Below, piece after piece: positions 1 to 64,000 of a stretch of 64,000 nucleotides of DNA; the first letter of the stretch is position 1, and the number at the start of each line of letters is the position of its first letter. The translations under genes were made by a program, and so were the position numbers. Under the pieces are notes generated by a model, which had not been told where the DNA came from, did not search any database, and was given only the letters and a program-made list of their open reading frames with translations. This DNA is from Parapedobacter sp. SGR-10. Its GTDB lineage: Bacteria; Bacteroidota; Bacteroidia; Sphingobacteriales; Sphingobacteriaceae. Location of the stretch: the NCBI RefSeq assembly GCF_011030405.1, contig NZ_JAAJTJ010000017.1:1-64000 (forward strand), written 5' to 3'.

Positions 1-107
1 TTAATGAAAATATCGCTACATATACTTACTTTTTCATATGCGTAAAATATTGTAGTGGTGAAGGTACTTATTGATGATATAATCGAATGTTAAAGTAGAA
101 CATTAAA

Positions 108-1201
108 ATGGGATTTTTAAACAAAATTTTTGGTAAGAAAGAACAGCAGGTTCAGAACTATGGAGACTTTTGGGAATGGTTCAAAAACAATGAACAGGTC
201 TTTTATAATGTCGTAAAAAGTGGTAAGGACATTGAAACAGATTTTTTTGATAGGATGTCCCCAAAGCTTAAAGAAGTGAAGGATGGAATATTCTTTCTGA
301 CGGGAATGTGTGACGAGCATACGGCCGAACTGATATTTACGCCGGATGGATATATCAAAAACATTGTTTTTGTGGAAGAGCTCGTCAATGCAGCTCCGAC
401 ATTGACAAATTGGAGTTTACAGCATTAAAACCTGCAATGGACATCAAAAACGTCAGTATCCGAATGGGAGATTATACGTTTGATAGTGAGCACTTGTCGT
501 TTTATCCGATCGAACATGAAAATTATCCGGATGAGGTAGATATTGTCGTAATCCATGAAGACCTGAATGAAGAAAACAAAGCACTTATTACCAATGGAGT
601 TTATATTTTTCTGGACAATTATCTCGGCGAGCTGAATTCACTGACCGAGATTGACAACCTCACGGTAATATCCAAAGACCAGGTACAGCAAGAGTTGATT
701 CCCATAGGAAAGCTTAAAGATTATCTCATATGGCGGGAGAAAGAATTTGTGGAAAAATATAGCGGAACCCGTTATGATACCGAAAATGACCGTTACGCGA
801 GTTTGGAAGCAGAGCTGCAAAATGGGTTGCCTTTGATTGTTATCGTCAACACCACCTTGCTCGAATGGGATGCTAAGGCCTCACACCCCTGGATGTTGAA
901 AGTGGCCGTAAAATACGATGGTCGCCACAACAACGGTTTTCCTGACAAGAATACCTATGAACTGCTCAATCAGTTTGAAGATGATATCATGCTGGGGCTG
1001 AAGGACTTTGAAGGCTATCTCAATGTGGGAAGGGAAACTGCCGATGGAGAAAGGGTTATTTATTTTGCGTGTAAAGACTTTAGGAAACCGGCAAAAATCG
1101 TATATGATTTGACCGTAAGATATACAGACAAACTAGACTTGTCCTATGAGCTGTATAAAGATAAATACTGGCGGTCGCTGGATATGTTTAGACCGAATTA
1201 A
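108..1201 (+). pseudogene. DUF695-type protein, frameshifted into two pieces
   Basis: Two reading frames read as one protein: 108-428 (106 aa, starts MGFLNKIFGKKEQ) and 410-1201. The upstream frame runs off into an unrelated tail (WSLQH) after the stretch NAAPTLTNW. The downstream frame opens without an ATG, only a TTG, and continues with EFTALKPAMDIKNV. Inserting one G after the TGG at 411-413 restores NW-EFTALKPA, giving about 360 aa, so a single base appears to be missing. The family match to DUF695 (function unknown) is from memory of Bacteroidota homologues. It could be a true pseudogene, a programmed frameshift or a sequencing error; no slippery homopolymer is visible at the site. No operon partner is apparent. 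Confidence 0.72.
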
Positions 1202-1349
1202 AATATTTTGGGAAAACCATTGCTATCTTTTTTTGTTGTAACAAAAACGAGACAATATCGAAAAAATAAAGGTTATGCTATCGGTAGGGAAGGTAAGTTA
1301 GGGTTATCGTATCCTTATGAATAAGCAAAACCAAATAAACACACAACAT

Positions 1350-1826
1350 ATGAAAAAAAGTATCTTTATCCTTGCATTGGCCGCTGCCACAGCGGCTTGC
1401 AACAATTCAGGAAGACAACAAGAAGAAGCTACGGAGGAAATAACTCAAGCTGATACTATCGAGGCTATCGTTGTGCCCCCTGATATATTTGATAAGGAAT
1501 GGAAGCTTACGGGATTGAATGGCCAAGCTATTGTATTGGACACCTCGTTCAATGCTGAACCTCACCTGCTTTTTGACAAAGTCAATAACAGGGTAATAGG
1601 AAATGCCGGCTGTAATGGCTTTGGAGCCAATCTTGAACGCATAGGAGATACGGGTATAGTGATATCGGATATTGCCGCTACAGAGATGGCTTGTCCTAAT
1701 CTTGAAATTGAACAACAGTTTATCGAGGTCTTGAGAAAGGTGACGAGCTATCGTATCGAAGGCAATACACTGACACTCACAAGTGAAAACAACGAAGCGT
1801 CCGCTCAGTTGGAAAAGAGAAACTAA
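1350..1826 (+). CDS. META-domain (HslJ-like) lipoprotein
   Basis: Start taken at the ATG at 1350, which begins MKKSIFILALAAATAACNN, a classic lipoprotein signal with Cys after ATAA. The in-frame ATG at 1317 would only add 11 polar residues before the signal. The mature part, from about residue 45, has the META/HslJ pattern: KEWKLTGLNG, a central GNAGCNGFGA and the downstream ATEMACPN segment, each with a Cys, and a C-terminal beta strand TLTLTSENN. META-domain proteins are small envelope proteins linked in other bacteria to stress or drug tolerance; the role here is not known. It stands alone, convergent with the MocR-type gene. Confidence 0.88.
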   Translation: MKKSIFILALAAATAACNNSGRQQEEATEEITQADTIEAIVVPPDIFDKEWKLTGLNGQAIVLDTSFNAEPHLLFDKVNNRVIGNAGCNGFGANLERIGDTGIVISDIAATEMACPNLEIEQQFIEVLRKVTSYRIEGNTLTLTSENNEASAQLEKRN

Positions 1827-1884
1827 TCTTCTTTAACCCATGTTTCCTTGCAAACAAAGGAGGCATGGGTTGAATAACCGTTTT

Positions 1885-3372
1885 TTAACCCTCTATTTCA
1901 TACAAACTCTCTTGAAGAATAGACAGGGCTGCTGTCATCTCTTCTGTGGTCATATGACCGAATCCCAAACGCATCGCCGTTGTTTGTCGATTTTGATAGA
2001 GGATGTTTTTGGGAATAAAAAGATCGCGCTTTTGGCATTGCTTGGCAAGGCGTAGGAGAGGTATAGGGTTATTCCATTCTAACCATAATGCTAGCCCTCC
2101 ACTGGTTTTTTGGTAGGTTAACCTGTCTGAAAACCGTTGTTCTAATAAATTACAGAGGTGGTCACGCCGTTCACGGTATATTTTGAGTGATTTTTTAAGG
2201 AATCGGTGTATATCGCCTTCCTCGATCAGTTCACCCAACACGTGTTCCATCAATATATCACCCTGATGGTCTATCAGCCCAATGTATTTTTGCAATTCGC
2301 TCATCAGATTGATGGGAGCGACTACAAAACCTGCCCGGAAACTCGGCGCTAAGGACTTACCAAATGTACCTATATAAATGACCATCCCTTCTACGTCTGC
2401 ACTGGCGATTGGCATGGCAATGCCTTTTTCATATTGAAAATCATAGTCGTAATCGTCTTCGACAATGACAAACCCGTATTCCTGCGCTAGTTTGAGCAAA
2501 GCTATCCGTCTTTCAGCACTAAGCGGCACTGTTGTCGGGTAATGATGGTGTGGTGTGACGTAGATAAGCCGTACCTTTTTATGCTTTAGTTTGGCGTGGA
2601 TAGCGTCTGTATCTATTCCATCTTTGTCCAGGGGAATAGTTTCTATTTTTGCTCCGGCATCCTGAAAAATCATGTTGGCCGCAAAGTTACTCCATTCTGC
2701 CACAAGTACCAGATCATCTTTTTTGAGTAGCAGCTTGGCAATCAGATACAGACTCATTTCGGTGCCACGGGTGATCAGAAGGTTATTTTTTGAAATATGC
2801 AACCCACGCGAATAGTTGAGATAATTGCTCAGTTGCTCCCGAAAATAGGTGCTTCCTTCATAATTGTAGTGTTCGAATTTTCGACGAGTGCTTTTCCTTT
2901 TTATGGAAGCAGAATAAAGGCTGGATAGTCGGTCAAACTGTGTCAGACGAACATCGGGTGTGCCATCGTTGAATTGGTATTGATTGGAAGCATATTCGAA
3001 TGGGCTGTTCAAGATGTTGGATATAGAAAAATCGAACCCCGTCCTTTCGGGGTATTGTACCAAGGATACCGTCGATGTATGCCATCTGTGCTTATTGTTG
3101 TGACTGTTGTTGATCACAAAAGTACCCTTATTCGGTACGGTTTCGATCCAACCCTGTGCTTCCAATTCCTGGTAGGCATTCACGATGGTCTGTCTATGTA
3201 CCTGCAAGAGTTGGCTCAAGGTGCGTGTGCCGGGTAGTTTAATCCCCAAGGGTAGGTATCCCCGTTGTATGGCATTGACCAGTTGTTGGGCCAATTGTAG
3301 ATAGAGAGCAGACGTATGGTGTCTGTCCAATTGGATAAAACTTAAAAATGGAATTTCAGCCGGACTACTCAT
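1885..3372 (-). CDS. MocR/PdxR-type regulator (GntR HTH fused to aminotransferase fold)
   Basis: The first ~75 residues form a GntR winged helix (LYLQLAQQLVNAI..., LPGTRTLSQLLQVHRQT, GWIETVPNKGTFVI). The rest is a fold-type I PLP aminotransferase domain with VIVEDDYDYDF (the PLP Asp) and the Schiff-base Lys in GTFGKSLAPSFRAGF. Start is placed at the ATG at 3372 (MSSPAEIPFLSF) because the extra 29 residues upstream are not conserved-looking and overlap the heptamer array. Such proteins sense PLP or amino compounds and usually control a divergent gene; here that gene is the TonB receptor at 3526, with the repeat array in the shared promoter region. The target is an inference. Confidence 0.88.
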   Translation of the reverse strand: MSSPAEIPFLSFIQLDRHHTSALYLQLAQQLVNAIQRGYLPLGIKLPGTRTLSQLLQVHRQTIVNAYQELEAQGWIETVPNKGTFVINNSHNNKHRWHTSTVSLVQYPERTGFDFSISNILNSPFEYASNQYQFNDGTPDVRLTQFDRLSSLYSASIKRKSTRRKFEHYNYEGSTYFREQLSNYLNYSRGLHISKNNLLITRGTEMSLYLIAKLLLKKDDLVLVAEWSNFAANMIFQDAGAKIETIPLDKDGIDTDAIHAKLKHKKVRLIYVTPHHHYPTTVPLSAERRIALLKLAQEYGFVIVEDDYDYDFQYEKGIAMPIASADVEGMVIYIGTFGKSLAPSFRAGFVVAPINLMSELQKYIGLIDHQGDILMEHVLGELIEEGDIHRFLKKSLKIYRERRDHLCNLLEQRFSDRLTYQKTSGGLALWLEWNNPIPLLRLAKQCQKRDLFIPKNILYQNRQTTAMRLGFGHMTTEEMTAALSILQESLYEIEG

Positions 3373-3429
3373 ATTCTTAAAAGTGGACTGGTTAAGTGTG
3401 CCGGAAAGATACGAGTTTTGTGTGAATTT

Positions 3430-3516
3430 TATAGGCTTTAGGCGATAAGCTATAGGCAATAGGCTTTTTATAGCTTTGGGCTTATGGCATATAGCTTACA
3501 GCCTATAGCCTAAACT
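3430..3516. repeat. degenerate heptanucleotide array (NNTAGGC type)
   Basis: Reads in 7-nt steps as TATAGGC, TTTAGGC, GATAAGC, TATAGGC, AATAGGC, one 10-nt unit TTTTTATAGC, then TTTGGGC, TTATGGC, ATATAGC, TTACAGC, CTATAGC, CTAAACT. Units late in the array are near reverse complements of early ones, so it can also fold. It fills the promoter region between the MocR-type regulator and the TonB receptor and ends 9 nt before the receptor ATG. Confidence 0.75.
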
Positions 3517-3525
3517 TTTAATAAT

Positions 3526-5397
3526 ATGTTGAGAAAATTTGTGCTTTTGGGTGTCTTTGCTACACCGCTCGTGAGTTTAGCCCAGTCTATGGGACAGGAT
3601 ACCACTGTCATGTCAGAAGTTGTCGTATCCGAAAACCGTCTGCAAATTCCATTTAGTAAATCTACAAGAAATATACAGGTAGTCACGAGGGAGGATATAC
3701 AACGATTGTCCGTGAAGTCTGTCAATGAAGTCTTGGCTTTTGTCGGCGGAGTAGATGTGCGGCAGCGTGGGCCTTTCGGTACGCAGACTGACATCGGGAT
3801 AGACGGTGGCAGTTTTGACCAAACATTGATTTTGCTGAATGGTGTTAAGATTTCGGATGCACAGACCGGACATCATTCGATGAATATTCCTGTGCCATTG
3901 GATGCGGTGGAACGCATTGAGGTATTGAGAGGCCCTGCGGCACGCGTCTATGGGATCAATGCACTTACGGGAGCCATCAATATCATCACTAAAAATCAGG
4001 AAAGCAATTCTTTTTCTGTCCATGCACAGGCAGGTTCTGGATTCAAAGAGAAGGAAGAGGGAGATGGTGGAGGTATCTATGGCGGTGGAAGCCTCCAGTT
4101 GGTGGCCAACATTGGTAGCCGTTCTTTCCAAAATCTATTGACCGTATCGCAGGATCTATCCAATGGTCAACGGTACAATACAGCATCCCACAACAGAAAG
4201 GCGTTCTATCAGGCTCGTCTGCACGTTGATAAAGACAATAGTATACACTGGATGGCCGGAACCATCCACAATACTTTTGGGGCCAATGGCTATTATGCTG
4301 CTCCGGGAGATAAAGAATCGCAAGAAGTAGTCAATACCTCCATCGTCAGCGTAGGATCGGATCACAAAATAAGTCCTCGTTTTACCCTCAAGCCTCGAAT
4401 CAGCTACCGATACAATGAAGACGATTACCGTTATTACAGGGATGATCTGAGCAAAGCTCGCTCGGAGCATAGCACAAACGCTTTTTCGGCAGAATTGAAC
4501 AGCACTTTCCAATCTTCTATCGGTGATTTTGGTTTTGGCTTGGAGACACGTTCCGAGAAGATCGAAAGTACCAACATCGGCAACCATAGCCGCAATAACC
4601 ACGGTGCCTATGCTGAATATCGTACCGAAGCCATTCGCAATGTACTATTGAACGTAGGCACATACCTCAATTACAATACAGATTATGGTTGGCAGGTGTT
4701 TCCGGGTTTGGATGTCGCGTATCTATTCCATCCTTCGTGGAAAGTGGCGTTCAATATTGGTTCCAGTCAACGCATCCCATCTTTTACGGACCTGTATCTC
4801 AATCAACCTGCCAATATCGGAAATCCAGATCTTAAATCGGAGAATGCATGGCAGTACGAAGCCTCTATGCAATATCATGCCGGGAGCGTAAAGGTACAGA
4901 CGGGTTATTTTTATAGAAATATTACTGAATTTATCGATTGGATCCGGGAAAATGAAGCTGATCCTTATCAACCGTACAATTTTGGTGAAAATAGAGTGCA
5001 AGGCTTCAACTTTAGTGTAGGGCAACAGTTGCGGATAAATGAACAAAGTTCATTTAGTTATCAAGGTAGCTACAATTACCTCGTTCCGAAAGATCTTGTG
5101 TACGAGAGCGATATCCAATCCAAATATATCTTGGAAAGCTTAAAACATCAAGCTATCTTTCGATTAGCCTATCAGTATGATGTATGGCATATTTCATCGG
5201 GCAATAGATTTATCAAGAGAGAGTTGAAAAACAGTTACTTTTTGACGGATTTACGTGTCGCATATCGTCACAAAGGGGTGAATTTGTATGCAGATGTGAC
5301 AAATGCGCTGGATAAGTCGTATATAGAGACAGCAGCAGTTCCTTTGCCGGGCAGATGGTTTTCTTTGGGAATAAATTATACGTTGAGTATGAGATAA
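3526..5397 (+). CDS. TonB-dependent outer-membrane receptor
   Basis: 623 aa with a signal peptide (MLRKFVLLGVFATPLVSLAQ), then a TonB-box-like stretch TTVMSEVVVSENR, a plug domain (about 45-160: IQVVTREDIQRLSVKSVNEVL, ILLNGVKISD, ERIEVLRGPAARVYG, LTGAINIITK) and a 22-strand-type beta barrel ending in an aromatic-rich C terminus. It is short and lacks the carboxypeptidase-like N-terminal domain of SusC proteins, which fits the BtuB/siderophore-receptor class rather than a glycan importer. No riboswitch, Fur-like box or partner ABC genes are seen, so the substrate cannot be named. Divergent from the MocR-type regulator, which may control it. Confidence 0.9.
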   Translation: MLRKFVLLGVFATPLVSLAQSMGQDTTVMSEVVVSENRLQIPFSKSTRNIQVVTREDIQRLSVKSVNEVLAFVGGVDVRQRGPFGTQTDIGIDGGSFDQTLILLNGVKISDAQTGHHSMNIPVPLDAVERIEVLRGPAARVYGINALTGAINIITKNQESNSFSVHAQAGSGFKEKEEGDGGGIYGGGSLQLVANIGSRSFQNLLTVSQDLSNGQRYNTASHNRKAFYQARLHVDKDNSIHWMAGTIHNTFGANGYYAAPGDKESQEVVNTSIVSVGSDHKISPRFTLKPRISYRYNEDDYRYYRDDLSKARSEHSTNAFSAELNSTFQSSIGDFGFGLETRSEKIESTNIGNHSRNNHGAYAEYRTEAIRNVLLNVGTYLNYNTDYGWQVFPGLDVAYLFHPSWKVAFNIGSSQRIPSFTDLYLNQPANIGNPDLKSENAWQYEASMQYHAGSVKVQTGYFYRNITEFIDWIRENEADPYQPYNFGENRVQGFNFSVGQQLRINEQSSFSYQGSYNYLVPKDLVYESDIQSKYILESLKHQAIFRLAYQYDVWHISSGNRFIKRELKNSYFLTDLRVAYRHKGVNLYADVTNALDKSYIETAAVPLPGRWFSLGINYTLSMR

Positions 5398-5404
5398 TGA
5401 TCTA

Positions 5405-5424
5405 TGGTGGGTCTAAGCCCACCA
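5405..5424. terminator. inverted repeat between convergent genes
   Basis: TGGTGGG (5405-5411) pairs with CCCACCA (5418-5424) across a 6-nt loop. It sits 8 nt after the TonB receptor stop and 8 nt before the stop of the convergent gene, so it could end transcription from both sides. It has no T-run, so termination is uncertain. Confidence 0.45.
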
Positions 5425-5431
5425 CAACAGC

Positions 5432-5812
5432 TCAATATACCTTTGGACTTTCCAACAGGTCCGTGATACATCCCAATACTTCAAACTCGCTATGTCCATC
5501 TTCCAACATTGAGAAAGTCAGGTAAGCGGCGTATATTTCGGTACTGAACATGATGTGCTTGTCCTCCACAATAGTGTCTATAATCTCGTCACGTATGTCG
5601 AGACCGATATGCTGAAGCTCGTTATGCAGGCTGGTGGATATGGTTTCATGACATTCTCCGGAGGCAAATCCTACAATAATGTGGAGTAGCAAGGTGTCAA
5701 ATACATCAGACCCTAGGTCTTTGAATTTGTTGGCATAAAGCTCGTAATCAAATCGCTGTTTGGCACTGTTCACGATTTTATCCCAAATGAGAAATTCTGT
5801 TGTTGTTTGCAT
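5432..5812 (-). CDS. hypothetical protein, 126 aa
   Basis: Not recognised. The ATG at 5812 (MQTTTEFLIWDKIV) is preferred over an upstream TTG. The protein is acidic, predicted mostly helical, with no signal peptide or membrane segment, and has a regular amphipathic pattern (DVFDTLLLHIIVGFASGECHE). Codon use looks normal and the frame is clean, so it is likely real. Convergent with the TonB receptor gene. Confidence 0.6.
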   Translation of the reverse strand: MQTTTEFLIWDKIVNSAKQRFDYELYANKFKDLGSDVFDTLLLHIIVGFASGECHETISTSLHNELQHIGLDIRDEIIDTIVEDKHIMFSTEIYAAYLTFSMLEDGHSEFEVLGCITDLLESPKVY

Positions 5813-5821
5813 AGGACACAA

Positions 5822-6102
5822 GTTTATAACGTAATAAATATAACGAAAAAAAACTTTTAGAACAAAATAAAAAGGTGTTTTTGTAGATACGTTGTACTGT
5901 GCCTAGCTCTAACCTATCGTGTATATACCTCTCTAAAGAATACATCCCGATATATCGGAACGCCAGATTTGTGCTAGCGCACGCGTGTCGCGAGTGCTTA
6001 AAATTTGGTCTTTACCATTCATTTCCTTCTTTCCAAAATTTTATGGATATTGTGGAGAAGATTTTTTATTAAGTTTATATATAAAGGTAATAGGGTAAGA
6101 AT
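5822..6102. other. AT-rich intergenic region with small palindromes
   Basis: No gene seen. It contains a 12-nt palindrome CCGATATATCGG (5947-5958) and a GC-rich patch of short overlapping dyads around 5971-5998 (GCTAGCGCACGCGTG). The last 60 nt, before the SDR start, are AT-rich and probably hold its promoter. Confidence 0.4.
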
Positions 6103-6891
6103 ATGGATATTAATCTGTTAGGAAAAAAAGCATTGATCGGAGGTAGTTCTTCGGGAATCGGCCGGGCTATCGCGCTACAGTTGGCCAAGTGTGGGGCAGA
6201 AGTGATATTGATGTCAAGATCGGAAGATAAGTTGAAATCCACCTTGTTAGAATTGGATACCTCTCACGGTCAAGACCACGGATATCTTGTAACAGATTTT
6301 AACAATTATCATCTTCACAAGAAAAATATAACGGATTTCTTTGCCCGTCAAGGGGTCGATATCTTGATCAACAACACACAAGGCCCGACTGCGGGTACAG
6401 TTCTTTCGAAGGGAGAGGAAGATTACCGGCAGGCATTTGAATTGTTGTTTCAGCATGCAGTATATACGACCCAATTGGCACTTCCATATATGAAAGAGCA
6501 GGGATTTGGTCGTATAATCAATGTGTCATCCATGACGGTCAAAGAGCCTCAGGATAATCTGGTGCTCTCTAATACCATGCGGACAGCACTGGTCTCGTGG
6601 AGCAAATCCTTGTCCAATGCTGTAGCTAAAGATGGCATTACGGTCAACTCTATCTTGACAGGCTATTTTGAAACGGATCGATTGAACAGCTTGATGGACG
6701 CGCAGGCCAAAGCTGAGGGACGTGCTTTTGAAGAGGTGCGGAAGCAAAGAATGTGCGCTGTACCCGTGCAGAGATTGGGGCAACCCGAAGAATATGGATA
6801 TCTTGTCGCCTTTTTGGCATCGGAATATGCTTCCTTCTTAACGGGAGCTGGCATACCGTTGGATGGCGGGATTTCGGGTACGTTGTTTTGA
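6103..6891 (+). CDS. atypical SDR family protein (no catalytic Tyr)
   Basis: 262 aa Rossmann protein: cofactor loop GGSSSGIGRAIA (residues ~13-24), NNTQGPTAG in place of NNAG, and C-terminal GAGIPLDGG. The active-site segment reads NVSSMTVKEPQDN followed by LVLSNTMRTAL. Counting from the conserved Ser, the position of the catalytic Tyr is Ser and that of the Lys is Arg. A known SDR subgroup related to beta-ketoacyl-ACP reductase (LILSN...R type) has this change, so it is a family trait rather than damage. Whether it is a dehydrogenase, another enzyme or a binding protein is not clear. Convergent with the MFS gene. Confidence 0.85.
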   Translation: MDINLLGKKALIGGSSSGIGRAIALQLAKCGAEVILMSRSEDKLKSTLLELDTSHGQDHGYLVTDFNNYHLHKKNITDFFARQGVDILINNTQGPTAGTVLSKGEEDYRQAFELLFQHAVYTTQLALPYMKEQGFGRIINVSSMTVKEPQDNLVLSNTMRTALVSWSKSLSNAVAKDGITVNSILTGYFETDRLNSLMDAQAKAEGRAFEEVRKQRMCAVPVQRLGQPEEYGYLVAFLASEYASFLTGAGIPLDGGISGTLF

Positions 6892-6916
6892 TTTTTAATC
6901 TATGTGTATAGAGATG

Positions 6917-6940
6917 AGAGACGTAAGATCTTACGTCTCT
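6917..6940. repeat. 24-nt perfect palindrome of the AGAGACG family
   Basis: Left half AGAGACGTAAGA (6917-6928) is the exact reverse complement of the right half (6929-6940). It lies between the convergent SDR and MFS genes and ends 12 nt before the MFS stop. Arms match those at 48227, 49918 and 63766. Confidence 0.85.
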
Positions 6941-6951
6941 ACAATGTTTCT

Positions 6952-8151
6952 TTATCCTACTTTTCTAAGGTAAGGTTCCTGCTGACCGTCGATCACCTTG
7001 GTTTCTTTTCTCTCTACTTTTTTTAAGAACACAAAAGCCAAGACGGCTCCTGCGGATGCCATAACTACACCGATCAATGAAGGGTAATTGTACGCAAAAC
7101 CATAGGCAATGGGAATGGCACCAAAATATGCTCCTAATGAATTGCCGATATTGAAGGATGCCTGTCCACCGGCGGCTGCAAAAGTTTCTGCACCTTTGGC
7201 ATTATTGATGAGCATCATTTGCAGAGGTGACCCTATCGTGAAGGCAACCATGCCTGTAATGAACGCCATTGGATAGGCCAATGCGGTGATATGTGCCGTA
7301 AAGAACAGTATGGTAAGACATAGTGCCATGGATGAAAAACACAGTATAGCGGCTTTACTCGGCGAAATGGTGTCAGCCAGTTTTCCACCGATGATGTTTC
7401 CAAAAAACATACCCACGCCAATCAATATCATAACGGTAGAAATGCTTTCGGGTGCAAGACCAGATACCGAGGTGACCAATTTTGAAATGTAGCTGATCCA
7501 GGCAAACAGGCCTCCTGTTCCGATAGCGATGACAGCTACCATGAGCCATGCATCCCATCGCTTAAAGTAACTGATCTGTTTCTTGATATTATTGCTTTTG
7601 TTTACAGGTAGTTGTGGCATCCAAAAATAGATAGCCAAACAGGTGACAAGACCGAGTAAGCTAATGGCTCCATATGTAAGTTGCCAAGCATAATGATGCC
7701 CTATATAAGTTCCGAAGGGTACTCCGGCGAGATTGGCGATGGTCATACCCGTAAACATGACCGATATGCCTTGGGCTTCTTTCCCCGGTTTTGCCAATTG
7801 GGCGGCCACGACAGAACCTATACCGAAGAATGCACCGTGCGGAAGACCGGCGGCAAACCGTGCCAGGAAAAGCGACCAATGTGTGGGCGCTAAGGTAAAG
7901 AGACCGTTAAAAAAGAAGAATAGAAGCATCAGGAAAAGCAACACCCGCTTGGGAGGATAGGTCGAGGACAATGCGACCAAGGTAGGTGCTCCGACGACGA
8001 CGCCCAATGCATAAAGACCGATCAGGTTGCTTGCTGTAGGGATATCGATACCGATGTCTTTGGCAATATCGGGCAGTATACCCATCATTGTGAATTCTGT
8101 CATTCCTATGGCTAATCCGCCAAATGCCAAAGCAATCAATCCTTTATTCAT
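6952..8151 (-). CDS. MFS transporter, AraJ/YdhP-type drug or sugar efflux (DHA1)
   Basis: 399 aa, about 12 hydrophobic segments. The N terminus MNKGLIALAFGGLAIGMTEF and the loop GLPHGAFFGIGS are typical of the AraJ/YdhP group of proton-driven exporters; the GTYIGHHYAW motif after TM5 is also typical. The inner membrane is the expected location. The ATG at 8151 is the only sensible start. Substrate unknown. The next gene upstream on this strand (8245-8688) is 93 nt away and may be separately transcribed. Confidence 0.9.
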   Translation of the reverse strand: MNKGLIALAFGGLAIGMTEFTMMGILPDIAKDIGIDIPTASNLIGLYALGVVVGAPTLVALSSTYPPKRVLLFLMLLFFFFNGLFTLAPTHWSLFLARFAAGLPHGAFFGIGSVVAAQLAKPGKEAQGISVMFTGMTIANLAGVPFGTYIGHHYAWQLTYGAISLLGLVTCLAIYFWMPQLPVNKSNNIKKQISYFKRWDAWLMVAVIAIGTGGLFAWISYISKLVTSVSGLAPESISTVMILIGVGMFFGNIIGGKLADTISPSKAAILCFSSMALCLTILFFTAHITALAYPMAFITGMVAFTIGSPLQMMLINNAKGAETFAAAGGQASFNIGNSLGAYFGAIPIAYGFAYNYPSLIGVVMASAGAVLAFVFLKKVERKETKVIDGQQEPYLRKVG

Positions 8152-8244
8152 ATTATTCTGTTGCCCAATTCTGAAATCGGCACAAAGATAGAAAAAGGAA
8201 TGTCAATTCTATGTTAAGAAGTCGATCAAAGCATATATTGCCAA

Positions 8245-8688
8245 CTAAGGCAATTTAAAAGCTTGTCTGGCCAGGAGTTTCCAACCGTCAGACGCTTTTG
8301 TCCATACCAATACAATACCTAGTCTTATGTCGGCGGGACCTTTGCCGGGATCGTTTGTTCTGGCCAATAAGGTATGTCTCACAATGGCTGTGTTATCTTC
8401 TATATCGATGTGTTGGTCTTCGATCTTTATCTCCTCAAATACCGAAGCTCCGGAGGCGATGGTTTCGACAAATTCCGATTTGTTTTCGATTTTTCCGCTC
8501 GAATGACCGTAAGACAGTTTGTCCGAAGCCAAACCACTCAGGCTTGCGCTGTCTGCTTGGAGCATGGCCTGTACAAGTTTGTCCACGGCTTGCTCGATAG
8601 GTACTACCGATGTTTCATCGGATGGGGCAGAAGGGGTTCCACAAGAGGCCATCAGAATAACCGTGGCTAGAATGAGTTTTGTTGACAT
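8245..8688 (-). CDS. DUF4440/NTF2-like lipoprotein
   Basis: 147 aa. Signal MSTKLILATVILMASCG with lipobox LMASC. The mature part resembles SnoaL/DUF4440 NTF2-like proteins: VDKLVQAMLQADSASL helix, SGLASDKLSYGHSSG, a central IVRHTLLARTND strand and the end strand IVLVWTKASDGWKLLARQ. Proteins of this kind bind small ligands or act as periplasmic accessory factors; no catalytic role can be assigned. Same strand as the MFS exporter. Confidence 0.8.
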   Translation of the reverse strand: MSTKLILATVILMASCGTPSAPSDETSVVPIEQAVDKLVQAMLQADSASLSGLASDKLSYGHSSGKIENKSEFVETIASGASVFEEIKIEDQHIDIEDNTAIVRHTLLARTNDPGKGPADIRLGIVLVWTKASDGWKLLARQAFKLP

Positions 8689-8887
8689 ATTTGTTGATTT
8701 AAATCGTGTTGACGATATAAATATACGTTAACAATTTATCAATTGCCATCTAAAAACAGAATTTCTATAAAATCTGAACTTTATCCATTCTCGACAAGAT
8801 GTATGAATTTTACTTTTCGAAGGCTTTGTTGCCAGAAATAGGGAAGTTGCATGATTTCTTCTTATCTTTAAAAAAAGAAAGTTACGT

Positions 8888-9202
8888 ATGAAACAGCTAT
8901 TGGTTGCTTCATTGGCAATGCTGCTGATGTCGTCCTGCAATTTTTTGGTAAATAATGAAACATCCAAAAAAGAGTTTGTGGATGGTTGTAAAAAAGAGTT
9001 TGTGCAGATGGGGGTAGAAGTGGAGGATGGTCTTGTAGAGGACTATTGCACTTGTTCGGCAGACAAAATACTATCCAAGTTTGATATTATTGACCTGATC
9101 AAAATGAATGATACAACCAGTCAGGTGTACAGGGAATCGCAGGAGTTGATAAAACCTTGTCTCGATGCATTCAGAGCACAATTGGAAGAACCGGAATATT
9201 AA
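8888..9202 (+). CDS. small Cys-containing lipoprotein, first gene of the lipid operon
   Basis: 104 aa. Signal MKQLLVASLAMLLMSSCN with lipobox LMSSC. The mature chain is acidic and has four further Cys (DGCKKEF, EDYCTCSAD, IKPCLDA), which could form disulfides or bind a ligand. Not assigned to a named family. Only 3 nt separate it from the HMG-CoA reductase gene, so it probably shares the promoter and opens the operon that runs to 19670. A TATCTTTA box at 8863-8870 may be its -7 element. Confidence 0.8.
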   Translation: MKQLLVASLAMLLMSSCNFLVNNETSKKEFVDGCKKEFVQMGVEVEDGLVEDYCTCSADKILSKFDIIDLIKMNDTTSQVYRESQELIKPCLDAFRAQLEEPEY

Positions 9203-9205
9203 CAT

Positions 9206-10486
9206 ATGGCGTCATCTTTAGAAAAAGCGAGTACGGCACTTCATATTATCAATACCGTACAACAAATGGAACAGATTATTTCCAATATCCGGAATAAGGA
9301 GTTGCAGTACGTTCATGAAAACGACAATTTGCCGTTTGAGCCTCATGTTTCGGCAGAGGGCATAGCGAATCGCAAATCATTTTTGAATAAAAAAACAGGT
9401 GTCGAGATACCTTATCTAGCAAATGATGCCTCCTTTGAGGATTATGATTCGCTCAATGGAAATATAGAGAACTATATAGGCATGGCACGTATACCGACCG
9501 GTGTGGTCGGCCCGTTACGCGTGATCGGTTCAGCGGCGCAAGGGGATTTCTATATCCCACTGTCTACTACGGAGGGGGCATTGGTGGCCTCTTACCATAG
9601 GGGGGCTAAAGCCTGTTATCTGGCAGGGGGCGCGACCTCTATATGCCTCATGGAAGGTGTGCAACGTAGTCCTGTATTCAAGTTTGATAGTTTGGCAGAC
9701 TTGGGCCTTTTCGTAGCCTGGTTGCTGCCGCAAGTAGACAAATTTAAGGAAATCGTCGGCCAAACCAGTCGTTTTGCCCAATTGATGGATGTTAAAATCC
9801 AAATAGAGGGAAATCATTTGATCGTGACATTTGAGTACCATACCGGCGATGCTGCAGGGCAGAATATGGTTACGATATGCACAGATGCAATCTGTCAATA
9901 TATTGTGTCGACCTGTCCTACCAAACCGACTTTTTGGTTTATTGAAGGAAATTATTCGGGAGACAAAAAAGCTACAGCACTCTCTTTTACCAATGTGAGG
10001 GGAAAGAAAGTGACGACCGAAATTGTATTGCCCAAGGAAATCATACAACAGGTGCTCAAGACTACGGCGGAGCAGATGAGCGAATACTGGCGCACGTCAA
10101 CCATGGGCATTATACAGAGCGGAGCAATAGGAGCACATGGACATTATGCCAATGGGTTGACAGCATTGTTTTTAGCGACGGGGCAGGATGTAGCTTGTGT
10201 GGCCGAAGCGGCTACGGGCATCACAAGGATGGAGATACGCGATGATGATTCGCTCTATGCGAGTGTCACGCTTCCCAACTTGGTGGTCGGTACAGTAGGT
10301 GGAGGAACGCATTTGCCCACGCAACGGGAATGTCTGGAACTGATGGGATGTTATGGGCAGGGCAAAGCCCGCAAGTTTGCCGAGATATGTGGAGCCGTGG
10401 TGTTGGCGGGCGAACTGTCCATTGCAGCCGCACTTTCTGCAGGTCATTTTACACATGCGCACCAAAAATTTGGCCGTAAAAAATAA
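9206..10486 (+). CDS. hydroxymethylglutaryl-CoA reductase
   Basis: 426 aa. Reduces HMG-CoA to mevalonate with NAD(P)H. Diagnostic motifs are in order: ENYIGMARIPTGVVGPL, LSTTEGALVAS (catalytic Glu123), GDAAGQNMVT (~214-223), EGNYSGDKK (catalytic Lys near 254-255), ATGQDVACV (Asp328), VVGTVGGGTHLPTQ and a C-terminal His in HFTHAHQKFGR. All four catalytic residues expected for the family are present, so it should be active. It looks closer to class I than class II enzymes. No other mevalonate-pathway gene lies in the window; instead the next gene starts 1 nt later and encodes a phospholipid-type transferase. This is an unusual setting for HMGR. Confidence 0.93.
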   Translation: MASSLEKASTALHIINTVQQMEQIISNIRNKELQYVHENDNLPFEPHVSAEGIANRKSFLNKKTGVEIPYLANDASFEDYDSLNGNIENYIGMARIPTGVVGPLRVIGSAAQGDFYIPLSTTEGALVASYHRGAKACYLAGGATSICLMEGVQRSPVFKFDSLADLGLFVAWLLPQVDKFKEIVGQTSRFAQLMDVKIQIEGNHLIVTFEYHTGDAAGQNMVTICTDAICQYIVSTCPTKPTFWFIEGNYSGDKKATALSFTNVRGKKVTTEIVLPKEIIQQVLKTTAEQMSEYWRTSTMGIIQSGAIGAHGHYANGLTALFLATGQDVACVAEAATGITRMEIRDDDSLYASVTLPNLVVGTVGGGTHLPTQRECLELMGCYGQGKARKFAEICGAVVLAGELSIAAALSAGHFTHAHQKFGRKK

Positions 10487-10487
10487 C

Positions 10488-11063
10488 ATGAAGACCAAGG
10501 AAAATATCTACAATGTCCCCAATGCGTTGTCTGCATATAGGATTTTGGCACTGCCTTTCATCATTTACGCTATTGTCGTGCAGGATAGGACATTGTTTAT
10601 CACGTTGATTTCCATCAATCTGGTTACCGATATCCTTGATGGGTTGATCGCCCGGATGTTCAGATTACAGACTGAATTGGGGGCGAGGTTGGACTCGTTG
10701 GCAGATATCGGTACGTATATCATGGCCTTCAGTGGCATGATTGTGCTCGAATGGGATTTTGTGACTGCGTATAAATGGGAATTCATCCTGTTGATCGGTA
10801 TGTGGGTTTTACCACAACTGATCTCATTGGCGCGGTTTGGGCGGTTTCCGAGTTTCCATCTTTATTCCAGCAAGATTACAGGTTATATCCAAGGGATATT
10901 TATTTTTACGTATTTTCTGTTCGGCTTCCATCAAGGATATTTTTATTTTATGTTGGTATTCAGTTGCCTGTCGTATCTTGAGGAACTGTTGTTGGTGCTG
11001 CTCTTGCCCGAACTGAGGTCCAACTTAAAGAGCATATTTGTTGTGTTTTCAAAAAAAATCTAG
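10488..11063 (+). CDS. CDP-alcohol phosphatidyltransferase family protein
   Basis: Start is the ATG at 10488, 1 nt after the HMGR stop. 191 aa, multi-pass membrane protein. It carries the complete signature D-x2-D-G-x2-A-R-x8-G-x3-D-x3-D, seen as DILDGLIARMFRLQTELG then ARLDSLADIG. The family displaces CMP from a CDP-activated lipid or alcohol to form a phosphodiester, as in phosphatidylglycerophosphate or phosphatidylinositol synthesis. The N terminus NVPNALSAYRILALPFI fits bacterial members. Acceptor unknown. Presence beside a CdsA-like gene means the operon can both make and use a CDP-activated intermediate. Confidence 0.92.
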   Translation: MKTKENIYNVPNALSAYRILALPFIIYAIVVQDRTLFITLISINLVTDILDGLIARMFRLQTELGARLDSLADIGTYIMAFSGMIVLEWDFVTAYKWEFILLIGMWVLPQLISLARFGRFPSFHLYSSKITGYIQGIFIFTYFLFGFHQGYFYFMLVFSCLSYLEELLLVLLLPELRSNLKSIFVVFSKKI

Positions 11064-11066
11064 GCG

Positions 11067-11792
11067 ATGTATTGGACGTTGTTCTATTTGGTCGTTGTTT
11101 TCTTTGCTATTGGAGCTATAGCTATTGCTCACTTGAATACCAAAAGTACGTCTGTACAACAACGGGAAAGATGGGGCAAATATGTTTTTTACATAATCAT
11201 TGTGGCTATTACCGTGTTGGCTATCCGTTATGGATATATGTGGCTGTTGGCGTTGCTACTCGTGAGTATCGGCCTGTTTGAAATCTTCAAAGTCTGGACA
11301 GAGAGCAAGAAGAGAAATCTTGGGGTATTGTTGTTGGCGCTGGTAGTCTATGGCCTTACCGCCTATTGTTTTTATCGGTTTTCGACGATAGCAGATACAC
11401 AAAGTATCTTGTATGTGTATACGATAGTGTTTACATTTGACGGATTTGCGCAGATCAGTGGGCAATTGTTTGGGAGGCGCAAGATATTGCCACGCATTAG
11501 TCCCGAAAAGACCGTGGCGGGGGTGATAGGAGGATTGGTAATGGGTGTCCTGGTCGGACTTTATATGATGTGGTTGAATCAACGGATTGGTACTTGGCAA
11601 TGGATGTTACCCTTGCTGGTATGTCTAGGAGCGTTTGTGGGAGACACCTTGGCCTCGTGGTACAAGCGGATATGTGGTGTCAAGGATTACAGCCGTATGA
11701 TACCGGGACATGGTGGCGTGTTGGATAGGTTTGATAGTTTTTTATTTGCCGGGGCTGTGATGTTTGGCGGAGTAATTGCTTGGATAGCGTAA
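11067..11792 (+). CDS. CdsA-like phosphatidate cytidylyltransferase
   Basis: 241 aa membrane protein with about 7 hydrophobic segments. The C-terminal signature S-x-x-KR-x4-KD-x5-P-GHGG-x-x-DR-x-D is intact (ASWYKRICGVKDY, IPGHGGVLDRFDS). Enzymes of this type convert a phospholipid phosphate and CTP to a CDP-lipid. A housekeeping cdsA is presumably elsewhere; the operon copy is divergent in its first half, and could act on a prenyl or other phosphate. 3 nt after the CDP-alcohol transferase gene. Confidence 0.9.
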   Translation: MYWTLFYLVVVFFAIGAIAIAHLNTKSTSVQQRERWGKYVFYIIIVAITVLAIRYGYMWLLALLLVSIGLFEIFKVWTESKKRNLGVLLLALVVYGLTAYCFYRFSTIADTQSILYVYTIVFTFDGFAQISGQLFGRRKILPRISPEKTVAGVIGGLVMGVLVGLYMMWLNQRIGTWQWMLPLLVCLGAFVGDTLASWYKRICGVKDYSRMIPGHGGVLDRFDSFLFAGAVMFGGVIAWIA

Positions 11793-11799
11793 ATATGGA

Positions 11800-12771
11800 A
11801 TGAAGAATACGCGAATATATAATGAGTATAGCAAAGCGGAGGAAAATATAGCTTCGTTTTTGCGGCGGTTTTGGATTTACCAAAAAGAACGATTTCCATT
11901 ATTGGGACACGGTTTGCTCGTGACGGCTTTTAGTTTTTCGGCGATAGCCTACAGCCGCATATGCCGTGGTGCGGAAGGGTTTGTGGATTGGACGACCTTT
12001 TTGGTAGGGATATTTACTACGGTCAGTTTATTCTTTTTGGTACGGGTATTTGACGAATTCAAAGATGCGGAAGAAGATGCGCGGTATCGCAAAGAACTAC
12101 CGGTGCCGAGAGGAGTGATTACGTTTGCGGAGCTGAAGATGATGGGTGTCATTGTGGTCTGTTTGCAGGTCGTTCTTAATGCTATTTTCTTTCCCAAGAT
12201 GTTGGCGCTGTATGCCGTAGTCATAGGGTATCTGTGTCTGATGGGGAAAGAGTTTTTCGTGGCAACATGGTTGAAGAAACATCAGTTTTGGTATGTGGTC
12301 TCGCATATGTTGATCATACCATTGATCGATATCTATGCCAGCGGCCTGGATTGGCTGTTGGCGGGTGCGGAGGCTCCTAAAGGATTATTGTTCTTTTTTG
12401 CAGTATCCTATATGAATGGTATTGTATTGGAGATAGGCCGTAAGATCAAGAGTCCCGGCGATGAAAAGGAGGGTGTGCAGACCTATTCGGCGATGCTGGG
12501 GACGCGGAAGTCGGTAGGGATATGGTTGGGAGTACTGTTTGTCACACTTTTGTTTAGCCTATTGGCATCGGGCTATGCAGGTTATGGTTGGCTGGCTTAC
12601 GGGGTATTGACGGCATTGTTTGTACTGTGCAGCATACCGGCTTTTTTGTTTATACAAAACAAATCGGGCAAATCTGCAAAGGCCATAGAACTGTCGTCTG
12701 CACTTTGGACGATAGCTATGTACCTCAGTCTTGGGGGAATCCCCATGTTGGAGCGCTGGCTGTGGGTTTAA
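11800..12771 (+). CDS. UbiA-superfamily prenyltransferase
   Basis: 323 aa with about 8-9 membrane segments. The first Asp-rich motif is FDEFKDAEEDARYRKELPVP (residues ~83-104). The second is EIGRKIKSPGDEKEG followed by VQTYSAMLG (~211-235). Both belong to intramembrane aromatic or alcohol prenyltransferases that move a prenyl group from its diphosphate to an acceptor using Mg2+. The first motif is DxxxDxxxD-like rather than NDxxDxxxD, so activity is likely but the class is divergent. Acceptor and prenyl length are unknown. Its place behind CdsA and CDP-alcohol transferase recalls the order of archaeal ether lipid chemistry, but no GGGP synthase is present. Confidence 0.87.
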   Translation: MKNTRIYNEYSKAEENIASFLRRFWIYQKERFPLLGHGLLVTAFSFSAIAYSRICRGAEGFVDWTTFLVGIFTTVSLFFLVRVFDEFKDAEEDARYRKELPVPRGVITFAELKMMGVIVVCLQVVLNAIFFPKMLALYAVVIGYLCLMGKEFFVATWLKKHQFWYVVSHMLIIPLIDIYASGLDWLLAGAEAPKGLLFFFAVSYMNGIVLEIGRKIKSPGDEKEGVQTYSAMLGTRKSVGIWLGVLFVTLLFSLLASGYAGYGWLAYGVLTALFVLCSIPAFLFIQNKSGKSAKAIELSSALWTIAMYLSLGGIPMLERWLWV

Positions 12772-12825
12772 TGTTGTATTTGGGTAGCACATCAGCGTGA
12801 AGTTACGTTCTTGAATAGAGAATTT

Positions 12826-15447
12826 ATGTTAATCAGAGACTATCAATTTCAATATATAGACAATCCGGCAATAGGTGGCAAGGCCCGAAATTTATTGCGG
12901 CTGCGCCAAGGCAATTACCCGATGCCCAGATGGGTTGTATTGCCTGCGGATTTTTTGACAGAAGTATTTCAAGACGTGACCTCTGTCACGGATCAACAGG
13001 ATCTGCTCGATGCCATAGACAGATACCAATTTCCGAAACAGCTTTGGGATGAGCTATTGGGGATATTTCCGGATACTACATATTTTGCGGTACGTTCGTC
13101 CGCCATTGATGAGGATGGCAGGAATCTTTCTTTTGCCGGTCTGTACGAAAGCTATCTGTATGTGACCAAGGATCATCTGTTGTCCCGAATCAAGGATGTC
13201 TGGCGTTCGGTGTTTTCCGAACGCGTATTGCGCTATCGTGCCGTGAATAACCTGGGGCCAAGTATTGGTATAGCTGTCATCGTCCAGGAGATGGTGGATG
13301 CAGAAGCATCGGGTGTAGCCTTTGGTATCAATCCGGTATCGGGCAACCGAAAGGAAAAGCTGATCTCCGGTGTATTTGGGTTGGGTGAAGGGTTGGTGTC
13401 GGGCGAATTGGAAGCCGATCATTATATCGTTCAGCATAAGAAAATAATAAGGGAAACTGTCCGAAAGAAGGAGAAAATCATTTTGGATACGGCCAATCTG
13501 GGCGGAACGATAAAGGTAGAAATACCCCGTGTCCATCGAAACGACCAGGCTGTACCCGATGAGGTGATTTGGCGGCTTAGTGACATATTGGATGCACTGC
13601 ATGACGAGCATGGTCTCTATCAAGACGTAGAATTTGCCGTGCAAGGTGGTGAATTGTATCTCTTGCAGGCTCGGCCTATCACCAATCTGGATAAGTCGGC
13701 AGACATCTCGGCCGAATACGTGCTTTGGGACAATAGCAATATCATTGAATCCTACCCGGGTGTGACCACACCGCTCACTTTTTCGTTTATCAGCCAATCC
13801 TATGAGGGAGCTTATAGACAATTTTGTTCGTTTTTGGGTGTAGATGAGCCTACTATCCAACGTAACCAGTGGGTGTTTGCAAATACTTTGGGATTTATTA
13901 ACGGTAGGGTCTATTACAACCTCAAAAGTTGGTATCTCATGCTGGCTATGTTGCCGGGCTATAGCCTCAATGCCCGTTTTATGGAAAAGATGATGGGCGT
14001 CAAGGAGCAATTTGATGTACCCGAAAGCTATCGCCTGTCGTCCGGTACAGCTTGGTGGCGCATCATTAAGATGGTTTGGCAGATGTACAGGCGTTATAAG
14101 GCATTGCCCCGTAGCCGTGGACAGTTTAAGAGGCTATTGGACAGTACCATATCCAAATATAAAAAGATAGACTTGCAGCACAAAAATGCCAATGAGTTGA
14201 TGAACCTGTACCTCAACTTTGAATCGAAATTGCTCAATCAATGGAAAGCACCGCTCTTGAACGATTTTTTTGCAATGATAGGATTTGGTTTGTTGCAAAA
14301 GCGGTGCGAAGGATATACCCATGGACAATACCCCAATATCCACAATGACCTATTGTGCGGGAGCGCGGATATCATCTCTACACAACCTATACACAGAAGC
14401 ATTGCGATAGCTTCTTATGTCGATAAAAGCGCGTACCTGCGTCATGTATTTCTAAACAATGAGCCTGAGGATATCTGGAGGTTTCTGCAGCAGGATAAAA
14501 AAGAAGAAAGCCAGCAGGTATTGGATGATATCCGGCGATATATTGATGAATTGGGAGAACGGTGTGTGGGGGAATTGAAGTTGGAGACGATTTCGTATAC
14601 GCAGGACCCGTCCAGGTTTGTGGCCGTCATCCAATCGTATGTCGAAGCCGGTATCACCACGGATCGGACAAATTCTAATCTCGAAGAGGAAATACGTCTT
14701 GCTGCCGAGCAGACGATGAACAAGGCATTGCGACGCAGTCCGTTGAAAAAGTGGCGACTTCGAAAAACTGTCAAAAAGGCAAGAGAACTGGTCAGCGCAC
14801 GTGAAAACCTGCGCTATGAGCGTACACGTGCCTTTGGTATCGTACGAGAGCTCTTTGTCTATATGGGCAAGCGTTTTTACGAAGAGGGACATATCGAATT
14901 TGTGCGGGATATATTTTTCTTGACAAAGGACGAGATATTCGCTTATATCGAGGGGAGGAGCGTAACCAAGGACCTAAAAGCCTTGATTTCGGTGCGTAAG
15001 GAGGAATACGAACTGTTTAGGCAAATGGATGCGCCATCGGAGCGGATTGCGACGTATGGGCCGCTGTATCAAGGCAATGACCTGTATAGTAAGCATAAAG
15101 TTGAAGCCTTGGCGGGCGATTTTAAAGGGATAGGTTGTTGTCCGGGCCATGTGCAGGCAAAGGTGCGCGTGGTACATCATCCCTCCGAGGTCAGATCTCT
15201 GGACGGTGATATATTGGTGACAGGAAATACAGATCCGGGTTGGGTGACCCTATTCCCCAGTGCTGGGGGTATCATCGTCGAACGGGGTAGCCTCTTGAGC
15301 CACTCGGCCATTGTCTCGCGGGAGATGGGGATACCTTGCATCGTCGGTGTGACGGGTTTGTTGAAGACCTTGCAGACAGGCGATTTAATCGAAATGGATG
15401 GCTCTACAGGAGAGATCAAAATATTGAGTAGTGTGCATCATGAGTGA
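12826..15447 (+). CDS. ATP/PEP-type dikinase, rifampicin-phosphotransferase-like
   Basis: 873 aa from the ATG at 12826 (MLIRDYQFQYIDNPA); a TTG at 12811 is less likely. N-terminal PPDK-type ATP-grasp (GGKARNLLRL, FAVRSSAIDEDG, FAGLYESYLYV, GVAFGINPVSG, EFAVQGGELYLLQARPI; about 10-295), a large middle region with no familiar motif (about 300-770), and a C-terminal swivelling phospho-His domain (GNTDPGWVTLFP, GSLLSHSAIVSREMGIP) with His826. The PEP/pyruvate TIM barrel is absent, so it is not PEP synthase. Length and order match rifampicin phosphotransferases, which phosphorylate an OH group while splitting ATP to AMP. In this operon the middle region probably holds a lipid-pathway substrate, which is inference. 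Confidence 0.9.
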   Translation: MLIRDYQFQYIDNPAIGGKARNLLRLRQGNYPMPRWVVLPADFLTEVFQDVTSVTDQQDLLDAIDRYQFPKQLWDELLGIFPDTTYFAVRSSAIDEDGRNLSFAGLYESYLYVTKDHLLSRIKDVWRSVFSERVLRYRAVNNLGPSIGIAVIVQEMVDAEASGVAFGINPVSGNRKEKLISGVFGLGEGLVSGELEADHYIVQHKKIIRETVRKKEKIILDTANLGGTIKVEIPRVHRNDQAVPDEVIWRLSDILDALHDEHGLYQDVEFAVQGGELYLLQARPITNLDKSADISAEYVLWDNSNIIESYPGVTTPLTFSFISQSYEGAYRQFCSFLGVDEPTIQRNQWVFANTLGFINGRVYYNLKSWYLMLAMLPGYSLNARFMEKMMGVKEQFDVPESYRLSSGTAWWRIIKMVWQMYRRYKALPRSRGQFKRLLDSTISKYKKIDLQHKNANELMNLYLNFESKLLNQWKAPLLNDFFAMIGFGLLQKRCEGYTHGQYPNIHNDLLCGSADIISTQPIHRSIAIASYVDKSAYLRHVFLNNEPEDIWRFLQQDKKEESQQVLDDIRRYIDELGERCVGELKLETISYTQDPSRFVAVIQSYVEAGITTDRTNSNLEEEIRLAAEQTMNKALRRSPLKKWRLRKTVKKARELVSARENLRYERTRAFGIVRELFVYMGKRFYEEGHIEFVRDIFFLTKDEIFAYIEGRSVTKDLKALISVRKEEYELFRQMDAPSERIATYGPLYQGNDLYSKHKVEALAGDFKGIGCCPGHVQAKVRVVHHPSEVRSLDGDILVTGNTDPGWVTLFPSAGGIIVERGSLLSHSAIVSREMGIPCIVGVTGLLKTLQTGDLIEMDGSTGEIKILSSVHHE

Positions 15448-16531
15448 TTTGAGTCAAAAGGTAGATTTCAATTTTATCCGCTATGCCAACTGTTGGGAAG
15501 ATGCCGATATACTGCTTCGGGGCTTATCGCCTCATGCAGACAGTCGGATATTGTCTATCGCATCGGCTGGGGACAATAGCTTTTCGTTGCTGACTACGGA
15601 TCCGGAAGCAGTCGTGGCAGTAGATGTCAATGCTGTGCAATCATATCTTGTCGAGCTCAAGAAGTGGGCAATAAAATACTTTACACATGATGAGGTATTG
15701 CAGTTTTTGGGATTTCGTTCATGTGATGCCCGGCTGTTGCTGTTGGATCGACTCATGGATTTTCTTTCTCCCGATGCGCGGGTGTATTGGCAGAGGAATA
15801 TCGGGCAGATCGAGAAGGGTATTATCCATCAAGGTAAATTTGAACGTTATTTTCAATTGTTCGCCCGTCGCGTGCTGCCCTTTATTCATAGCCGATCCGA
15901 TGTAGCAGCTTTACTTGCGCCTAAAGATGAGCCGGCACAACGAGCATATTACCACCGGCATTGGAACACCTGGCGCTGGCGACTGTTCTTTAAGATTTTT
16001 TTTAGCCGTAGCGTGATGGGATGGTTGGGGAGAGACCCACAGTTTCTCAAAGAGGTGGGGATCACGGTAGGCGAATATATTTTCAAGAAAGCCAAACGTC
16101 ATCTGCAAAAGGTGCAGGCACAGCAAAACCTTTTTCTACGGTACAGTCTGACAGGGAACTTTGGAGATTTGTTGCCCCATTATCTGCAACCGGGAAATTT
16201 TGAAAAAATCAAGGCCAATATCGACAAACTACATATCCGTCAAGGTTACGTCGAATCCGTCGTGGATGAGTTTGGACATTTCGATTATATGAATCTTTCC
16301 AATATCTTTGAGTATATGGATAAACTTATTTTTAAACAGACGGCCGAAAAGTTGATAGCATCGTTGTCACCAAATGGACGCATGGCCTATTGGAACCTGA
16401 TGGTACCCCGTCGTATATCGGGTATATTTCCGTGGCAAATGACTTATGAACGGGATTTATCCCAAACCCTGACACGGGAGGATAATGGTTTTTTCTACAA
16501 TCAATTCATTGTGGATCAAAAGAATGGATAA
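15440..16531 (+). CDS. BtaA-like (DUF3419) 3-amino-3-carboxypropyl transferase
   Basis: 364 aa from the ATG at 15440, overlapping the dikinase gene by 8 nt. The start FIRYANCWEDADILLRGL, the Rossmann-like LSIASAGDNSFSLL and AVDVNAVQSYLVELK are hallmarks of DUF3419. Family member BtaA moves the 3-amino-3-carboxypropyl group of S-adenosylmethionine to diacylglycerol, giving diacylglyceryl-homoserine, the precursor of betaine lipids. The partner methyltransferase BtaB is not in the operon, so the product may be a non-methylated homoserine lipid or the acceptor may differ. C-terminal motif YMNLSNIFEYM fits the SAM-binding half. Likely membrane associated. Confidence 0.87.
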   Translation: MSDLSQKVDFNFIRYANCWEDADILLRGLSPHADSRILSIASAGDNSFSLLTTDPEAVVAVDVNAVQSYLVELKKWAIKYFTHDEVLQFLGFRSCDARLLLLDRLMDFLSPDARVYWQRNIGQIEKGIIHQGKFERYFQLFARRVLPFIHSRSDVAALLAPKDEPAQRAYYHRHWNTWRWRLFFKIFFSRSVMGWLGRDPQFLKEVGITVGEYIFKKAKRHLQKVQAQQNLFLRYSLTGNFGDLLPHYLQPGNFEKIKANIDKLHIRQGYVESVVDEFGHFDYMNLSNIFEYMDKLIFKQTAEKLIASLSPNGRMAYWNLMVPRRISGIFPWQMTYERDLSQTLTREDNGFFYNQFIVDQKNG

Positions 16532-17198
16532 GGCAAGTATTTGGAATACATTGGTATTGGCAGGATGCTATCTGGTGCTTTTTGCTTTGGGTGAATTGCT
16601 GTACCGTGTGTTTAAGGTCAAGGCGGAAATCACGCGCAAGATTATCCATGTGGGCACAGGCTTACTGGCCTTACTCTTTCCGGTTTTGTTGGATTCGCAT
16701 TGGTTGGTTCTGATCCTTTGTTCGACATTTGCATTGATATTGATCGGCAGCCTGCGTTTTGGCTGGCTCCCTTCTATCCATGCAATAGATCGCAAGTCGG
16801 TAGGTAGCCTTGCTTATCCGGTAGCGGTGTACGGTTGTTATCTGGCTTTTCAGTTCAATGGCTACGACTATACCTATTATTACCTGCCGATATTGGTCTT
16901 GGCGATCTGTGACCCTCTAGCGGCATTGGCAGGCAAACGTTGGCCGATAGGGCAATATACTTTGTTGGGTGCGAGGAAGACCCTGTTGGGATCGACGATG
17001 TTCTTTGTCAGTGCTTTGGTATTGGTGTCGCTGTACCTATCCTATATGACGTCAGCCTATGTGCTTTGGCAGGCTGTGATGAGTATAGCCTTATTGGCGA
17101 CCTTGGCCGAGGCCGCAAGCAAGGATGGTTATGACAATATCAGTATTCCTTTGTCGGTGGTTGTAGGGTTGTTGTTTTCGAAGTACCTGTGGATATGA
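16524..17198 (+). CDS. polyprenol/phytol-kinase-like integral membrane protein
   Basis: 224 aa from the ATG at 16524 (MDKASIWNTLVLAG), overlapping the BtaA-like stop by 8 nt. About seven hydrophobic segments. ITRKIIHVGTGLLALLFP, DRKSVGSLAYPVAVY and CDPLAALAGKRWPIG with GARKTLLGS are the conserved blocks of the SEC59/VTE5 family, which uses CTP to phosphorylate dolichol, phytol or other prenyl alcohols, and of close relatives. It would supply a prenyl phosphate inside this operon. Substrate not known. The next gene overlaps it by 4 nt (ATGA). Confidence 0.85.
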   Translation: MDKASIWNTLVLAGCYLVLFALGELLYRVFKVKAEITRKIIHVGTGLLALLFPVLLDSHWLVLILCSTFALILIGSLRFGWLPSIHAIDRKSVGSLAYPVAVYGCYLAFQFNGYDYTYYYLPILVLAICDPLAALAGKRWPIGQYTLLGARKTLLGSTMFFVSALVLVSLYLSYMTSAYVLWQAVMSIALLATLAEAASKDGYDNISIPLSVVVGLLFSKYLWI

Positions 17199-18163
17199 TG
17201 CAAAAGCAGATTTTTAAATACGGAGATGCGGATTTTGCCCGATTTGAGGAGGCTTTAGGTGGTGGGGCAATTCCCGGTGATTTCTTTCATTGTGGGGTTT
17301 TGGTGTATAACGGGGAAAAGCCTTTGGCAAAAGCTTCTTTGTATTACAATCCTGCGATACACTATGTCGACGATGCTACTGCCATGGTGGGTAGCTATCG
17401 TGCCGAAGAAGATGGCGAAGCGGTAAAGTTATTGTTTGATACCCTTCAAACAGAAGCACGATCTTTGGGTGTACACGGATTGATCGGTCCTATGGACGGC
17501 TCTACATGGGAGAATTACCGTTTTCACGATAATGCAGATCTACCTTTGTTTTTGATGGAAACACAGCATCCGGCTTATTATGTGCAGCAATGGAAAGAAA
17601 ATGGTTTTGAAGCTATAGCACATTACTACTCTTCTAAAACGAACCGATTGGATTTTGTATCGGAGGAAGTGGATGCTATACGAACGAATTTGGAAAGCCG
17701 GGGTATAAGCATCCGTCCAATCGACTTGGACAATTACGAACAAGAACTGGTACGTCTGCATCCATTCCTGCTGACAGGCTTTGAAAGCAATTTTCTGTAT
17801 TCGCCGATTTCCTTATCCTCTTTTTTGGAAAAATATCTTCCATTGCGTCCCTATTTGTATGCACCATTTGTTTTGATGGCGGAAGACGAAGGAGAAGTGG
17901 TGGGCGTCTTCTTTTGTGTGCAGGATTTTTTGGACGAAGTACAGAAAACTTTGATCATCAAGACCATTGCCCGCCATCCGTCGGCACGGTACAGGGGATT
18001 GGGGCATGTCATGGCTGCTCAGATCTACGCTTCGGCACGGGAGATGGGTTTTACGCAGATCATCCATGCTTTCCTCAAATCAGACGGTACATCTACCCCG
18101 ATTTCACAGCATTTCTTTGCCGAACCGTTCAAGACCTATTCGCTGTATGGAAAGAGCATTTAA
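17195..18163 (+). CDS. GNAT-fold acyltransferase-like protein
   Basis: 322 aa from the ATG at 17195, with the start overlapping the previous stop as ATGA; a GTG at 17189 is possible. The C-terminal third has a GNAT fold: MAEDEGEVVGVFFCVQD beta-hairpin, then TIARHPSARYRGLGHVMAAQ, in which R-x2-G-x-G/A is the acyl-CoA pyrophosphate loop. The N-terminal ~150 residues (including HGLIGPMDGSTWENYRF) resemble a second, degenerate GNAT-like unit. It may N-acylate an amine, for example the free amino group left by the BtaA-like enzyme; this is inference. Overlaps the next gene by 17 nt. Confidence 0.78.
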   Translation: MMQKQIFKYGDADFARFEEALGGGAIPGDFFHCGVLVYNGEKPLAKASLYYNPAIHYVDDATAMVGSYRAEEDGEAVKLLFDTLQTEARSLGVHGLIGPMDGSTWENYRFHDNADLPLFLMETQHPAYYVQQWKENGFEAIAHYYSSKTNRLDFVSEEVDAIRTNLESRGISIRPIDLDNYEQELVRLHPFLLTGFESNFLYSPISLSSFLEKYLPLRPYLYAPFVLMAEDEGEVVGVFFCVQDFLDEVQKTLIIKTIARHPSARYRGLGHVMAAQIYASAREMGFTQIIHAFLKSDGTSTPISQHFFAEPFKTYSLYGKSI

Positions 18164-19670
18164 CATCGTTTCGCTGTTTCTGCAACAGGCACAAAACCTG
18201 CCCGATAAAACTGCCATCGTGGAAAAAGGTGGACGGTCTATCAGCTTTGGTGAATTGAGCCGCCAGGTGAAGGAGGCGGCAGCTTACTTTGCACAGCGGG
18301 GAATAGAACGAGGGGATAGGGTACTGGTATTTGTGCCGATGGGCATAGATCTGTACCGTACGATTTTGGCCTTGTTGTATAGGGGTGCGACAGCCGTTTT
18401 TGTGGATGAATGGGCAGATCGCAAACGATTGGACAAGTGTTGTGCCATAGCCGATTGTAAAGCTTTCGTCGGCGTGTGGAGAGCTCATTTGCTGCGTCTG
18501 CTGTCCAGGGAAATCCGTAGAGTCCCGATCAAACTGACGACTACATATCCCTCCCAAGATTCTGTCAGCTTGACAGAAACCTATTCGGGCGATATGGCTC
18601 TTATTACATTTACTACCGGTAGCACGGGCACACCAAAAGCAGCGGTACGAACACATGGCTTCCTGTTGGAACAGTTTCGTGTCTTGGAAGAGAAGTTGGA
18701 TGCCAAACCAACGGATGTGGATATGTCGGTCTTACCTATCGTGCTATTGATTAATCTTGCTGTAGGATCCACATCGGTTATTGCTGACTTTAAGCCGGGC
18801 AAACCTTTGGTTATGGACGTGGACAAGGTTATCGAGCAGTTGCAACGGTATGAAGTCACGCGCTTAGTCGCTTCTCCGTATTTCATCAAACGTGTAGCAC
18901 AAGCTGTGATAGCCCACAACACACCTTTACCTTACCTGAAAGATATCTTTACAGGAGGTGCGCCGGTTTATCAGTCTGAGGCAAAGCTGTATATACAAGC
19001 TTTTTCAAGCAAGAATGTACAGATTGTTTACGGGTCGACCGAGGCTGAGCCCATCAGTTCGATTCCTGCCGAAGAATTGGCAGAGGGCGATCTTTTGTCC
19101 TATCAAGACGAAGGTCTGCCTGTAGGTAAACCTTACCACAAGACGGCTGTACGTATCATCAAGATGAACGAGAGGGATCTGTTTTCCATTTCGGCAGAGG
19201 AATTTGAAGCGATGACATGTGCCGATGGTGTGTGGGGCGAGATTGTCGTGGCAGGGCCACATGTGCTTGCACAATATTTCAAGAATGAAGCGGCATTGCA
19301 TAGCAACAAAATATATGTTGATGGGGTGTATTGGCACCGGACAGGGGATGCAGGTTATCTTCGCGGCGGCTATTTGTATCTCGTAGGGCGTTGCCGAACC
19401 TTAATCCCCGGAGAAGATCGCTATATTTCGCCTTTTGTCTTTGAGAATCATGTGCAATCCATCGCAGGGGTAGAGTTAGGAACGCTTTTGCAGATCGATG
19501 GCAGCCTTGTTGCCTTGATCGAGTTGACCCATGCGCAAGCTGACAAGGAACATATCCGGCAGGCGGTTCTGGATATACCTTTGCCTATTGATGACGTGAG
19601 GTTTGTTCGCTTACCGAGAGATCCAAGACATCACTCGAAGATCGCATATGATAAGTTGATTGGGGGGTAA
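18147..19670 (+). CDS. acyl-adenylating ligase, OleC-like
   Basis: 507 aa from the ATG at 18147 (MERAFNIVSLFLQQAQ). Typical AMP-binding enzyme: P-loop TFTTGSTGTPKAAVRTHG (~152-169), IVYGSTEAEPISS, HRTGDAGYLRGGYLYLVGR and a C-terminal HSKIAYDKL Lys. The segment LPIVLLINLAVGSTSVIADF after the P-loop resembles OleC and related fatty acyl-CoA ligases. It would activate a fatty or other carboxylic acid as acyl-AMP for CoA loading or direct transfer, and closes the operon. Its 3' end is overlapped by the convergent gene at 19585. Confidence 0.88.
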   Translation: MERAFNIVSLFLQQAQNLPDKTAIVEKGGRSISFGELSRQVKEAAAYFAQRGIERGDRVLVFVPMGIDLYRTILALLYRGATAVFVDEWADRKRLDKCCAIADCKAFVGVWRAHLLRLLSREIRRVPIKLTTTYPSQDSVSLTETYSGDMALITFTTGSTGTPKAAVRTHGFLLEQFRVLEEKLDAKPTDVDMSVLPIVLLINLAVGSTSVIADFKPGKPLVMDVDKVIEQLQRYEVTRLVASPYFIKRVAQAVIAHNTPLPYLKDIFTGGAPVYQSEAKLYIQAFSSKNVQIVYGSTEAEPISSIPAEELAEGDLLSYQDEGLPVGKPYHKTAVRIIKMNERDLFSISAEEFEAMTCADGVWGEIVVAGPHVLAQYFKNEAALHSNKIYVDGVYWHRTGDAGYLRGGYLYLVGRCRTLIPGEDRYISPFVFENHVQSIAGVELGTLLQIDGSLVALIELTHAQADKEHIRQAVLDIPLPIDDVRFVRLPRDPRHHSKIAYDKLIGG

Positions 19671-20313
19671 TTCCTTTTTCATACGCATACACCTTCATCT
19701 TATATTTCCAGTCCCTCACGTATTTTTCATATAGATGCGTGCGTTGATCTGTATGCAGATCCAGGTAGTCAAAGATACTCGTGGCAATAATATAAGCCAA
19801 CATGTCTGTGTTGATGTCTGCTAGTTTTTTTGCGTAGGTGATGGAGCGCTTGTCTTTGGATAGGCGGTAATCCTTGATCCTCAGTGGTTTGACGGAGATG
19901 TCGCCCAACATAAAACCGAGCCTTTCCTCCCAATCTCCTATGATTTCGAGGATACTCTGCTGGAGAAGATTGGTTTTGAGCTGTTCGATTTGGGGAAGCG
20001 TGTGGGGTAGGTGTGGAGCAAATACGGTGTTCGCACGTAGATAAGGACTCTTTGTCTTGGCATCTACCTTGATGATATGTTTTTTGTCAAAGAGTGGTAT
20101 TTCCATCCACTCGGTATGCGCGATAACAGCCTGTTCGGCTTCCTTTTGTATGCGTGTGTGATTGATCTGTAGATAGGCCAGCAGTTCATGCCTTGGTATC
20201 TGGTGGTGTACGGAAAGTTCAACAAAGGAATCCTTGACACCGACAACATGTACCCCGACTGTGGTGTCAGAAACGGTAATCTTGTATTGTTTTCCTTCTA
20301 CTTCGAGCAGCAT
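19585..20313 (-). CDS. YgjP-like protein with degenerate metal site
   Basis: 242 aa from the ATG at 20313 (MLLEVEGKQYKITV); a GTG at 20364 would add 17 residues. The layout follows the YgjP/DUF45 (SprT-like, M48-type) family: a beta-rich N terminus, a helix QIEQLKTNLLQQSILEIIGDW, then GDISVKPLRIKDYRLSKD and SITYAKKLADINTDMLAYII. Where active members have HExxH this one reads TSIFDYL, and the downstream His region reads THLYEKYVRDWKY. It therefore appears to be a non-catalytic relative. The last 86 nt overlap the acyl-ligase gene in antisense, which gives its tail (about 28 residues) an unusual composition. Divergent from the M13 peptidase. Confidence 0.72.
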   Translation of the reverse strand: MLLEVEGKQYKITVSDTTVGVHVVGVKDSFVELSVHHQIPRHELLAYLQINHTRIQKEAEQAVIAHTEWMEIPLFDKKHIIKVDAKTKSPYLRANTVFAPHLPHTLPQIEQLKTNLLQQSILEIIGDWEERLGFMLGDISVKPLRIKDYRLSKDKRSITYAKKLADINTDMLAYIIATSIFDYLDLHTDQRTHLYEKYVRDWKYKMKVYAYEKGITPQSTYHMRSSSDVLDLSVSEQTSRHQ

Positions 20314-20384
20314 TTCTGTTAAATTTGTTACTTCCGGTTGCGGATGGATTTGGTAATTTTGCACGGTAATATATCGTGATAAAG

Positions 20385-22385
20385 ATGAAGAAAAATTTTG
20401 TATTGATAGCTATTTTGGCTGGTATGAATGTGCATTGCACTCAAAATCATGCCATTAACTTGAAATTTATGGACAAAAGTGTAAAGCCACAAGATGATTT
20501 TTACAATTATGTAAATGGCAACTGGATGCAGACAGTAGAGATTCCGTCGGACAAGGCCAGATGGGGATCATTTGATGAACTACGCGAAAATACAGACGTA
20601 GCTACGTTGAAAATCCTAAAGGAATCCTTGGGCAAGACATATGAAAAGGGTTCGGACGGCCAGAAGATTGCCGATCTATACCAATCCTATGTGGATTTTG
20701 ATACCCGTAATAAGATAGGGTTGGAGCCTATTCAAGGGCAATTGGCAGATATAGAAAAGGTTCAAGACCTAAATGGCCTATTTGACTACTTTGTAAAATA
20801 TGGTAAGGAAGGTGGCAATCCTTTCTTCGGAGGCTATGTGTATGCACATATGAAAAACAGCAGTATGAATGCTGTCTATCTTGGTGGCGGTAGCCTTGGT
20901 CTTGGACGTTCGTACTATCAGCAGGACGATGAAAAGAACCGACAGACTTTGATGGACTATACACAGTACGTGGATACCTTATATACCAAAGGTGTGGATG
21001 GGGCAAAAGGATCGAAGGGTGGGGACGTCGTGGCATTCGAAAAGAGCATTGCTTCTTATCTCAAAACGATAGAGGAGATGCGCGATGCGCAAAAACGTTA
21101 TAATCCTGTCGCCGTGGCAGATCTGGGCAAGATAGTGAAAAACATGGACGTCGCTAAGTATCTCGATACGATGGGGTTTCGTGCGGATACCGTGATCATC
21201 AGCGAATTGGCCTATTACCAAAATCTGGATAAGATCATCAACCCACAAAATCTACCTGTCATCAAGGATTATTTGAAGTTTCATCTGGTCAATGGTGCTA
21301 CAGGCTATCTGACCAAAGAGCTGGACGAATTGTCTTTTGATTTTTATGGTAGAAAGCTCAAAGGGCAAAAAGAGCAAAGAGCTTTGGACAAGAGAGGGTT
21401 GGAGTTTGTGAATGGTTCGGTAGGGGAATTGCTGGGCAAATTGTACGTGAAAGAACATTTTCCCGAAGAAGCCAAGCAAGCCTGTGAGGAATTGGTACAG
21501 TATCTGATCAAGTCCTTCGAGATCCATATCAAAGACCTGGCCTGGATGTCTCCTGTAACCAAGGAAAAAGCTCTGGAAAAATTATCCAAGTTTACGGTAA
21601 AAATCGGTTATCCGGACAAATGGAAGGATTATTCCAAACTCGATATTGGTAATTCGCTGTACGAGAATGTAAGGAATGTCAATCTATGGGCATTCGAGGA
21701 TAATCTGGCCAAGCAAGGTAAGCCTGTGGACAAGACCGAATGGGGAATGACACCACAGACCGTGAATGCATATTATAATCCGTTGCATAATGAGATTGTT
21801 TTCCCGGCAGCGATATTGCAACCCCCATTTTATGATTACAAAGCGGATGCGGCTGTGAATTTCGGTGGTATAGGAGCCGTCATTGGGCACGAAATATCAC
21901 ATGGTTTTGATGATTCGGGATCCCAATACGATGGCAATGGCAACCTCAACAACTGGTGGACAGAAGAGGACAAAGCCAAGTTTGATGCGGCAGCAGATGC
22001 TTTGGTAAAGCAGTTTGAAGCCTATGAGCCTGTACCGGGTGTCTTTGTGAATGGCCGTTTTACGTTGGGCGAGAATATCGGAGATCTGGGTGGATCTTCT
22101 GTAGCATTTGATGCTTTGCAGCTGTATCTGAAAGATAAAGGAAATCCGGGAGAGATCGATGGGTTTACGCAGGAGCAACGCTTCTTCTTGTCCTGGGCAA
22201 CGATATGGCGTACGAAGACTACCGATGAATTTGTCGTCAATCAAGTCAAGACCGATCCGCATTCTCCGGCACAATATAGGGCCGTCGGACCGATCATTAA
22301 TCTGGATGGTTTCCATGATGCCTGGGATACGAAGCCCGGAGACAAGATGTATGTACCTAAGGAAGAGAGAATCGTCATTTGGTAA
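20385..22385 (+). CDS. M13 family zinc metallopeptidase (neprilysin/PepO-like)
   Basis: 666 aa from the ATG at 20385 (MKKNFVLIAILAGMNVHC), a lipoprotein-type signal. Full-length M13 architecture: PQDDFYNYVNGNWMQ near the N terminus, long alpha-helical cap, then the catalytic lobe with VNAYYNPLHNEIVFPA, the zinc motif GHEISHGFDDSG (HExxH, ~res 500), GENIGDLGGSS (third zinc ligand Glu in ExxxD) and the terminal CRVW-like region replaced by a short PKEERIVIW. M13 enzymes cut peptides under about 5 kDa in the periplasm. Neighbours give no further clue. Downstream lies a structured non-coding region. Confidence 0.93.
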   Translation: MKKNFVLIAILAGMNVHCTQNHAINLKFMDKSVKPQDDFYNYVNGNWMQTVEIPSDKARWGSFDELRENTDVATLKILKESLGKTYEKGSDGQKIADLYQSYVDFDTRNKIGLEPIQGQLADIEKVQDLNGLFDYFVKYGKEGGNPFFGGYVYAHMKNSSMNAVYLGGGSLGLGRSYYQQDDEKNRQTLMDYTQYVDTLYTKGVDGAKGSKGGDVVAFEKSIASYLKTIEEMRDAQKRYNPVAVADLGKIVKNMDVAKYLDTMGFRADTVIISELAYYQNLDKIINPQNLPVIKDYLKFHLVNGATGYLTKELDELSFDFYGRKLKGQKEQRALDKRGLEFVNGSVGELLGKLYVKEHFPEEAKQACEELVQYLIKSFEIHIKDLAWMSPVTKEKALEKLSKFTVKIGYPDKWKDYSKLDIGNSLYENVRNVNLWAFEDNLAKQGKPVDKTEWGMTPQTVNAYYNPLHNEIVFPAAILQPPFYDYKADAAVNFGGIGAVIGHEISHGFDDSGSQYDGNGNLNNWWTEEDKAKFDAAADALVKQFEAYEPVPGVFVNGRFTLGENIGDLGGSSVAFDALQLYLKDKGNPGEIDGFTQEQRFFLSWATIWRTKTTDEFVVNQVKTDPHSPAQYRAVGPIINLDGFHDAWDTKPGDKMYVPKEERIVIW

Positions 22386-22473
22386 GAATAAAAGGGGGAG
22401 CTACACGGTCAATCCGGCCTCTATGCCGGCCGGGCATCCGACTTGGAAAGGGCCCAAGTCGGCAAGGCCCCTT

Positions 22474-22642
22474 GTCCAATCAATGTGGTCTGTCGCACAG
22501 GCCAGTACTCACGGCAACAGATACCGTCAAGGCTGGGAAGAGTTCCGAAGCCTTAGGATGGGGCTTCGGAAATATCCCCTAGGCCTTGTCCGACCCATCG
22601 TCCCCGGTATCTGCTGTCGTCTGCCACCACTTGTGATTGGAC
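22474..22642. ncRNA. 169-nt rod-like structured element (candidate ncRNA)
   Basis: Six helices pair in strict nested order: GTCCAATCA (22474-22482) with TGATTGGAC (22634-22642); GTGGT (22485-22489) with ACCAC (22626-22630); a 16-bp arm 22511-22526 with 22605-22620 (one G-U, one mismatch); CAAGGC (22528-22533) with GCCTTG (22583-22588); GGG with CCC near 22535 and 22576; and TTCCGAAGCC (22543-22552) with GGCTTCGGAA (22562-22571). Strand cannot be told. It may be transcribed as a small RNA, be a long inverted repeat of a mobile element, or be a folded 3' UTR of the M13 gene. Confidence 0.5.
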
Positions 22643-22693
22643 GGAGTGCATTCTACAACGGATATCTTCTTCCTGCATGTAACACCCATGTTA

Positions 22694-22750
22694 GCGCACG
22701 AATCCTTTCGTGTGCTTGTTATTTATAGACACACGAAGGGATTCGTGCGC
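22694..22750. repeat. 22-bp hairpin
   Basis: The arm 22694-22715 (starts GCGCACGAATCC) is nearly the exact reverse complement of 22729-22750 (ends GGGATTCGTGCGC), with a loop of about 13 nt rich in A and T. Located between the rod-like element and the pseudoknot-like element. Confidence 0.75.
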
Positions 22751-22836
22751 CAGCGTTAGGCATAGAACTCACTGATATGTAAGTAAGGACAATCCGTATT
22801 AGATATCGCTTGTCCATTTCACCAGTATCGGCAGGA

Positions 22837-22950
22837 ATAGCCCTGCAACGGGAGGCTGTGCGATGGGATGCCCCTAGCTCTGTTCAGTTTTGCTGATGGC
22901 CATTGCGTTAGACCTAGGGAAGCAAAACCAAGGGCAGCAGTTAGGGCTAT
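22837..22950. ncRNA. domain enclosed by an 8-bp helix with crossing helices (possible pseudoknot)
   Basis: ATAGCCCT (22837-22844) pairs perfectly with AGGGCTAT (22943-22950). Inside, CCCTAG (22872-22877) pairs with CTAGGG (22914-22919) and GTTTTGCT (22887-22894) pairs with AGCAAAAC (22921-22928). The last two helices cross, with one unpaired base between their 3' strands, as in an H-type pseudoknot. In addition GGCTGTGCGATGGGATGCC (22854-22872) is repeated imperfectly at 22960-22978 (15 of 19 match). All helices are exact complements, but transcription has not been shown. Confidence 0.42.
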
Positions 22951-22986
22951 TGAGCAGAGGGTTGTGCGACAAGATGCCTTGAAATG

Positions 22987-23023
22987 GGCAAAAGGTTTTG
23001 GTCCTTTTGCCTTACAAAAGGAC
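22987..23023 (+). promoter_or_regulatory. two mutually exclusive hairpins
   Basis: GGCAAAAGG (22987-22995) pairs with CCTTTTGCC (23003-23011), but GTCCTTTTG (23001-23009) also pairs perfectly with CAAAAGGAC (23015-23023). The middle segment cannot be in both stems. This three-strand arrangement is what an RNA switch uses. It is about 170-200 nt upstream of the FemAB-like gene. A T-run is lacking after the second stem, so a terminator role is not clear. Confidence 0.4.
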
Positions 23024-23195
23024 TAGGCCCGTCTGGCCATGAAGACGGAAAGGTGGTGGAAGGGAAAAACACAAATCATTGATTAAAATAAACCTCCGTA
23101 TTATCTATAAAAAACGAGATGCCTGCCACCGGACCAAGCAGGTGTTCGCCCTATAAGCAAATATAGGAAGCACCCTCTTTATAAAATATTTTGGC

Positions 23196-23203
23196 TATGT
23201 TTG
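23196..23203 (+). promoter_or_regulatory. candidate -7 box TATGTTTG
   Basis: Matches the Bacteroidota TAnnTTTG consensus exactly, 21 nt before the ATG at 23224. No good -33 TTG was found about 20 nt upstream, so support is moderate. If real, the earlier in-frame ATG at 23197 lies inside the promoter and cannot be the start. Confidence 0.4.
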
Positions 23204-23223
23204 CCGTTTTTGGGGTTAACATC

Positions 23224-24348
23224 ATGATAGCTGAAATACAAGACAAAGAAATCAAACAGATCTACAGGACTTCCATTGTGCAGCAGACTGCATATTGGTC
23301 GGAAGTGAAGACATTGCAGGGTTTACATTCCAAAGCATTTAATTTTAAGGCCAAGGTGTCTGACCTATATGCAGGTACGGACGATAATGCCTACTTTGTG
23401 GGTGACCTCTTGATCATCATTCAATCGCTGGATGCCGAACACAGCCTGGCTTATGTCCCTTATGGTCCAGAGATAGAGCCGTCCGAAGAAAACCAGGGCT
23501 ATTTTCTCGAACAATTGTCCGAAAGCCTGCGTTCTTTTTTGCCACCAAACTGTATCCTTATCCGGTATGACCTTTCCTGGGAATCGCATTGGGCCAAGGA
23601 TGAGGATTATTATGACGTACACGGAAATTGGCTCGGTGTTCCGGACAAAAAGATACAGGAAATCCGATTTAATTTCAATACCGAACATTGGAACCTACGA
23701 AAAGCCAACACGGACATTCTTCCTTCCAATACCATATTCATGGATCTCAAGAAGGATGAAGATACCCTATTGGCCAATATGAAGCCCAAAACAAGGTACA
23801 ATATACATTTGGCAGGGAGGAAAGGTGTCAAAATACGTACCTTGACTTTGGATAGTCTCGAAATATGGTATGATCTCTATCGACAGACGGCTATCCGCAA
23901 TAACTTCTTCCTGCACGATATCAGTTATTTCCGTATTGTGCTTTCGGCACGTGCCAATGATACACTATCACCGGCAGATGTTTACCTCTTGGTAGCTGAG
24001 GTAGATGACAAACCTCTGGCGGCCATGTTTTTGGTGGTATCTGCCCATCGGGGAACCTATCTGTATGGAGCTTCTTCTTCGGACAACAGAAATTATATGG
24101 CGACCTATGCTTTGCAGTGGCGAGCTATGCAGATGGCCAGAGAGAAAGGCTGTACAGAGTACGATTTTTTCGGTGTAGCTCCCCAAGCGGATCCGGCGCA
24201 TCCTTTGTATGGACTTTACCGTTTTAAAACGGGATTTGGTGGTCAGCTATACCATCGAATGGGCTGCTGGGATTATCCATTGGATAAGGAGAAATATGCG
24301 TATTATACCTCGATGGAGTTCAAGAACCAAAGTTATCATCTGAGCTGA
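23224..24348 (+). CDS. FemAB-like aminoacyl/peptidoglycan-bridge transferase
   Basis: 374 aa from the ATG at 23224 (MIAEIQDKEIKQIY). Two GNAT-like lobes: N-terminal QQTAYWSEVKTLQG and LIIIQSLD..., C-terminal MKPKTRYNIHLAGRKGVKIR, YLYGASSSDNRNYMATYALQW and YDFFGVAPQADP, ending GLYRFKTGFGG. These are the marks of FemABX and lipid II:glycine glycyltransferases, which add amino acids from aminoacyl-tRNA to lipid II in Gram-positives. In Bacteroidota relatives the substrate is unknown and could be peptidoglycan, a surface polymer or a lipid. Stands alone, 170 nt downstream of the switch-like hairpins. Confidence 0.87.
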   Translation: MIAEIQDKEIKQIYRTSIVQQTAYWSEVKTLQGLHSKAFNFKAKVSDLYAGTDDNAYFVGDLLIIIQSLDAEHSLAYVPYGPEIEPSEENQGYFLEQLSESLRSFLPPNCILIRYDLSWESHWAKDEDYYDVHGNWLGVPDKKIQEIRFNFNTEHWNLRKANTDILPSNTIFMDLKKDEDTLLANMKPKTRYNIHLAGRKGVKIRTLTLDSLEIWYDLYRQTAIRNNFFLHDISYFRIVLSARANDTLSPADVYLLVAEVDDKPLAAMFLVVSAHRGTYLYGASSSDNRNYMATYALQWRAMQMAREKGCTEYDFFGVAPQADPAHPLYGLYRFKTGFGGQLYHRMGCWDYPLDKEKYAYYTSMEFKNQSYHLS

Positions 24349-24805
24349 GTTTTCTTACAGCACGGTGGCGTAGCGTATGGCGATAATGTTGCGTAGCCCA
24401 TTCATGTGCTCTTAATTAACTATTACTATATTGTAGATGTAAAAATAACAGTGGTTTTCTAGTGGGATAATAGAGGGTTTGTAGAGGGTTCATAGAGGTA
24501 AATCTCTAGAAATACACTCGTATTCCTGTATTTTATTTATAGTTAAACCTAGATGTAGTTGCTTTTATGGAAAATCTATATAGAATCAGGTGCAGTTCTC
24601 CGTTTACTCCGCCGTGACTTTGTAGTTTTGTAGCGCATCTATTGACAGATATACAGCTATTCTTTATCTTTGGAAACAGGTAACCACGTGCAAATTATAA
24701 TCCTTGTGTATCTATAACATAAATTATACATAGAATTTAAGTTAAGTTAATCTGGATGCAGTATTATTGCCGTACACAAAGTAATTGGCTAAAAGTGTGC
24801 ATAAA
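24349..24805. other. intergenic region before the ECF sigma gene
   Basis: 457 nt, AT-rich, no gene seen. It holds a short 11-nt tandem (ATAGAGGGTTT, GTAGAGGGTTC, ATAGAGGTAAA) at about 24467-24503 and the promoter at 24642-24672. The 5' leader of the sigma gene would be about 125 nt long. Confidence 0.5.
24642..24672 (+). promoter_or_regulatory. promoter of the ECF sigma gene
   Basis: TTG at 24642-24644 and TATCTTTG at 24665-24672 with 20 nt between them, a good fit to the Bacteroidota -33/-7 housekeeping pattern. Start of transcription would be near 24680. Confidence 0.6.
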
Positions 24806-25360
24806 ATGTTGACGAATACAGAATTTAAGGCCTTTAAGAGTGATGACCAAAAAGCTTTTAAGAAAGTTTTTGGTTTGTATCATTCTGCCCTTATTCGTTA
24901 TGTGGCGGGTTTGACAAAGATGGATGCCGATGCGGAGGAGATTGTGCAGGAAGGTTTTGTACTGCTGTACACCAATAAACACCGACTCGATCGGGCAGAA
25001 GATATCTATCCCTACCTGTTTACTATCGTCAAACGGTTGACGATTTCTTATTTTAGAAGAAAGGTCACCATTTCCAAATACATGGAGGAGCTCAAAGTGC
25101 ATTGGAACGAGCAGGAGGAATCGACGTTGGCACAGGTGGCCGAACGTGAGATATGGGATGTATTGCAAATGAGTATTGATGAGCTTCCCGAACGGCAAAA
25201 ACAGGTCTATACCATGAATAAGCTAGAGGACAAAAGCTATCAGGAAATTGCTGATGACCTTGGCCTATCCCGCAGTACTGTCAAAAACCAGATCATCACA
25301 GCCACTAAGATCATCCGGTTAAAACTTTCTAAATACCATTTGTTGCTTTTTTTTTACTAA
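24806..25360 (+). CDS. ECF-family RNA polymerase sigma factor
   Basis: 184 aa from the ATG at 24806 (MLTNTEFKAFKSDDQ); the TTG at 24785 is unlikely. Sigma region 2 (FKKVFGLYHSALIRYVAGLT, DADAEEIVQEGFVLLY, YLFTIVKRLTISYFRR) and region 4 (LPERQKQVYTMNKLED, SYQEIADDLGLSRSTVKNQI) are clear. The sigma is followed at 59 nt by a FecR-type anti-sigma and then a SusC with an STN domain. This is the standard Bacteroidota trans-envelope signalling set: ligand binding to SusC passes to FecR and frees the sigma factor, which should activate the susCD genes downstream. Confidence 0.95.
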   Translation: MLTNTEFKAFKSDDQKAFKKVFGLYHSALIRYVAGLTKMDADAEEIVQEGFVLLYTNKHRLDRAEDIYPYLFTIVKRLTISYFRRKVTISKYMEELKVHWNEQEESTLAQVAEREIWDVLQMSIDELPERQKQVYTMNKLEDKSYQEIADDLGLSRSTVKNQIITATKIIRLKLSKYHLLLFFY

Positions 25361-25419
25361 TCTACTAGACCTATCTCCCCAGCTCTGCGTTTATAAGGAT
25401 ATACAACAAAATTATAAAC

Positions 25420-26595
25420 GTGGAAAAGCAAGAAATCATCCGTCTATTGCATAGACTTCAGGATAAAACTATTACACCCGAAGAGTTCCAGCTGTTGAAA
25501 AAATATCTGGACAGGGATGATATCGGCGATATTTTATTTGAGGATTTCCAACCTGATCATGGAGATGGTTCGGTTTCAGAACAACAATACGAAAACCTGT
25601 TTCATCAGATACAGGATGATCCCCGCATTACCCAATTGCGTAAGATCAGAAAATATCAATATTTCAGAAAGATTGCAGTTGTTGCAGCTTCTGTGCTGTT
25701 GATCTGCGGTGTGATATATTGGAGTTATCAATACAGTACCTTGTCATCGGTACCGTCTTATACGGCTGAAGAGAATATACCTCTGCCGGGTGGAAATAAA
25801 GCACAGATATTGCTGGCCGATGGCAACATATTGGATCTCGAAACACTCAAAAGTGATACACTCATACAATTGGATGGTTACGCTATCTACAAGGGGGCAG
25901 ACGGACAGGTGACCTATCATCTGGACGGGAGATCTGACGAAAAGCGAGTGGCATACAATACGATTGTCACACCCAAAGGGGGAGAGTATAAACTGTTGCT
26001 GTCTGATGGTACGTACATAACTGTCAATGCGATGTCTTCCCTGCGCTATCCTATACAGTTCAGTGGAGATAGACGAGAGGTGGAACTGTTGTCCGGAGAG
26101 GCGTACTTTGCAGTAAATAAGGTCAGTCACCAGGGTACAAAACTACCGTTTGTCGTGAAGACCAAGGAACAGATCCTGACAGTGTTGGGGACAGAGTTCA
26201 ATATCAATACGTATTCTTCGGGTATTGTTACCACATTGGTAGAGGGAAGTGTACAGCTTGAAAATAAACAGCATAGGGTACGTCTGAAACCTACGGATCA
26301 AGCTGTCTATGATACACAGCACGAACAGTATGATATATATACCGTGGATCCGTATTACCTGACGGCTTGGAAGGACGGTAAATTTGCCTACGAGAAAGCT
26401 TCTATTGCTCAGGTCATGGCCGATATCTCCAGATGGTATGATGTAGACATAGAATATGCGTCATCTGTACAGGGGACTTATTTTTCGGGTACAATATCCC
26501 GGTTTGAAAATATAGATAAATTACTGAATACGATCAGCTTGACGGGAAGTATCAAGTTCAATAGAGAAGGAAGGAGGGTGATCGTGATGAAATAA
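25420..26595 (+). CDS. FecR family anti-sigma factor
   Basis: 391 aa beginning at a GTG at 25420 (MEKQEIIRLLHRLQDKTITP). The short N-terminal cytoplasmic part (about 80 aa) is followed by one membrane span (IAVVAASVLLICGVIYW, ~88-104) and a periplasmic part with the FecR domain (NTIVTPKGGEYKLLLSDGT, YLTAWKDGKFAYE) and a C-terminal secretin-like STN/DUF4974-type domain (ISRWYDVDIEYAS, LLNTISLTGSI). It holds the ECF sigma in check and receives the signal from the SusC N-terminal domain. Gap to SusC is 87 nt. Confidence 0.94.
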   Translation: MEKQEIIRLLHRLQDKTITPEEFQLLKKYLDRDDIGDILFEDFQPDHGDGSVSEQQYENLFHQIQDDPRITQLRKIRKYQYFRKIAVVAASVLLICGVIYWSYQYSTLSSVPSYTAEENIPLPGGNKAQILLADGNILDLETLKSDTLIQLDGYAIYKGADGQVTYHLDGRSDEKRVAYNTIVTPKGGEYKLLLSDGTYITVNAMSSLRYPIQFSGDRREVELLSGEAYFAVNKVSHQGTKLPFVVKTKEQILTVLGTEFNINTYSSGIVTTLVEGSVQLENKQHRVRLKPTDQAVYDTQHEQYDIYTVDPYYLTAWKDGKFAYEKASIAQVMADISRWYDVDIEYASSVQGTYFSGTISRFENIDKLLNTISLTGSIKFNREGRRVIVMK

Positions 26596-26682
26596 TATTT
26601 CGTTAATCTGATAGCAATGAACGTATCATGAAAAATACCTGTCGAATCATTACAGTTATAACCAATTAGACATTAGATATTT

Positions 26683-29600
26683 ATGTTTAAACATAAGAAC
26701 AAATCAAAGATTTGTAAGGCCGCGCATTGGCGTAAGTACAAATCGCTACAATTCAAACTGTCTGTACTACTCTTGTTTGCGGGGACTTTACAGGTGTGCG
26801 CCCTGACGTATGGACAAGACATTACATTGAACAGAAAGAATGCCACCTTGTCATCTGTTTTGAAGGAAATAGAAAAACAGAGCGGATACCATATTTTCTA
26901 CGACAACAGTATCCTGTCTGCCGATGAGCGCGTATCCGTGAATTACAAAAGCGAGAAAGTAGAAAATGTTATCAGGCAGTTGCTCTCTAAATATAGGGTA
27001 AGCTACAGTATAGTTGACAAGAATATCATTCTCAATAAATCGACAGGTTCTATTTCTGCTGTTAATGCAGGTTCTTCCAGCAAAATAGCTGTACAGGAAC
27101 GTATCGTGACAGGGGTAGTCCGAAATGCTAAAGGAGAAATATTAAAAGGCGTGACCATTGTCGAGAAAGGTGGCACGGCCAGTACAGTGAGTGATGACAA
27201 TGGACGATACACCTTCAAAGTTGAATCTACTGATCCGGTACTTCTTTTCAGTTTTATAGGGTATCAGCCCAAAGAGATGTCAGTCAGTGGTAATACCCTG
27301 AATGTGGTTCTTGAAGAAAGCATAGAAGAGGTAGACGAAGTCGTGGTTGTAGGTTACCGTGCTGTCAAAAAAGAATTGGTCAACGGTTCTATCGCTACGG
27401 TACAGATGGCGGATAAGGAGAAACAAACGATTACCCATGCTTCGCAGGCACTGTATGGTACCGGTGGCGTATGGATCAATCAGGCCGGAGCGAAGCCAGG
27501 GAGCGATGGAACGACAATACGTATACGTGGTGTAAACACACTCAGCAACTCCAATCCTTTGGTACTGTTGGATGGAATAGAATACAATTTCAGTGAAATA
27601 GATCCGGCAGATATAGAGACTATCACTGTCCTGAAAGATGCCGCAGCAGCGATCTATGGTTCACGTTCTTCTAATGGTGTTATACTGATTACTTCAAAAT
27701 CCGGTAAGGCCGGCAAAACAAGAATCGATGTGCGTAGTCATGCCGGGATACAGCAGGCCAGTTTTTTGCCTAACGTAGTAGATGATCCTATCCTGTACAT
27801 GCAGATGCGCAACAGAGCAGAAGCTAATTCGGGCAAGACAGCGATTACTTATACCCAAGAACAGATAGATGAATACAAGGCCGGTATGCCGCTGGATCCG
27901 TCGGTCTATCCGTCATCCAATTGGTTTGATATCACGATGGAAAACGGTTGGTTGCAGCAGCACAATGCCCGAGTGTCCGGAGGTAATCAACAGTACAATT
28001 TTACTGTAGGAGGAGGATACATGTATCACAAGGGTATATTTATTGCCAACGATGATGCCAAACGGTATTCGTTTGATGTCAAGGTATCGGCGCAGGCCAC
28101 GCCACGGTTGAAAGTGAGCGGTGGTATCATCGGTAATCTGCGTGAATTCAACGAAGTAGGATATGGTACAGGTACCGTGATGAATACCATTATGCGTGGT
28201 TTGCCGATCATGTCCGACTATCATCGCAATGGCTATTATGGGTCGACGTGGTTGTTTACACCCGGACGCAATAATATAGAGAATCCACGTATGCAGGCCG
28301 AACAAGGGGCCACGTACCGTGATTACCAGGAGACACTGACCAACCTCAACTTGGAGTATAAGTTACCTTTCAATATTACCTACCACAATACGTTGGGTTA
28401 TAGGCGCGTAGATCACTTTAGCAAAGACTTTTTGCCACAGATGTACACGGTAGATCCCAAGACAGGAGATATACGACACTTTAATGGATCTGCCCCTCGG
28501 GTAAAAGATTGGGACTCACTGAACAAACAGTTTACGCTATCCCACCGGTTGGTGTACGAACAGCAGTTTGGAGATCATCAGTTGCACGCGATGTTGGGAC
28601 AGGATTATCAGATCAACGATGCACGGAACTTTCAGGCCTTTAATTGGGGGTTTTATGACAATTCACTCCGCGAGCTGAATGCGCTGTCCGATCACACCAA
28701 TGCACAGGCTACAGGTTCCTCCTCGATGGACAAGCTGGCTTCGGTGTATTCCCGTCTGGCATACGACTACAAGCAAAAATATATGCTGGAAGGAACTTTG
28801 CGCTACGATGGTTCTTCGCGCTTCGCTCCGGGCAACCAATGGTCGTTCTTTCCGTCCGTATTGATCGGATGGGTGATCAGTAAGGAAGACTTCTTCCAGA
28901 GCAATACGATCAATATGTTGAAATTCAGGGCATCGGTAGGTAAGCTGGGTAATCAGGCTGTGAGTATAGGAGCTTACAACAGTACGGTCAATATCAACAA
29001 TAGCTATAATTATAGCTTCGGAGGTACGACCGAAGGAGGTGCAGCGATCATAGCATTGACCGACCGCAATATCCAATGGGAGTCTACGCTGTCGTATAAT
29101 GCCGGATTGGATATGAATCTATGGGGTAAGCTGAGTGTCACGGCAGATTATTTCTACAAGCGTACATTTGATATCTTGAGACCTGTCACCATCCCCGGGC
29201 AGATCGGAGGGCTGACAGGGCCGACTGTCAATCTGGGTAAAGTGGACAACAAAGGCTGGGAACTGGGAGCTGCTTTCAATGATAGCAAAGGGGACTTCAG
29301 CTATGGAATCAACGGATCGATCAGCTATGTCAAAAACAAGGTCGTGGATATCAACGGGCAGCAGGTGATCTCTGGACGCTATATCATTAAAGAAGGCTAT
29401 TCGATCAACTCATATTATCTATACGAAGCGTTAGGATATTACCAGACACAGGACGAGATCGACAATGCACAGGCAGTATATGGTACACGTTCTAAATTGC
29501 GTCCGGGATATATCAAATACGCTAATCACAACAGCGATAACTACATCGATGATGAGGATAAGATCATCACGGGAAGTAGTATTCCGGATTATACCTATGG

Positions 29601-30066
29601 ATTTGGTGCGCGTATGGGATACGGGAATTTCTTGTTGGAAGCACAGTTTCAGGGAGTAGCCAATGTCAATGTGTACCCTACGGCCAATGTAGCTCTTCCG
29701 TTTAACAATGGTGCGGGTGTGACAGAAGACTGGGCACGGGAATCATGGACGCCGAGCAATCCAAACTCAAAACTTCCTTTGCTGACTACAGTAACGGATG
29801 CCAATGAGAATTTTATCAATTCTACATTCTGGTTGCAGGATGCATCGTATCTACGGATGAAAAATATTTCGCTGACCTACAATTTGCCTCCCGAATGGTT
29901 GAAGCGATTGGGCGGAAGTAAGCTATCGGTGTACCTCAGTGGACAAAACCTATGGACGATCAGTAAGTTCAATATGTGGGATCCGGAGCTGACGACTACC
30001 AAGGGGGATCTCTACGAATACCCCAATCTGAAGAGTTATAGTGTTGGTTTGAATTTAACATTTTAA
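26683..30066 (+). CDS. SusC/RagA TonB-linked outer-membrane protein with STN domain
   Basis: 1127 aa. After the signal segment come an STN domain (about 45-120: NATLSSVLKEIEKQSGYHIFY, NVIRQLLSKYRVSYSI), a carboxypeptidase-regulatory-like domain (~138-205: GVVRNAKGEILKGVTIVEKG), the TonB box VDEVVVVGYRAV, plug (TIRIRGVNTLSNSNPLVLLDG, ETITVLKDAAAAIYGSRSSN) and a barrel ending YSVGLNLTF. The extra STN domain is what links it to the FecR protein upstream. It imports a bulky ligand with its SusD partner, whose start is 4 nt downstream. Substrate not evident; no glycoside hydrolase, lyase or sulfatase is in the locus. Confidence 0.96.
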   Translation: MFKHKNKSKICKAAHWRKYKSLQFKLSVLLLFAGTLQVCALTYGQDITLNRKNATLSSVLKEIEKQSGYHIFYDNSILSADERVSVNYKSEKVENVIRQLLSKYRVSYSIVDKNIILNKSTGSISAVNAGSSSKIAVQERIVTGVVRNAKGEILKGVTIVEKGGTASTVSDDNGRYTFKVESTDPVLLFSFIGYQPKEMSVSGNTLNVVLEESIEEVDEVVVVGYRAVKKELVNGSIATVQMADKEKQTITHASQALYGTGGVWINQAGAKPGSDGTTIRIRGVNTLSNSNPLVLLDGIEYNFSEIDPADIETITVLKDAAAAIYGSRSSNGVILITSKSGKAGKTRIDVRSHAGIQQASFLPNVVDDPILYMQMRNRAEANSGKTAITYTQEQIDEYKAGMPLDPSVYPSSNWFDITMENGWLQQHNARVSGGNQQYNFTVGGGYMYHKGIFIANDDAKRYSFDVKVSAQATPRLKVSGGIIGNLREFNEVGYGTGTVMNTIMRGLPIMSDYHRNGYYGSTWLFTPGRNNIENPRMQAEQGATYRDYQETLTNLNLEYKLPFNITYHNTLGYRRVDHFSKDFLPQMYTVDPKTGDIRHFNGSAPRVKDWDSLNKQFTLSHRLVYEQQFGDHQLHAMLGQDYQINDARNFQAFNWGFYDNSLRELNALSDHTNAQATGSSSMDKLASVYSRLAYDYKQKYMLEGTLRYDGSSRFAPGNQWSFFPSVLIGWVISKEDFFQSNTINMLKFRASVGKLGNQAVSIGAYNSTVNINNSYNYSFGGTTEGGAAIIALTDRNIQWESTLSYNAGLDMNLWGKLSVTADYFYKRTFDILRPVTIPGQIGGLTGPTVNLGKVDNKGWELGAAFNDSKGDFSYGINGSISYVKNKVVDINGQQVISGRYIIKEGYSINSYYLYEALGYYQTQDEIDNAQAVYGTRSKLRPGYIKYANHNSDNYIDDEDKIITGSSIPDYTYGFGARMGYGNFLLEAQFQGVANVNVYPTANVALPFNNGAGVTEDWARESWTPSNPNSKLPLLTTVTDANENFINSTFWLQDASYLRMKNISLTYNLPPEWLKRLGGSKLSVYLSGQNLWTISKFNMWDPELTTTKGDLYEYPNLKSYSVGLNLTF

Positions 30067-30070
30067 GAAA

Positions 30071-31666
30071 ATGAAGATATCAGTAAGACTTTTTTTATCT
30101 GTCCTTGTGTCTACAGGCTTATTGGTCTCCTGCGATCTGACCGTAAACCCTACGGACAAATATGATCAGGAAACTTTTTGGCTGGGAGATAAGACCGCCC
30201 GTGCGGGCTTGGTCGGATGCTATGCTGCGATGACGGATCAATATCTTTTTGGAAACGCATCTGTGCTATGGGAAGAATCTGCTACACCAAATGCCTATAA
30301 TTATGATAATAGGCTAGGCTGGAATAGTATTGCTTTGGGTACACATACAGCGGATATGGCCATTTTCAATGGAAGATGGACTGCCGCATATCGGGGCATA
30401 GGACGTTGTAATGCCTTGTTGGACAATATCGACCGCAATACGGTTCTCTCTGCTCCGGAAATTGTACAGATGAAAGCACAGGCGAGGTTCTTACGTGCAT
30501 TGTTCTACCAGATATTGGTTACCTATTACAAAGATGTGCCTCTGATCACCTCCGAACCTCAATTGGAGCAGAAAGATGCCCCGAGGGACTCTCATGAAGA
30601 TGTGGTAGGTTTTATTGTGAGGGAATTGGATGAGATAGCACCTTTGTTGCCGGTCCGCTATGCCAGTCGGGCGGATGCCGGACGACCTACCCGGGGAGCA
30701 GCATTGGCACTCAAAGCCAGGCTTTTGCTGTTCGAAGCTTCTCCGCTTGTCAATACGGCAGGTGCTGCTGAAAAATGGACAGCAGCAGCCAATGCAGCCA
30801 AAGCCGTCATGGATCTTGGCCAATATGGTCTCTACAGCAGCTACCGCAACCTGTTTTTGGTAGCGGCTGAAAATGGTACCGAGACTATATTTGATATACA
30901 ATTTACCAGCGAGCCTAATATGGGGAGCAGTTTTGACGTTACCCTCAGGCAGTTCAATAATGCCGCTCCGACAAAAAATCTCGTAGACAGCTATTGGATG
31001 GTCGATGGGAAACCCAGAAATGAATCTGCCTATTCGACATCTGCTCCCTACGAAAATATGGATCCCCGCTTCAAGTCGACCGTGGTCTATCCGGGATCGA
31101 CCTTCATGGGCGAGACTGTGCGGACGGATGGAGCCAATTCTCGGTTCAAAACACCGCAGACGGGCTATACATTCAAAAAATACAGCATCTACGATGCAGG
31201 TGTGCCGGCTACGGTCGAAGAGGCACAGATCGGTGATAACAGGTCGGAAATCAACTATATGGTCTTGCGCTATGCGGAGGTACTGCTGATGTATGCCGAG
31301 GCCAAGAATGAGTTGGGCGAGCTGACACAGGATATCTGGAGTGTTACCGTGCGGGAGATACGCAGACGAGCAGGTTTCTCACAGGCTTCTGCCCTGGATT
31401 ATCCCGGTAATGATCAAGGTGTGTTGCGTGAACATATCCGCTATGAAAGACGGGCTGAGTTTGCAGGCGAAGGGTATTATTACAACGATATACGCCGTTG
31501 GAAGATTGCTGAAAATGTGATGCCTGGGGTTATTCAAAAACATGATGGTACAAATATCATCACACGTACGTTTGATGCTGCTAGGGACTATTGGTGGCCG
31601 GTGTCCAGCACGCAAATGGAGTTGAACCCTAATCTTAAACCTAATAACCCGGGCTGGGGAGATTAA
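30071..31666 (+). CDS. RagB/SusD family lipoprotein
   Basis: 531 aa with lipobox GLLVSCD after MKISVRLFLSVLVSTG. SusD features: DQETFWLGDKTARAGLVGCYAAMTD near the start, TPR-like helices QMKAQARFLRALFYQILVTYYKDVP, GRPTRGAALALKARLLLFEASP, then IRYERRAEFAGEGYYYNDIRRW and the C-terminal LNPNLKPNNPGWGD. It caps the SusC barrel at the cell surface and binds the ligand. Confidence 0.95.
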   Translation: MKISVRLFLSVLVSTGLLVSCDLTVNPTDKYDQETFWLGDKTARAGLVGCYAAMTDQYLFGNASVLWEESATPNAYNYDNRLGWNSIALGTHTADMAIFNGRWTAAYRGIGRCNALLDNIDRNTVLSAPEIVQMKAQARFLRALFYQILVTYYKDVPLITSEPQLEQKDAPRDSHEDVVGFIVRELDEIAPLLPVRYASRADAGRPTRGAALALKARLLLFEASPLVNTAGAAEKWTAAANAAKAVMDLGQYGLYSSYRNLFLVAAENGTETIFDIQFTSEPNMGSSFDVTLRQFNNAAPTKNLVDSYWMVDGKPRNESAYSTSAPYENMDPRFKSTVVYPGSTFMGETVRTDGANSRFKTPQTGYTFKKYSIYDAGVPATVEEAQIGDNRSEINYMVLRYAEVLLMYAEAKNELGELTQDIWSVTVREIRRRAGFSQASALDYPGNDQGVLREHIRYERRAEFAGEGYYYNDIRRWKIAENVMPGVIQKHDGTNIITRTFDAARDYWWPVSSTQMELNPNLKPNNPGWGD

Positions 31667-31679
31667 TCAAATTAAGGCT

Positions 31680-32705
31680 ATGAAATTAAAAAATATATTA
31701 AATCAAGGGTTTTTGGTGTTGACACTATTCTTGACAGCATGCTCGGATGATCAGCATCCGATACTGGATTTTTCGGATCCTTTTGGCGACAGTGCCGACA
31801 ATACGCATCCCATACCGGCATTGGCAGATAGCGAACGGCCTATCTTGGTCACGGATGAAACCGAATATCAGGTTTTTATTGTTGATTCGTTGAGTAAGGG
31901 GATCATGTGGCAATGGCGGGCCAATGACCATCTGAATACTACGCAAGCCGCTTGGTTTCGTGCGATGGATGAGGCAAAGACCGTGTACAATAGAGAATAT
32001 GTCATGCTTACGGCTTCGAGCGGTGGAGCTGCCTTGGTCCGGATAGCGGACAAGAAACTGATGTTTTACTCTAATGTCAAAGGGAGTCCGCACTCGATCG
32101 AGGTATTGCCCGATGGCAATATTGTCGTGGCATGTAGTACGACTGGTACAGCCGATGGCGATGCTTTGAAATTGTATCGGGTGGATTCTGCCAATCCAAT
32201 GGTAGCGAATGAAACTAAGCGTTACAACCTAACCTTTGGGCATAATGTCGTATGGGACAAGAACAGAGAGGTGCTATGGGCTACGGATGATCAAAACCTG
32301 TATAGTTATACCTACAACTATAATAATCCGGAGAATCCTGAATTGATCAGAAATACAGAGTTTTATCCACTGCCTGATGTAGAGCCGCACGATATGTTTC
32401 CGGTATATGGCAAAGACCAATTGTATCTCACGACAAAAAGTGGTATCTATATTTTTGATATACAATCCAAAAACTTTTCGTTGCATCCGTACTCGCAAGG
32501 TAATATCAAATCCATTTCGGATGGACCTTCGGGTTTTGGCACATTGATCATCAAGCCCACCACTTCGTACTGGACCAACCGTGTGACCAACGAGCGCGGA
32601 AGCAATGTGTTCTTCAAGGACAGTTATAAAATGTACAAGGCCCGCTGGTTTGTTGACAATCCATTTAGCTATCCAACTGATCATCCATATAGACAAAGCA
32701 AATAG
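31680..32705 (+). CDS. beta-propeller-like lipoprotein (DUF6528-like)
   Basis: 341 aa, lipobox FLTACSD. Repeated short blades with VTDE..., WQWRANDHLN, YVMLTASSGGAALVRI, SIEVLPDGNIVVACS, NREVLWATDDQNLYSY and DQLYLTTKSGIYIFDIQ indicate a beta-propeller, similar to proteins named DUF6528. The enzymatic role is unknown; such proteins often accompany SusCD loci as surface binding proteins. 13 nt downstream of susD and 2 nt upstream of the first FISUMP gene, so cotranscribed. Confidence 0.75.
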   Translation: MKLKNILNQGFLVLTLFLTACSDDQHPILDFSDPFGDSADNTHPIPALADSERPILVTDETEYQVFIVDSLSKGIMWQWRANDHLNTTQAAWFRAMDEAKTVYNREYVMLTASSGGAALVRIADKKLMFYSNVKGSPHSIEVLPDGNIVVACSTTGTADGDALKLYRVDSANPMVANETKRYNLTFGHNVVWDKNREVLWATDDQNLYSYTYNYNNPENPELIRNTEFYPLPDVEPHDMFPVYGKDQLYLTTKSGIYIFDIQSKNFSLHPYSQGNIKSISDGPSGFGTLIIKPTTSYWTNRVTNERGSNVFFKDSYKMYKARWFVDNPFSYPTDHPYRQSK

Positions 32706-32707
32706 TT

Positions 32708-33910
32708 ATGAACACAAAAAAAGTAAAAAACATTCTGATCATAGCGTTGGTATCCTTATTTGCATCCTGCAAAGATGATAATACCTTGAATATCCAGCAA
32801 CCTGATTTTATAGCCACATCGCTTTCTGCGAATTTGGCCATAGAGAGCGGGCAAGAATTTGAACTGTTTGTTCCGGACAACGAAGAAGGGGTAGTGTATA
32901 TCTGGACTATCCCCGATATGTTGGGTATGTTGGAAGGGCAGGGTACGAATAGAATCAAGGTCATACCGACTATTGAAGGAGGTGTCATTCCGCAGAAAAG
33001 TATCGGTGTAGTGGCCAAAAGAGGGAATACAGAAAGCTATACCCGCTGGCTTTATAAGGACATTACCATTCTTATCCCGCCGCCTACGCTGGAAAATTAC
33101 AGAACCAAGCGTTACGGTACCAAAACCTGGATGATTGAAAATCTGAATGAGGCGGGAACGATGGGCAACCTTGGTCGGATGTACGACAATGACCCTGACA
33201 AAGCAGCTATCTATGGGCGGTTGTACAGCTGGCACGAAGCGATGACGGGCATCCCGAATGCTACGGCTGCCCAAAACCCGTATGCTTGGGGAAGTTCCGG
33301 TACGGACGATGCCGGGAATCCCTATACGGTAGATGGAACCTATGCCAATTTGTATAATATACAGGTTCAAGGAGCATGTCCCAAAGGTTGGCACGTGCCG
33401 AACATGAACGATTGGTACGATCTTATTGCAGCGATCAAGGACGAATATGGTATCCCGGGAAGTACACTTGGCGATGTCGCCAATACCAAGGATGGGTACA
33501 TCATGGGGGCAGCAAGGAATGTAGGCATCCTAAACTCCCTCGCGCTGACGACTTGGGGCGTTGTCAGTCCTTATCTCAAAGGGAGCAGTCCTATAAGTGC
33601 CAATGGGCTGTGGTCAGGCGGTACGACCTTTCCTTATGGTGGAAATGCCACATTCCCAGGTGGAGAGTATCCTTTGTACAAAGACCTGAGCAGTACGATC
33701 GAGTTCAATATCCTGCCAAGTGGTCGAAGAACAGCAGCAGGTGTATTTAACGATGAAGGTATTTACTCCTATCATTGGGTTGCATACAGAGGAACAGCCA
33801 ATTCCAACAATCCAATGCGTGTGACGGTCGCCTCTGGAAATGCCAACTTTTCAAATGGTTTCCATGATCCGCTGGATTCATTTTGCTTGCGCTGTGTGGC
33901 TAATTATTAG
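32708..33910 (+). CDS. FISUMP-domain lipoprotein 1
   Basis: 400 aa, lipobox VSLFASCKD. Residues ~30-125 form a PKD/Ig-like beta domain (EFELFVPDNEEGVVYIWTIP). From about 130 to the end it has a Fibrobacter-succinogenes major-paralogous domain: YGTKTWMIENLNE, GRLYSWHEAMTG, WGSSGTDDAGNPY, CPKGWHVPNMNDWYDL, FNILPSGRRT and a terminal CLRCVANY. Likely surface displayed; function unknown. It is a tandem paralogue of the next gene, with the same C-terminal domain but a different N terminus. Confidence 0.85.
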   Translation: MNTKKVKNILIIALVSLFASCKDDNTLNIQQPDFIATSLSANLAIESGQEFELFVPDNEEGVVYIWTIPDMLGMLEGQGTNRIKVIPTIEGGVIPQKSIGVVAKRGNTESYTRWLYKDITILIPPPTLENYRTKRYGTKTWMIENLNEAGTMGNLGRMYDNDPDKAAIYGRLYSWHEAMTGIPNATAAQNPYAWGSSGTDDAGNPYTVDGTYANLYNIQVQGACPKGWHVPNMNDWYDLIAAIKDEYGIPGSTLGDVANTKDGYIMGAARNVGILNSLALTTWGVVSPYLKGSSPISANGLWSGGTTFPYGGNATFPGGEYPLYKDLSSTIEFNILPSGRRTAAGVFNDEGIYSYHWVAYRGTANSNNPMRVTVASGNANFSNGFHDPLDSFCLRCVANY

Positions 33911-33936
33911 TGATAGTATTATTGTAACATAGAAGT

Positions 33937-35475
33937 ATGATTATGAACACAAGAAAATCTTTAACTACAATAGGTGGTCTTATTTTGTCCTGTTTGGTTA
34001 TTTTCATTGTCGGTGCCTGTAGTGATAAAAACATCTTTACGGCAGAGTTACCGTTCCTCTCTATCGGTACAGCCGATGGAGAAGAAGCACCTGTAAATAT
34101 AGGCGTACCTGCCGCAGGGCGATCAGAAATTTTTTCTATCGTGTCCAATGGTGCTTGGGAAGTAACCAAATATGGTACTTCTACCGATTGGGTCACAGTC
34201 ACACCCGAAGAGAGCAATATAAACAGTGAGATCACGATTACCGTAGCCCAAAACAAAAGCGAACAGCCTCGTAAGCTCACGCTTCGTTTTGCGGTGGACG
34301 GTGCACAGGTCAAATCTTTATCTATATCACAATTAGGGTATGGCCCCAGCATAGCTGTATCGCCTAAATTGGAAGAACCGCTCGCAGCAGAGGGTGGCGA
34401 CATTACATTTACCGTGACGACCAACGATGACGCCTGGAGCTACACCATAGAAAGTGGTGTAGACTGGATCACTGAAAAGAAAAAAACAGCCACCACCCTG
34501 ACCCTAACCGTAGCGGAAACTACCGGGACATACCCCATACCACCACGGACAGCCAATATTACGTTCAGTCTGGATGACTACTCGACTACATTGGAGGTGG
34601 TAGCACTGATCCAAGAGGGTAAAGAGCTGACATTGGAGGGGTATCAAGTCAAACGCTATGGCACCAAGATGTGGATGATTGAAAACCTACACGAAACCGG
34701 GGCTGACAACAATCTTGGTTATGCATTCTCCGATCCCGCTAAAACGGCGCTATATGGCAGACTGTATACCTGGAATGAGGCAATGACGGGTATTTCTAAG
34801 GCTACCAACGCACAAAACCCTTATACCTGGGGAAGTTCTGGTACGGACGATGCCGGGAATCCATACATCATGGATGGCACAGCGGCCAACTCTTTTAATA
34901 TTCAGATACAAGGAGCCTGTCCGGATGGATGGCACGTGCCGAATATGAACGATTGGTACGATCTGGTCGCGGCAATCAAGCAAGAGTATAATATACCCGG
35001 AAATACCCTATCCGATATAGCAAATACTAAAGAAGGATATATCATCAGGACTGCGAGAACGACCGGACTTTTGCCTGCGCCTGCTCTTACGACCTGGGGA
35101 TTTGTGGGTGCATATCTGAGAGGTAGTAGCCCGAAAAGCGATGATGGATTATGGAACAATGGAGATCGTGAAGATGGTTGGGCATTTTACTACGGTGGTA
35201 ATGTATCTTTAGGTTTTGCCGCAGGAAATTATCCATTGTACAAGACGCTTAGTGCAGAGATTGGGTTTAATATACTTCCCGGTGGTCGAAGAACCAGCGC
35301 AGGTACCTTTGAGCATGAAGGTCAGTATTCTTATCATTGGACAGCTTTCAGGCTTGCTTCTGATGGTAGTAAAAACCCTTTGCGCATGACGATTGGCTCT
35401 AACAACGCCAATTTTTCGAATGCTGCGGCTAATCCGATGGATGCGATGTGTCTGCGCTGTGTGGCGAATTATTAA
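33937..35475 (+). CDS. FISUMP-domain lipoprotein 2 with two BACON domains
   Basis: 512 aa (ATG 33937; ATG 33943 equally good), lipobox IVGACSD. Two BACON domains: about 48-132 (FSIVSNGAWEVTKYG, WVTVTPEESNINSEITI) and about 137-225 (FTVTTNDDAWSYTIESG, WITEKKKTATTLTLTVAE). BACON domains bind mucin or carbohydrate or act as spacers at the surface. The C-terminal FISUMP domain (~235-512) is closely similar to the one in the preceding gene (GTKMWMIENLHE, WHVPNMNDWYDLVAAIK, CLRCVANY). A terminator-like hairpin follows its stop. Confidence 0.87.
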   Translation: MIMNTRKSLTTIGGLILSCLVIFIVGACSDKNIFTAELPFLSIGTADGEEAPVNIGVPAAGRSEIFSIVSNGAWEVTKYGTSTDWVTVTPEESNINSEITITVAQNKSEQPRKLTLRFAVDGAQVKSLSISQLGYGPSIAVSPKLEEPLAAEGGDITFTVTTNDDAWSYTIESGVDWITEKKKTATTLTLTVAETTGTYPIPPRTANITFSLDDYSTTLEVVALIQEGKELTLEGYQVKRYGTKMWMIENLHETGADNNLGYAFSDPAKTALYGRLYTWNEAMTGISKATNAQNPYTWGSSGTDDAGNPYIMDGTAANSFNIQIQGACPDGWHVPNMNDWYDLVAAIKQEYNIPGNTLSDIANTKEGYIIRTARTTGLLPAPALTTWGFVGAYLRGSSPKSDDGLWNNGDREDGWAFYYGGNVSLGFAAGNYPLYKTLSAEIGFNILPGGRRTSAGTFEHEGQYSYHWTAFRLASDGSKNPLRMTIGSNNANFSNAAANPMDAMCLRCVANY

Positions 35476-35481
35476 TTTTTT

Positions 35482-35533
35482 AGCATCTGTTTTCAGGTAA
35501 TATTTTCTAAAAGTAGATGCTTTTTGTTTTTTT
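35482..35533 (+). terminator. Rho-independent terminator-like hairpin
   Basis: AGCATCT (35482-35488) pairs with AGATGCT (35515-35521), followed by TTTTTGTTTTTTT. The loop is long (26 nt) but can fold internally. It lies between the second FISUMP gene and the metallophosphoesterase gene and may reduce transcription into the latter. Confidence 0.55.
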
Positions 35534-35544
35534 GAAAAAGCGAT

Positions 35545-36627
35545 ATGAATTTTAAACGGCTAAATTTTCTTCTTTTATTTATTTCGATCACCTTAGGCTC
35601 TTTTGCTCAAAGTGTAGGCTATCAAGCCCCAAAACTGAGCGATAGGGATTCTTGGTCAATGATCTTGTTGCCCGATCTGCAAAGTTATGTCAAGTATGAG
35701 CGTAATCATGGAATACTTGAACTGATGACAGGTTGGATAAGCGAACGGATCCACCCGCTAAATATCCGTATGGTGCTCGGTACCGGAGACTTAGTCGAAC
35801 ACAACAGCTGGCTTACACCCGATGGAAAAAGAGCAAATCAAGCCGGGATTCAGCAATGGAAGGCGGTTTCCCGTGCATTCGAGCGATTGGATGGGAAAGT
35901 CCCTTACATCAATGCAACCGGCAATCACGACTATGGTGTGAAGAGCATCGAAAATCGTAAAACGAACTATGATCTTTTCTTTCCGGTAGATAGAAATCCT
36001 TTAAGCCAACGTCTGCTGAAAGAAGCGGGAACAAATGACGATAATCTGCCCTCTCTAATCAATGCGGCTTATGAATTTCGTAGCCCTCACGATGAGCTAT
36101 TTTTGTTTCTGGTACTGGAATTTGCACCGAGAGATGAAACGATCGAATGGGCGAAAAACATCACAAACGATAAAAAATATAAAGATCATAGGGTAATTTT
36201 GCTGACACACTCTTATCTGAATGCAGAAAATGAACATATCGTAAAAGAAAACTATCCAATTGAAAATGGTAATTATGGAAGAGCTGTGTTTGAAAAGCTC
36301 GTAAAGCCATCTACAAACATAGAAATGGTTTTTTCGGGACATATCGGAAAACCCGATGACTTTAAAGGACATGTAGGTTATCGAACAGATGCAAATGCGG
36401 CAGGACGTACAGTTCATCAGATGATGTTCAATGCCCAAGCTTTAGGAGGAGGGTGGTATGGCAATGGGGGAGATGGTTGGGTGCGCTGGTTGGAGTTCAT
36501 GCCCGATAAGCAAACAATAAAAGTAAAAACCTTTTCTCCTTTTTTTGCTATTTCTCCTGTGACAGATCAGTTTGCTTGGGAAAGAACCGAATATAATGAG
36601 TTTGAATTTCAGTTAGACCGAAAATAA
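35545..36627 (+). CDS. secreted calcineurin-like metallophosphoesterase
   Basis: 360 aa with a signal peptide ending LGSFAQS. Metallophosphoesterase motifs are present: LLPDLQSYV, GTGDLVEHN, NATGNHDYG, LTHSYLN and FSGHIGKPDD, which supply the two-metal site. It should remove a phosphate mono- or diester group in the periplasm or at the surface. It is the only enzyme in the SusCD locus, so the imported ligand may carry phosphate. The 70-nt gap from the FISUMP gene contains the terminator. Confidence 0.88.
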   Translation: MNFKRLNFLLLFISITLGSFAQSVGYQAPKLSDRDSWSMILLPDLQSYVKYERNHGILELMTGWISERIHPLNIRMVLGTGDLVEHNSWLTPDGKRANQAGIQQWKAVSRAFERLDGKVPYINATGNHDYGVKSIENRKTNYDLFFPVDRNPLSQRLLKEAGTNDDNLPSLINAAYEFRSPHDELFLFLVLEFAPRDETIEWAKNITNDKKYKDHRVILLTHSYLNAENEHIVKENYPIENGNYGRAVFEKLVKPSTNIEMVFSGHIGKPDDFKGHVGYRTDANAAGRTVHQMMFNAQALGGGWYGNGGDGWVRWLEFMPDKQTIKVKTFSPFFAISPVTDQFAWERTEYNEFEFQLDRK

Positions 36628-36770
36628 TTATTAAAAATATGAGAGCATTATTGTTAGATCAGTTGACCTAAAGTAGAGAATATGGAATCAAATCTTACGC
36701 ACGCATGGATTCGGATATTGGGGATTCCGGCGATGTACTGATCTATGATATAGAACGTGATTGTTTGGCG

Positions 36771-37019
36771 CTAGCCATTTACACGATTGTATGCATCGAT
36801 AAAATCCTTACGCATCGTATTGAAATTTTGCAGAACCTGTTGGATAAATGTTTCATCCAACAGCTCAAAGACTCCATTTACGCCATTGAGGACGTCCATT
36901 TCAGAAATTTTGAACGACTGCTCCAAGGTTCCCTGTTCAAATTTGATGATGAACTTTTGATTCATGCCAAAAATGGAAATCTTGCAATCCGGGTGGGGGA
37001 GTTCTGCGAGTATTCTCAT
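36771..37019 (-). CDS. conserved small protein, 82 aa (Sphingobacteriales)
   Basis: Starts at the ATG at 37019 (MRILAELPHPDCKISIF); the longer open frame to 37079 only adds translated repeat DNA. The sequence (NQKFIIKFEQGTLEQSFKIS, EMDVLNGVNGVFELLDE, NTMRKDFIDAYNRV) matches my memory of a small, highly conserved protein of unknown function in Sphingobacteriales. No signal or membrane segment. A heptamer array begins 1 nt upstream of the start codon. Confidence 0.72.
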   Translation of the reverse strand: MRILAELPHPDCKISIFGMNQKFIIKFEQGTLEQSFKISEMDVLNGVNGVFELLDETFIQQVLQNFNTMRKDFIDAYNRVNG

Positions 37020-37075
37020 GAGGAGTAAAGATAAAGGATTAAGGACAAAAGACAAAGAATTAAAGAGCAAAGACA
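37020..37075. repeat. heptanucleotide array (AARGANN type)
   Basis: Eight 7-nt units in phase: GAGGAGT, AAAGATA, AAGGATT, AAGGACA, AAAGACA, AAGAATT, AAAGAGC, AAAGACA. Same unit type as the larger array at 55445. Lies between gdhA and the 82-aa gene and ends next to the latter's start codon. Confidence 0.7.
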
Positions 37076-37113
37076 ACATCTGTCCTTGCTCCTTGTTCTT
37101 TCATCTTTGCTCC

Positions 37114-38445
37114 CTAAAGAACACCCTGTGCCTTCATCGCATTAGCCACCTTGATGAAACCTCCGATATTGGCTCCTTTGAGGTAGTTGATATACCCGTT
37201 TTCCTCTTTACCGTATCTTACACAAGTTTTATGGATGTTTTCCATAATAGCTTTTAACCTTGTGTCGACCTTGGCCGATGGCCATTGCTGACGGATAGAG
37301 TTTTGTGACATTTCAAGACCAGATACAGCTACACCACCGGCATTGGCGGCTTTTCCTGGCGCAAAGTATACTTTGGCTTTATGGAATACTTTGATGGCCT
37401 CGGCCGTAGAAGGCATATTGGCACCTTCGGCAACACATTTACAACCATTCTTCACCAATTTCTTTGCATCGGCTTCGTCCAGCTCATTTTGGGTAGCACA
37501 TGGTAAAGCAATATCACATTTAAACTGCCAAGGTTTTTCACCTTCATGATACGTTGCAGATTTGAATTTTCGTGGATATTTGTACAGATCTCGTCCCAAA
37601 GTTTCGACGTAGGCAAGTTTTTCCAAACTAAAGCCTTCCTTGTCATATATTGTGCCTTGACTATTGGATAGAGTAATGACCTTTGCACCTAATGAAATGG
37701 CTTTTTCTGCGGCATAATAAGCCACATTGCCCGCGCCGGAAATGGTAATGACCTTACCTTCCAAAGATTCGTTGTTGAAGTCATAGATACATTCTACAAA
37801 ATACAATAAACCGTAGCCTGTTGCTTCAGGACGGATATAAGAACCTCCCCAATGCGCTCCTTTGCCTGTCAATACGCCGGTAAAGTTATTTTGAATACGC
37901 TTATATTGACCAAATAAATAGCCGATTTCACGGGTACCTACACCGATATCTCCGGCCGGAACATCAGTTTCTGCTCCGATATGGCGATACAGTTCTGTCA
38001 TGAAAGATTGACAAAAACGCATGATCTCATTATCTGACTTTCCTTTGGGATCAAAATCAGATCCGCCTTTTCCACCACCGATGGGCAGACTGGTCAAGGA
38101 ATTCTTGAACACCTGTTCGAACGCCAAAAACTTGAGGATGCTTAAGTTCACGTCGGGAGCAAATCTTAATCCTCCTTTATAAGGTCCGATGGCACTGTTC
38201 ATTTGTACCCTGTATCCTCTGTTGACCTGTATCTCATTCTTGTCATCCAGCCAGGCTACACGAAAAGAAATTACTCTTTCGGGTTCGGCTATACGCTCCA
38301 AGATCTTCAAAGATTCAAATTCAGGGTGATAATCATTGATATAAGGTATGATATCTTCAGCGACTTCGGTTACTGCTTGTAGAAATTCGGGCTCGTGTGG
38401 GTTGTGAAGCTCCACATTTTTGATGAAACTTTTAAGAGATAGCAT
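37114..38445 (-). CDS. gdhA: glutamate dehydrogenase (NADP type)
   Basis: 443 aa. Reversible amination of 2-oxoglutarate to L-glutamate. Motifs: GGLRFAPDVNLSILKFLAFEQ, SLPIGGGKGGSDFDPKGKS (catalytic Lys region), DVPAGDIGVGTREIG, GKGAHWGGSYIRPEATGYG and the Rossmann loop SGAGNVAYYAAEKA. Length and the GGG-KGG-DFDPK motif fit the hexameric NADP-dependent class I enzyme. Stands alone on its strand. Confidence 0.97.
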   Translation of the reverse strand: MLSLKSFIKNVELHNPHEPEFLQAVTEVAEDIIPYINDYHPEFESLKILERIAEPERVISFRVAWLDDKNEIQVNRGYRVQMNSAIGPYKGGLRFAPDVNLSILKFLAFEQVFKNSLTSLPIGGGKGGSDFDPKGKSDNEIMRFCQSFMTELYRHIGAETDVPAGDIGVGTREIGYLFGQYKRIQNNFTGVLTGKGAHWGGSYIRPEATGYGLLYFVECIYDFNNESLEGKVITISGAGNVAYYAAEKAISLGAKVITLSNSQGTIYDKEGFSLEKLAYVETLGRDLYKYPRKFKSATYHEGEKPWQFKCDIALPCATQNELDEADAKKLVKNGCKCVAEGANMPSTAEAIKVFHKAKVYFAPGKAANAGGVAVSGLEMSQNSIRQQWPSAKVDTRLKAIMENIHKTCVRYGKEENGYINYLKGANIGGFIKVANAMKAQGVL

Positions 38446-38671
38446 TATTTTTTATAAAATTTAATAACAAAAGGTGTGCGAATGTACGAAAAATATATTA
38501 AAAATGCTAATCGAATTAAATAATTGTAATCTATGTATTCTTTTAGCGTAAGGAAAATGAAAAAAATCATATATTGCGGGAATAGTGAGTGTCACTATTC
38601 TATATAAAATCTATTTATTTACTCGTATTTAAAATATTTGACTAAAGCTACTTTTATTTTAGGATAAGTCT

Positions 38672-38679
38672 TATCTTTG
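38672..38679 (+). promoter_or_regulatory. candidate -7 box TATCTTTG
   Basis: Exact TAnnTTTG match ending 10 nt before the ATG at 38689. The -33 element is weak. The resulting mRNA would have almost no leader. Confidence 0.4.
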
Positions 38680-38688
38680 GTTCTATCC

Positions 38689-39486
38689 ATGCTGTTTTTA
38701 GGTTTTATATTCGCTTTCTTTATTGGAATCACACTCGGTTTGGCCGGTAGCGGGGGATCGATATTGACCGTACCTGTACTGGTATATATATATGGTGTAG
38801 ATCCCAATCTGGCCACCACCTATTCCCTGTTTGCTATAGCTGTATCTTCATTTGTCGGTTCTATCCGAAATTTGATACTGAAGCATGTCGATCTGACCAA
38901 GTTATTTGATTTTGGTTTTCCTTCTATCGTTATGGTTTTTGTGACCAGACAGTTTATATTACCTTTAATCCCTAAGGAATTTTACATTGGTTCATGGGTC
39001 ATCCATCAGAATGTTGTTTTGATGGTGCTTTTTGGGTTTGTTATGTTGTTTTCGGCTTGGCGTATGATTATGGGGGAGGTAAAAGCAGAGGGGGTAGGTG
39101 AAAGAAAAGTCTCCCGGTTTATGATGGTGATGCAGGGGACATTGCTTGGGCTGATTACGGGGGTAGTTGGGGCAGGAGGAGGTTTTCTAATCATTCCGGC
39201 TTTTGTAAGCTATTACCGTATGCCTATGATTTATGCGGTTTCTACCTCTTTGGCGATTATTGCGCTCAATTCTCTGTTTGGTTTGGCTGGTGATATCGAA
39301 AAAATTCCGCTGTTTGATTGGGATATACTGACTCCTTATACTTTGTTACTGATTGCGGGGATGTTTTTGGGCTTTTACTTGTCTCGCTTCATCAACAATG
39401 AAGAACTAAAGAAAGGTTTGGGATACCTCATTCTAGTCATTGGTATATTTGTGATCATTAAGGAGATCTTAAGCTTTTGGGGCTGA
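38689..39486 (+). CDS. TauE/SafE family sulfite exporter-like permease
   Basis: 265 aa from the ATG at 38689 (MLFLGFIFAFFIGI). About 8 membrane segments with the family repeat GLAGSGGSILTVPVLVYIYG near the start and GVVGAGGGFLIIPAFVSYY in the second half, which are the two inverted halves. Exports small organosulfur or other anions across the inner membrane; the substrate is unknown. No nearby sulfur gene. Confidence 0.88.
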   Translation: MLFLGFIFAFFIGITLGLAGSGGSILTVPVLVYIYGVDPNLATTYSLFAIAVSSFVGSIRNLILKHVDLTKLFDFGFPSIVMVFVTRQFILPLIPKEFYIGSWVIHQNVVLMVLFGFVMLFSAWRMIMGEVKAEGVGERKVSRFMMVMQGTLLGLITGVVGAGGGFLIIPAFVSYYRMPMIYAVSTSLAIIALNSLFGLAGDIEKIPLFDWDILTPYTLLLIAGMFLGFYLSRFINNEELKKGLGYLILVIGIFVIIKEILSFWG

Positions 39487-39507
39487 TATATATAGTACAA
39501 TGTACTC

Positions 39508-40398
39508 TTAACTGTTTGCGATGATAGGGTCAAATGGCTCTATATGTACGAATACATTGGAGATATCGGGTATTTTGGCCATCAGGTAATCTTTTAGGGC
39601 ATGCGCAATATCGTGTCCGTCTTTTACACTCAGGTCGGCATGGACCACGGCATGGATATCTACGATAAAAGACATGCCAATCTTTCGAACAAAACATTTT
39701 TCAGTATCCAGTACGCCATTGACTTCCAGTGACTTGACTTTGATCTTGTCTACCAGGTCCTCATATAAATTTTCATCCATGATTTCTCCTAAGGCCGGTC
39801 TGAAAATGCGGTAACAATTGTAGAGTATGATACCCGAAGCTATCAGCGCAGCCCAGTCATCAGCATATTCATAGCCTTTGCCAAACCACAGTGCCATAGA
39901 TATCCCGATGAATGCAGCTATCGAAGTGATCGCGTCGCTTCGATGATGCCAGGCTTCGGCTTTGAGCGAACTGCTGTTCAGTGCTTTGCTTTTGCGGATG
40001 ACAAATTGGTAGGAAAGTTCTTTCCATAGGATGATGATACCCAATACGATGAGTGTCCAGGCTTTGGGCGGTTCATGCGGAGTTTGCAGATTGATGATGC
40101 TCTGATACGCAATGACGGTTGCTGATATGACCAAAAATATGACTACGATAAATGTAATCAAGGGCTCTATGCGCCCGTGTCCGTAAGGATGCGTGTTGTC
40201 GGCAGGACGTTTGGAATATTTGATGCCTAACAACACAAGGATCGAAGCAAAGATATCCGTGGTGGATTCTATCGCATCGGCTATCAAAGCAAAGGAATTT
40301 CCGAAAAAACCTGCCAACCATTTGGCGATAGCCAAAACCATATTGCCCAATATGCTAAAATATGCTGTTCGGATAGCTTTATCTCCGTTGGTTGCCAT
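39508..40398 (-). CDS. cation diffusion facilitator (CDF) transporter
   Basis: 296 aa, about six membrane segments. TM2 has DAIESTTD, TM5 has HHRSDA (the Asp/His metal-binding site), plus the loop HPYGHGRIE and a cytoplasmic C-terminal domain (VDIHAVVHADLSVKDGHDIAH). It exports Zn2+, Co2+, Fe2+ or Cd2+ in exchange for protons. Divergent from a P-type ATPase gene; together they look like a metal-efflux locus with a shared promoter region. Confidence 0.93.
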   Translation of the reverse strand: MATNGDKAIRTAYFSILGNMVLAIAKWLAGFFGNSFALIADAIESTTDIFASILVLLGIKYSKRPADNTHPYGHGRIEPLITFIVVIFLVISATVIAYQSIINLQTPHEPPKAWTLIVLGIIILWKELSYQFVIRKSKALNSSSLKAEAWHHRSDAITSIAAFIGISMALWFGKGYEYADDWAALIASGIILYNCYRIFRPALGEIMDENLYEDLVDKIKVKSLEVNGVLDTEKCFVRKIGMSFIVDIHAVVHADLSVKDGHDIAHALKDYLMAKIPDISNVFVHIEPFDPIIANS

Positions 40399-40482
40399 TG
40401 CTCCAATTTTTCCGCAAAATAAGCAATTATTTTTTTTGTCTTGTCATTTGGGTATAATGATTGTATGGGAGCCGTAAATGAT

Positions 40483-40497
40483 CATCCCTGTGGGATG
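40483..40497. promoter_or_regulatory. 15-nt dyad between divergent metal-exporter genes
   Basis: CATCCC-TGT-GGGATG, perfect in both arms, 57 nt upstream of the P-type ATPase ATG and 85 nt upstream of the CDF gene. It could be an operator for a metal sensor or an RNA hairpin. No regulator gene is adjacent. Confidence 0.4.
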
Positions 40498-40553
40498 CTT
40501 TATGATGCAAATATTTTGCTAAATTTACCTTTTTAGAGAAATACGCATATATC

Positions 40554-42569
40554 ATGGAGCATATACACGATTATCAAAATGGAGTCTGTACGATTTGTAG
40601 CCAGGTAGAAAAAGTCTATAAAAAATCGGAATCGATGCAGTCGTCCGTCACCCAGGACAAACATGTGCATGAGCACAGCCATGAAGGGCACGGCCATACC
40701 CAGAGTGGTTCGATTTCAATTGCTCGTTTATTTGCCCCATCCGTGATCAGTATAGGTGGTCTGTTGCTGGCACTTGCCTTGGATCATTTCATTGCTCCGG
40801 ACTGGTTCAAGGGTTGGCTTAGGTTGGCCGTATATCTGGTGGCTTATATTCCGGTAGGTGCTCCCGTGATTCGGGATGCTTTGACTGCTATAGGAAGAGG
40901 TAATTTTTTCTCTGAATTTTTTTTGATGAGCATCGCCACTTTGGGGGCCTTTGCTCTTGGCGAGTATCCCGAAGCGGTGGCTGTCATGCTGTTTTATTCC
41001 ATCGGCGAGGGATGTCAGACATTGGCTGTTTCCAAGGCAAAGGCCAATATTAAGGCATTACTGGACCAACGTCCTGATCAAGCGACCGTAGTGCGCGAGG
41101 GGCAGGCGCAACGAGTTGATGCCAAGGCTGTACGTATAGGTGATATCATCGAGCTCAAGCCAGGAGAGAAATTAGCTTTGGACGGTGTATTGCACAATGA
41201 TCATGCTTCTTTTGATACTGCGGCTTTGACTGGAGAGAGCAAACCGGACAGCAAGAATAGAGGAGATACCGTGCTTGCCGGTATGATCAATCTGCATACA
41301 CTTTCCCAGGTCGAGGTCACGACAGCTTATGCAGATAGCAAACTCAGTAAGATATTGGAACTGGTGCAACATGCTACCACACAAAAAGCACCGACCGAGC
41401 TATTCATTTCTAAATTTGCAAAAGTCTATACACCTATCGTTGTTTTTCTGGCCATCGGGATCACGTTTATACCTTATTTGTTTGTAGACAACTACCTCTT
41501 TTCCGAATGGCTGTATAGGGCCTTGGTGTTTTTGGTGATCTCCTGTCCCTGTGCACTGGTCATCTCTATTCCTTTAGGATATTTTGGGGGAATCGGAGCA
41601 GCGAGCAAGCAGGGAGTACTTGTAAAGGGCGGTAATTTTTTGGATACGCTGGCCGCAGTCCGACATGTGGTCATGGACAAGACCGGAACCTTGACAGAAG
41701 GTGTTTTCAAGGTACAGGAAATCCTCTTCAAAGACGGTGTAGACCAAACGAAAATGATGGGCTATGTCGGTCTTATCGAAAGCAAAAGTTCGCACCCTAT
41801 CGCTATGGCCATCAGAGACTATTTGGGAGAGATGGATCAGACTGCTGTACTATCAGACATGGAGGAGATTGCAGGCCTGGGGATGAAAGCACTGGTGGAC
41901 GGAAAAGAACTGCTCGTGGGAAACTTTAAATTGTTGGATAGATTTAAGATTGCCTACGATGTGGATCTTTCTTCGCTCGTCTTTACGACGGTAGCTGTGG
42001 CTTATGATGGTCGGTTTGTAGGCTATATGACGATTGCGGATCGTATAAAAGAGGGTGCCAAAACGGCTATAGCCAATCTGCATAGACTGCACATCGGCAC
42101 CACCATGCTGAGTGGCGATAAAAGTACGGTGGTTCAGCATGTCGCCGAAGAATTGCAGATCGGACAGGCTTATGGAGACTTACTGCCCGAGGACAAAGTC
42201 TTAAAGATGAAAGAGGTAAATATCGATACCGGAAGTGTCGCTTTTGTGGGCGATGGTGTCAATGATGCGCCGGTCATGGCTTTGAGTGATGTAGGTATCG
42301 CTATGGGAGGGTTGGGATCCGATGTGACTATAGAGGCGGCCGATGTAGTCATACAGGATGATAAACCGGGCAAAATACTGACAGCAATAGAGATCGGTAA
42401 AAAAACAAAGCGAGTTGTCTGGCAGAACATTGGTTTTGCCTTTGGTGTCAAAGCGATTGTCCTTATTCTCGGAGCCGGCGGTCTAGCCACGATGTGGGAG
42501 GCCGTATTTGCGGATGTAGGCGTTGCCTTGCTAGCTATCCTGAATGCTGTACGGATAGAGCGTGGATAG
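40554..42569 (+). CDS. heavy-metal P1B-type ATPase (Zn/Cd/Pb type)
   Basis: 671 aa. The N terminus has CTICSQV and a His-rich tail (HVHEHSHEGHGHTQ) in place of a full HMA domain. Catalytic core: the transmembrane motif SCPCALV (Cys331-Pro-Cys333), phosphorylated Asp375 in DKTGTLTEG, LTGESKP, SSHPIAMAI, and GDGVNDAPVMALSDVG. The sequence pattern (CPC, ISIPLGYFGGIG) fits the Zn/Cd/Pb branch. Pumps metal out of the cytoplasm using ATP. Divergent from the CDF exporter. Confidence 0.94.
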   Translation: MEHIHDYQNGVCTICSQVEKVYKKSESMQSSVTQDKHVHEHSHEGHGHTQSGSISIARLFAPSVISIGGLLLALALDHFIAPDWFKGWLRLAVYLVAYIPVGAPVIRDALTAIGRGNFFSEFFLMSIATLGAFALGEYPEAVAVMLFYSIGEGCQTLAVSKAKANIKALLDQRPDQATVVREGQAQRVDAKAVRIGDIIELKPGEKLALDGVLHNDHASFDTAALTGESKPDSKNRGDTVLAGMINLHTLSQVEVTTAYADSKLSKILELVQHATTQKAPTELFISKFAKVYTPIVVFLAIGITFIPYLFVDNYLFSEWLYRALVFLVISCPCALVISIPLGYFGGIGAASKQGVLVKGGNFLDTLAAVRHVVMDKTGTLTEGVFKVQEILFKDGVDQTKMMGYVGLIESKSSHPIAMAIRDYLGEMDQTAVLSDMEEIAGLGMKALVDGKELLVGNFKLLDRFKIAYDVDLSSLVFTTVAVAYDGRFVGYMTIADRIKEGAKTAIANLHRLHIGTTMLSGDKSTVVQHVAEELQIGQAYGDLLPEDKVLKMKEVNIDTGSVAFVGDGVNDAPVMALSDVGIAMGGLGSDVTIEAADVVIQDDKPGKILTAIEIGKKTKRVVWQNIGFAFGVKAIVLILGAGGLATMWEAVFADVGVALLAILNAVRIERG

Positions 42570-42575
42570 GAGAAG

Positions 42576-42598
42576 GGCACACACCACAGGCGTGTGCC
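42576..42598 (+). terminator. hairpin after the P-type ATPase
   Basis: GGCACAC (42576-42582) pairs with GTGTGCC (42592-42598); no T-run follows. Possibly an end-of-transcript structure. Confidence 0.4.
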
Positions 42599-42637
42599 AG
42601 AATCAAGAGCCAGGGATAGAAGAAGTAAACCTTAGGG

Positions 42638-42668
42638 TTGTTTTAGCAAACAAATTTATCTAAGTTTG
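42638..42668 (+). promoter_or_regulatory. promoter of the PAP2 gene
   Basis: TTG at 42638-42640 and TAAGTTTG at 42661-42668 with exactly 20 nt between them, an ideal Bacteroidota promoter, 19 nt before the ATG. Confidence 0.65.
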
Positions 42669-42687
42669 GGCAACAAAAAGAACACGT

Positions 42688-43356
42688 ATGAGTACGCCAT
42701 CAATGACGTTCAGACAATTACTTTGGAATTTTCGGTTTATATTAATTGCTTTGTTGCTCATCGAGCTTACCTGTGGTTATGTCAGTATCCAATATACGCA
42801 GGTCGAACAGTTTCGGGAGGTCAATGCGCTGCATCATGAATGGGCGGACTGGTTCTTTAGGGTATATACGAACATAGGGGATGGTCTGTTTGTGATAGCA
42901 GTAGCTTTAGCCTTGGTATTTGTACGGTACAAGTATGCTATTTTGACTATTGTCAGCTTTTTGCTGTCGGGTCTGGTAGCACAGGTCATTAAGAGAGCTG
43001 TCAAGATGCCACGCCCCGGTGCAATATTCAAAGATGATCCTTCCTGGTACACCTTGCCCGATTACCATATACACGGCAATTACAGCTTTCCTTCGGGACA
43101 TACGACGAGTATCTTCGCATTGATGATTGTCTTATATTACGTGTTTCCGACACAACGGAAGAGCCCGCTATTATTTATCTTAGCTTGTCTGGCCGGTTAT
43201 TCCCGCGTATATCTTTCCCAACATTGGCCCGGAGATGTGTATATAGGGGCATTGGTCGGCACGGTTGTCACCATTCTCCTCATCTATATCTTTGAGCATT
43301 CGGTCTGGTATCACAAAAACTGGGCGAACCAAAGCCTCCGCACAAAGACTTTTTAA
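42688..43356 (+). CDS. PAP2 superfamily lipid phosphatase
   Basis: 222 aa, about 6 membrane segments. The three active-site motifs are intact: KRAVKMPRPG, YSFPSGHTTS and SRVYLSQHWPGDV. Dephosphorylates a lipid phosphate such as undecaprenyl diphosphate or phosphatidic acid, or removes a lipid A phosphate, at the outer face of the inner membrane. Its own promoter lies just upstream. Convergent with the toxin-antitoxin pair. Confidence 0.92.
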   Translation: MSTPSMTFRQLLWNFRFILIALLLIELTCGYVSIQYTQVEQFREVNALHHEWADWFFRVYTNIGDGLFVIAVALALVFVRYKYAILTIVSFLLSGLVAQVIKRAVKMPRPGAIFKDDPSWYTLPDYHIHGNYSFPSGHTTSIFALMIVLYYVFPTQRKSPLLFILACLAGYSRVYLSQHWPGDVYIGALVGTVVTILLIYIFEHSVWYHKNWANQSLRTKTF

Positions 43357-43377
43357 GTAAACCTTTATACTGTAGTT

Positions 43378-43692
43378 TTATTGTTCTACATTAAGGTTCA
43401 TATTGGACAGTTCAACCTGTAACTTCACTTTTGCTTTTAGTGCATTGAATACTCTCAATAATGTATCCAATGTAACGTTGCCTGCATTGTTTTCGAGTCG
43501 TGAAATTTGTGCCTTCTGAACACCGATAAGTTTACCCAGTTCTTCTTGTGTCAGATTTCGTTCTTGCCTTGTATGTCTTATAGCCTTACCGATCAGGTCC
43601 ATTTGAAGCTCATACTCAAAACGATCCCGTCCGGGAGTCCCTATTTTTCCAAGAAGTTCATCTTGTATTTCATCTAATGTATATGTTTTCAT
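43378..43692 (-). CDS. XRE-family antitoxin (HigA-like)
   Basis: 104 aa. Central helix-turn-helix (IRHTRQERNLTQEELGKLIG, VQKAQISRLENNAGNVTLDTLLRV) with the pattern of HigA/XRE antitoxins. Overlaps the toxin gene by 4 nt (43689-43692), and lies after it in the operon, the HigBA order. Binds and neutralises the toxin and represses its own promoter. Confidence 0.9.
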   Translation of the reverse strand: MKTYTLDEIQDELLGKIGTPGRDRFEYELQMDLIGKAIRHTRQERNLTQEELGKLIGVQKAQISRLENNAGNVTLDTLLRVFNALKAKVKLQVELSNMNLNVEQ

Positions 43693-44042
43693 TTTTTCTT
43701 ATTCTTTAATGTGTCATCAAAGTATTTTTTCTTTGCCTGGATCGCTTTTTGGATTTCCTGCTCGGGAACTCTGCTTCGCTTTTTTATAAACCCATGGGTA
43801 GAAATTACCAATGTTTTGGTAGAGGAAGTTTTGTCCCAAAATGCAAGAAGCCGATATTGTAGACCCCGATATAGAGTTCTAAATTCCCATATATCGTTGG
43901 TCAGTTTTTTAAAAAGTTCCGGATCATTTTCAATTTGAGCTTTACGAATGTTATAAATTATTTTTTCGTAATGTTTTGGATCCAAACTTTTTAAAAATAA
44001 TCGAACTTCTTCCAGTAGAATGACTTCAAAGCGCTTATTCAT
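43689..44042 (-). CDS. RelE/HigB-family toxin (Gp49-like)
   Basis: 117 aa. VRLFLKSLDPKHYEKIIYNI and the central IWEFRTLYRGLQYRLLAFWD with the end HGFIKKRSRVPEQEI are typical of phage-derived Gp49-like/HigB toxins, ribosome-dependent mRNA endonucleases. The terminal Lys-rich tail (FDDTLKNKKK) is usual. Toxin comes first, antitoxin second. It sits between PAP2 and kdsA and may be mobile. Confidence 0.9.
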   Translation of the reverse strand: MNKRFEVILLEEVRLFLKSLDPKHYEKIIYNIRKAQIENDPELFKKLTNDIWEFRTLYRGLQYRLLAFWDKTSSTKTLVISTHGFIKKRSRVPEQEIQKAIQAKKKYFDDTLKNKKK

Positions 44043-44135
44043 TTCGATCTCTTAGCCTCAAAACAAATATACAACAAAAGTTTCGTTAAAAAGAAACTCT
44101 TACTAAAGGAATAAGAATGTTTTTACAATCAGAAG

Positions 44136-44960
44136 CTAATCCTTGGCAAGCACCGCTTCCCGTAAGCGAACAAGCTTTGTCAACAAATTTTCCAACAGAT
44201 CCAGATGTAGCATATTGGCTCCGTCGGACTTGGCATGGGCCGGGTCGGGATGCGTTTCGATAAACAGCCCATCTGCGCCTACAGCAATGGCCGCTTTTGC
44301 AATGGTCTCGATCAAGGCAGGCTTGCCACCTGTCACACCCGAAGTCTGGTTGGGCTGTTGCAGGGAATGCGTGCAGTCCATGACGGTCGGTACATCAAAC
44401 GAACGCATGACAGGAATCCCCCTAAAGTCTACGATCAGATCCTGATAACCGAAAGTATTGCCGCGGTCGGTCAATATTACTTTTGGATTGCCTGCATCCT
44501 TGACCTTGTCTACCGCAAACTGCATCGATTCGGCCGATAGAAACTGTCCTTTCTTGATGTTGACAACTTTTCTCGTTTCAGCGGCTGCCACCAATAGTTC
44601 GGTCTGCCGACACAAAAAAGCAGGAATCTGTAAAACGTCCACGTAGGCAGCTGCCATAGCGGCCTCTTTGCTTTCATGGATGTCCGTCACGGTAGGTACA
44701 CCAAATTCCTTCCCGACTTTTTCCAAAATCCCTAATGCTTTCTCATCACCGATTCCGGTAAAAGAGTCGACTCTGGACCGATTGGCTTTTCGGTAAGAAC
44801 CCTTGAAAATATAAGGAATTTGCAGTTTGTCCGTGATCGTCACGATGCGCTCTGCGATCCGTAGTGCTATTTCTTCTCCTTCTATGGCACAGGGCCCGGC
44901 CATTAAAAAAAACTGATGGGAAGTCCCGTTTTTAATTCCCGGTAGATATGTTTGAATCAT
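44136..44960 (-). CDS. kdsA: 3-deoxy-8-phosphooctulonate synthase
   Basis: 274 aa. Condenses PEP with arabinose 5-phosphate to KDO 8-phosphate for lipopolysaccharide core synthesis. Key stretches: MAGPCAIEGEEIALRI, YIFKGSYRKANRSR, GIGDEKALGILEKVG, VTDIHESKEA, CRQTELLVAAAET and HPDPAHAKSDGANML. 9 nt downstream of recQ, so cotranscribed. The partner isomerase gene kdsD lies divergently beyond recQ. Confidence 0.95.
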   Translation of the reverse strand: MIQTYLPGIKNGTSHQFFLMAGPCAIEGEEIALRIAERIVTITDKLQIPYIFKGSYRKANRSRVDSFTGIGDEKALGILEKVGKEFGVPTVTDIHESKEAAMAAAYVDVLQIPAFLCRQTELLVAAAETRKVVNIKKGQFLSAESMQFAVDKVKDAGNPKVILTDRGNTFGYQDLIVDFRGIPVMRSFDVPTVMDCTHSLQQPNQTSGVTGGKPALIETIAKAAIAVGADGLFIETHPDPAHAKSDGANMLHLDLLENLLTKLVRLREAVLAKD

Positions 44961-44969
44961 GTCGTGTGC

Positions 44970-47159
44970 TTAATTTCCCAATTCGGATAAAAACTTGATA
45001 CGCATCAGCTGGATGTCCTCATACGTATAATCTTCTTCCCCCAACTCGGCCAAAGCGGCCTTGATAGAATCTTCTTCAGCAGATCGGAAGTAATCATAAA
45101 CTTCGTCCTGTCGATCCTGGTCGATCATTTCGTCCACAAAATAACTGATATTGAGTTTGGTTCCCGAATAGACGATAGATTCTACTTCTTTCAACAGGTC
45201 TTCGTAGCTGATGCCTTTGGAAGATGCAATATCGTCGAGTGCAATCTTACGGTCTATATTTTGTATAATGGATACCTTCAATGCGGACTTATTGGCAGCC
45301 GACTTGATGACCATATCCTGGGCGCGTTCGATATCGTTCTCTTCGACGTATTTTTTGATGAGATCCACAAAGGGGGCGCCAAATTTCAATGCTTTGCCTG
45401 CACCTACACCGTGGATCTTCTTCAGTTCTTCCGTAGAAATAGGATAATGTATGCACATTTCTTCTAAAGATGGATCCTGAAAGATGACAAAGGGAGGCAA
45501 AGATTTCTGCTTGGCTATTTTTTTGCGCAGATCTTTCAGCATCAATAGCAATTGACTGTCCAATGTACCGGTTCCTTGCGAAACTTCTTCAGATGAATCC
45601 TCATCGGTATTTTCCATGGGTCTGTTGAGGATAAATTTGAGCGCATAAGGGTTTTTGAGGTATTTTTTCCCGTCTTCGGTCAGATTCAATAAACCATAAT
45701 GGTCGATATCTTTTCGGATAAAACCAGCCAGCTCTGCCTGCCGGAGCAACGAATTCCAATAATTGACACCTTCTTCTTTTCCGCTCCCGAATAGGGGGTG
45801 GGTATCGTGTTTATAGGCGGAGATAGGTTGGTTATTCTGTCCGATAAACACATTGATAATATGGTGATCGTCAAATTTCTGCCCTTCGTCCCGGATAAAG
45901 CCGAGTATTTTCAACAAATCTTCTTCGGCATCAAAATAGGTTTTGGCCGACCGACAGTTGTCGCACATATTCGTACATCCGGTCTCATCAAATTTTTCGC
46001 CGAAATAGTGAAGTATCTGTTTACGTCTGCATACGGAAGATTCGGAATAGTCAATGACCTCCTTCAATATCTGGGTGCCGATTTCTCTTTCCGAAACAGG
46101 CTTGTCTTTCATGAATTTGGTAAGCTTCTCGATATCTTTTTTTGAATAGAACGCCACGCATACTCCTTCGCCTCCGTCCCGGCCGGCTCGTCCTGTTTCC
46201 TGATAGTATCCTTCCATGGACTTGGGGATATCGTGGTGTATCACATAGCGCACATCCGGTTTGTCTATCCCCATGCCAAAAGCTATGGTGGCTACAATGA
46301 CTTCGACATCTTCCATCAAAAATTTATCCTGTGTATCGGCGCGGGTCTTGGCATCCAAGCCGGCGTGATAGGGTAGGGCTTTGATGCCGTTGATATTGAG
46401 TACTTCGGCGATCTCTTCTACTTTTTTGCGGCTTAGGCAGTAGATGATCCCGGTTTTTCCCGAATTGTTTTTGATAAACTTGACGATTTCTTTGACGACA
46501 TTGTTTTTCGCTCTTACTTCGTAATATAGGTTGGGTCGGTTGAAAGAAGACTTGAACAAAGTCGCATCGTTCATCTGTAGATTTTTCCGGATATCGGATT
46601 GTACCTTGGGCGTAGCTGTTGCCGTCAGGGCAATGATCGGGATATTGTCACTGATCCCATTGATGACCTGACGTATCTTACGGTATTCCGGCCGGAAATC
46701 ATGGCCCCATTCAGATATACAGTGCGCCTCGTCTACGGCTACAAAAGAAACACGGATACTTTTCAGAAACTGTAGGTTTTCTTCTTTTGACAAGGACTCT
46801 GGCGCTACATAGAGCAGTTTGGTCTTACCTGCTGTTACATCAGCTTTCACCATATTGGTTTCTCCCTTGGTTAGGGAAGAATTCAAGAAGTGTGCTATGC
46901 TATCGGACCCACCAAAGGCACGCAGCTGATCGACTTGGTTTTTCATCAACGCAATCAACGGAGAAATAACAATGGCTGTTCCTTCGCTCATCAAGGCCGG
47001 GAGCTGGTAGCATATAGATTTGCCGCCCCCGGTGGGCATGATCACAAAGGTATCCTTCTTATTCAGGATATTGGTAATGATTGCTTCTTGATCGCCTTTA
47101 AATGTGTCGAATCCAAAAAATTCCTGGAGGTTGTCGTACAAAGATTTTTCTATTTCCAT
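44970..47159 (-). CDS. recQ: ATP-dependent DNA helicase RecQ
   Basis: 729 aa. Walker A MPTGGGKSICYQLPAL (~40-55), DEAHCISEWGHDFRPEY (~142-158), motif QETGRAGRDG (~329-338), the zinc-binding CRRKQILHYFGE...CTNMCDNC, a winged helix and a C-terminal HRDC domain (SLPPFVIFQDPSLEEMCIHY). It unwinds DNA in recombinational repair. The C-terminal ~120 residues beyond the HRDC domain are an extra helical region seen in Bacteroidota RecQ. Same operon as kdsA. Confidence 0.96.
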   Translation of the reverse strand: MEIEKSLYDNLQEFFGFDTFKGDQEAIITNILNKKDTFVIMPTGGGKSICYQLPALMSEGTAIVISPLIALMKNQVDQLRAFGGSDSIAHFLNSSLTKGETNMVKADVTAGKTKLLYVAPESLSKEENLQFLKSIRVSFVAVDEAHCISEWGHDFRPEYRKIRQVINGISDNIPIIALTATATPKVQSDIRKNLQMNDATLFKSSFNRPNLYYEVRAKNNVVKEIVKFIKNNSGKTGIIYCLSRKKVEEIAEVLNINGIKALPYHAGLDAKTRADTQDKFLMEDVEVIVATIAFGMGIDKPDVRYVIHHDIPKSMEGYYQETGRAGRDGGEGVCVAFYSKKDIEKLTKFMKDKPVSEREIGTQILKEVIDYSESSVCRRKQILHYFGEKFDETGCTNMCDNCRSAKTYFDAEEDLLKILGFIRDEGQKFDDHHIINVFIGQNNQPISAYKHDTHPLFGSGKEEGVNYWNSLLRQAELAGFIRKDIDHYGLLNLTEDGKKYLKNPYALKFILNRPMENTDEDSSEEVSQGTGTLDSQLLLMLKDLRKKIAKQKSLPPFVIFQDPSLEEMCIHYPISTEELKKIHGVGAGKALKFGAPFVDLIKKYVEENDIERAQDMVIKSAANKSALKVSIIQNIDRKIALDDIASSKGISYEDLLKEVESIVYSGTKLNISYFVDEMIDQDRQDEVYDYFRSAEEDSIKAALAELGEEDYTYEDIQLMRIKFLSELGN

Positions 47160-47212
47160 CAGTTTAAGGGCAAATTTGGAAGAAATTTGACGTGTCTAAC
47201 ATTCAAAAAACT

Positions 47213-47220
47213 TACTTTTG
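47213..47220 (+). promoter_or_regulatory. candidate -7 box TACTTTTG of kdsD
   Basis: Matches TAnnTTTG, 30 nt before the GTG start of kdsD. TTTG at 47186-47189 is 23 nt upstream, slightly far for a -33 box. Confidence 0.45.
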
Positions 47221-47250
47221 TAATATTACATAAAAATAGGGATAATTTCT

Positions 47251-48216
47251 GTGAAAAGCAATTTGGAAATTAAAAAAGAAGCCAAAGAAGTATTGGCCTT
47301 GGAAGCGCAGGCTATACAAAGACTGGCGGATCTGCTGACGGACGATTTTGCCGAGGTGGTCAAGTCTATATTGACCTTGCCGGGAAGGGTGGTCGTGACA
47401 GGGATAGGGAAAAGTGCCATTATCGCCCAAAAGATCGTCGCTACACTGAATTCTACCGGTACGCCATCGATTTTCATGCATGCCGCTGATGCTGTGCATG
47501 GTGATCTGGGGATGATACAAAAGGAGGATATGATCATTGCTTTGTCAAAAAGTGGAAACACACCGGAAATTAAGGTTCTTGTACCTTTTCTCAAGCAGCG
47601 CGAAAACAAGTTGGTCGCTCTGGTGGGCAACAAGGATTCGTTTCTAGCCAAACAAGCGGATTATATATTGGATACATCTGTCGAACGGGAGGCCTGCCCA
47701 AACAATTTGGCCCCTACCACGAGCACGACGGCACAATTGGCTATGGGAGATGCCTTAGCGGTATGCCTACAGACCGCCCGACATTTTACAGACCGTGATT
47801 TTGCCAAATATCACCCCGGCGGTGCATTGGGTAAGCAGCTTTACCTCAAAGTATCGGATCTGTCGGGGCTAAATGGCTGTCCCTCGGTGCTTCCTACGGA
47901 CAAGGTCAGGCAGACGATCATTACGATTACCAAATTTAGACTTGGAGCGACAGCAGTCGTAGAAAACGATACGATCCTAGGTATCATCACGGATGGAGAT
48001 GTCAGGAGGATGCTGGAAAATAATGAGGAGATTACAGATCTGACAGCAAAGGATATCATGTCGACCAATCCCAAAAAGATAGAGGGATCGGAACTAGCTG
48101 TCAATGCACTGCATATGATGCGTCAGCATAATATTTCCCAATTGCTTGTGACGGACAACGGGGGCTATTCAGGCATCATACATATACAGGATCTGTTGAA
48201 AGAAGGTATTATATAA
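47251..48216 (+). CDS. kdsD: arabinose-5-phosphate isomerase (KpsF/GutQ type)
   Basis: 321 aa from the GTG at 47251 (MKSNLEIKKEAKEVLALE). SIS domain with VVVTGIGKSAIIAQKIV, HGDLGMIQ and SKSGNTPEIKVLVP, TSTTAQLAMGDALAVCL, then two CBS domains (~205-320: ITKFRLGATAVVENDTILG and RQHNISQLLVTDNGGY). Interconverts ribulose 5-phosphate and arabinose 5-phosphate for KDO. Its product feeds kdsA, located across recQ on the other strand. Confidence 0.92.
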   Translation: MKSNLEIKKEAKEVLALEAQAIQRLADLLTDDFAEVVKSILTLPGRVVVTGIGKSAIIAQKIVATLNSTGTPSIFMHAADAVHGDLGMIQKEDMIIALSKSGNTPEIKVLVPFLKQRENKLVALVGNKDSFLAKQADYILDTSVEREACPNNLAPTTSTTAQLAMGDALAVCLQTARHFTDRDFAKYHPGGALGKQLYLKVSDLSGLNGCPSVLPTDKVRQTIITITKFRLGATAVVENDTILGIITDGDVRRMLENNEEITDLTAKDIMSTNPKKIEGSELAVNALHMMRQHNISQLLVTDNGGYSGIIHIQDLLKEGII

Positions 48217-48226
48217 AGGGGTTGTC

Positions 48227-48256
48227 TGTAGAGACGCGATTAATCGCGTCTCTACA
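48227..48256. repeat. 30-nt perfect palindrome (GTAGAGACG family)
   Basis: The two 15-nt halves are exact reverse complements (left half starts TGTAGAGACGCG). Begins 11 nt after the kdsD stop. Could act as a terminator in both directions. Confidence 0.9.
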
Positions 48257-48442
48257 AGGTTGTGTCTCAGATAGCCAAGAGGTGTTGGTTTGCAAACCAG
48301 CATCTGCGGTTGTAGCCATTTTCCTATCTTTAATGTAAAAATATTGTGAAAAAAGAGAAAGGGTACGATATGCTATAGATTTTATTTACATTTGGCATGT
48401 GTATTGACTAAATTTAGTATAGAGAATATTAAAATAAAAAAG

Positions 48443-48823
48443 ATGAAAAAAGTATTAAGTATAGCAACAGTTTTGATAGCTTTTGTAGCTGTGACAGCTT
48501 TCACGGTAGCGGCGATCGGAGAATTTAAATTTGAAAAGGAGACACATGATTTTGGTGAAATTCCCAAAAGCCAAGCGGCTTCCTTTGAATTTAAGTTTAC
48601 GAATGTGGGAGATGCCCCTATTATTTTGTCCGATGTGGCTCCTTCCTGTGGATGTTCGGTAGCCGATTATTCAAAAACCCCCGTCAAACCAGGAGAAACG
48701 GGATCCATTAAAGTGACGTTCAATGCCTCGACAGCAACAGGGCCTTTTACAAAATCCTTTACAGTGAAATCAAATTCTAAAACTCCTGTTAAAATATTGA
48801 CTATCAAAGGAGTCGTTAAATAA
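48443..48823 (+). CDS. DUF1573 protein
   Basis: 126 aa from the ATG at 48443 (MKKVLSIATVLIAFVAV), with a signal peptide. The conserved DUF1573 core is seen as FEKETHDFGEIPKSQ, FKFTNVGDAPIILSDVAPSCGCSVADY and PVKPGETGSIKVTFNAS; the SCGC pair is characteristic. Ig-like periplasmic or secreted protein of unknown role, frequent and often in several copies in Bacteroidota. Upstream in-frame codons from 48392 are leader DNA. A strong terminator follows. Confidence 0.93.
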   Translation: MKKVLSIATVLIAFVAVTAFTVAAIGEFKFEKETHDFGEIPKSQAASFEFKFTNVGDAPIILSDVAPSCGCSVADYSKTPVKPGETGSIKVTFNASTATGPFTKSFTVKSNSKTPVKILTIKGVVK

Positions 48824-48844
48824 ATTGAAATAAATAGTTTAGGT

Positions 48845-48883
48845 AAAAGCCTTTTTTGTAGAATCACAAAAAAGGCTTTTTTT
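48845..48883 (+). terminator. Rho-independent terminator of the DUF1573 gene
   Basis: AAAAGCCTTTTTTG (48845-48858) pairs perfectly over 14 bp with CAAAAAAGGCTTTT (48867-48880), 8-nt loop, followed by more T residues. Starts 22 nt after the stop. Confidence 0.9.
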
Positions 48884-48961
48884 ATTCCTTGGATTACGGT
48901 AATATTATTTATACTTTGCGTAAAATAATTCATATCGTTTTGGAAAAATATGCCGTACTTC

Positions 48962-49036
48962 GTATAGTGCTTGTACTGCTTAGTCCGTATGACATATAAG
49001 ACCCTATAGGGGATCTGTCGTCAACGGACGCTATAC
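48962..49036 (+). promoter_or_regulatory. nested hairpin in the leader of the FAH-family gene
   Basis: GTATAG (48962-48967) pairs with CTATAC (49031-49036). Inside, GTCCGT (48983-48988) pairs with ACGGAC (49024-49029) and TGAC (48990-48993) pairs with GTCA (49020-49023). At the tip AGA-CCC pairs with GGG-(GA)-TCT around 48999-49016. The structure ends 22 nt before the ATG of the hydrolase. It could be a cis-regulatory RNA; it does not match a riboswitch class I know. Confidence 0.42.
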
Positions 49037-49058
49037 TTAAATCTTATATACTTACAAC

Positions 49059-49913
49059 ATGAAATTAATACGTTACGGAGAGCCGGGAAAAGAAAAAATC
49101 GGTGTACAGATCGAAGGCAAAAACTATGATGTTTCTGCTTTTGGCGGAGATTATGACGAACGTTTTTTTGAAGAAAACGGTTTAGCACGCTTAGAACAGT
49201 TTGTTAAGGCAAATGCAGGTAAATTAGATGAAATTCCGAACGAAACACGTTTGGGTGCCCCCTTTGTACGCCCATCCAAAATCGTTTGTATCGGTCTGAA
49301 CTATAGAGATCATGCAGAAGAGACAGGAGCTACTATCCCCAATGAACCCATTATCTTCATGAAATCTACTACAGCATTGGTTGGTCCGAATGATACGGTG
49401 GTCATCCCGAAAAATTCGGTAAAGACCGATTGGGAAGTCGAGTTTGGTGTCGTCATAAGTAAGAGAGCTACTTATGTAGACGAAAAAGATGCCTTGGATT
49501 ACGTAGCAGGCTATGTGCTGCATAACGATGTGTCCGAACGCGAATTCCAGATCGAAAGAGGAGGTACCTGGGATAAGGGAAAGGGGTGTGATACCTTTGC
49601 GCCTATGGGGCCTGTCTTGACGACTGCTGATGAGATTCCCGATATCAACAATGTACGTCTGTGGCTCAAAGTCAACGGAAAGACCTATCAAGATGGCAAT
49701 ACGAGCAATTTGATTTTTTCTGTGCCCTATATTGTATCCTACGTGTCCCAATTTATGACCTTGCTGCCGGGCGATGTGATCTCGACGGGGACTCCGGCAG
49801 GAGTAGGGCTCGGATTCAATCCGCCAATATACCTAAAAGCGGGTGATGTCGTCGAATTGGGGGCAGATCACCTTGGTGTACAACGCCAGGAAGTTGTAAA
49901 CTGGCAGTCATAA
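49059..49913 (+). CDS. fumarylacetoacetate-hydrolase family protein
   Basis: 284 aa. FAH fold with GLNYRDHAEETGATIPNEP, VEFGVVISKRA, VAGYVLHNDVSEREFQ, GTWDKGKGCDTFAPMGP, and GDVISTGTPAGVGLG. These residues bind the divalent metal (Glu/Glu/Asp set). The sequence resembles 2,4-diketo-3-deoxy-L-fuconate hydrolases and proteins often named ureidoglycolate lyase. It could be the last step of the L-fucose pathway whose other genes lie at 54-56 kb, but it is separate from them, so this is inference. Has its own structured leader. Confidence 0.85.
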   Translation: MKLIRYGEPGKEKIGVQIEGKNYDVSAFGGDYDERFFEENGLARLEQFVKANAGKLDEIPNETRLGAPFVRPSKIVCIGLNYRDHAEETGATIPNEPIIFMKSTTALVGPNDTVVIPKNSVKTDWEVEFGVVISKRATYVDEKDALDYVAGYVLHNDVSEREFQIERGGTWDKGKGCDTFAPMGPVLTTADEIPDINNVRLWLKVNGKTYQDGNTSNLIFSVPYIVSYVSQFMTLLPGDVISTGTPAGVGLGFNPPIYLKAGDVVELGADHLGVQRQEVVNWQS

Positions 49914-49917
49914 ATAT

Positions 49918-49959
49918 GTCTATGGTGGAGACACGCTGTGCCGCGTCTCCACCGTAGAC
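49918..49959. repeat. palindrome related to the GTAGAGACG family
   Basis: GTCTATGGTGGAGAC (49918-49932) is complementary to GTCTCCACCGTAGAC (49945-49959) with one G-U pair; the centre ACG...CG can pair further. Begins 5 nt after the hydrolase stop. Confidence 0.85.
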
Positions 49960-50016
49960 AAAATACCTCATCTACATTTCCCAAAAAATTGCTAGCTTCG
50001 CTTCTTTACGATTGTT

Positions 50017-50892
50017 ATGATAGCGCAGCAAGAAAATAAGAACAGGCTTCCTTTGGTTTTCATTGGAAAAGCATTTCTGTTTATCCTACTGGGATTCCTT
50101 TTCTATTACGAAAGCTTTCAAGGCCAGCCTGCTTTACATCGTATGATGGTCGGGCTCAATTCTTTTTTGGTGCCGAGCTTGGTTGTGTCCATTATCCGTT
50201 TTATCATCCTTTCGGTGTACAATGCGCGGCATGCGAAAGGATCGGTCAGGGGAAATTTTGTATTGGGCATCAACCGAATGGCGACGATGCTGAATGTTGT
50301 ATTCATCATTGTAGGTATTATGGTGGCCTTTGGTATCAATCCTTTGGAATTTCTGACCAGCCTTACCATTGTAGCGATGGCTATCGCTGTCTTGTTCAGG
50401 GATTACATCACCAATATGCTGAGCGGCCTGTTCATCATGTTTTCGGACGAACTGTCCGTAGGTGATCGTATCAAGGTGGGGGAGCACAAAGGCCGTATTA
50501 TAGATATTACCTTCGGCCATATCCAGATACAGAACGAAGAAGACGACATCGTAATGGTTCCGAATAACCTGGTTTTCACGAATGCCATGGTCAACCTGTC
50601 GGCGCATCGTTCCAATCTTTTTACGGTCAAGTTTGAGTTGCCTTTGCAGACTGCTTCGGCCGTACAGCAGTTGGAAGAAGAGATACGGAATGTCATGAGA
50701 AACCATCCTAACCTGGCAGAAAGCAACGAGATCACGCTACAGGTCGTCGAAATAGGAAAGGATTTTGTACGGTACAAAGTCGAACTGTACGCCATCAGCA
50801 GTAGTAACCGGATGCACAAAAAGTTAGAAAACGAGCTCTTGCGGCATATCCTATTGTACGAACATGATCAATTCAAATCTTCCGCACCTTGA
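50017..50892 (+). CDS. MscS-family mechanosensitive channel
   Basis: 291 aa. Three membrane segments, the third being the pore helix (ITNMLSGLFIMFSDELSVGDRIKV follows it), then the MscS beta domain (IQNEEDDIVMVPNNLVFTNAMVNLSAH) and a C-terminal alpha-beta domain. It opens under membrane stretch. Its last 20 nt overlap the end of coaA on the other strand. Confidence 0.92.
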   Translation: MIAQQENKNRLPLVFIGKAFLFILLGFLFYYESFQGQPALHRMMVGLNSFLVPSLVVSIIRFIILSVYNARHAKGSVRGNFVLGINRMATMLNVVFIIVGIMVAFGINPLEFLTSLTIVAMAIAVLFRDYITNMLSGLFIMFSDELSVGDRIKVGEHKGRIIDITFGHIQIQNEEDDIVMVPNNLVFTNAMVNLSAHRSNLFTVKFELPLQTASAVQQLEEEIRNVMRNHPNLAESNEITLQVVEIGKDFVRYKVELYAISSSNRMHKKLENELLRHILLYEHDQFKSSAP

Positions 50893-51832
50893 CATTTTCT
50901 ACAAAATGGTGTGAACCTTTATACAGGATCAGATCAGCCCTATATTTGGTTGGAAGGATGTTTTCATGCAGATTGGGTTTGTTGATCTCGTTCCATATCT
51001 CATGGGCCTTGTGCCTGCTTTGATCCAGTGTCAGATCTGCATATTTATGAAAGTAGGAGTTGGGATTCTGAAAAGCCGTGACGCGCAATGACTCAAATCT
51101 ATTGATATACCATGTCAAGATGTCTTTTTCGAGTGCATCGACATAGATCGAAAAATCAAAAAAATCCGACACGAAGACTTTATTGCTATTAGGCGAGCGC
51201 TGGGAATTGACCTGCAGTACATTGATCCCTTCGATAATCAGTACGTCGGGATTGTAAAGAGTCAACCGCTCGTGGGGAAGTACGTCGTACTCTAAATGTG
51301 AATACAACGGTACAGTCAACGATTCTGCGCCGGATTTGACGGCAGAGAGAAAACGAAGCAAGAGCTTTGTATCGTAGCTTTCGGGAAAGCCCTTACGATT
51401 GAGTATATTTTTCTGTACCAGTACGCTGTTGGGGTACAAAAATCCATCCGTTGTCACCAGATCGACCTTGGGTTTATCGGGGAGCATCGACAGTACTTTT
51501 TTTAATACCCGTGCCGTGGTACTCTTTCCCACGGCCACCGAACCGGCTATACCGATGATAAATGGGAGTTTCTGTTGATTCCGACGAAAGAAGAGGTTGT
51601 TGTCGTCGCGAAGTGTACCGTAATTTTTGATATGGAGCTCTATCAAATGTGCCAAAGGGAAGTAGATATCCTCAATTTCCTGCATATTGAGCGGCTCGTT
51701 CAGGGCGTGCAGTTGCTCCAGGTCCTCCGTATGCAGGCTGTGGTTGAAATGACCATTGAGGTTTTTCCATTCCTGCCGTGAGAACTCCTGGTATGGACTG
51801 CTCAATGCCTGCTCTTCTAGTATTGACATCAT
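50873..51832 (-). CDS. coaA: type I pantothenate kinase
   Basis: 319 aa. First step of coenzyme A synthesis, phosphorylating pantothenate. Walker A GIAGSVAVGKSTTARVL (~93-110), VTTDGFLYPNS, NRKGFPESYDTKLLLRFL, and DVLIIEGINVLQ, as in E. coli CoaA; the length also fits. Two adjacent ATGs at 51830 and 51827 can both start. Converges with mscS with a 20-nt overlap. Confidence 0.96.
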   Translation of the reverse strand: MMSILEEQALSSPYQEFSRQEWKNLNGHFNHSLHTEDLEQLHALNEPLNMQEIEDIYFPLAHLIELHIKNYGTLRDDNNLFFRRNQQKLPFIIGIAGSVAVGKSTTARVLKKVLSMLPDKPKVDLVTTDGFLYPNSVLVQKNILNRKGFPESYDTKLLLRFLSAVKSGAESLTVPLYSHLEYDVLPHERLTLYNPDVLIIEGINVLQVNSQRSPNSNKVFVSDFFDFSIYVDALEKDILTWYINRFESLRVTAFQNPNSYFHKYADLTLDQSRHKAHEIWNEINKPNLHENILPTKYRADLILYKGSHHFVENVKVRKI

Positions 51833-53239
51833 GTTGAATTGTTAAGCGTGCACCTGATTTAGATAAGGTGGTTTACATTCACGAACCAGTCTGCCAGCTG
51901 GCGGAGAGTTCCTTCATGCAGCGAGAACAAATATATATGAATAATACCTATAGTAAAAAAAATATTTATAAGTAATTCGGTTTTATCTCCGTTGTACTTT
52001 TGTGAAGCACTGTCCATCTCTCTGAGTTATCGTGTGTACACATCTTTTTATCTTGCTTGTTTATAGTTTTTTACATCAAATATCTTGTCGTATTTATCCC
52101 ATTATTTGTCAATATTTTGTACAAGCAGTTCCGTTATAGGTCACTGTCCCCCTCTAAAGGGCTACCGTGTACCCAGAAACAGGACACTTCAATGCATAAG
52201 AGGGCATTAGATCCTATGTTTGCACTGGCTTTGTTAAATGCTATCCCTCTCTGGAGAGGGGCGCACAGGAAAGAGGGGTGGGCAGGGAGAGGAAAGAAGT
52301 CAAAACATACTGAAAATAAGCTTTCTTGAGTAATATCCTCCTCCTACCCCCTCCATAGGGGGACATTGGCCTACAGCATTTATGCTTATACAGATCGACA
52401 TACAAGTAAGAAATGAGGCTACAAAAACAGTGCAGGCAACAATTTTTCATGGCAATAAATATAGGTTGAGTTAATGTCTTTTAGTTCTTAGGCTGGATAC
52501 TTTTTAAAATAATTTGTGAAAATTAAAAATAGTTTATATTTTAAAGAGTCACAGTAAAATATACTGTCTCCAGTAAACCAATTGTTATTATAATAAAGGA
52601 CGTTAACTGTAGATGGTTATTTAAAACCAAATATAAAAAGCACCAATATTGTTGTTGGGTTTAGAACTATGGAATAGGCTTAAAAGCTTCTATTCCCAGG
52701 CTTTACACAATGCATCGGCCATAACAAAAAATAAGCAGATGAAAACATACATTTTACAGTTTTGTCCACCCTAAGTTGATGTTTTGTGAAGTCTTCTGGA
52801 ATTTATCATGGTATTTGGTTGAAGTGTATCGAGTCAAGTTGTAAGCGTCAACGGGTGACGGATGAGTCGGGATAGTCGAAAACTTATTAGGACGGGGCAC
52901 ACAGACGTTTGTGGGAATGACCAAAAACGATGTTAAAATAGGGCATAAAACGGTTGCCCGGCCGAAAAGACATAGACTGATATTACACTTTTTTGATCTA
53001 CGACTTTCCTTGTAGCAGGGAAGTACTTTTTCACGATTGATTCAAAGTCTAACTCTGTTTCTCTGATGTCCATAATTACTATGTCTAAATTGATACTTAT
53101 TTACTAATCTTGACACAGTTTATTTTACACTCTCTCGGGATGACAAAATGCCAGACTTGTAGCACTTCTTAGACACTTCCTTAATGTGGGCGAAAGATAT
53201 TTCGCCCCTACATTTTTGTATAGATACAAATCCAAAGAA
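51833..53239. other. 1.4-kb gene-poor region
   Basis: No coding gene supported. It holds three short C-run/G-run hairpins (52146-52162, 52245-52260, 52347-52362; for example CCCTCTC-TG-GAGAGGG), a hairpin GGAATAG/CTATTCC (52671-52677 with 52690-52696), and AT-rich stretches. It borders the truncated AraC gene and could be decayed remains of a lost segment. Small open frames (such as 52057-52329) show no protein-like character. Confidence 0.55.
53188..53207. repeat. palindrome GGGCGAAA-gata-TTTCGCCC
   Basis: 8-bp perfect stem with 4-nt loop, and flanking bases (TGT..., ...ACA) extend it. Located 32 nt past the stop of the truncated AraC gene; arms recall the GTAGGGGCG palindromes common after bacterial genes. 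Confidence 0.65.
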
Positions 53240-54217
53240 CTAAAGGGACTGTTTCCAGAACATTTCCCGGTAGGCTTTTGGCGTATTCCCTGTGATCGAT
53301 TTGAACGCTTTGTGAAAGCTCACAAGATTGTTGAATCCCGATTCATAGCAGGCCTCTTTTATGGAACCATGCGTATTCCCCAAAATCTTCTGTGCATTGG
53401 ATATCCGGAGTTTCGTTACGAAGTCCGTTAATGTCCGTCCGGTTTTTTGCTTGAAAAACCGACAGAATGAATTTTTGGTCATTCCGGAGAGATCGGCGAC
53501 TTCATCCAGATGGACGTGTACTTTGTAACTGTCGTTGATAAAGCCCAATATGAGGTTCATGCGGTTCATATCGTCATCGTGGTACTGTATGTTGTAGTCC
53601 GCGCTGACCAGCTTTTCCTTGTCGGGGTGCTGGTCAAAGATATGGAGGGTGTGCAACAATGCAAGGATGCGCTCCAACCCGGAGGTCGCCATGAGACGGA
53701 GGAATGAGTTTTCCAGGTTTTTGTCCGAGCATCTGCACATGATGCCGTCTTTTGAATATTCTATGAGCCTACGTATAGGACTAAGTTCCGGCAGGCTCCA
53801 AAATACCTGTCCGACAAAATCTCTTAGGAAATGTGCTACCACGACATTGGCCCTGGTATCAGATTCAGGCAGGAGGTACTCCTCGTCGAACAACCAATAA
53901 TGGGGAACATTGCTTCCGATCAGCACACAGTCACCTGCTGAAAAGGGGGTGATGCAGTCACCGATAAAAAAGGTTCCCTTCCCCTCCAAAATCAATATAA
54001 ATTCAATTTCATCATGGTAGTGCCATACATTATGGTTTTGCGGGATAGCACATGTAGGCAACCTGGAAAACTGTTCGGCTGAAGATTTTGAGCGGATATT
54101 CCAGGTCAATGTCAGAGGAGTGTACAATGCGCTGTATGCTACCGTTCCTTTGATGAAAAAACAGGGAGGTGGTGCTATCCTAAACCTTGCTTCCATCGCT
54201 GCATGGGTAGGGATCAC
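53240..54217 (-). pseudogene. AraC-family regulator with lost 5' end
   Basis: The authentic part runs from about 54041 down to 53240. It contains the end of an AraC cupin arm (NVWHYHDEIEFILILEGKGTFFIGD), VPHYWLFDEEYLL, and a C-terminal pair of AraC helix-turn-helix motifs (VHLDEVADLSGMTKNSFCRFF, SIKEACYESGFNNLVSFHKAF). The open frame continues to an ATG at 54217, but those first ~55 residues (MIPTHAAMEARFRIAPPP onward) are the antisense of the SDR gene, not AraC-like. A deletion has removed the native start, about 25 residues and the promoter. Related regulators control sugar-use genes; the neighbours suggest L-fucose. Confidence 0.8.
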
Positions 54218-54545
54218 CGACCGTTTTGCTTATTCCATGAGTAAAGGGGCTATATTTGCCATGACGCTGTCCGTAGCTAGGGATTATATAGCGGACAATA
54301 TCCGTTGCAACAGTATCTCTCCGGCACGGGTACATACACCTTTTGTGGATGGCTTTATTGCCAAAAATTACCCTGGTCAAGAACAGGAAATGTTTGGTAA
54401 ACTTGCTAAGTCACAGCCGATAGGCCGTATGGCAAAGCCGGAAGAAATTGCTAAATTAGCCTTGTTCTTATGCAGCGATGATGCCGGGTTCATTACAGGA
54501 AATGATTATCCAATTGATGGCGGCTTTATTAAACTGAACAATTAG
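54042..54545 (+). pseudogene. 3' part of a short-chain dehydrogenase (L-fucose pathway)
   Basis: Readable from 54042 as GIAHVGNLENCSAEDFER then IFQVNVRGVYNALYATVP, which in an intact SDR follows NNA; the cofactor-binding first ~90 residues are absent. The catalytic part is intact (ILNLASIAAWVG, FAYSMSKGAIFAMTL with Y-x3-K, IRCNSISPARVHTPF) and the end is GNDYPIDGGFIKLNN. A 141-aa ORF from a GTG at 54120 could be called, but it lacks the Rossmann start and should be inactive. Family traits suit a 2-keto-3-deoxy-L-fuconate dehydrogenase. Confidence 0.85.
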
Positions 54546-54573
54546 TCAGTTATCAGTAAGGATAGTCGGTTTT

Positions 54574-54608
54574 TTAATTCATAATTCATAATTCATAATT
54601 TTTAATTC
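54574..54608. repeat. heptanucleotide array (WTAATTC type)
   Basis: Five 7-nt units: TTAATTC, ATAATTC, ATAATTC, ATAATTT, TTAATTC, ending 4 nt before the ATG of the amidohydrolase gene. Confidence 0.75.
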
Positions 54609-54612
54609 TCCA

Positions 54613-55440
54613 ATGCGTATAGATTCCCATCAACATTTCTGGATATACAATGTAGAGCGGGACGCTTGGATCACGGATGATATGTCTGTAATCCGACGGG
54701 ATTTTATGCCTACGGATCTAGCCCCATTGCTCAAGGAAAATAATATAGACGGTGTCATCGCTGTGCAGGCAGAACAATCCCATCAAGAGACACAGTTTTT
54801 GGTAGATTTGTCTGCCGTGTATGCTATGGTGAAGGCGGTGGTCGGTTGGGTCGATTTAGCTTCGGGTCAAGTGGTGGAACATTTACGGCACTTTTCCCAA
54901 TACCCGATTGTCAAGGGCTTCCGCCATATCGTAGAAGGAGAGGAAGATCCGGACTTTTTGATGCGTCCTGCTATACAGCGAGGGATAAAAGCCTTGACAA
55001 AATACGGATATACTTATGACTTGTTGATTCGTCCACGTCATTTTGAAAGTACATTGGCTTGTGCAAAGGCAAATCCCGACCAACAGTTTATCCTCAACCA
55101 TATGGCGAAGCCGGATATCAAACAGAAGGCATTTGATGAATGGGCGGGATTTATTGCCGATTTGGCGGCTTTTCCGAATGTCGCCTGCAAGGTCTCCGGA
55201 CTAGCGACCGAAACTGATTGGATGAAGTGGCAACTGGAGGATTTTGCGCGGTATATAGATCATGTCATAGCGCGATTCGGTAAGGATAGAATTATGTTCG
55301 GTTCGGATTGGCCGGTGTGTCTGCTGTCGGCATCTTATGCAGACAATATGCGTATCATGGGCAGTAGACTGAGCTCATTTACGGAGGAAGATCGGCAGGC
55401 TTTTTTTGGTGGAAATGCGGTTAGGGTTTATAATATTTGA
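54613..55440 (+). CDS. amidohydrolase, L-fuconolactonase-like
   Basis: 275 aa metal-dependent hydrolase of the amidohydrolase_2 type: DSHQHFW at the N terminus, GVIAVQAEQSHQET, GWVDLASGQV, GFRHIVEGEEDPDF, ILNHMAKPDI, CKVSGLATETDW and MFGSDWPVCLLSASY, all usual for L-fuconolactonases and relatives. It opens L-fucono-1,5-lactone to L-fuconate. It lies between the truncated SDR and an intact L-fucose dehydrogenase-like gene, which supports this role. Start codon placed 4 nt after a heptamer array. Confidence 0.87.
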   Translation: MRIDSHQHFWIYNVERDAWITDDMSVIRRDFMPTDLAPLLKENNIDGVIAVQAEQSHQETQFLVDLSAVYAMVKAVVGWVDLASGQVVEHLRHFSQYPIVKGFRHIVEGEEDPDFLMRPAIQRGIKALTKYGYTYDLLIRPRHFESTLACAKANPDQQFILNHMAKPDIKQKAFDEWAGFIADLAAFPNVACKVSGLATETDWMKWQLEDFARYIDHVIARFGKDRIMFGSDWPVCLLSASYADNMRIMGSRLSSFTEEDRQAFFGGNAVRVYNI

Positions 55441-55444
55441 GGGC

Positions 55445-55612
55445 AAGGAGCAAGGATTAAGGAGCAAGGAGTAAGGATTAAGGAGCAAGGAGTAAGGATT
55501 AAGGAGCAAGGAGTAAGGATTAAGGAGCAAGGAGTAAAGATTAAGGAGTAAAGATTAAGGAGTAAAGATCAAGGATGAAGGAGTAAGGATTAAGGATTAA
55601 GGAATAAGGACT
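55445..55612. repeat. 24-unit heptanucleotide array (AAGGANN)
   Basis: 24 consecutive 7-nt units in phase. The first 13 follow a 21-nt supercycle (AAGGAGC, AAGGAGT, AAGGATT); later units drift (AAAGATT, AAAGATC, AAGGATG, AAGGAAT). It occupies nearly the whole gap between the amidohydrolase stop and the SDR start at 55639. Confidence 0.95.
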
Positions 55613-55638
55613 ATATCTCACTACTAAATACGCACAAC

Positions 55639-56427
55639 ATGGATTTACATTTAAAAGATAAAGTTGTCATTGTCACCGGTGGTGCCAAGGGCATCGGCAA
55701 AGGGATTGTGCTGGCTCTGGCCGAAGAGGGAGCTATTCCTGTTATTGTCGGGCGCACACAAGCTGACAATGAAAAAGCCAGGGCGGAAGTCGAGGCATTG
55801 GGCATACAGGCTTTAGCTTTGGAAGCTGAGCTTTCTGACCCCTCTGCTTGCGAGAAAGTTGTTCGTGCTGTTATGGAAAAATACAATCGTATAGACGGAC
55901 TGGTCAATAATGCGGGCGTCAACGATGGAGTAGGTCTGGAAAATGGTAGCTATGAAGGTTTTTTAGCCTCCTTGCATAATAATGTTGTTCATTATTACTT
56001 GATGGCTCACCATGCCTTGGGGGCATTGAAAGTATCTAAGGGTGCCATACTGAATATCACCTCCAAAACGGCCGAGACAGGACAGGGAAATACGTCCGGG
56101 TATGCAGCATCCAATGGTGGGCGGAATGCATTGACAAGGGAATGGGCGGTGGAATTATTGCCATTTAATATTCGGGTGAATGCTATCATTGTCGCAGAAG
56201 CTGCAACGCCACAATATGACCGTTGGATAAGCACTTTGGACAATCCTGAAGAAACATTACGGAAAATCCATGACCGTATCCCATTAGGGAATCGGATGAC
56301 GACCGTCAACGAAATCGCGGATATGGCCATCTTTTTGCTTTCTGACAGATCGAGCCATACTACAGGGCAGCTTATACATGTGGATGGAGGATATGTGCAT
56401 CTGGACCGATCGCTGATTCGGGATTAG
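55639..56427 (+). CDS. SDR, L-fucose-dehydrogenase-like
   Basis: 262 aa, Rossmann start VTGGAKGIGKGI, LVNNAGVNDG and end GQLIHVDGGYVHLDRSL. NITSKTAETGQGNTSGYAAS then NGGRNALTREWAVELL resembles L-fucose dehydrogenases such as the Burkholderia enzyme. The motif is Y-A-A-S-N, so the usual catalytic Lys is Asn. Bacteroidota homologues may share this, but it is unusual for an active SDR. It would oxidise L-fucose to L-fucono-1,5-lactone, the substrate of the neighbouring lactonase. Confidence 0.85.
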   Translation: MDLHLKDKVVIVTGGAKGIGKGIVLALAEEGAIPVIVGRTQADNEKARAEVEALGIQALALEAELSDPSACEKVVRAVMEKYNRIDGLVNNAGVNDGVGLENGSYEGFLASLHNNVVHYYLMAHHALGALKVSKGAILNITSKTAETGQGNTSGYAASNGGRNALTREWAVELLPFNIRVNAIIVAEAATPQYDRWISTLDNPEETLRKIHDRIPLGNRMTTVNEIADMAIFLLSDRSSHTTGQLIHVDGGYVHLDRSLIRD

Positions 56428-56471
56428 TCAATTAAAATTGGTAATTATATATTTCTTTAACCAAACTTTGT

Positions 56472-56629
56472 CGTCATTTCGATGAGGAGGTACGACGAAG
56501 AGAACCGAACGAAGTGAGCTCTACGAAGTAAAATCTATGGCCAGATAGTACATTAATCCAATTCATCCATAGATTTATCTGCGATGAGCTCGCATTGCTC
56601 GGTTCTCCTCATTCTTCGTCGAAATGACG
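56472..56629. repeat. large imperfect inverted repeat beginning CGTCATTTCGA
   Basis: The left arm (56472-56540) starts CGTCATTTCGATGAGGAGG; the right arm (56567-56629) ends CATTCTTCGTCGAAATGACG. They pair over roughly 60 nt with bulges, and a 26-nt loop. Related at the ends to the element at 58715. It fills most of the 374-nt gap between the SDR and RluA-family genes. Confidence 0.85.
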
Positions 56630-56789
56630 GGCTGGTTGCTAAAGTATATAATCGCCTTAAAATTTATGGTAATTATATACTTTCTTCATGACCAACCATA
56701 AATAACGTCGTCATTCTGACCGGATCCGCCAGCAGGAATCTAAAAGCTATTCCCTATCTTTTTTACAATGGTTTTTGTCGGATTTCATT

Positions 56790-56797
56790 TACTTTTG
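56790..56797 (+). promoter_or_regulatory. candidate -7 box TACTTTTG
   Basis: Exact TAnnTTTG match, 4 nt before the ATG at 56802. If used, the transcript would be leaderless or nearly so. A clear -33 box is missing. Confidence 0.4.
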
Positions 56798-56801
56798 TGC
56801 T

Positions 56802-57842
56802 ATGGCAGAAGATGTAGAATTACTGGAACAGGATGAGCAGGAACTGTACGAGCATATACGTATTGTAGCGGACAGAGGTCAAGCCCTGTTGCGAGTAGAC
56901 AAATTTCTGATGAATAGGGTCGAGAATACCTCGCGCAATCGTATACAGCATGCCATAGATGCCGGTACTGTTCGGGTGAATGATCAACCTATAAAGGCAA
57001 GTTACAAGGTCAAGCCATTGGACATTATTACCATGGTACTGCCGGATCCGCCACGTGATACCGAGGTGTATCCCGAAAATATTCCGTTGGATATCATATA
57101 CGAAGACGACGACGTCCTATTGGTCAACAAGGAAGCGGGTATGGTCGTGCACCCGGGATACAACAATTACACAGGTACATTGGTCAATGCGCTGACCTAC
57201 CATCTCAATATTTTGCCTACTTTGCCCGGCAATACGGGGCGTCCCGGTCTGGTGCATCGCATCGACAAAGATACTTCGGGACTATTGATTATAGCTAAGA
57301 ACGAGTGGTCTATGACCTATCTTGCCAAGCAGTTTTTTGAACATACGATACAGCGCCGTTATGTCGCTTTGGTATGGGGAGATATTGCTGAAGATGGAAC
57401 AGTAACCGGATACATCGGAAGGGATGCCAGGGATAGAAGAATCATGAGCCTCTATGATGATCCCGAAAAAGGCAAGTGGTCTGTCACACACTATGAGGTA
57501 TTGGAAAGGTTGGGCTATGTGACCTTGATCGAATGTAGGCTGGAGACTGGGCGCACCCATCAGATACGTGCCCATCTGAAAGCTATAGGACACCCCCTGT
57601 TTGGCGATACCAGCTATGGAGGTGACCGTATTCTGAAAGGAACGGTCTTTAATAAATACAAGCAATTTGTGGATAATTGTTTCCAATTGCTGCCTAGACA
57701 GGCGCTCCATGCGAAATCACTAGGCTTTGCGCATCCAAAGACAAAAGAAATTTTGTATTTTGAAGTACCAATTCCCGAAGATTTTCGTTTAGCATTAGAG
57801 AAATGGAGATCTTATGCGCAAGGGAAAGATTTAGATAAATAG
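56802..57842 (+). CDS. RluA-family pseudouridine synthase
   Basis: 346 aa from the ATG at 56802 (MAEDVELLEQDEQEL); the TTG at 56775 lies before the promoter box. N-terminal S4 RNA-binding domain (LRVDKFLMNRVENTSRNRIQHAI), then catalytic domain with GRPGLVHRIDKDTSGLLIIAKN (Asp nucleophile), RRYVALVWGDI, LETGRTHQIRAHLKAIGHPLFGD. RluD-like enzymes modify 23S rRNA uridines. Ten nt upstream of the aminotransferase gene, so in an operon with it. Confidence 0.93.
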   Translation: MAEDVELLEQDEQELYEHIRIVADRGQALLRVDKFLMNRVENTSRNRIQHAIDAGTVRVNDQPIKASYKVKPLDIITMVLPDPPRDTEVYPENIPLDIIYEDDDVLLVNKEAGMVVHPGYNNYTGTLVNALTYHLNILPTLPGNTGRPGLVHRIDKDTSGLLIIAKNEWSMTYLAKQFFEHTIQRRYVALVWGDIAEDGTVTGYIGRDARDRRIMSLYDDPEKGKWSVTHYEVLERLGYVTLIECRLETGRTHQIRAHLKAIGHPLFGDTSYGGDRILKGTVFNKYKQFVDNCFQLLPRQALHAKSLGFAHPKTKEILYFEVPIPEDFRLALEKWRSYAQGKDLDK

Positions 57843-57852
57843 GATTATTTTT

Positions 57853-58707
57853 ATGCCGATACACTATATCAATCACAACGGTACACTCGTGCCTGAGGAT
57901 ACGTTCATACTGACAGCAGGGAACAGGAGTTTTCGCTATGGGGACGGTATTTTTGAAACGATGTTGTATAAGGATGGGGAAATACGTTTTCTTTCTTTTC
58001 ATATCGAAAGGCTGCAACGCAGTATGCAAAAGATCCATCTGGATTATTATAATAAGTTTGATACCTATTTTGTAAAAAGTGCTACGGAAGAGTTGGTTCG
58101 TAAAAACAATATGGTCGGGCAGCAGGTACGTGTGCGCCTGATCGTGTACAGGGAAGGGGAAGGGCTATACACACCGGAGACCAACAAGCCTTCGTTTGTA
58201 TTGCAGGTACATAAGGTAGGGGACGAACGCCGGGACAAAAAAGTCGGTCTCATCGTGGATCTGTACACGGAATATAAAAAGCCTTACAGTGATCTTTCGG
58301 ACTTAAAATCCAATAATGCACTGCTGTATGTCATGGCAGGGCTTTATAAAAAGAAATTTAATTACGATGAGGTGTTGATCCTCAACCAGGAAGGAAATCT
58401 ATGCGAAGCCCTGACTTCGAATATTTTTGTCTATTATGACAAGGTGCTTTATACTCCGGCACTCAATCAAGGCTGTATAGACGGGGTAATGCGACGTGTG
58501 GTCATGGATATTGCCGCACATGAAGGTATACCTGTGGTGGAAGCGGAGATCAATCCGGAGATTATGAAAAGTGCCGATGAAATATTCTGTACCAATGCGG
58601 TACAGGGGATACAATGGGTGATGGGGTACAAGCAAAAACGTTACTTCAACAGGATATCGCGGATATTGCAGGAAAGGTTGGGTACTTGGGTATATGAGGA
58701 GGGGTAA
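57853..58707 (+). CDS. class IV aminotransferase
   Basis: 284 aa. SFRYGDGIFETMLYKDGEI, IERLQRSMQKI, SDLKSNNALLYVMA (PLP Lys) and EGNLCEALTSNIFVYYD, TPALNQGCIDGVMRR are typical of fold-type IV enzymes, such as branched-chain or D-amino-acid aminotransferases and aminodeoxychorismate lyases. The exact substrate is not clear from sequence. Short gap (10 nt) to the pseudouridine synthase gene. Confidence 0.9.
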   Translation: MPIHYINHNGTLVPEDTFILTAGNRSFRYGDGIFETMLYKDGEIRFLSFHIERLQRSMQKIHLDYYNKFDTYFVKSATEELVRKNNMVGQQVRVRLIVYREGEGLYTPETNKPSFVLQVHKVGDERRDKKVGLIVDLYTEYKKPYSDLSDLKSNNALLYVMAGLYKKKFNYDEVLILNQEGNLCEALTSNIFVYYDKVLYTPALNQGCIDGVMRRVVMDIAAHEGIPVVEAEINPEIMKSADEIFCTNAVQGIQWVMGYKQKRYFNRISRILQERLGTWVYEEG

Positions 58708-58714
58708 ACATCGT

Positions 58715-58800
58715 CGTCATTGCGAGACGGAGGAACAACGACGAAGCAATCTGACGATGTCAAAATGCAGATTGCTTCGCCATTCTTCCTCGCAATGACG
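58715..58800. repeat. inverted repeat CGTCATTGCGAG...
   Basis: Left arm 58715-58753 (ends GAAGCAATCTG) and right arm 58768-58800 (CAGATTGCTTC...GCAATGACG) around a 14-nt loop. It lies in the gap between convergent genes (stops 58707 and 58811) and is followed by a T-run, so it can end transcripts from both sides. Same family as 56472. Confidence 0.88.
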
Positions 58801-58810
58801 CATTTTTTTA

Positions 58811-59980
58811 TTACTGCTGTACAGTTTCTAATTTTTCTGCTATCTCCTTGGATTTAGCTTCGTTTTCGACAAAGTCATAGTATTGTTTCAAACCGCGTAA
58901 TGCGCTTGTGTTCTTAGGTTCGATCTCGACGACCTTCGAGAAAAAGCCTTCCACCGGTTTTAATTTTTCTTTCAACTCCTTTAGCTTGGCAGTCTGCACC
59001 GTATTGCTGACGTTGGAGCTATTCAATGCGTTCAGCTCGTCCCGTACCTGGTTCATCAATACCACGCCTGCATTTAGATTTGCATCGGCATAGTTCGGGT
59101 CGAGTTCGATAGCTTTTTTATAAGCTTCTAATGCTTTTTCGGCATTGTTGTTGGCAGACTCGGCAATACCGAGGTAGTAATACAGGTTTTTGTTTTGTGC
59201 ATCTTTTGCAATCTGTGATTCGATATTGGAGATTACTTTTTCATTATTTCCTGCAATCAAGTTTAACTCGATATTCTGTACGGCCGCTGCCTGGTCATTC
59301 GGATAGGCTGCTACGGCTTTGGCTGCATATTCTATAGCAGAGGCTGTATCCTTCATAGAAAGATATAGCTTAGGTAGATCCACCATGACGACCTTGTGGG
59401 AAGAGAAGTCTTTTTTGTCGATGAGCTGCTTGTATTTGTCTATACCATTTTTATAGTCCTGGCTTTGTATTGCTGCAAGACCGGAATAGTAAGTGACGGT
59501 AGTATCTCCGGGCATATATTCCAGAGCCGTGTTGAAAGCATCGTAAGCTCCTTTAAAATCCTTCTTGTCCCAACTTGCTACGCCTTGGGTAAAATGGTAG
59601 TTGTACAACAATTGTTGAGCCACGTCGATATTTGCAGCAAGTTTTTTGTCCTTGTCCAAAGAGATAGCTTTTGCAATTCCTTCTTTAGCTTTCTCCGCAT
59701 GCTCTGCTTTCTTTTCGGCAAAAGCAAGATTGCTATACACCAGAGCGTAGTACATCCAGGCTTCGCCAGAATCCTTGGTCTTGTCATGGACGACCGCAGC
59801 GTCGACAGCTGTTTTAGCAGCATTAATGTACGTTTTTCCCAATTGTGGTGTACCTGCGATACGCAGTTCATCGTATTTTTGGATGTTTGAAGCAGCCTTT
59901 TTAAGGTTACTGTTTTGAGCGAAAGTGACGCTGCCGAATAGCAGCAGGGCTGAGCAAATAGCAATATGTTTAATATTCAT
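58811..59980 (-). CDS. periplasmic TPR protein 1
   Basis: 389 aa with signal peptide MNIKHIAICSALLLFGSVTFAQN. Several tetratricopeptide repeats, for example DFKGAYDAFNTALEYMPGD, YKNGIDKYKQLIDKKD, and AEKALEAYKKAIELDPNYADANLN. Probably a scaffold in the periplasm or outer membrane. Directly downstream of a paralogue (3-nt gap) and probably cotranscribed with gyrA. Confidence 0.87.
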   Translation of the reverse strand: MNIKHIAICSALLLFGSVTFAQNSNLKKAASNIQKYDELRIAGTPQLGKTYINAAKTAVDAAVVHDKTKDSGEAWMYYALVYSNLAFAEKKAEHAEKAKEGIAKAISLDKDKKLAANIDVAQQLLYNYHFTQGVASWDKKDFKGAYDAFNTALEYMPGDTTVTYYSGLAAIQSQDYKNGIDKYKQLIDKKDFSSHKVVMVDLPKLYLSMKDTASAIEYAAKAVAAYPNDQAAAVQNIELNLIAGNNEKVISNIESQIAKDAQNKNLYYYLGIAESANNNAEKALEAYKKAIELDPNYADANLNAGVVLMNQVRDELNALNSSNVSNTVQTAKLKELKEKLKPVEGFFSKVVEIEPKNTSALRGLKQYYDFVENEAKSKEIAEKLETVQQ

Positions 59981-59983
59981 TCC

Positions 59984-61081
59984 TTAATTATTTGATAGTT
60001 GATTCAACAATAAATTAACTCTATCCAATTGGCTGTCATCGCCAACGGTTTTGTAATACAAGGCTAACCCTTTGAGTGCGCCAATGTCATAAGGTTTAAT
60101 CTCATTGGCCTTGAGCAAGTGATTTTGTGCACTGTATTGATCTTCTAAGTTATTGATATTTTTTAAAAAATCATTCAAAAAAATCAAACCTAAAGCCAGA
60201 TTCGCACTGTAATTGTTGCTATCCAGCTGAATAATTCTTTGATAATACTTTTTTGCCTGGCCCATATTGCCTGTATTTTCATTGGCATATCCGGCCAGAT
60301 AGATCAAGTCTATGTTGTCGGGTTCGTACGCAATGGCTTCGTCGATGATAGGCGTGATCGCTCCGTACGATTTGTTGGCATTGTATATCTCGATCAGTTG
60401 AAAGAGGATTTGCTTGTTCTGTGGAAATTTGGTTCTAGCCGTTTCCAATATTGACAAATACTGCTGCTCCTCTTTGTTTTTCTTATAGAGCTCTGCTAGT
60501 TCAAGATATTTGTTGGCATCGGCTTCTGTGTCTTTTATGAGCTTGCTATAATAAGAAATGGCTTCTTTCGTTTTTCCGGCTTGACTGGCCAATAGGGCTA
60601 GGTTGTAAATGACATCTTCTGTATTCGTTCCCAATTTTTCTACTTCGAGATAACTTTGATAGGCATCAGCATATTTTTTTTCTACGATCTCTTTGTTTGC
60701 CTTATATATATAGGCAGCGATCAGGTTTTGATGTATGTAATTGATCTCTGTCTCATGTCTTTCCCGGTCACGGGGACGTATGCGTGCCTCCGCCTCTTTG
60801 GCTACCAGAATGGGATCCTTGTCGGACTTGATTTTTCGGGTCGAATCGGCATAGGCCAATGAACTGTATATCATAGCCCGGAGTACGTTGTTGCGGGAGT
60901 TGGAAGAATCCCGTCGGGTTTTATATCCGGCGTCAATGAATTTTTTTGCACTTTCCAAATGCTTGACGTCGCTGGATAGCATATAACGGGCAAGACTGTT
61001 GGAGGCCTCTTTATAGTTCGATTGGCCTACAACAGTCGTTCCTATGCCTAGTAATAATAAAGAGAAAATGATGTTCTTCAT
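59984..61081 (-). CDS. periplasmic TPR protein 2
   Basis: 365 aa, signal MKNIIFSLLLLGIGTTVVGQS. At least six TPR units (SYLEVEKLGTNTEDVIYNLA, KTKEAISYYSKLIKDTEAD, MGQAKKYYQRIIQLDSNNYS). Similar layout to the next gene downstream; likely a duplication. Only 6 nt separates it from the gyrA stop, so transcription from gyrA is probable. Confidence 0.86.
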   Translation of the reverse strand: MKNIIFSLLLLGIGTTVVGQSNYKEASNSLARYMLSSDVKHLESAKKFIDAGYKTRRDSSNSRNNVLRAMIYSSLAYADSTRKIKSDKDPILVAKEAEARIRPRDRERHETEINYIHQNLIAAYIYKANKEIVEKKYADAYQSYLEVEKLGTNTEDVIYNLALLASQAGKTKEAISYYSKLIKDTEADANKYLELAELYKKNKEEQQYLSILETARTKFPQNKQILFQLIEIYNANKSYGAITPIIDEAIAYEPDNIDLIYLAGYANENTGNMGQAKKYYQRIIQLDSNNYSANLALGLIFLNDFLKNINNLEDQYSAQNHLLKANEIKPYDIGALKGLALYYKTVGDDSQLDRVNLLLNQLSNN

Positions 61082-61087
61082 TATTTA

Positions 61088-63640
61088 TTATTCTTCGTTT
61101 GCCTGCTCTGTGTCTGTCGATTCAGCCGTGTTATTGTCTGAATCTACGTCCTCGGCAAGGTCATCTTCTTCCTCCCGCTGTACTTTGGTGATGGAAGCGA
61201 TTTCGTCGTTTTCTTTCAAAGTGATCAAGCGGACGCCTTGTGTGGCTCTTCCCATGACCCGCAATGTGTCTACGCCGATACGGATGACGATTCCGGACTT
61301 GTTGATGATCATCAGATCGTCTTGGTCCGTCACATCCTTGATGGCGACCAGATTACCGGTTTTTTCGGTGATATTGATGGTCTTGACGCCTTTGCCTCCT
61401 CTGTTGGTAATGCGGTAATCTTCTATATCTGTACGCTTACCGTAACCTTTTTCCGAGACGACCAGAACAGATGTCTCTGGATTATCCACACTAATCATGC
61501 CAACAACTTCATCGTTTGGTCCTGCCAAACTCACACCTCTCACTCCGGTAGCTGTCCTGCCCATAGGACGTACCGTAGACTCGTTGAAGCGGATGGCTCT
61601 GCCCGAACGCAATGCCATGACGATTTCACTGTTGCCGCTGGTCAGACAAGCTTCGAGCAGTTGGTCGCCGTCATTGATGTTGATGGCATTGATACCATTG
61701 GCACGAGGTCGAGAATAGGCTTCCAATGAAGTTTTCTTGATCGTGCCTTGTTTGGTACACATGATGATGAAGTTGTTTTCCAGGTATTCCTTGTCTTTTA
61801 AGTTTTTGACAAGTATATAGGCTTTTACTTTTTCGTCCTTTGGTATATTGATGATATTCTGCAAAGCCCGTCCTCTGGAAGTACGGCTACCTTCAGGGAC
61901 CTCAAAAGCCCGTAACCAGAAACAACGTCCTGCTTCGGTAAACAGGAGCATATAATTGTGCGCTGTAGCGGTAATAATGTGCTCGGTAAAATCCTCGTCA
62001 CGTGTGTTGGAGCCTATAGCACCCTTTCCGCCACGGCCTTGGCGGCGGTATTCGGAAAGTGGGGTACGCTTGACATAACTATTGTGCGATATCGTGATGA
62101 CAATCTCCTCGTCATCGATAAAGTCTTCCATGGTCATGTCTTCGGCCGAATGGACGATGACCGAACGACGTTCGTCGCCGTATTTTTCTTTGATCTCGAC
62201 GAGTTCGTCCTTGATGATCTGCATACGCAGGCCTTCGTCTGCCAATACTTGCTTCAAATATTCGATGGTCTTCATCAGTTCGGCATACTCTTCCTTGATC
62301 TTGTCCCGTTCCAGTCCTGTCAACCGACGTAGCGTCATATCCAGGATAGCACGGGCTTGTAGATCCGATAGACCGAAGCGCTCCATCAATCCGACGCGGG
62401 CATCTTCGGGGGTATCCGAATTACGGATCAGCTTGATGACTTCGTCCAGATGGTCTAATGCGATCAAGTAGCCTTCGAGGATGTGTGCTCTTTTCTCTGC
62501 TTCGGCCAGTTCATATTTCGTCCTGCGTATGACGACCTCATGCCTATGCTCCACAAATTCGTGGATCATATCCTTAAGGTTCATGAGCATAGGCCTTCCT
62601 TTGACCAGAGCAATATTGTTGACGGAGAAAGAAGATTGCAGTGCCGTGTGTTTATAAAGATTGTTGAGTACGACATTGGCATTGGCATCTCTCTTGATTT
62701 CGTAGACGATACGTATATCTCTTGCAGATTCGTCCCGTATTTCGGATATGCCTTCGATTTTCTTTTCGTTGATCAGATCGACCGTACGTTTGATCATATC
62801 GGCTTTGTTGACGAGATAAGGGATCTCGGTCACAATGATGACTTCACGCCCGGACTTGGTTGTTTCGATTTCGGCCTTTGCCCGCATGACGACCCTTCCT
62901 CGCCCTGTTTCGAAAGCTTCGCGTACACCATTGTGCCCATAGATGATACCTCCTGTCGGGAAGTCCGGGCCTTTGATGTATTGCATGATTTCGGATATTT
63001 CGATATCCCGGTTATCGATATAGGCTACTGTGCCATCGATGACTTCGGTCAGATTGTGCGGCGCCATATTGGTCGCCATACCGACAGCGATACCAGAGGT
63101 ACCATTGACCAATAAGTTGGGGATACGTGTCGGAAGAACCGTAGGCTCTTCAAGCGAATCATCAAAGTTGAGCTGAAAATCTACCGTATCTTTTTTGATA
63201 TCGGATAGCATTTCTTCGGCAATCTTGCGAAGACGTGCCTCTGTATAACGCATGGCCGCCGGTGGGTCTCCGTCCAACGAACCGTAGTTACCTTGCCCAT
63301 CGACCAGGGGATAGCGCAATGACCAATCCTGTGCCATACGGACCATCGTATCGTAAACCGATGAGTCTCCGTGCGGGTGATACTTACCCAATACGTCTCC
63401 GACGATACGTGCTGATTTTTTATAAGGTTTGCCAGAGGTAACCCCAAGTTCTTCCATACCAAACAATACACGTCTGTGTACGGGTTTCAAACCGTCGCGT
63501 GCATCGGGTAGGGCGCGGGATACAATAACCGACATCGAATAATCGATGTAGGCCGATTTCATCTGGTCTTCGATATTGATTTTTATAATCCTGTCATTAG
63601 CAGGGACTAGACTGTTTTCGTTTTCTGTTTCTTCTGCCAT
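61088..63640 (-). CDS. gyrA: DNA gyrase subunit A
   Basis: 850 aa. N-terminal breakage-reunion domain with active-site Tyr132 in [12 protein letters not shown]; the quinolone-resistance region [19 protein letters not shown] keeps Ser93 and Asp97, equivalent to E. coli Ser83/Asp87 of sensitive enzyme. A GyrA box-like [12 protein letters not shown] in the C-terminal DNA-wrapping domain marks it as gyrase rather than ParC. The C terminus is a long acidic tail ([15 protein letters not shown]...). It begins the operon with the two TPR genes. Confidence 0.97.
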
Positions 63641-63765
63641 TATTTTCTGGTTTCTGTCAAACTAAATAAAGTGCCCTCGAAACGGCACTTTTGCATGCGA
63701 AGATACAATTTTTTTTCTGTTTTTGGCTAATAAAACTATGGATATTTTGATTGGTTCTGCTGTTG

Positions 63766-63817
63766 GTAGAGACGTAAGATTTACCTTCGGTGAGCCCTTC
63801 GGGGTTTACGTCTCTAC
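63766..63817. repeat. GTAGAGACG-family palindrome with inserted centre
   Basis: GTAGAGACGTAA (63766-63777) pairs perfectly with TTACGTCTCTAC (63806-63817). The 28-nt centre contains two small hairpins, one with a CCC-TTCG-GGG stem-loop. It sits upstream of gyrA, about 125 nt from its start. Confidence 0.85.
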
Positions 63818-63962
63818 AAGCATGTCAAAAAAATACCTTTTTGATTGCACTATTTTCAACATACCGCAATGACTGTCATCAATTTTGAAACTTATGACAC
63901 TAAAAACAGATTTATTTCTAATATCGAGCAATATTGGTTAATAAATAGACAAGAAATATTTA

Positions 63963-63970
63963 TACCTTTG
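63963..63970 (+). promoter_or_regulatory. candidate -7 box TACCTTTG at the right edge
   Basis: Matches TAnnTTTG; a TTG at 63934 is 26 nt away, a little far. It would drive a gene outside the window. Confidence 0.35.
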
Positions 63971-64000
63971 CGTGCATAAAATATTTCACTTAATAAACAC

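Follow-up and report, generated by a model that had tools for sequence, protein, structure and literature searches.

The 169-nt inverted repeat that lies behind an M13 peptidase gene, at positions 22474-22642 of the window (the whole stretch of DNA analyzed, 64,000 nucleotides in length), belongs to the left half of a gene-free, dispersed repeat of about 700 nt. On balance, we consider this repeat to be a non-autonomous, probably mobile element, the function of which resides in a structured RNA formed by the sense strand of each half. Judged from the sequences, it looks like an undescribed family of structured RNA that is carried by a spreading, gene-free repeat.

A stable fold in a repeated sequence

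The first-pass annotation had described a rod-like nest of helices over these 169 nt, regarded chance as an unlikely cause, and suggested a small RNA, a double-strand-like RNA, or a multicopy element. The nested helices are indeed present, closed by a stem of GTCCAATCA/TGATTGGAC, and folding of both strands against shuffled sequences bore out the remark on chance: the plus strand reached -78.5 kcal/mol, compared to -52.1 ± 4.2 kcal/mol for the shuffles (z -6.3, with 0 of 200 as stable), and the minus strand reached -78.3 kcal/mol (z -5.7, again with no shuffle as stable). The z-scores of both strands, together with the covariation over 52 sequences described below, led us to reject chance folding. 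Protein coding was also rejected, since the 189-aa open reading frame (22159-22728) spanning the rod is disrupted by frame-shifting indels between copies.

The suggestion of many copies was upheld by a search of the same genome, which retrieved the surrounding ~280 bp in about nine copies that are 83-94% identical, the repeat unit being ~22400-22684. The A-type copies of 22474-22642 are 166-169 nt long and, taken as a family, fold better on the minus strand (-72.7 kcal/mol) than on the plus strand (-61.6 kcal/mol); in 22474-22642 alone the wobble asymmetry is weak. A second and commoner repeat, the right or C domain, lies downstream (22761-23110) and has about 21 copies in this genome. The two are parts of one intergenic composite element (~22387-23107), of which the genome holds about 25 copies, measuring about 560-790 nt between the terminal repeats.

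Architecture of the two halves

The relation between the two halves was established with a covariance model that was trained on right halves alone, leaving out 22474-22642. On the minus strand, this model matched exactly 22474-22642 over its full length (model positions 1-184) with an E-value of 2.7e-10 (filters off, 901 bases); a run over the whole window with default filters did not report the region. Three other A-type copies were found on the same (minus) strand with default filters, at E-values of 5e-10 to 6e-9. The right-half model thus re-finds 22474-22642 in inverted orientation, which makes the element an inverted pair of diverged halves, with 22474-22642 as the left counterpart of the right core. 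The simple rod therefore gave way to a different picture, in which the 169 nt are the core of the left member of the pair, on the minus strand, with an H-type pseudoknot to its outer side.

From the center outward, each half consists of the core (H1, H1b, H2 and a hairpin with the conserved loop UGUGCGACA), PK2, an outer hairpin and a terminal repeat (Table 1). It is to be noted that the inner part of the core was resolved less well, and that a further pseudoknot within it, PK1, was inconsistent and is not claimed. The elements are bounded by terminal repeats with the consensus AAAYGRAGGNTTAATTTA and its reverse complement, and this end consensus is common to both sides in 18 copies; they thus carry terminal inverted repeats, as MITEs do. 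They lie between genes and have no conserved reading frame, and other copies have different modules, structured too, in place of the left domain.

Table 1. Coordinates of the parts of the composite element in the window.
Feature	Positions	Strand	Sequence and basis
Left terminal repeat, AATAAAAGGGGGAG	22387-22402		Decayed form of the family consensus AAAYGRAGGNTTAATTTA; 9 A-type copies and the ends of 18 elements compared
Left outer hairpin, PK3-like, candidate pseudoknot	22414-22437	-	Loop GGCAT faces ATGCC; from sequence; analogous in other copies
Left PK2, H-type pseudoknot	22438-22473	-	AAGGGGCC - TTG - CCGACTTGG [GCCCTTT] CCAAGTCGG; complementarity test on 20 PK2 instances from 8 genomes
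Core domain of left half	22474-22642	-	Diverged homologue of right core; folds, covariance model match 1-184, ~9 genome copies
Inserted near-perfect 77-nt hairpin between the halves	22684-22760		In 3 of ~25 copies; absent from most
Right core domain: H1, H1b, H2, inner helix, UGUGCGACA loop motif	22812-22989	+	~21 copies
Right PK2, H-type pseudoknot	22990-23023	+	AAAAGG TTTTG GTCCTTTTG [CCTTA] CAAAAGGAC; in other genomes the pattern falls immediately 3' of the core hits
Right outer hairpin, PK3-like, candidate pseudoknot	23024-23047	+	TAGGCC-CGTCT[GGCCATGA]AGACG; from sequence; analogous in complete copies
Right terminal repeat	23082-23107		GATTAAAATAAACCTCCGTATTATCT

Two kinds of insert were observed along the way. 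The 77-nt hairpin, which reads GCGCACGAATCC...GGATTCGTGCGC, is inserted in three elements; at locus L013 an imperfect repeat of ~19 bp of host sequence (CATATAACGTACTGATGTG / CATAGAACGCACTGATATG) lies on either side of it, and it may therefore be a small mobile hairpin in its own right. A sub-insert, GTTTGTTTTCAATGGAATCCATGAGCTCGCTCCGCTCGG, recurs in the loop of the right PK2 region at four loci (L067, L066, L013 and L068), and similar ones are found in left modules. On the sequence evidence, modules are swapped between the halves in inverted orientation.

Covariation, pseudoknots, and the choice between RNA and DNA

In a 52-sequence alignment (A3), standard pairs occupied 97.5% of the cells over 36 pairs, compared to 34-44% in slid controls, and double (compensatory) changes occurred at 35 of the 36 pairs. 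Helix-preserving compensatory changes across homologues, by which a structured RNA is recognized and which had been named beforehand as support for RNA function, were thus found. A3 was fitted to the covariance model, which inflates these pair counts, and the unbiased support therefore comes from 20 right halves aligned independently with MAFFT, in which helix b, the inner helix of the core, had 4 covarying pairs and none broken; MAFFT applied to core plus tail sequences misaligned H1 between species. Directly 3' of the core, PK2 is laid out as a segment a, a linker of the TTTTG type, and a hairpin b with a loop complementary to a. In 20 distinct instances from 8 genomes, segment a formed, on average, 4.6 contiguous Watson-Crick pairs with its own loop, as against 3.05 with permuted loops (z 7.4). 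The outer hairpin (PK3) resembles a further pseudoknot, and is listed as a candidate. Overall, the RNA structure of the halves is well supported by these sequence comparisons. Of the first-pass interpretation, the many copies have stood and the functional RNA fold is supported by covariation; the rod has given way to the picture above.

A fold that acts as DNA is expected to show G-U and A-C in like numbers. Among the right halves of this genome (20 sequences, MAFFT), G-U filled 19 cells, spread over 11 pairs, and A-C filled none; in the whole of A3, G-U occurred at 22 pairs and A-C at 3. The presence of G-U and absence of A-C in the right halves favors selection on the folded sense-strand RNA over DNA. 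The same counts weigh on an alternative that we consider rather unlikely, namely a MITE- or REP-like element operating entirely at the DNA level and without RNA function, the single-stranded hairpins and pseudoknots of which would be recognized by a trans-acting tyrosine (HUH) transposase. Such recognition of single-stranded DNA has been proposed for REPs and for the TIR repeats that flank RAYT-like (TIRYT) genes. A DNA element of this kind would account for the inverted terminal repeats at both ends, the lack of an open reading frame, the intergenic dispersal, and the pairing of inverted units as in BIMEs; moreover, TIRtrons with long families of TIR repeats have been described (PMC3733652). 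It does not account for a wobble pattern that is expected of RNA and not of DNA, nor for a 180-nt core plus pseudoknot, which is far larger than REPs; in addition, a motif scan of the compared loci, although a weak test, detected no RAYT-like open reading frame.

Occurrence in related genomes

The FecR/SusC-type genes of the host suggest a member of the Bacteroidota, probably of the Sphingobacteriaceae. The right-half model matched genomes of the same genus (G061, G028, G029, G116 and G108) as well as four that belong to different genera within the family (G117, G152, G299 and G349). A permissive run found matches in 15 of 19 selected genomes (14 besides that of the window), which represent five genera of one family, with up to 22 matches per genome (G028 has 21 copies, and G061 and G029 have 12 apiece). 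Among species of one genus, the copy number ranges from 0 to 22. The helix sequences are wholly different between species, yet their pairing is kept; copies within a genome are alike. No match beyond the genome of origin was obtained among 395 genomes drawn from the class, but only 6-28 candidates were scored per genome, so that this absence is weak evidence. In G028, the units also form head-to-tail arrays of up to five; in two of its arrays (L192 and L193) the spacing is about 373-590 bp, and the long unit again includes an inverted half of the left type.

A search for the PK2 pattern, which is independent of the model and returned no match in the reversed control, placed PK2 directly downstream of model core hits, for example in G130:C36, in G236:C11, and in G029 near 2105 kb. 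Its 22 matches in G106 and 25 in G029 indicate that the core model undercounts. At G106:C1:1745989-1746273 the PK2 motif is repeated with a 64-bp spacing, apparently as a tandem of pseudoknots alone. G094 and G093 (L210, L215 and others) have 13 and 4 PK2 motifs, respectively, with no match to the core model, and probably represent remoter relatives, the core of which is different. An exact 19-mer of the core gave a single, chance-like match, in Streptomyces, among 84,980 genomes; the PK2 pattern was absent from the phage contigs, and the plasmids searched gave no convincing match. The PK2 sequence may resemble repeats in Pseudomonas/Xanthomonadaceae, a likeness that was not counted as evidence.

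Ends, flanks and neighboring genes

The outer ends of the elements are not sharply defined, and no target-site duplication was found, own and crossed flanks both scoring 2.0, although the actual ends may be located farther outward. The two terminal repeats paired only slightly better within an element than between elements (p 0.05), and their co-variation as a single closing stem, being this weak, was rejected. The M13-GNAT neighborhood is not kept in the same-genus loci compared, and these offered no empty site for comparison. In the loci flanking the copies, there was neither a transposase nor any other shared protein family.

Mechanical calling of open reading frames placed a convergent gene pair around just 1 of 20 elements, and nearly all are therefore situated 5' of at least one gene. 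This position, the strong structural conservation across genera, and the occurrence of an element adjoining ileS on its upstream side in two species (L065 and L231, genomes G000 and G029) would suit a host-useful RNA, i.e., halves that regulate in cis as leaders or act in trans as sponges or RNP scaffolds, with the copies kept by selection at their sites. We judge this to be improbable, more so than the DNA-level element, because the neighboring genes are otherwise unrelated, the copy number swings from 0 to 22 within one genus, and the core near ileS points in opposite directions, relative to that gene, in the two species. A transcription terminator or insulator between genes is highly improbable: it would agree with the pronounced structure, the intergenic sites and the T-rich tails that follow the right terminal repeat, but the near absence from convergent gene pairs argues against it, and the region has one terminator-like site, inside the inserted hairpin, against 0.7 expected.

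A possible mode of spread

In the non-autonomous, RNA-based element that we favor, each half would encode a structured RNA unit facing outward from the center, and selection would act on the folded sense-strand RNA, a view supported by covariation and wobble asymmetry. The element would spread within the genome without a protein of its own, its mobility being suggested by its multi-copy, patchy and species-specific occurrence. The fold would most likely be a recognition handle for a protein, of the host or of a transposon, by which the element is moved or maintained in trans, and the mobile intermediate might be either RNA or single-stranded DNA. In its most specific form, which we offer only tentatively, the proposal is that of a mobile element, found in one bacterial family and encoding no protein, that depends for its spread on its own folded RNA, with two outward-facing, pseudoknotted and inverted halves that evolve fast in sequence, keep their shape, and are moved in trans.

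The findings describe a structured RNA family that is not in Rfam and that occurs in 15 or more genomes from five genera, reaching ~20 copies in a genome and forming both inverted pairs and tandem arrays. If confirmed, they would tie dispersed intergenic repeats, usually taken to be DNA hairpins, to a conserved pseudoknotted RNA, and would allow a test of whether RNA is the means by which such repeats spread or act.

Comparison with known families

When the 20-25 kb part of the window and ten loci, drawn from nine genomes, were scanned against Rfam 15 with cmscan, no element had a match at gathering score; the only match at that level was a tRNA in L189, outside the element, and sub-threshold matches of miRNA type fell on the inserted hairpin (22690-22754). 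Literature searches retrieved no description of the repeat, and the element does not conform to the full definition of any known family.

REPs, BIMEs and the TIR repeats of TIRtrons (PMC3733652) are likewise multi-copy, intergenic and palindromic, often in inverted pairs or clusters, and devoid of a protein of their own. However, REPs are palindromes that measure 20-40 bp and are tagged at the end by GTAG or CGTC, whereas each half here is ~300 nt long, ends in AAAYGRAGG, and contains a covarying RNA core and an H-type pseudoknot; the tyrosine transposase of the REP and TIRtron systems is also not seen beside the copies. Bacterial MITEs share the lack of an open reading frame, the terminal inverted repeats and the dispersed intergenic copies, but differ in that no target-site duplication was found here, no parent IS was identified, and the RNA fold is apparently under selection across genera.

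In structure, the element is reminiscent of OLE, GOLLD, ROOL and HEARO (PMC12286853), which are also large and have elaborate, conserved folds that include pseudoknots; unlike these, it matches nothing in Rfam, and has ~20 dispersed copies per genome in inverted pairs and tandem arrays. HEARO works with IsrB (PMC12286853), and an adjacent IsrB/IscB-type open reading frame characterizes the HEARO/OMEGA RNAs, whereas no protein partner or open reading frame family is common beside the elements. The STAXI motif (PMC2864571) is similar in being a recurring pseudoknot for which RNA versus single-stranded DNA is an open question, and dissimilar in taxa, sequence and neighbors, the present element again having no Rfam match. 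The nearest known systems are REPs, BIMEs, MITEs and the TIRYT TIR repeats (PMC3733652) in genomic habit, and OLE, GOLLD and HEARO (PMC12286853), along with the STAXI pseudoknots (PMC2864571), in structure.
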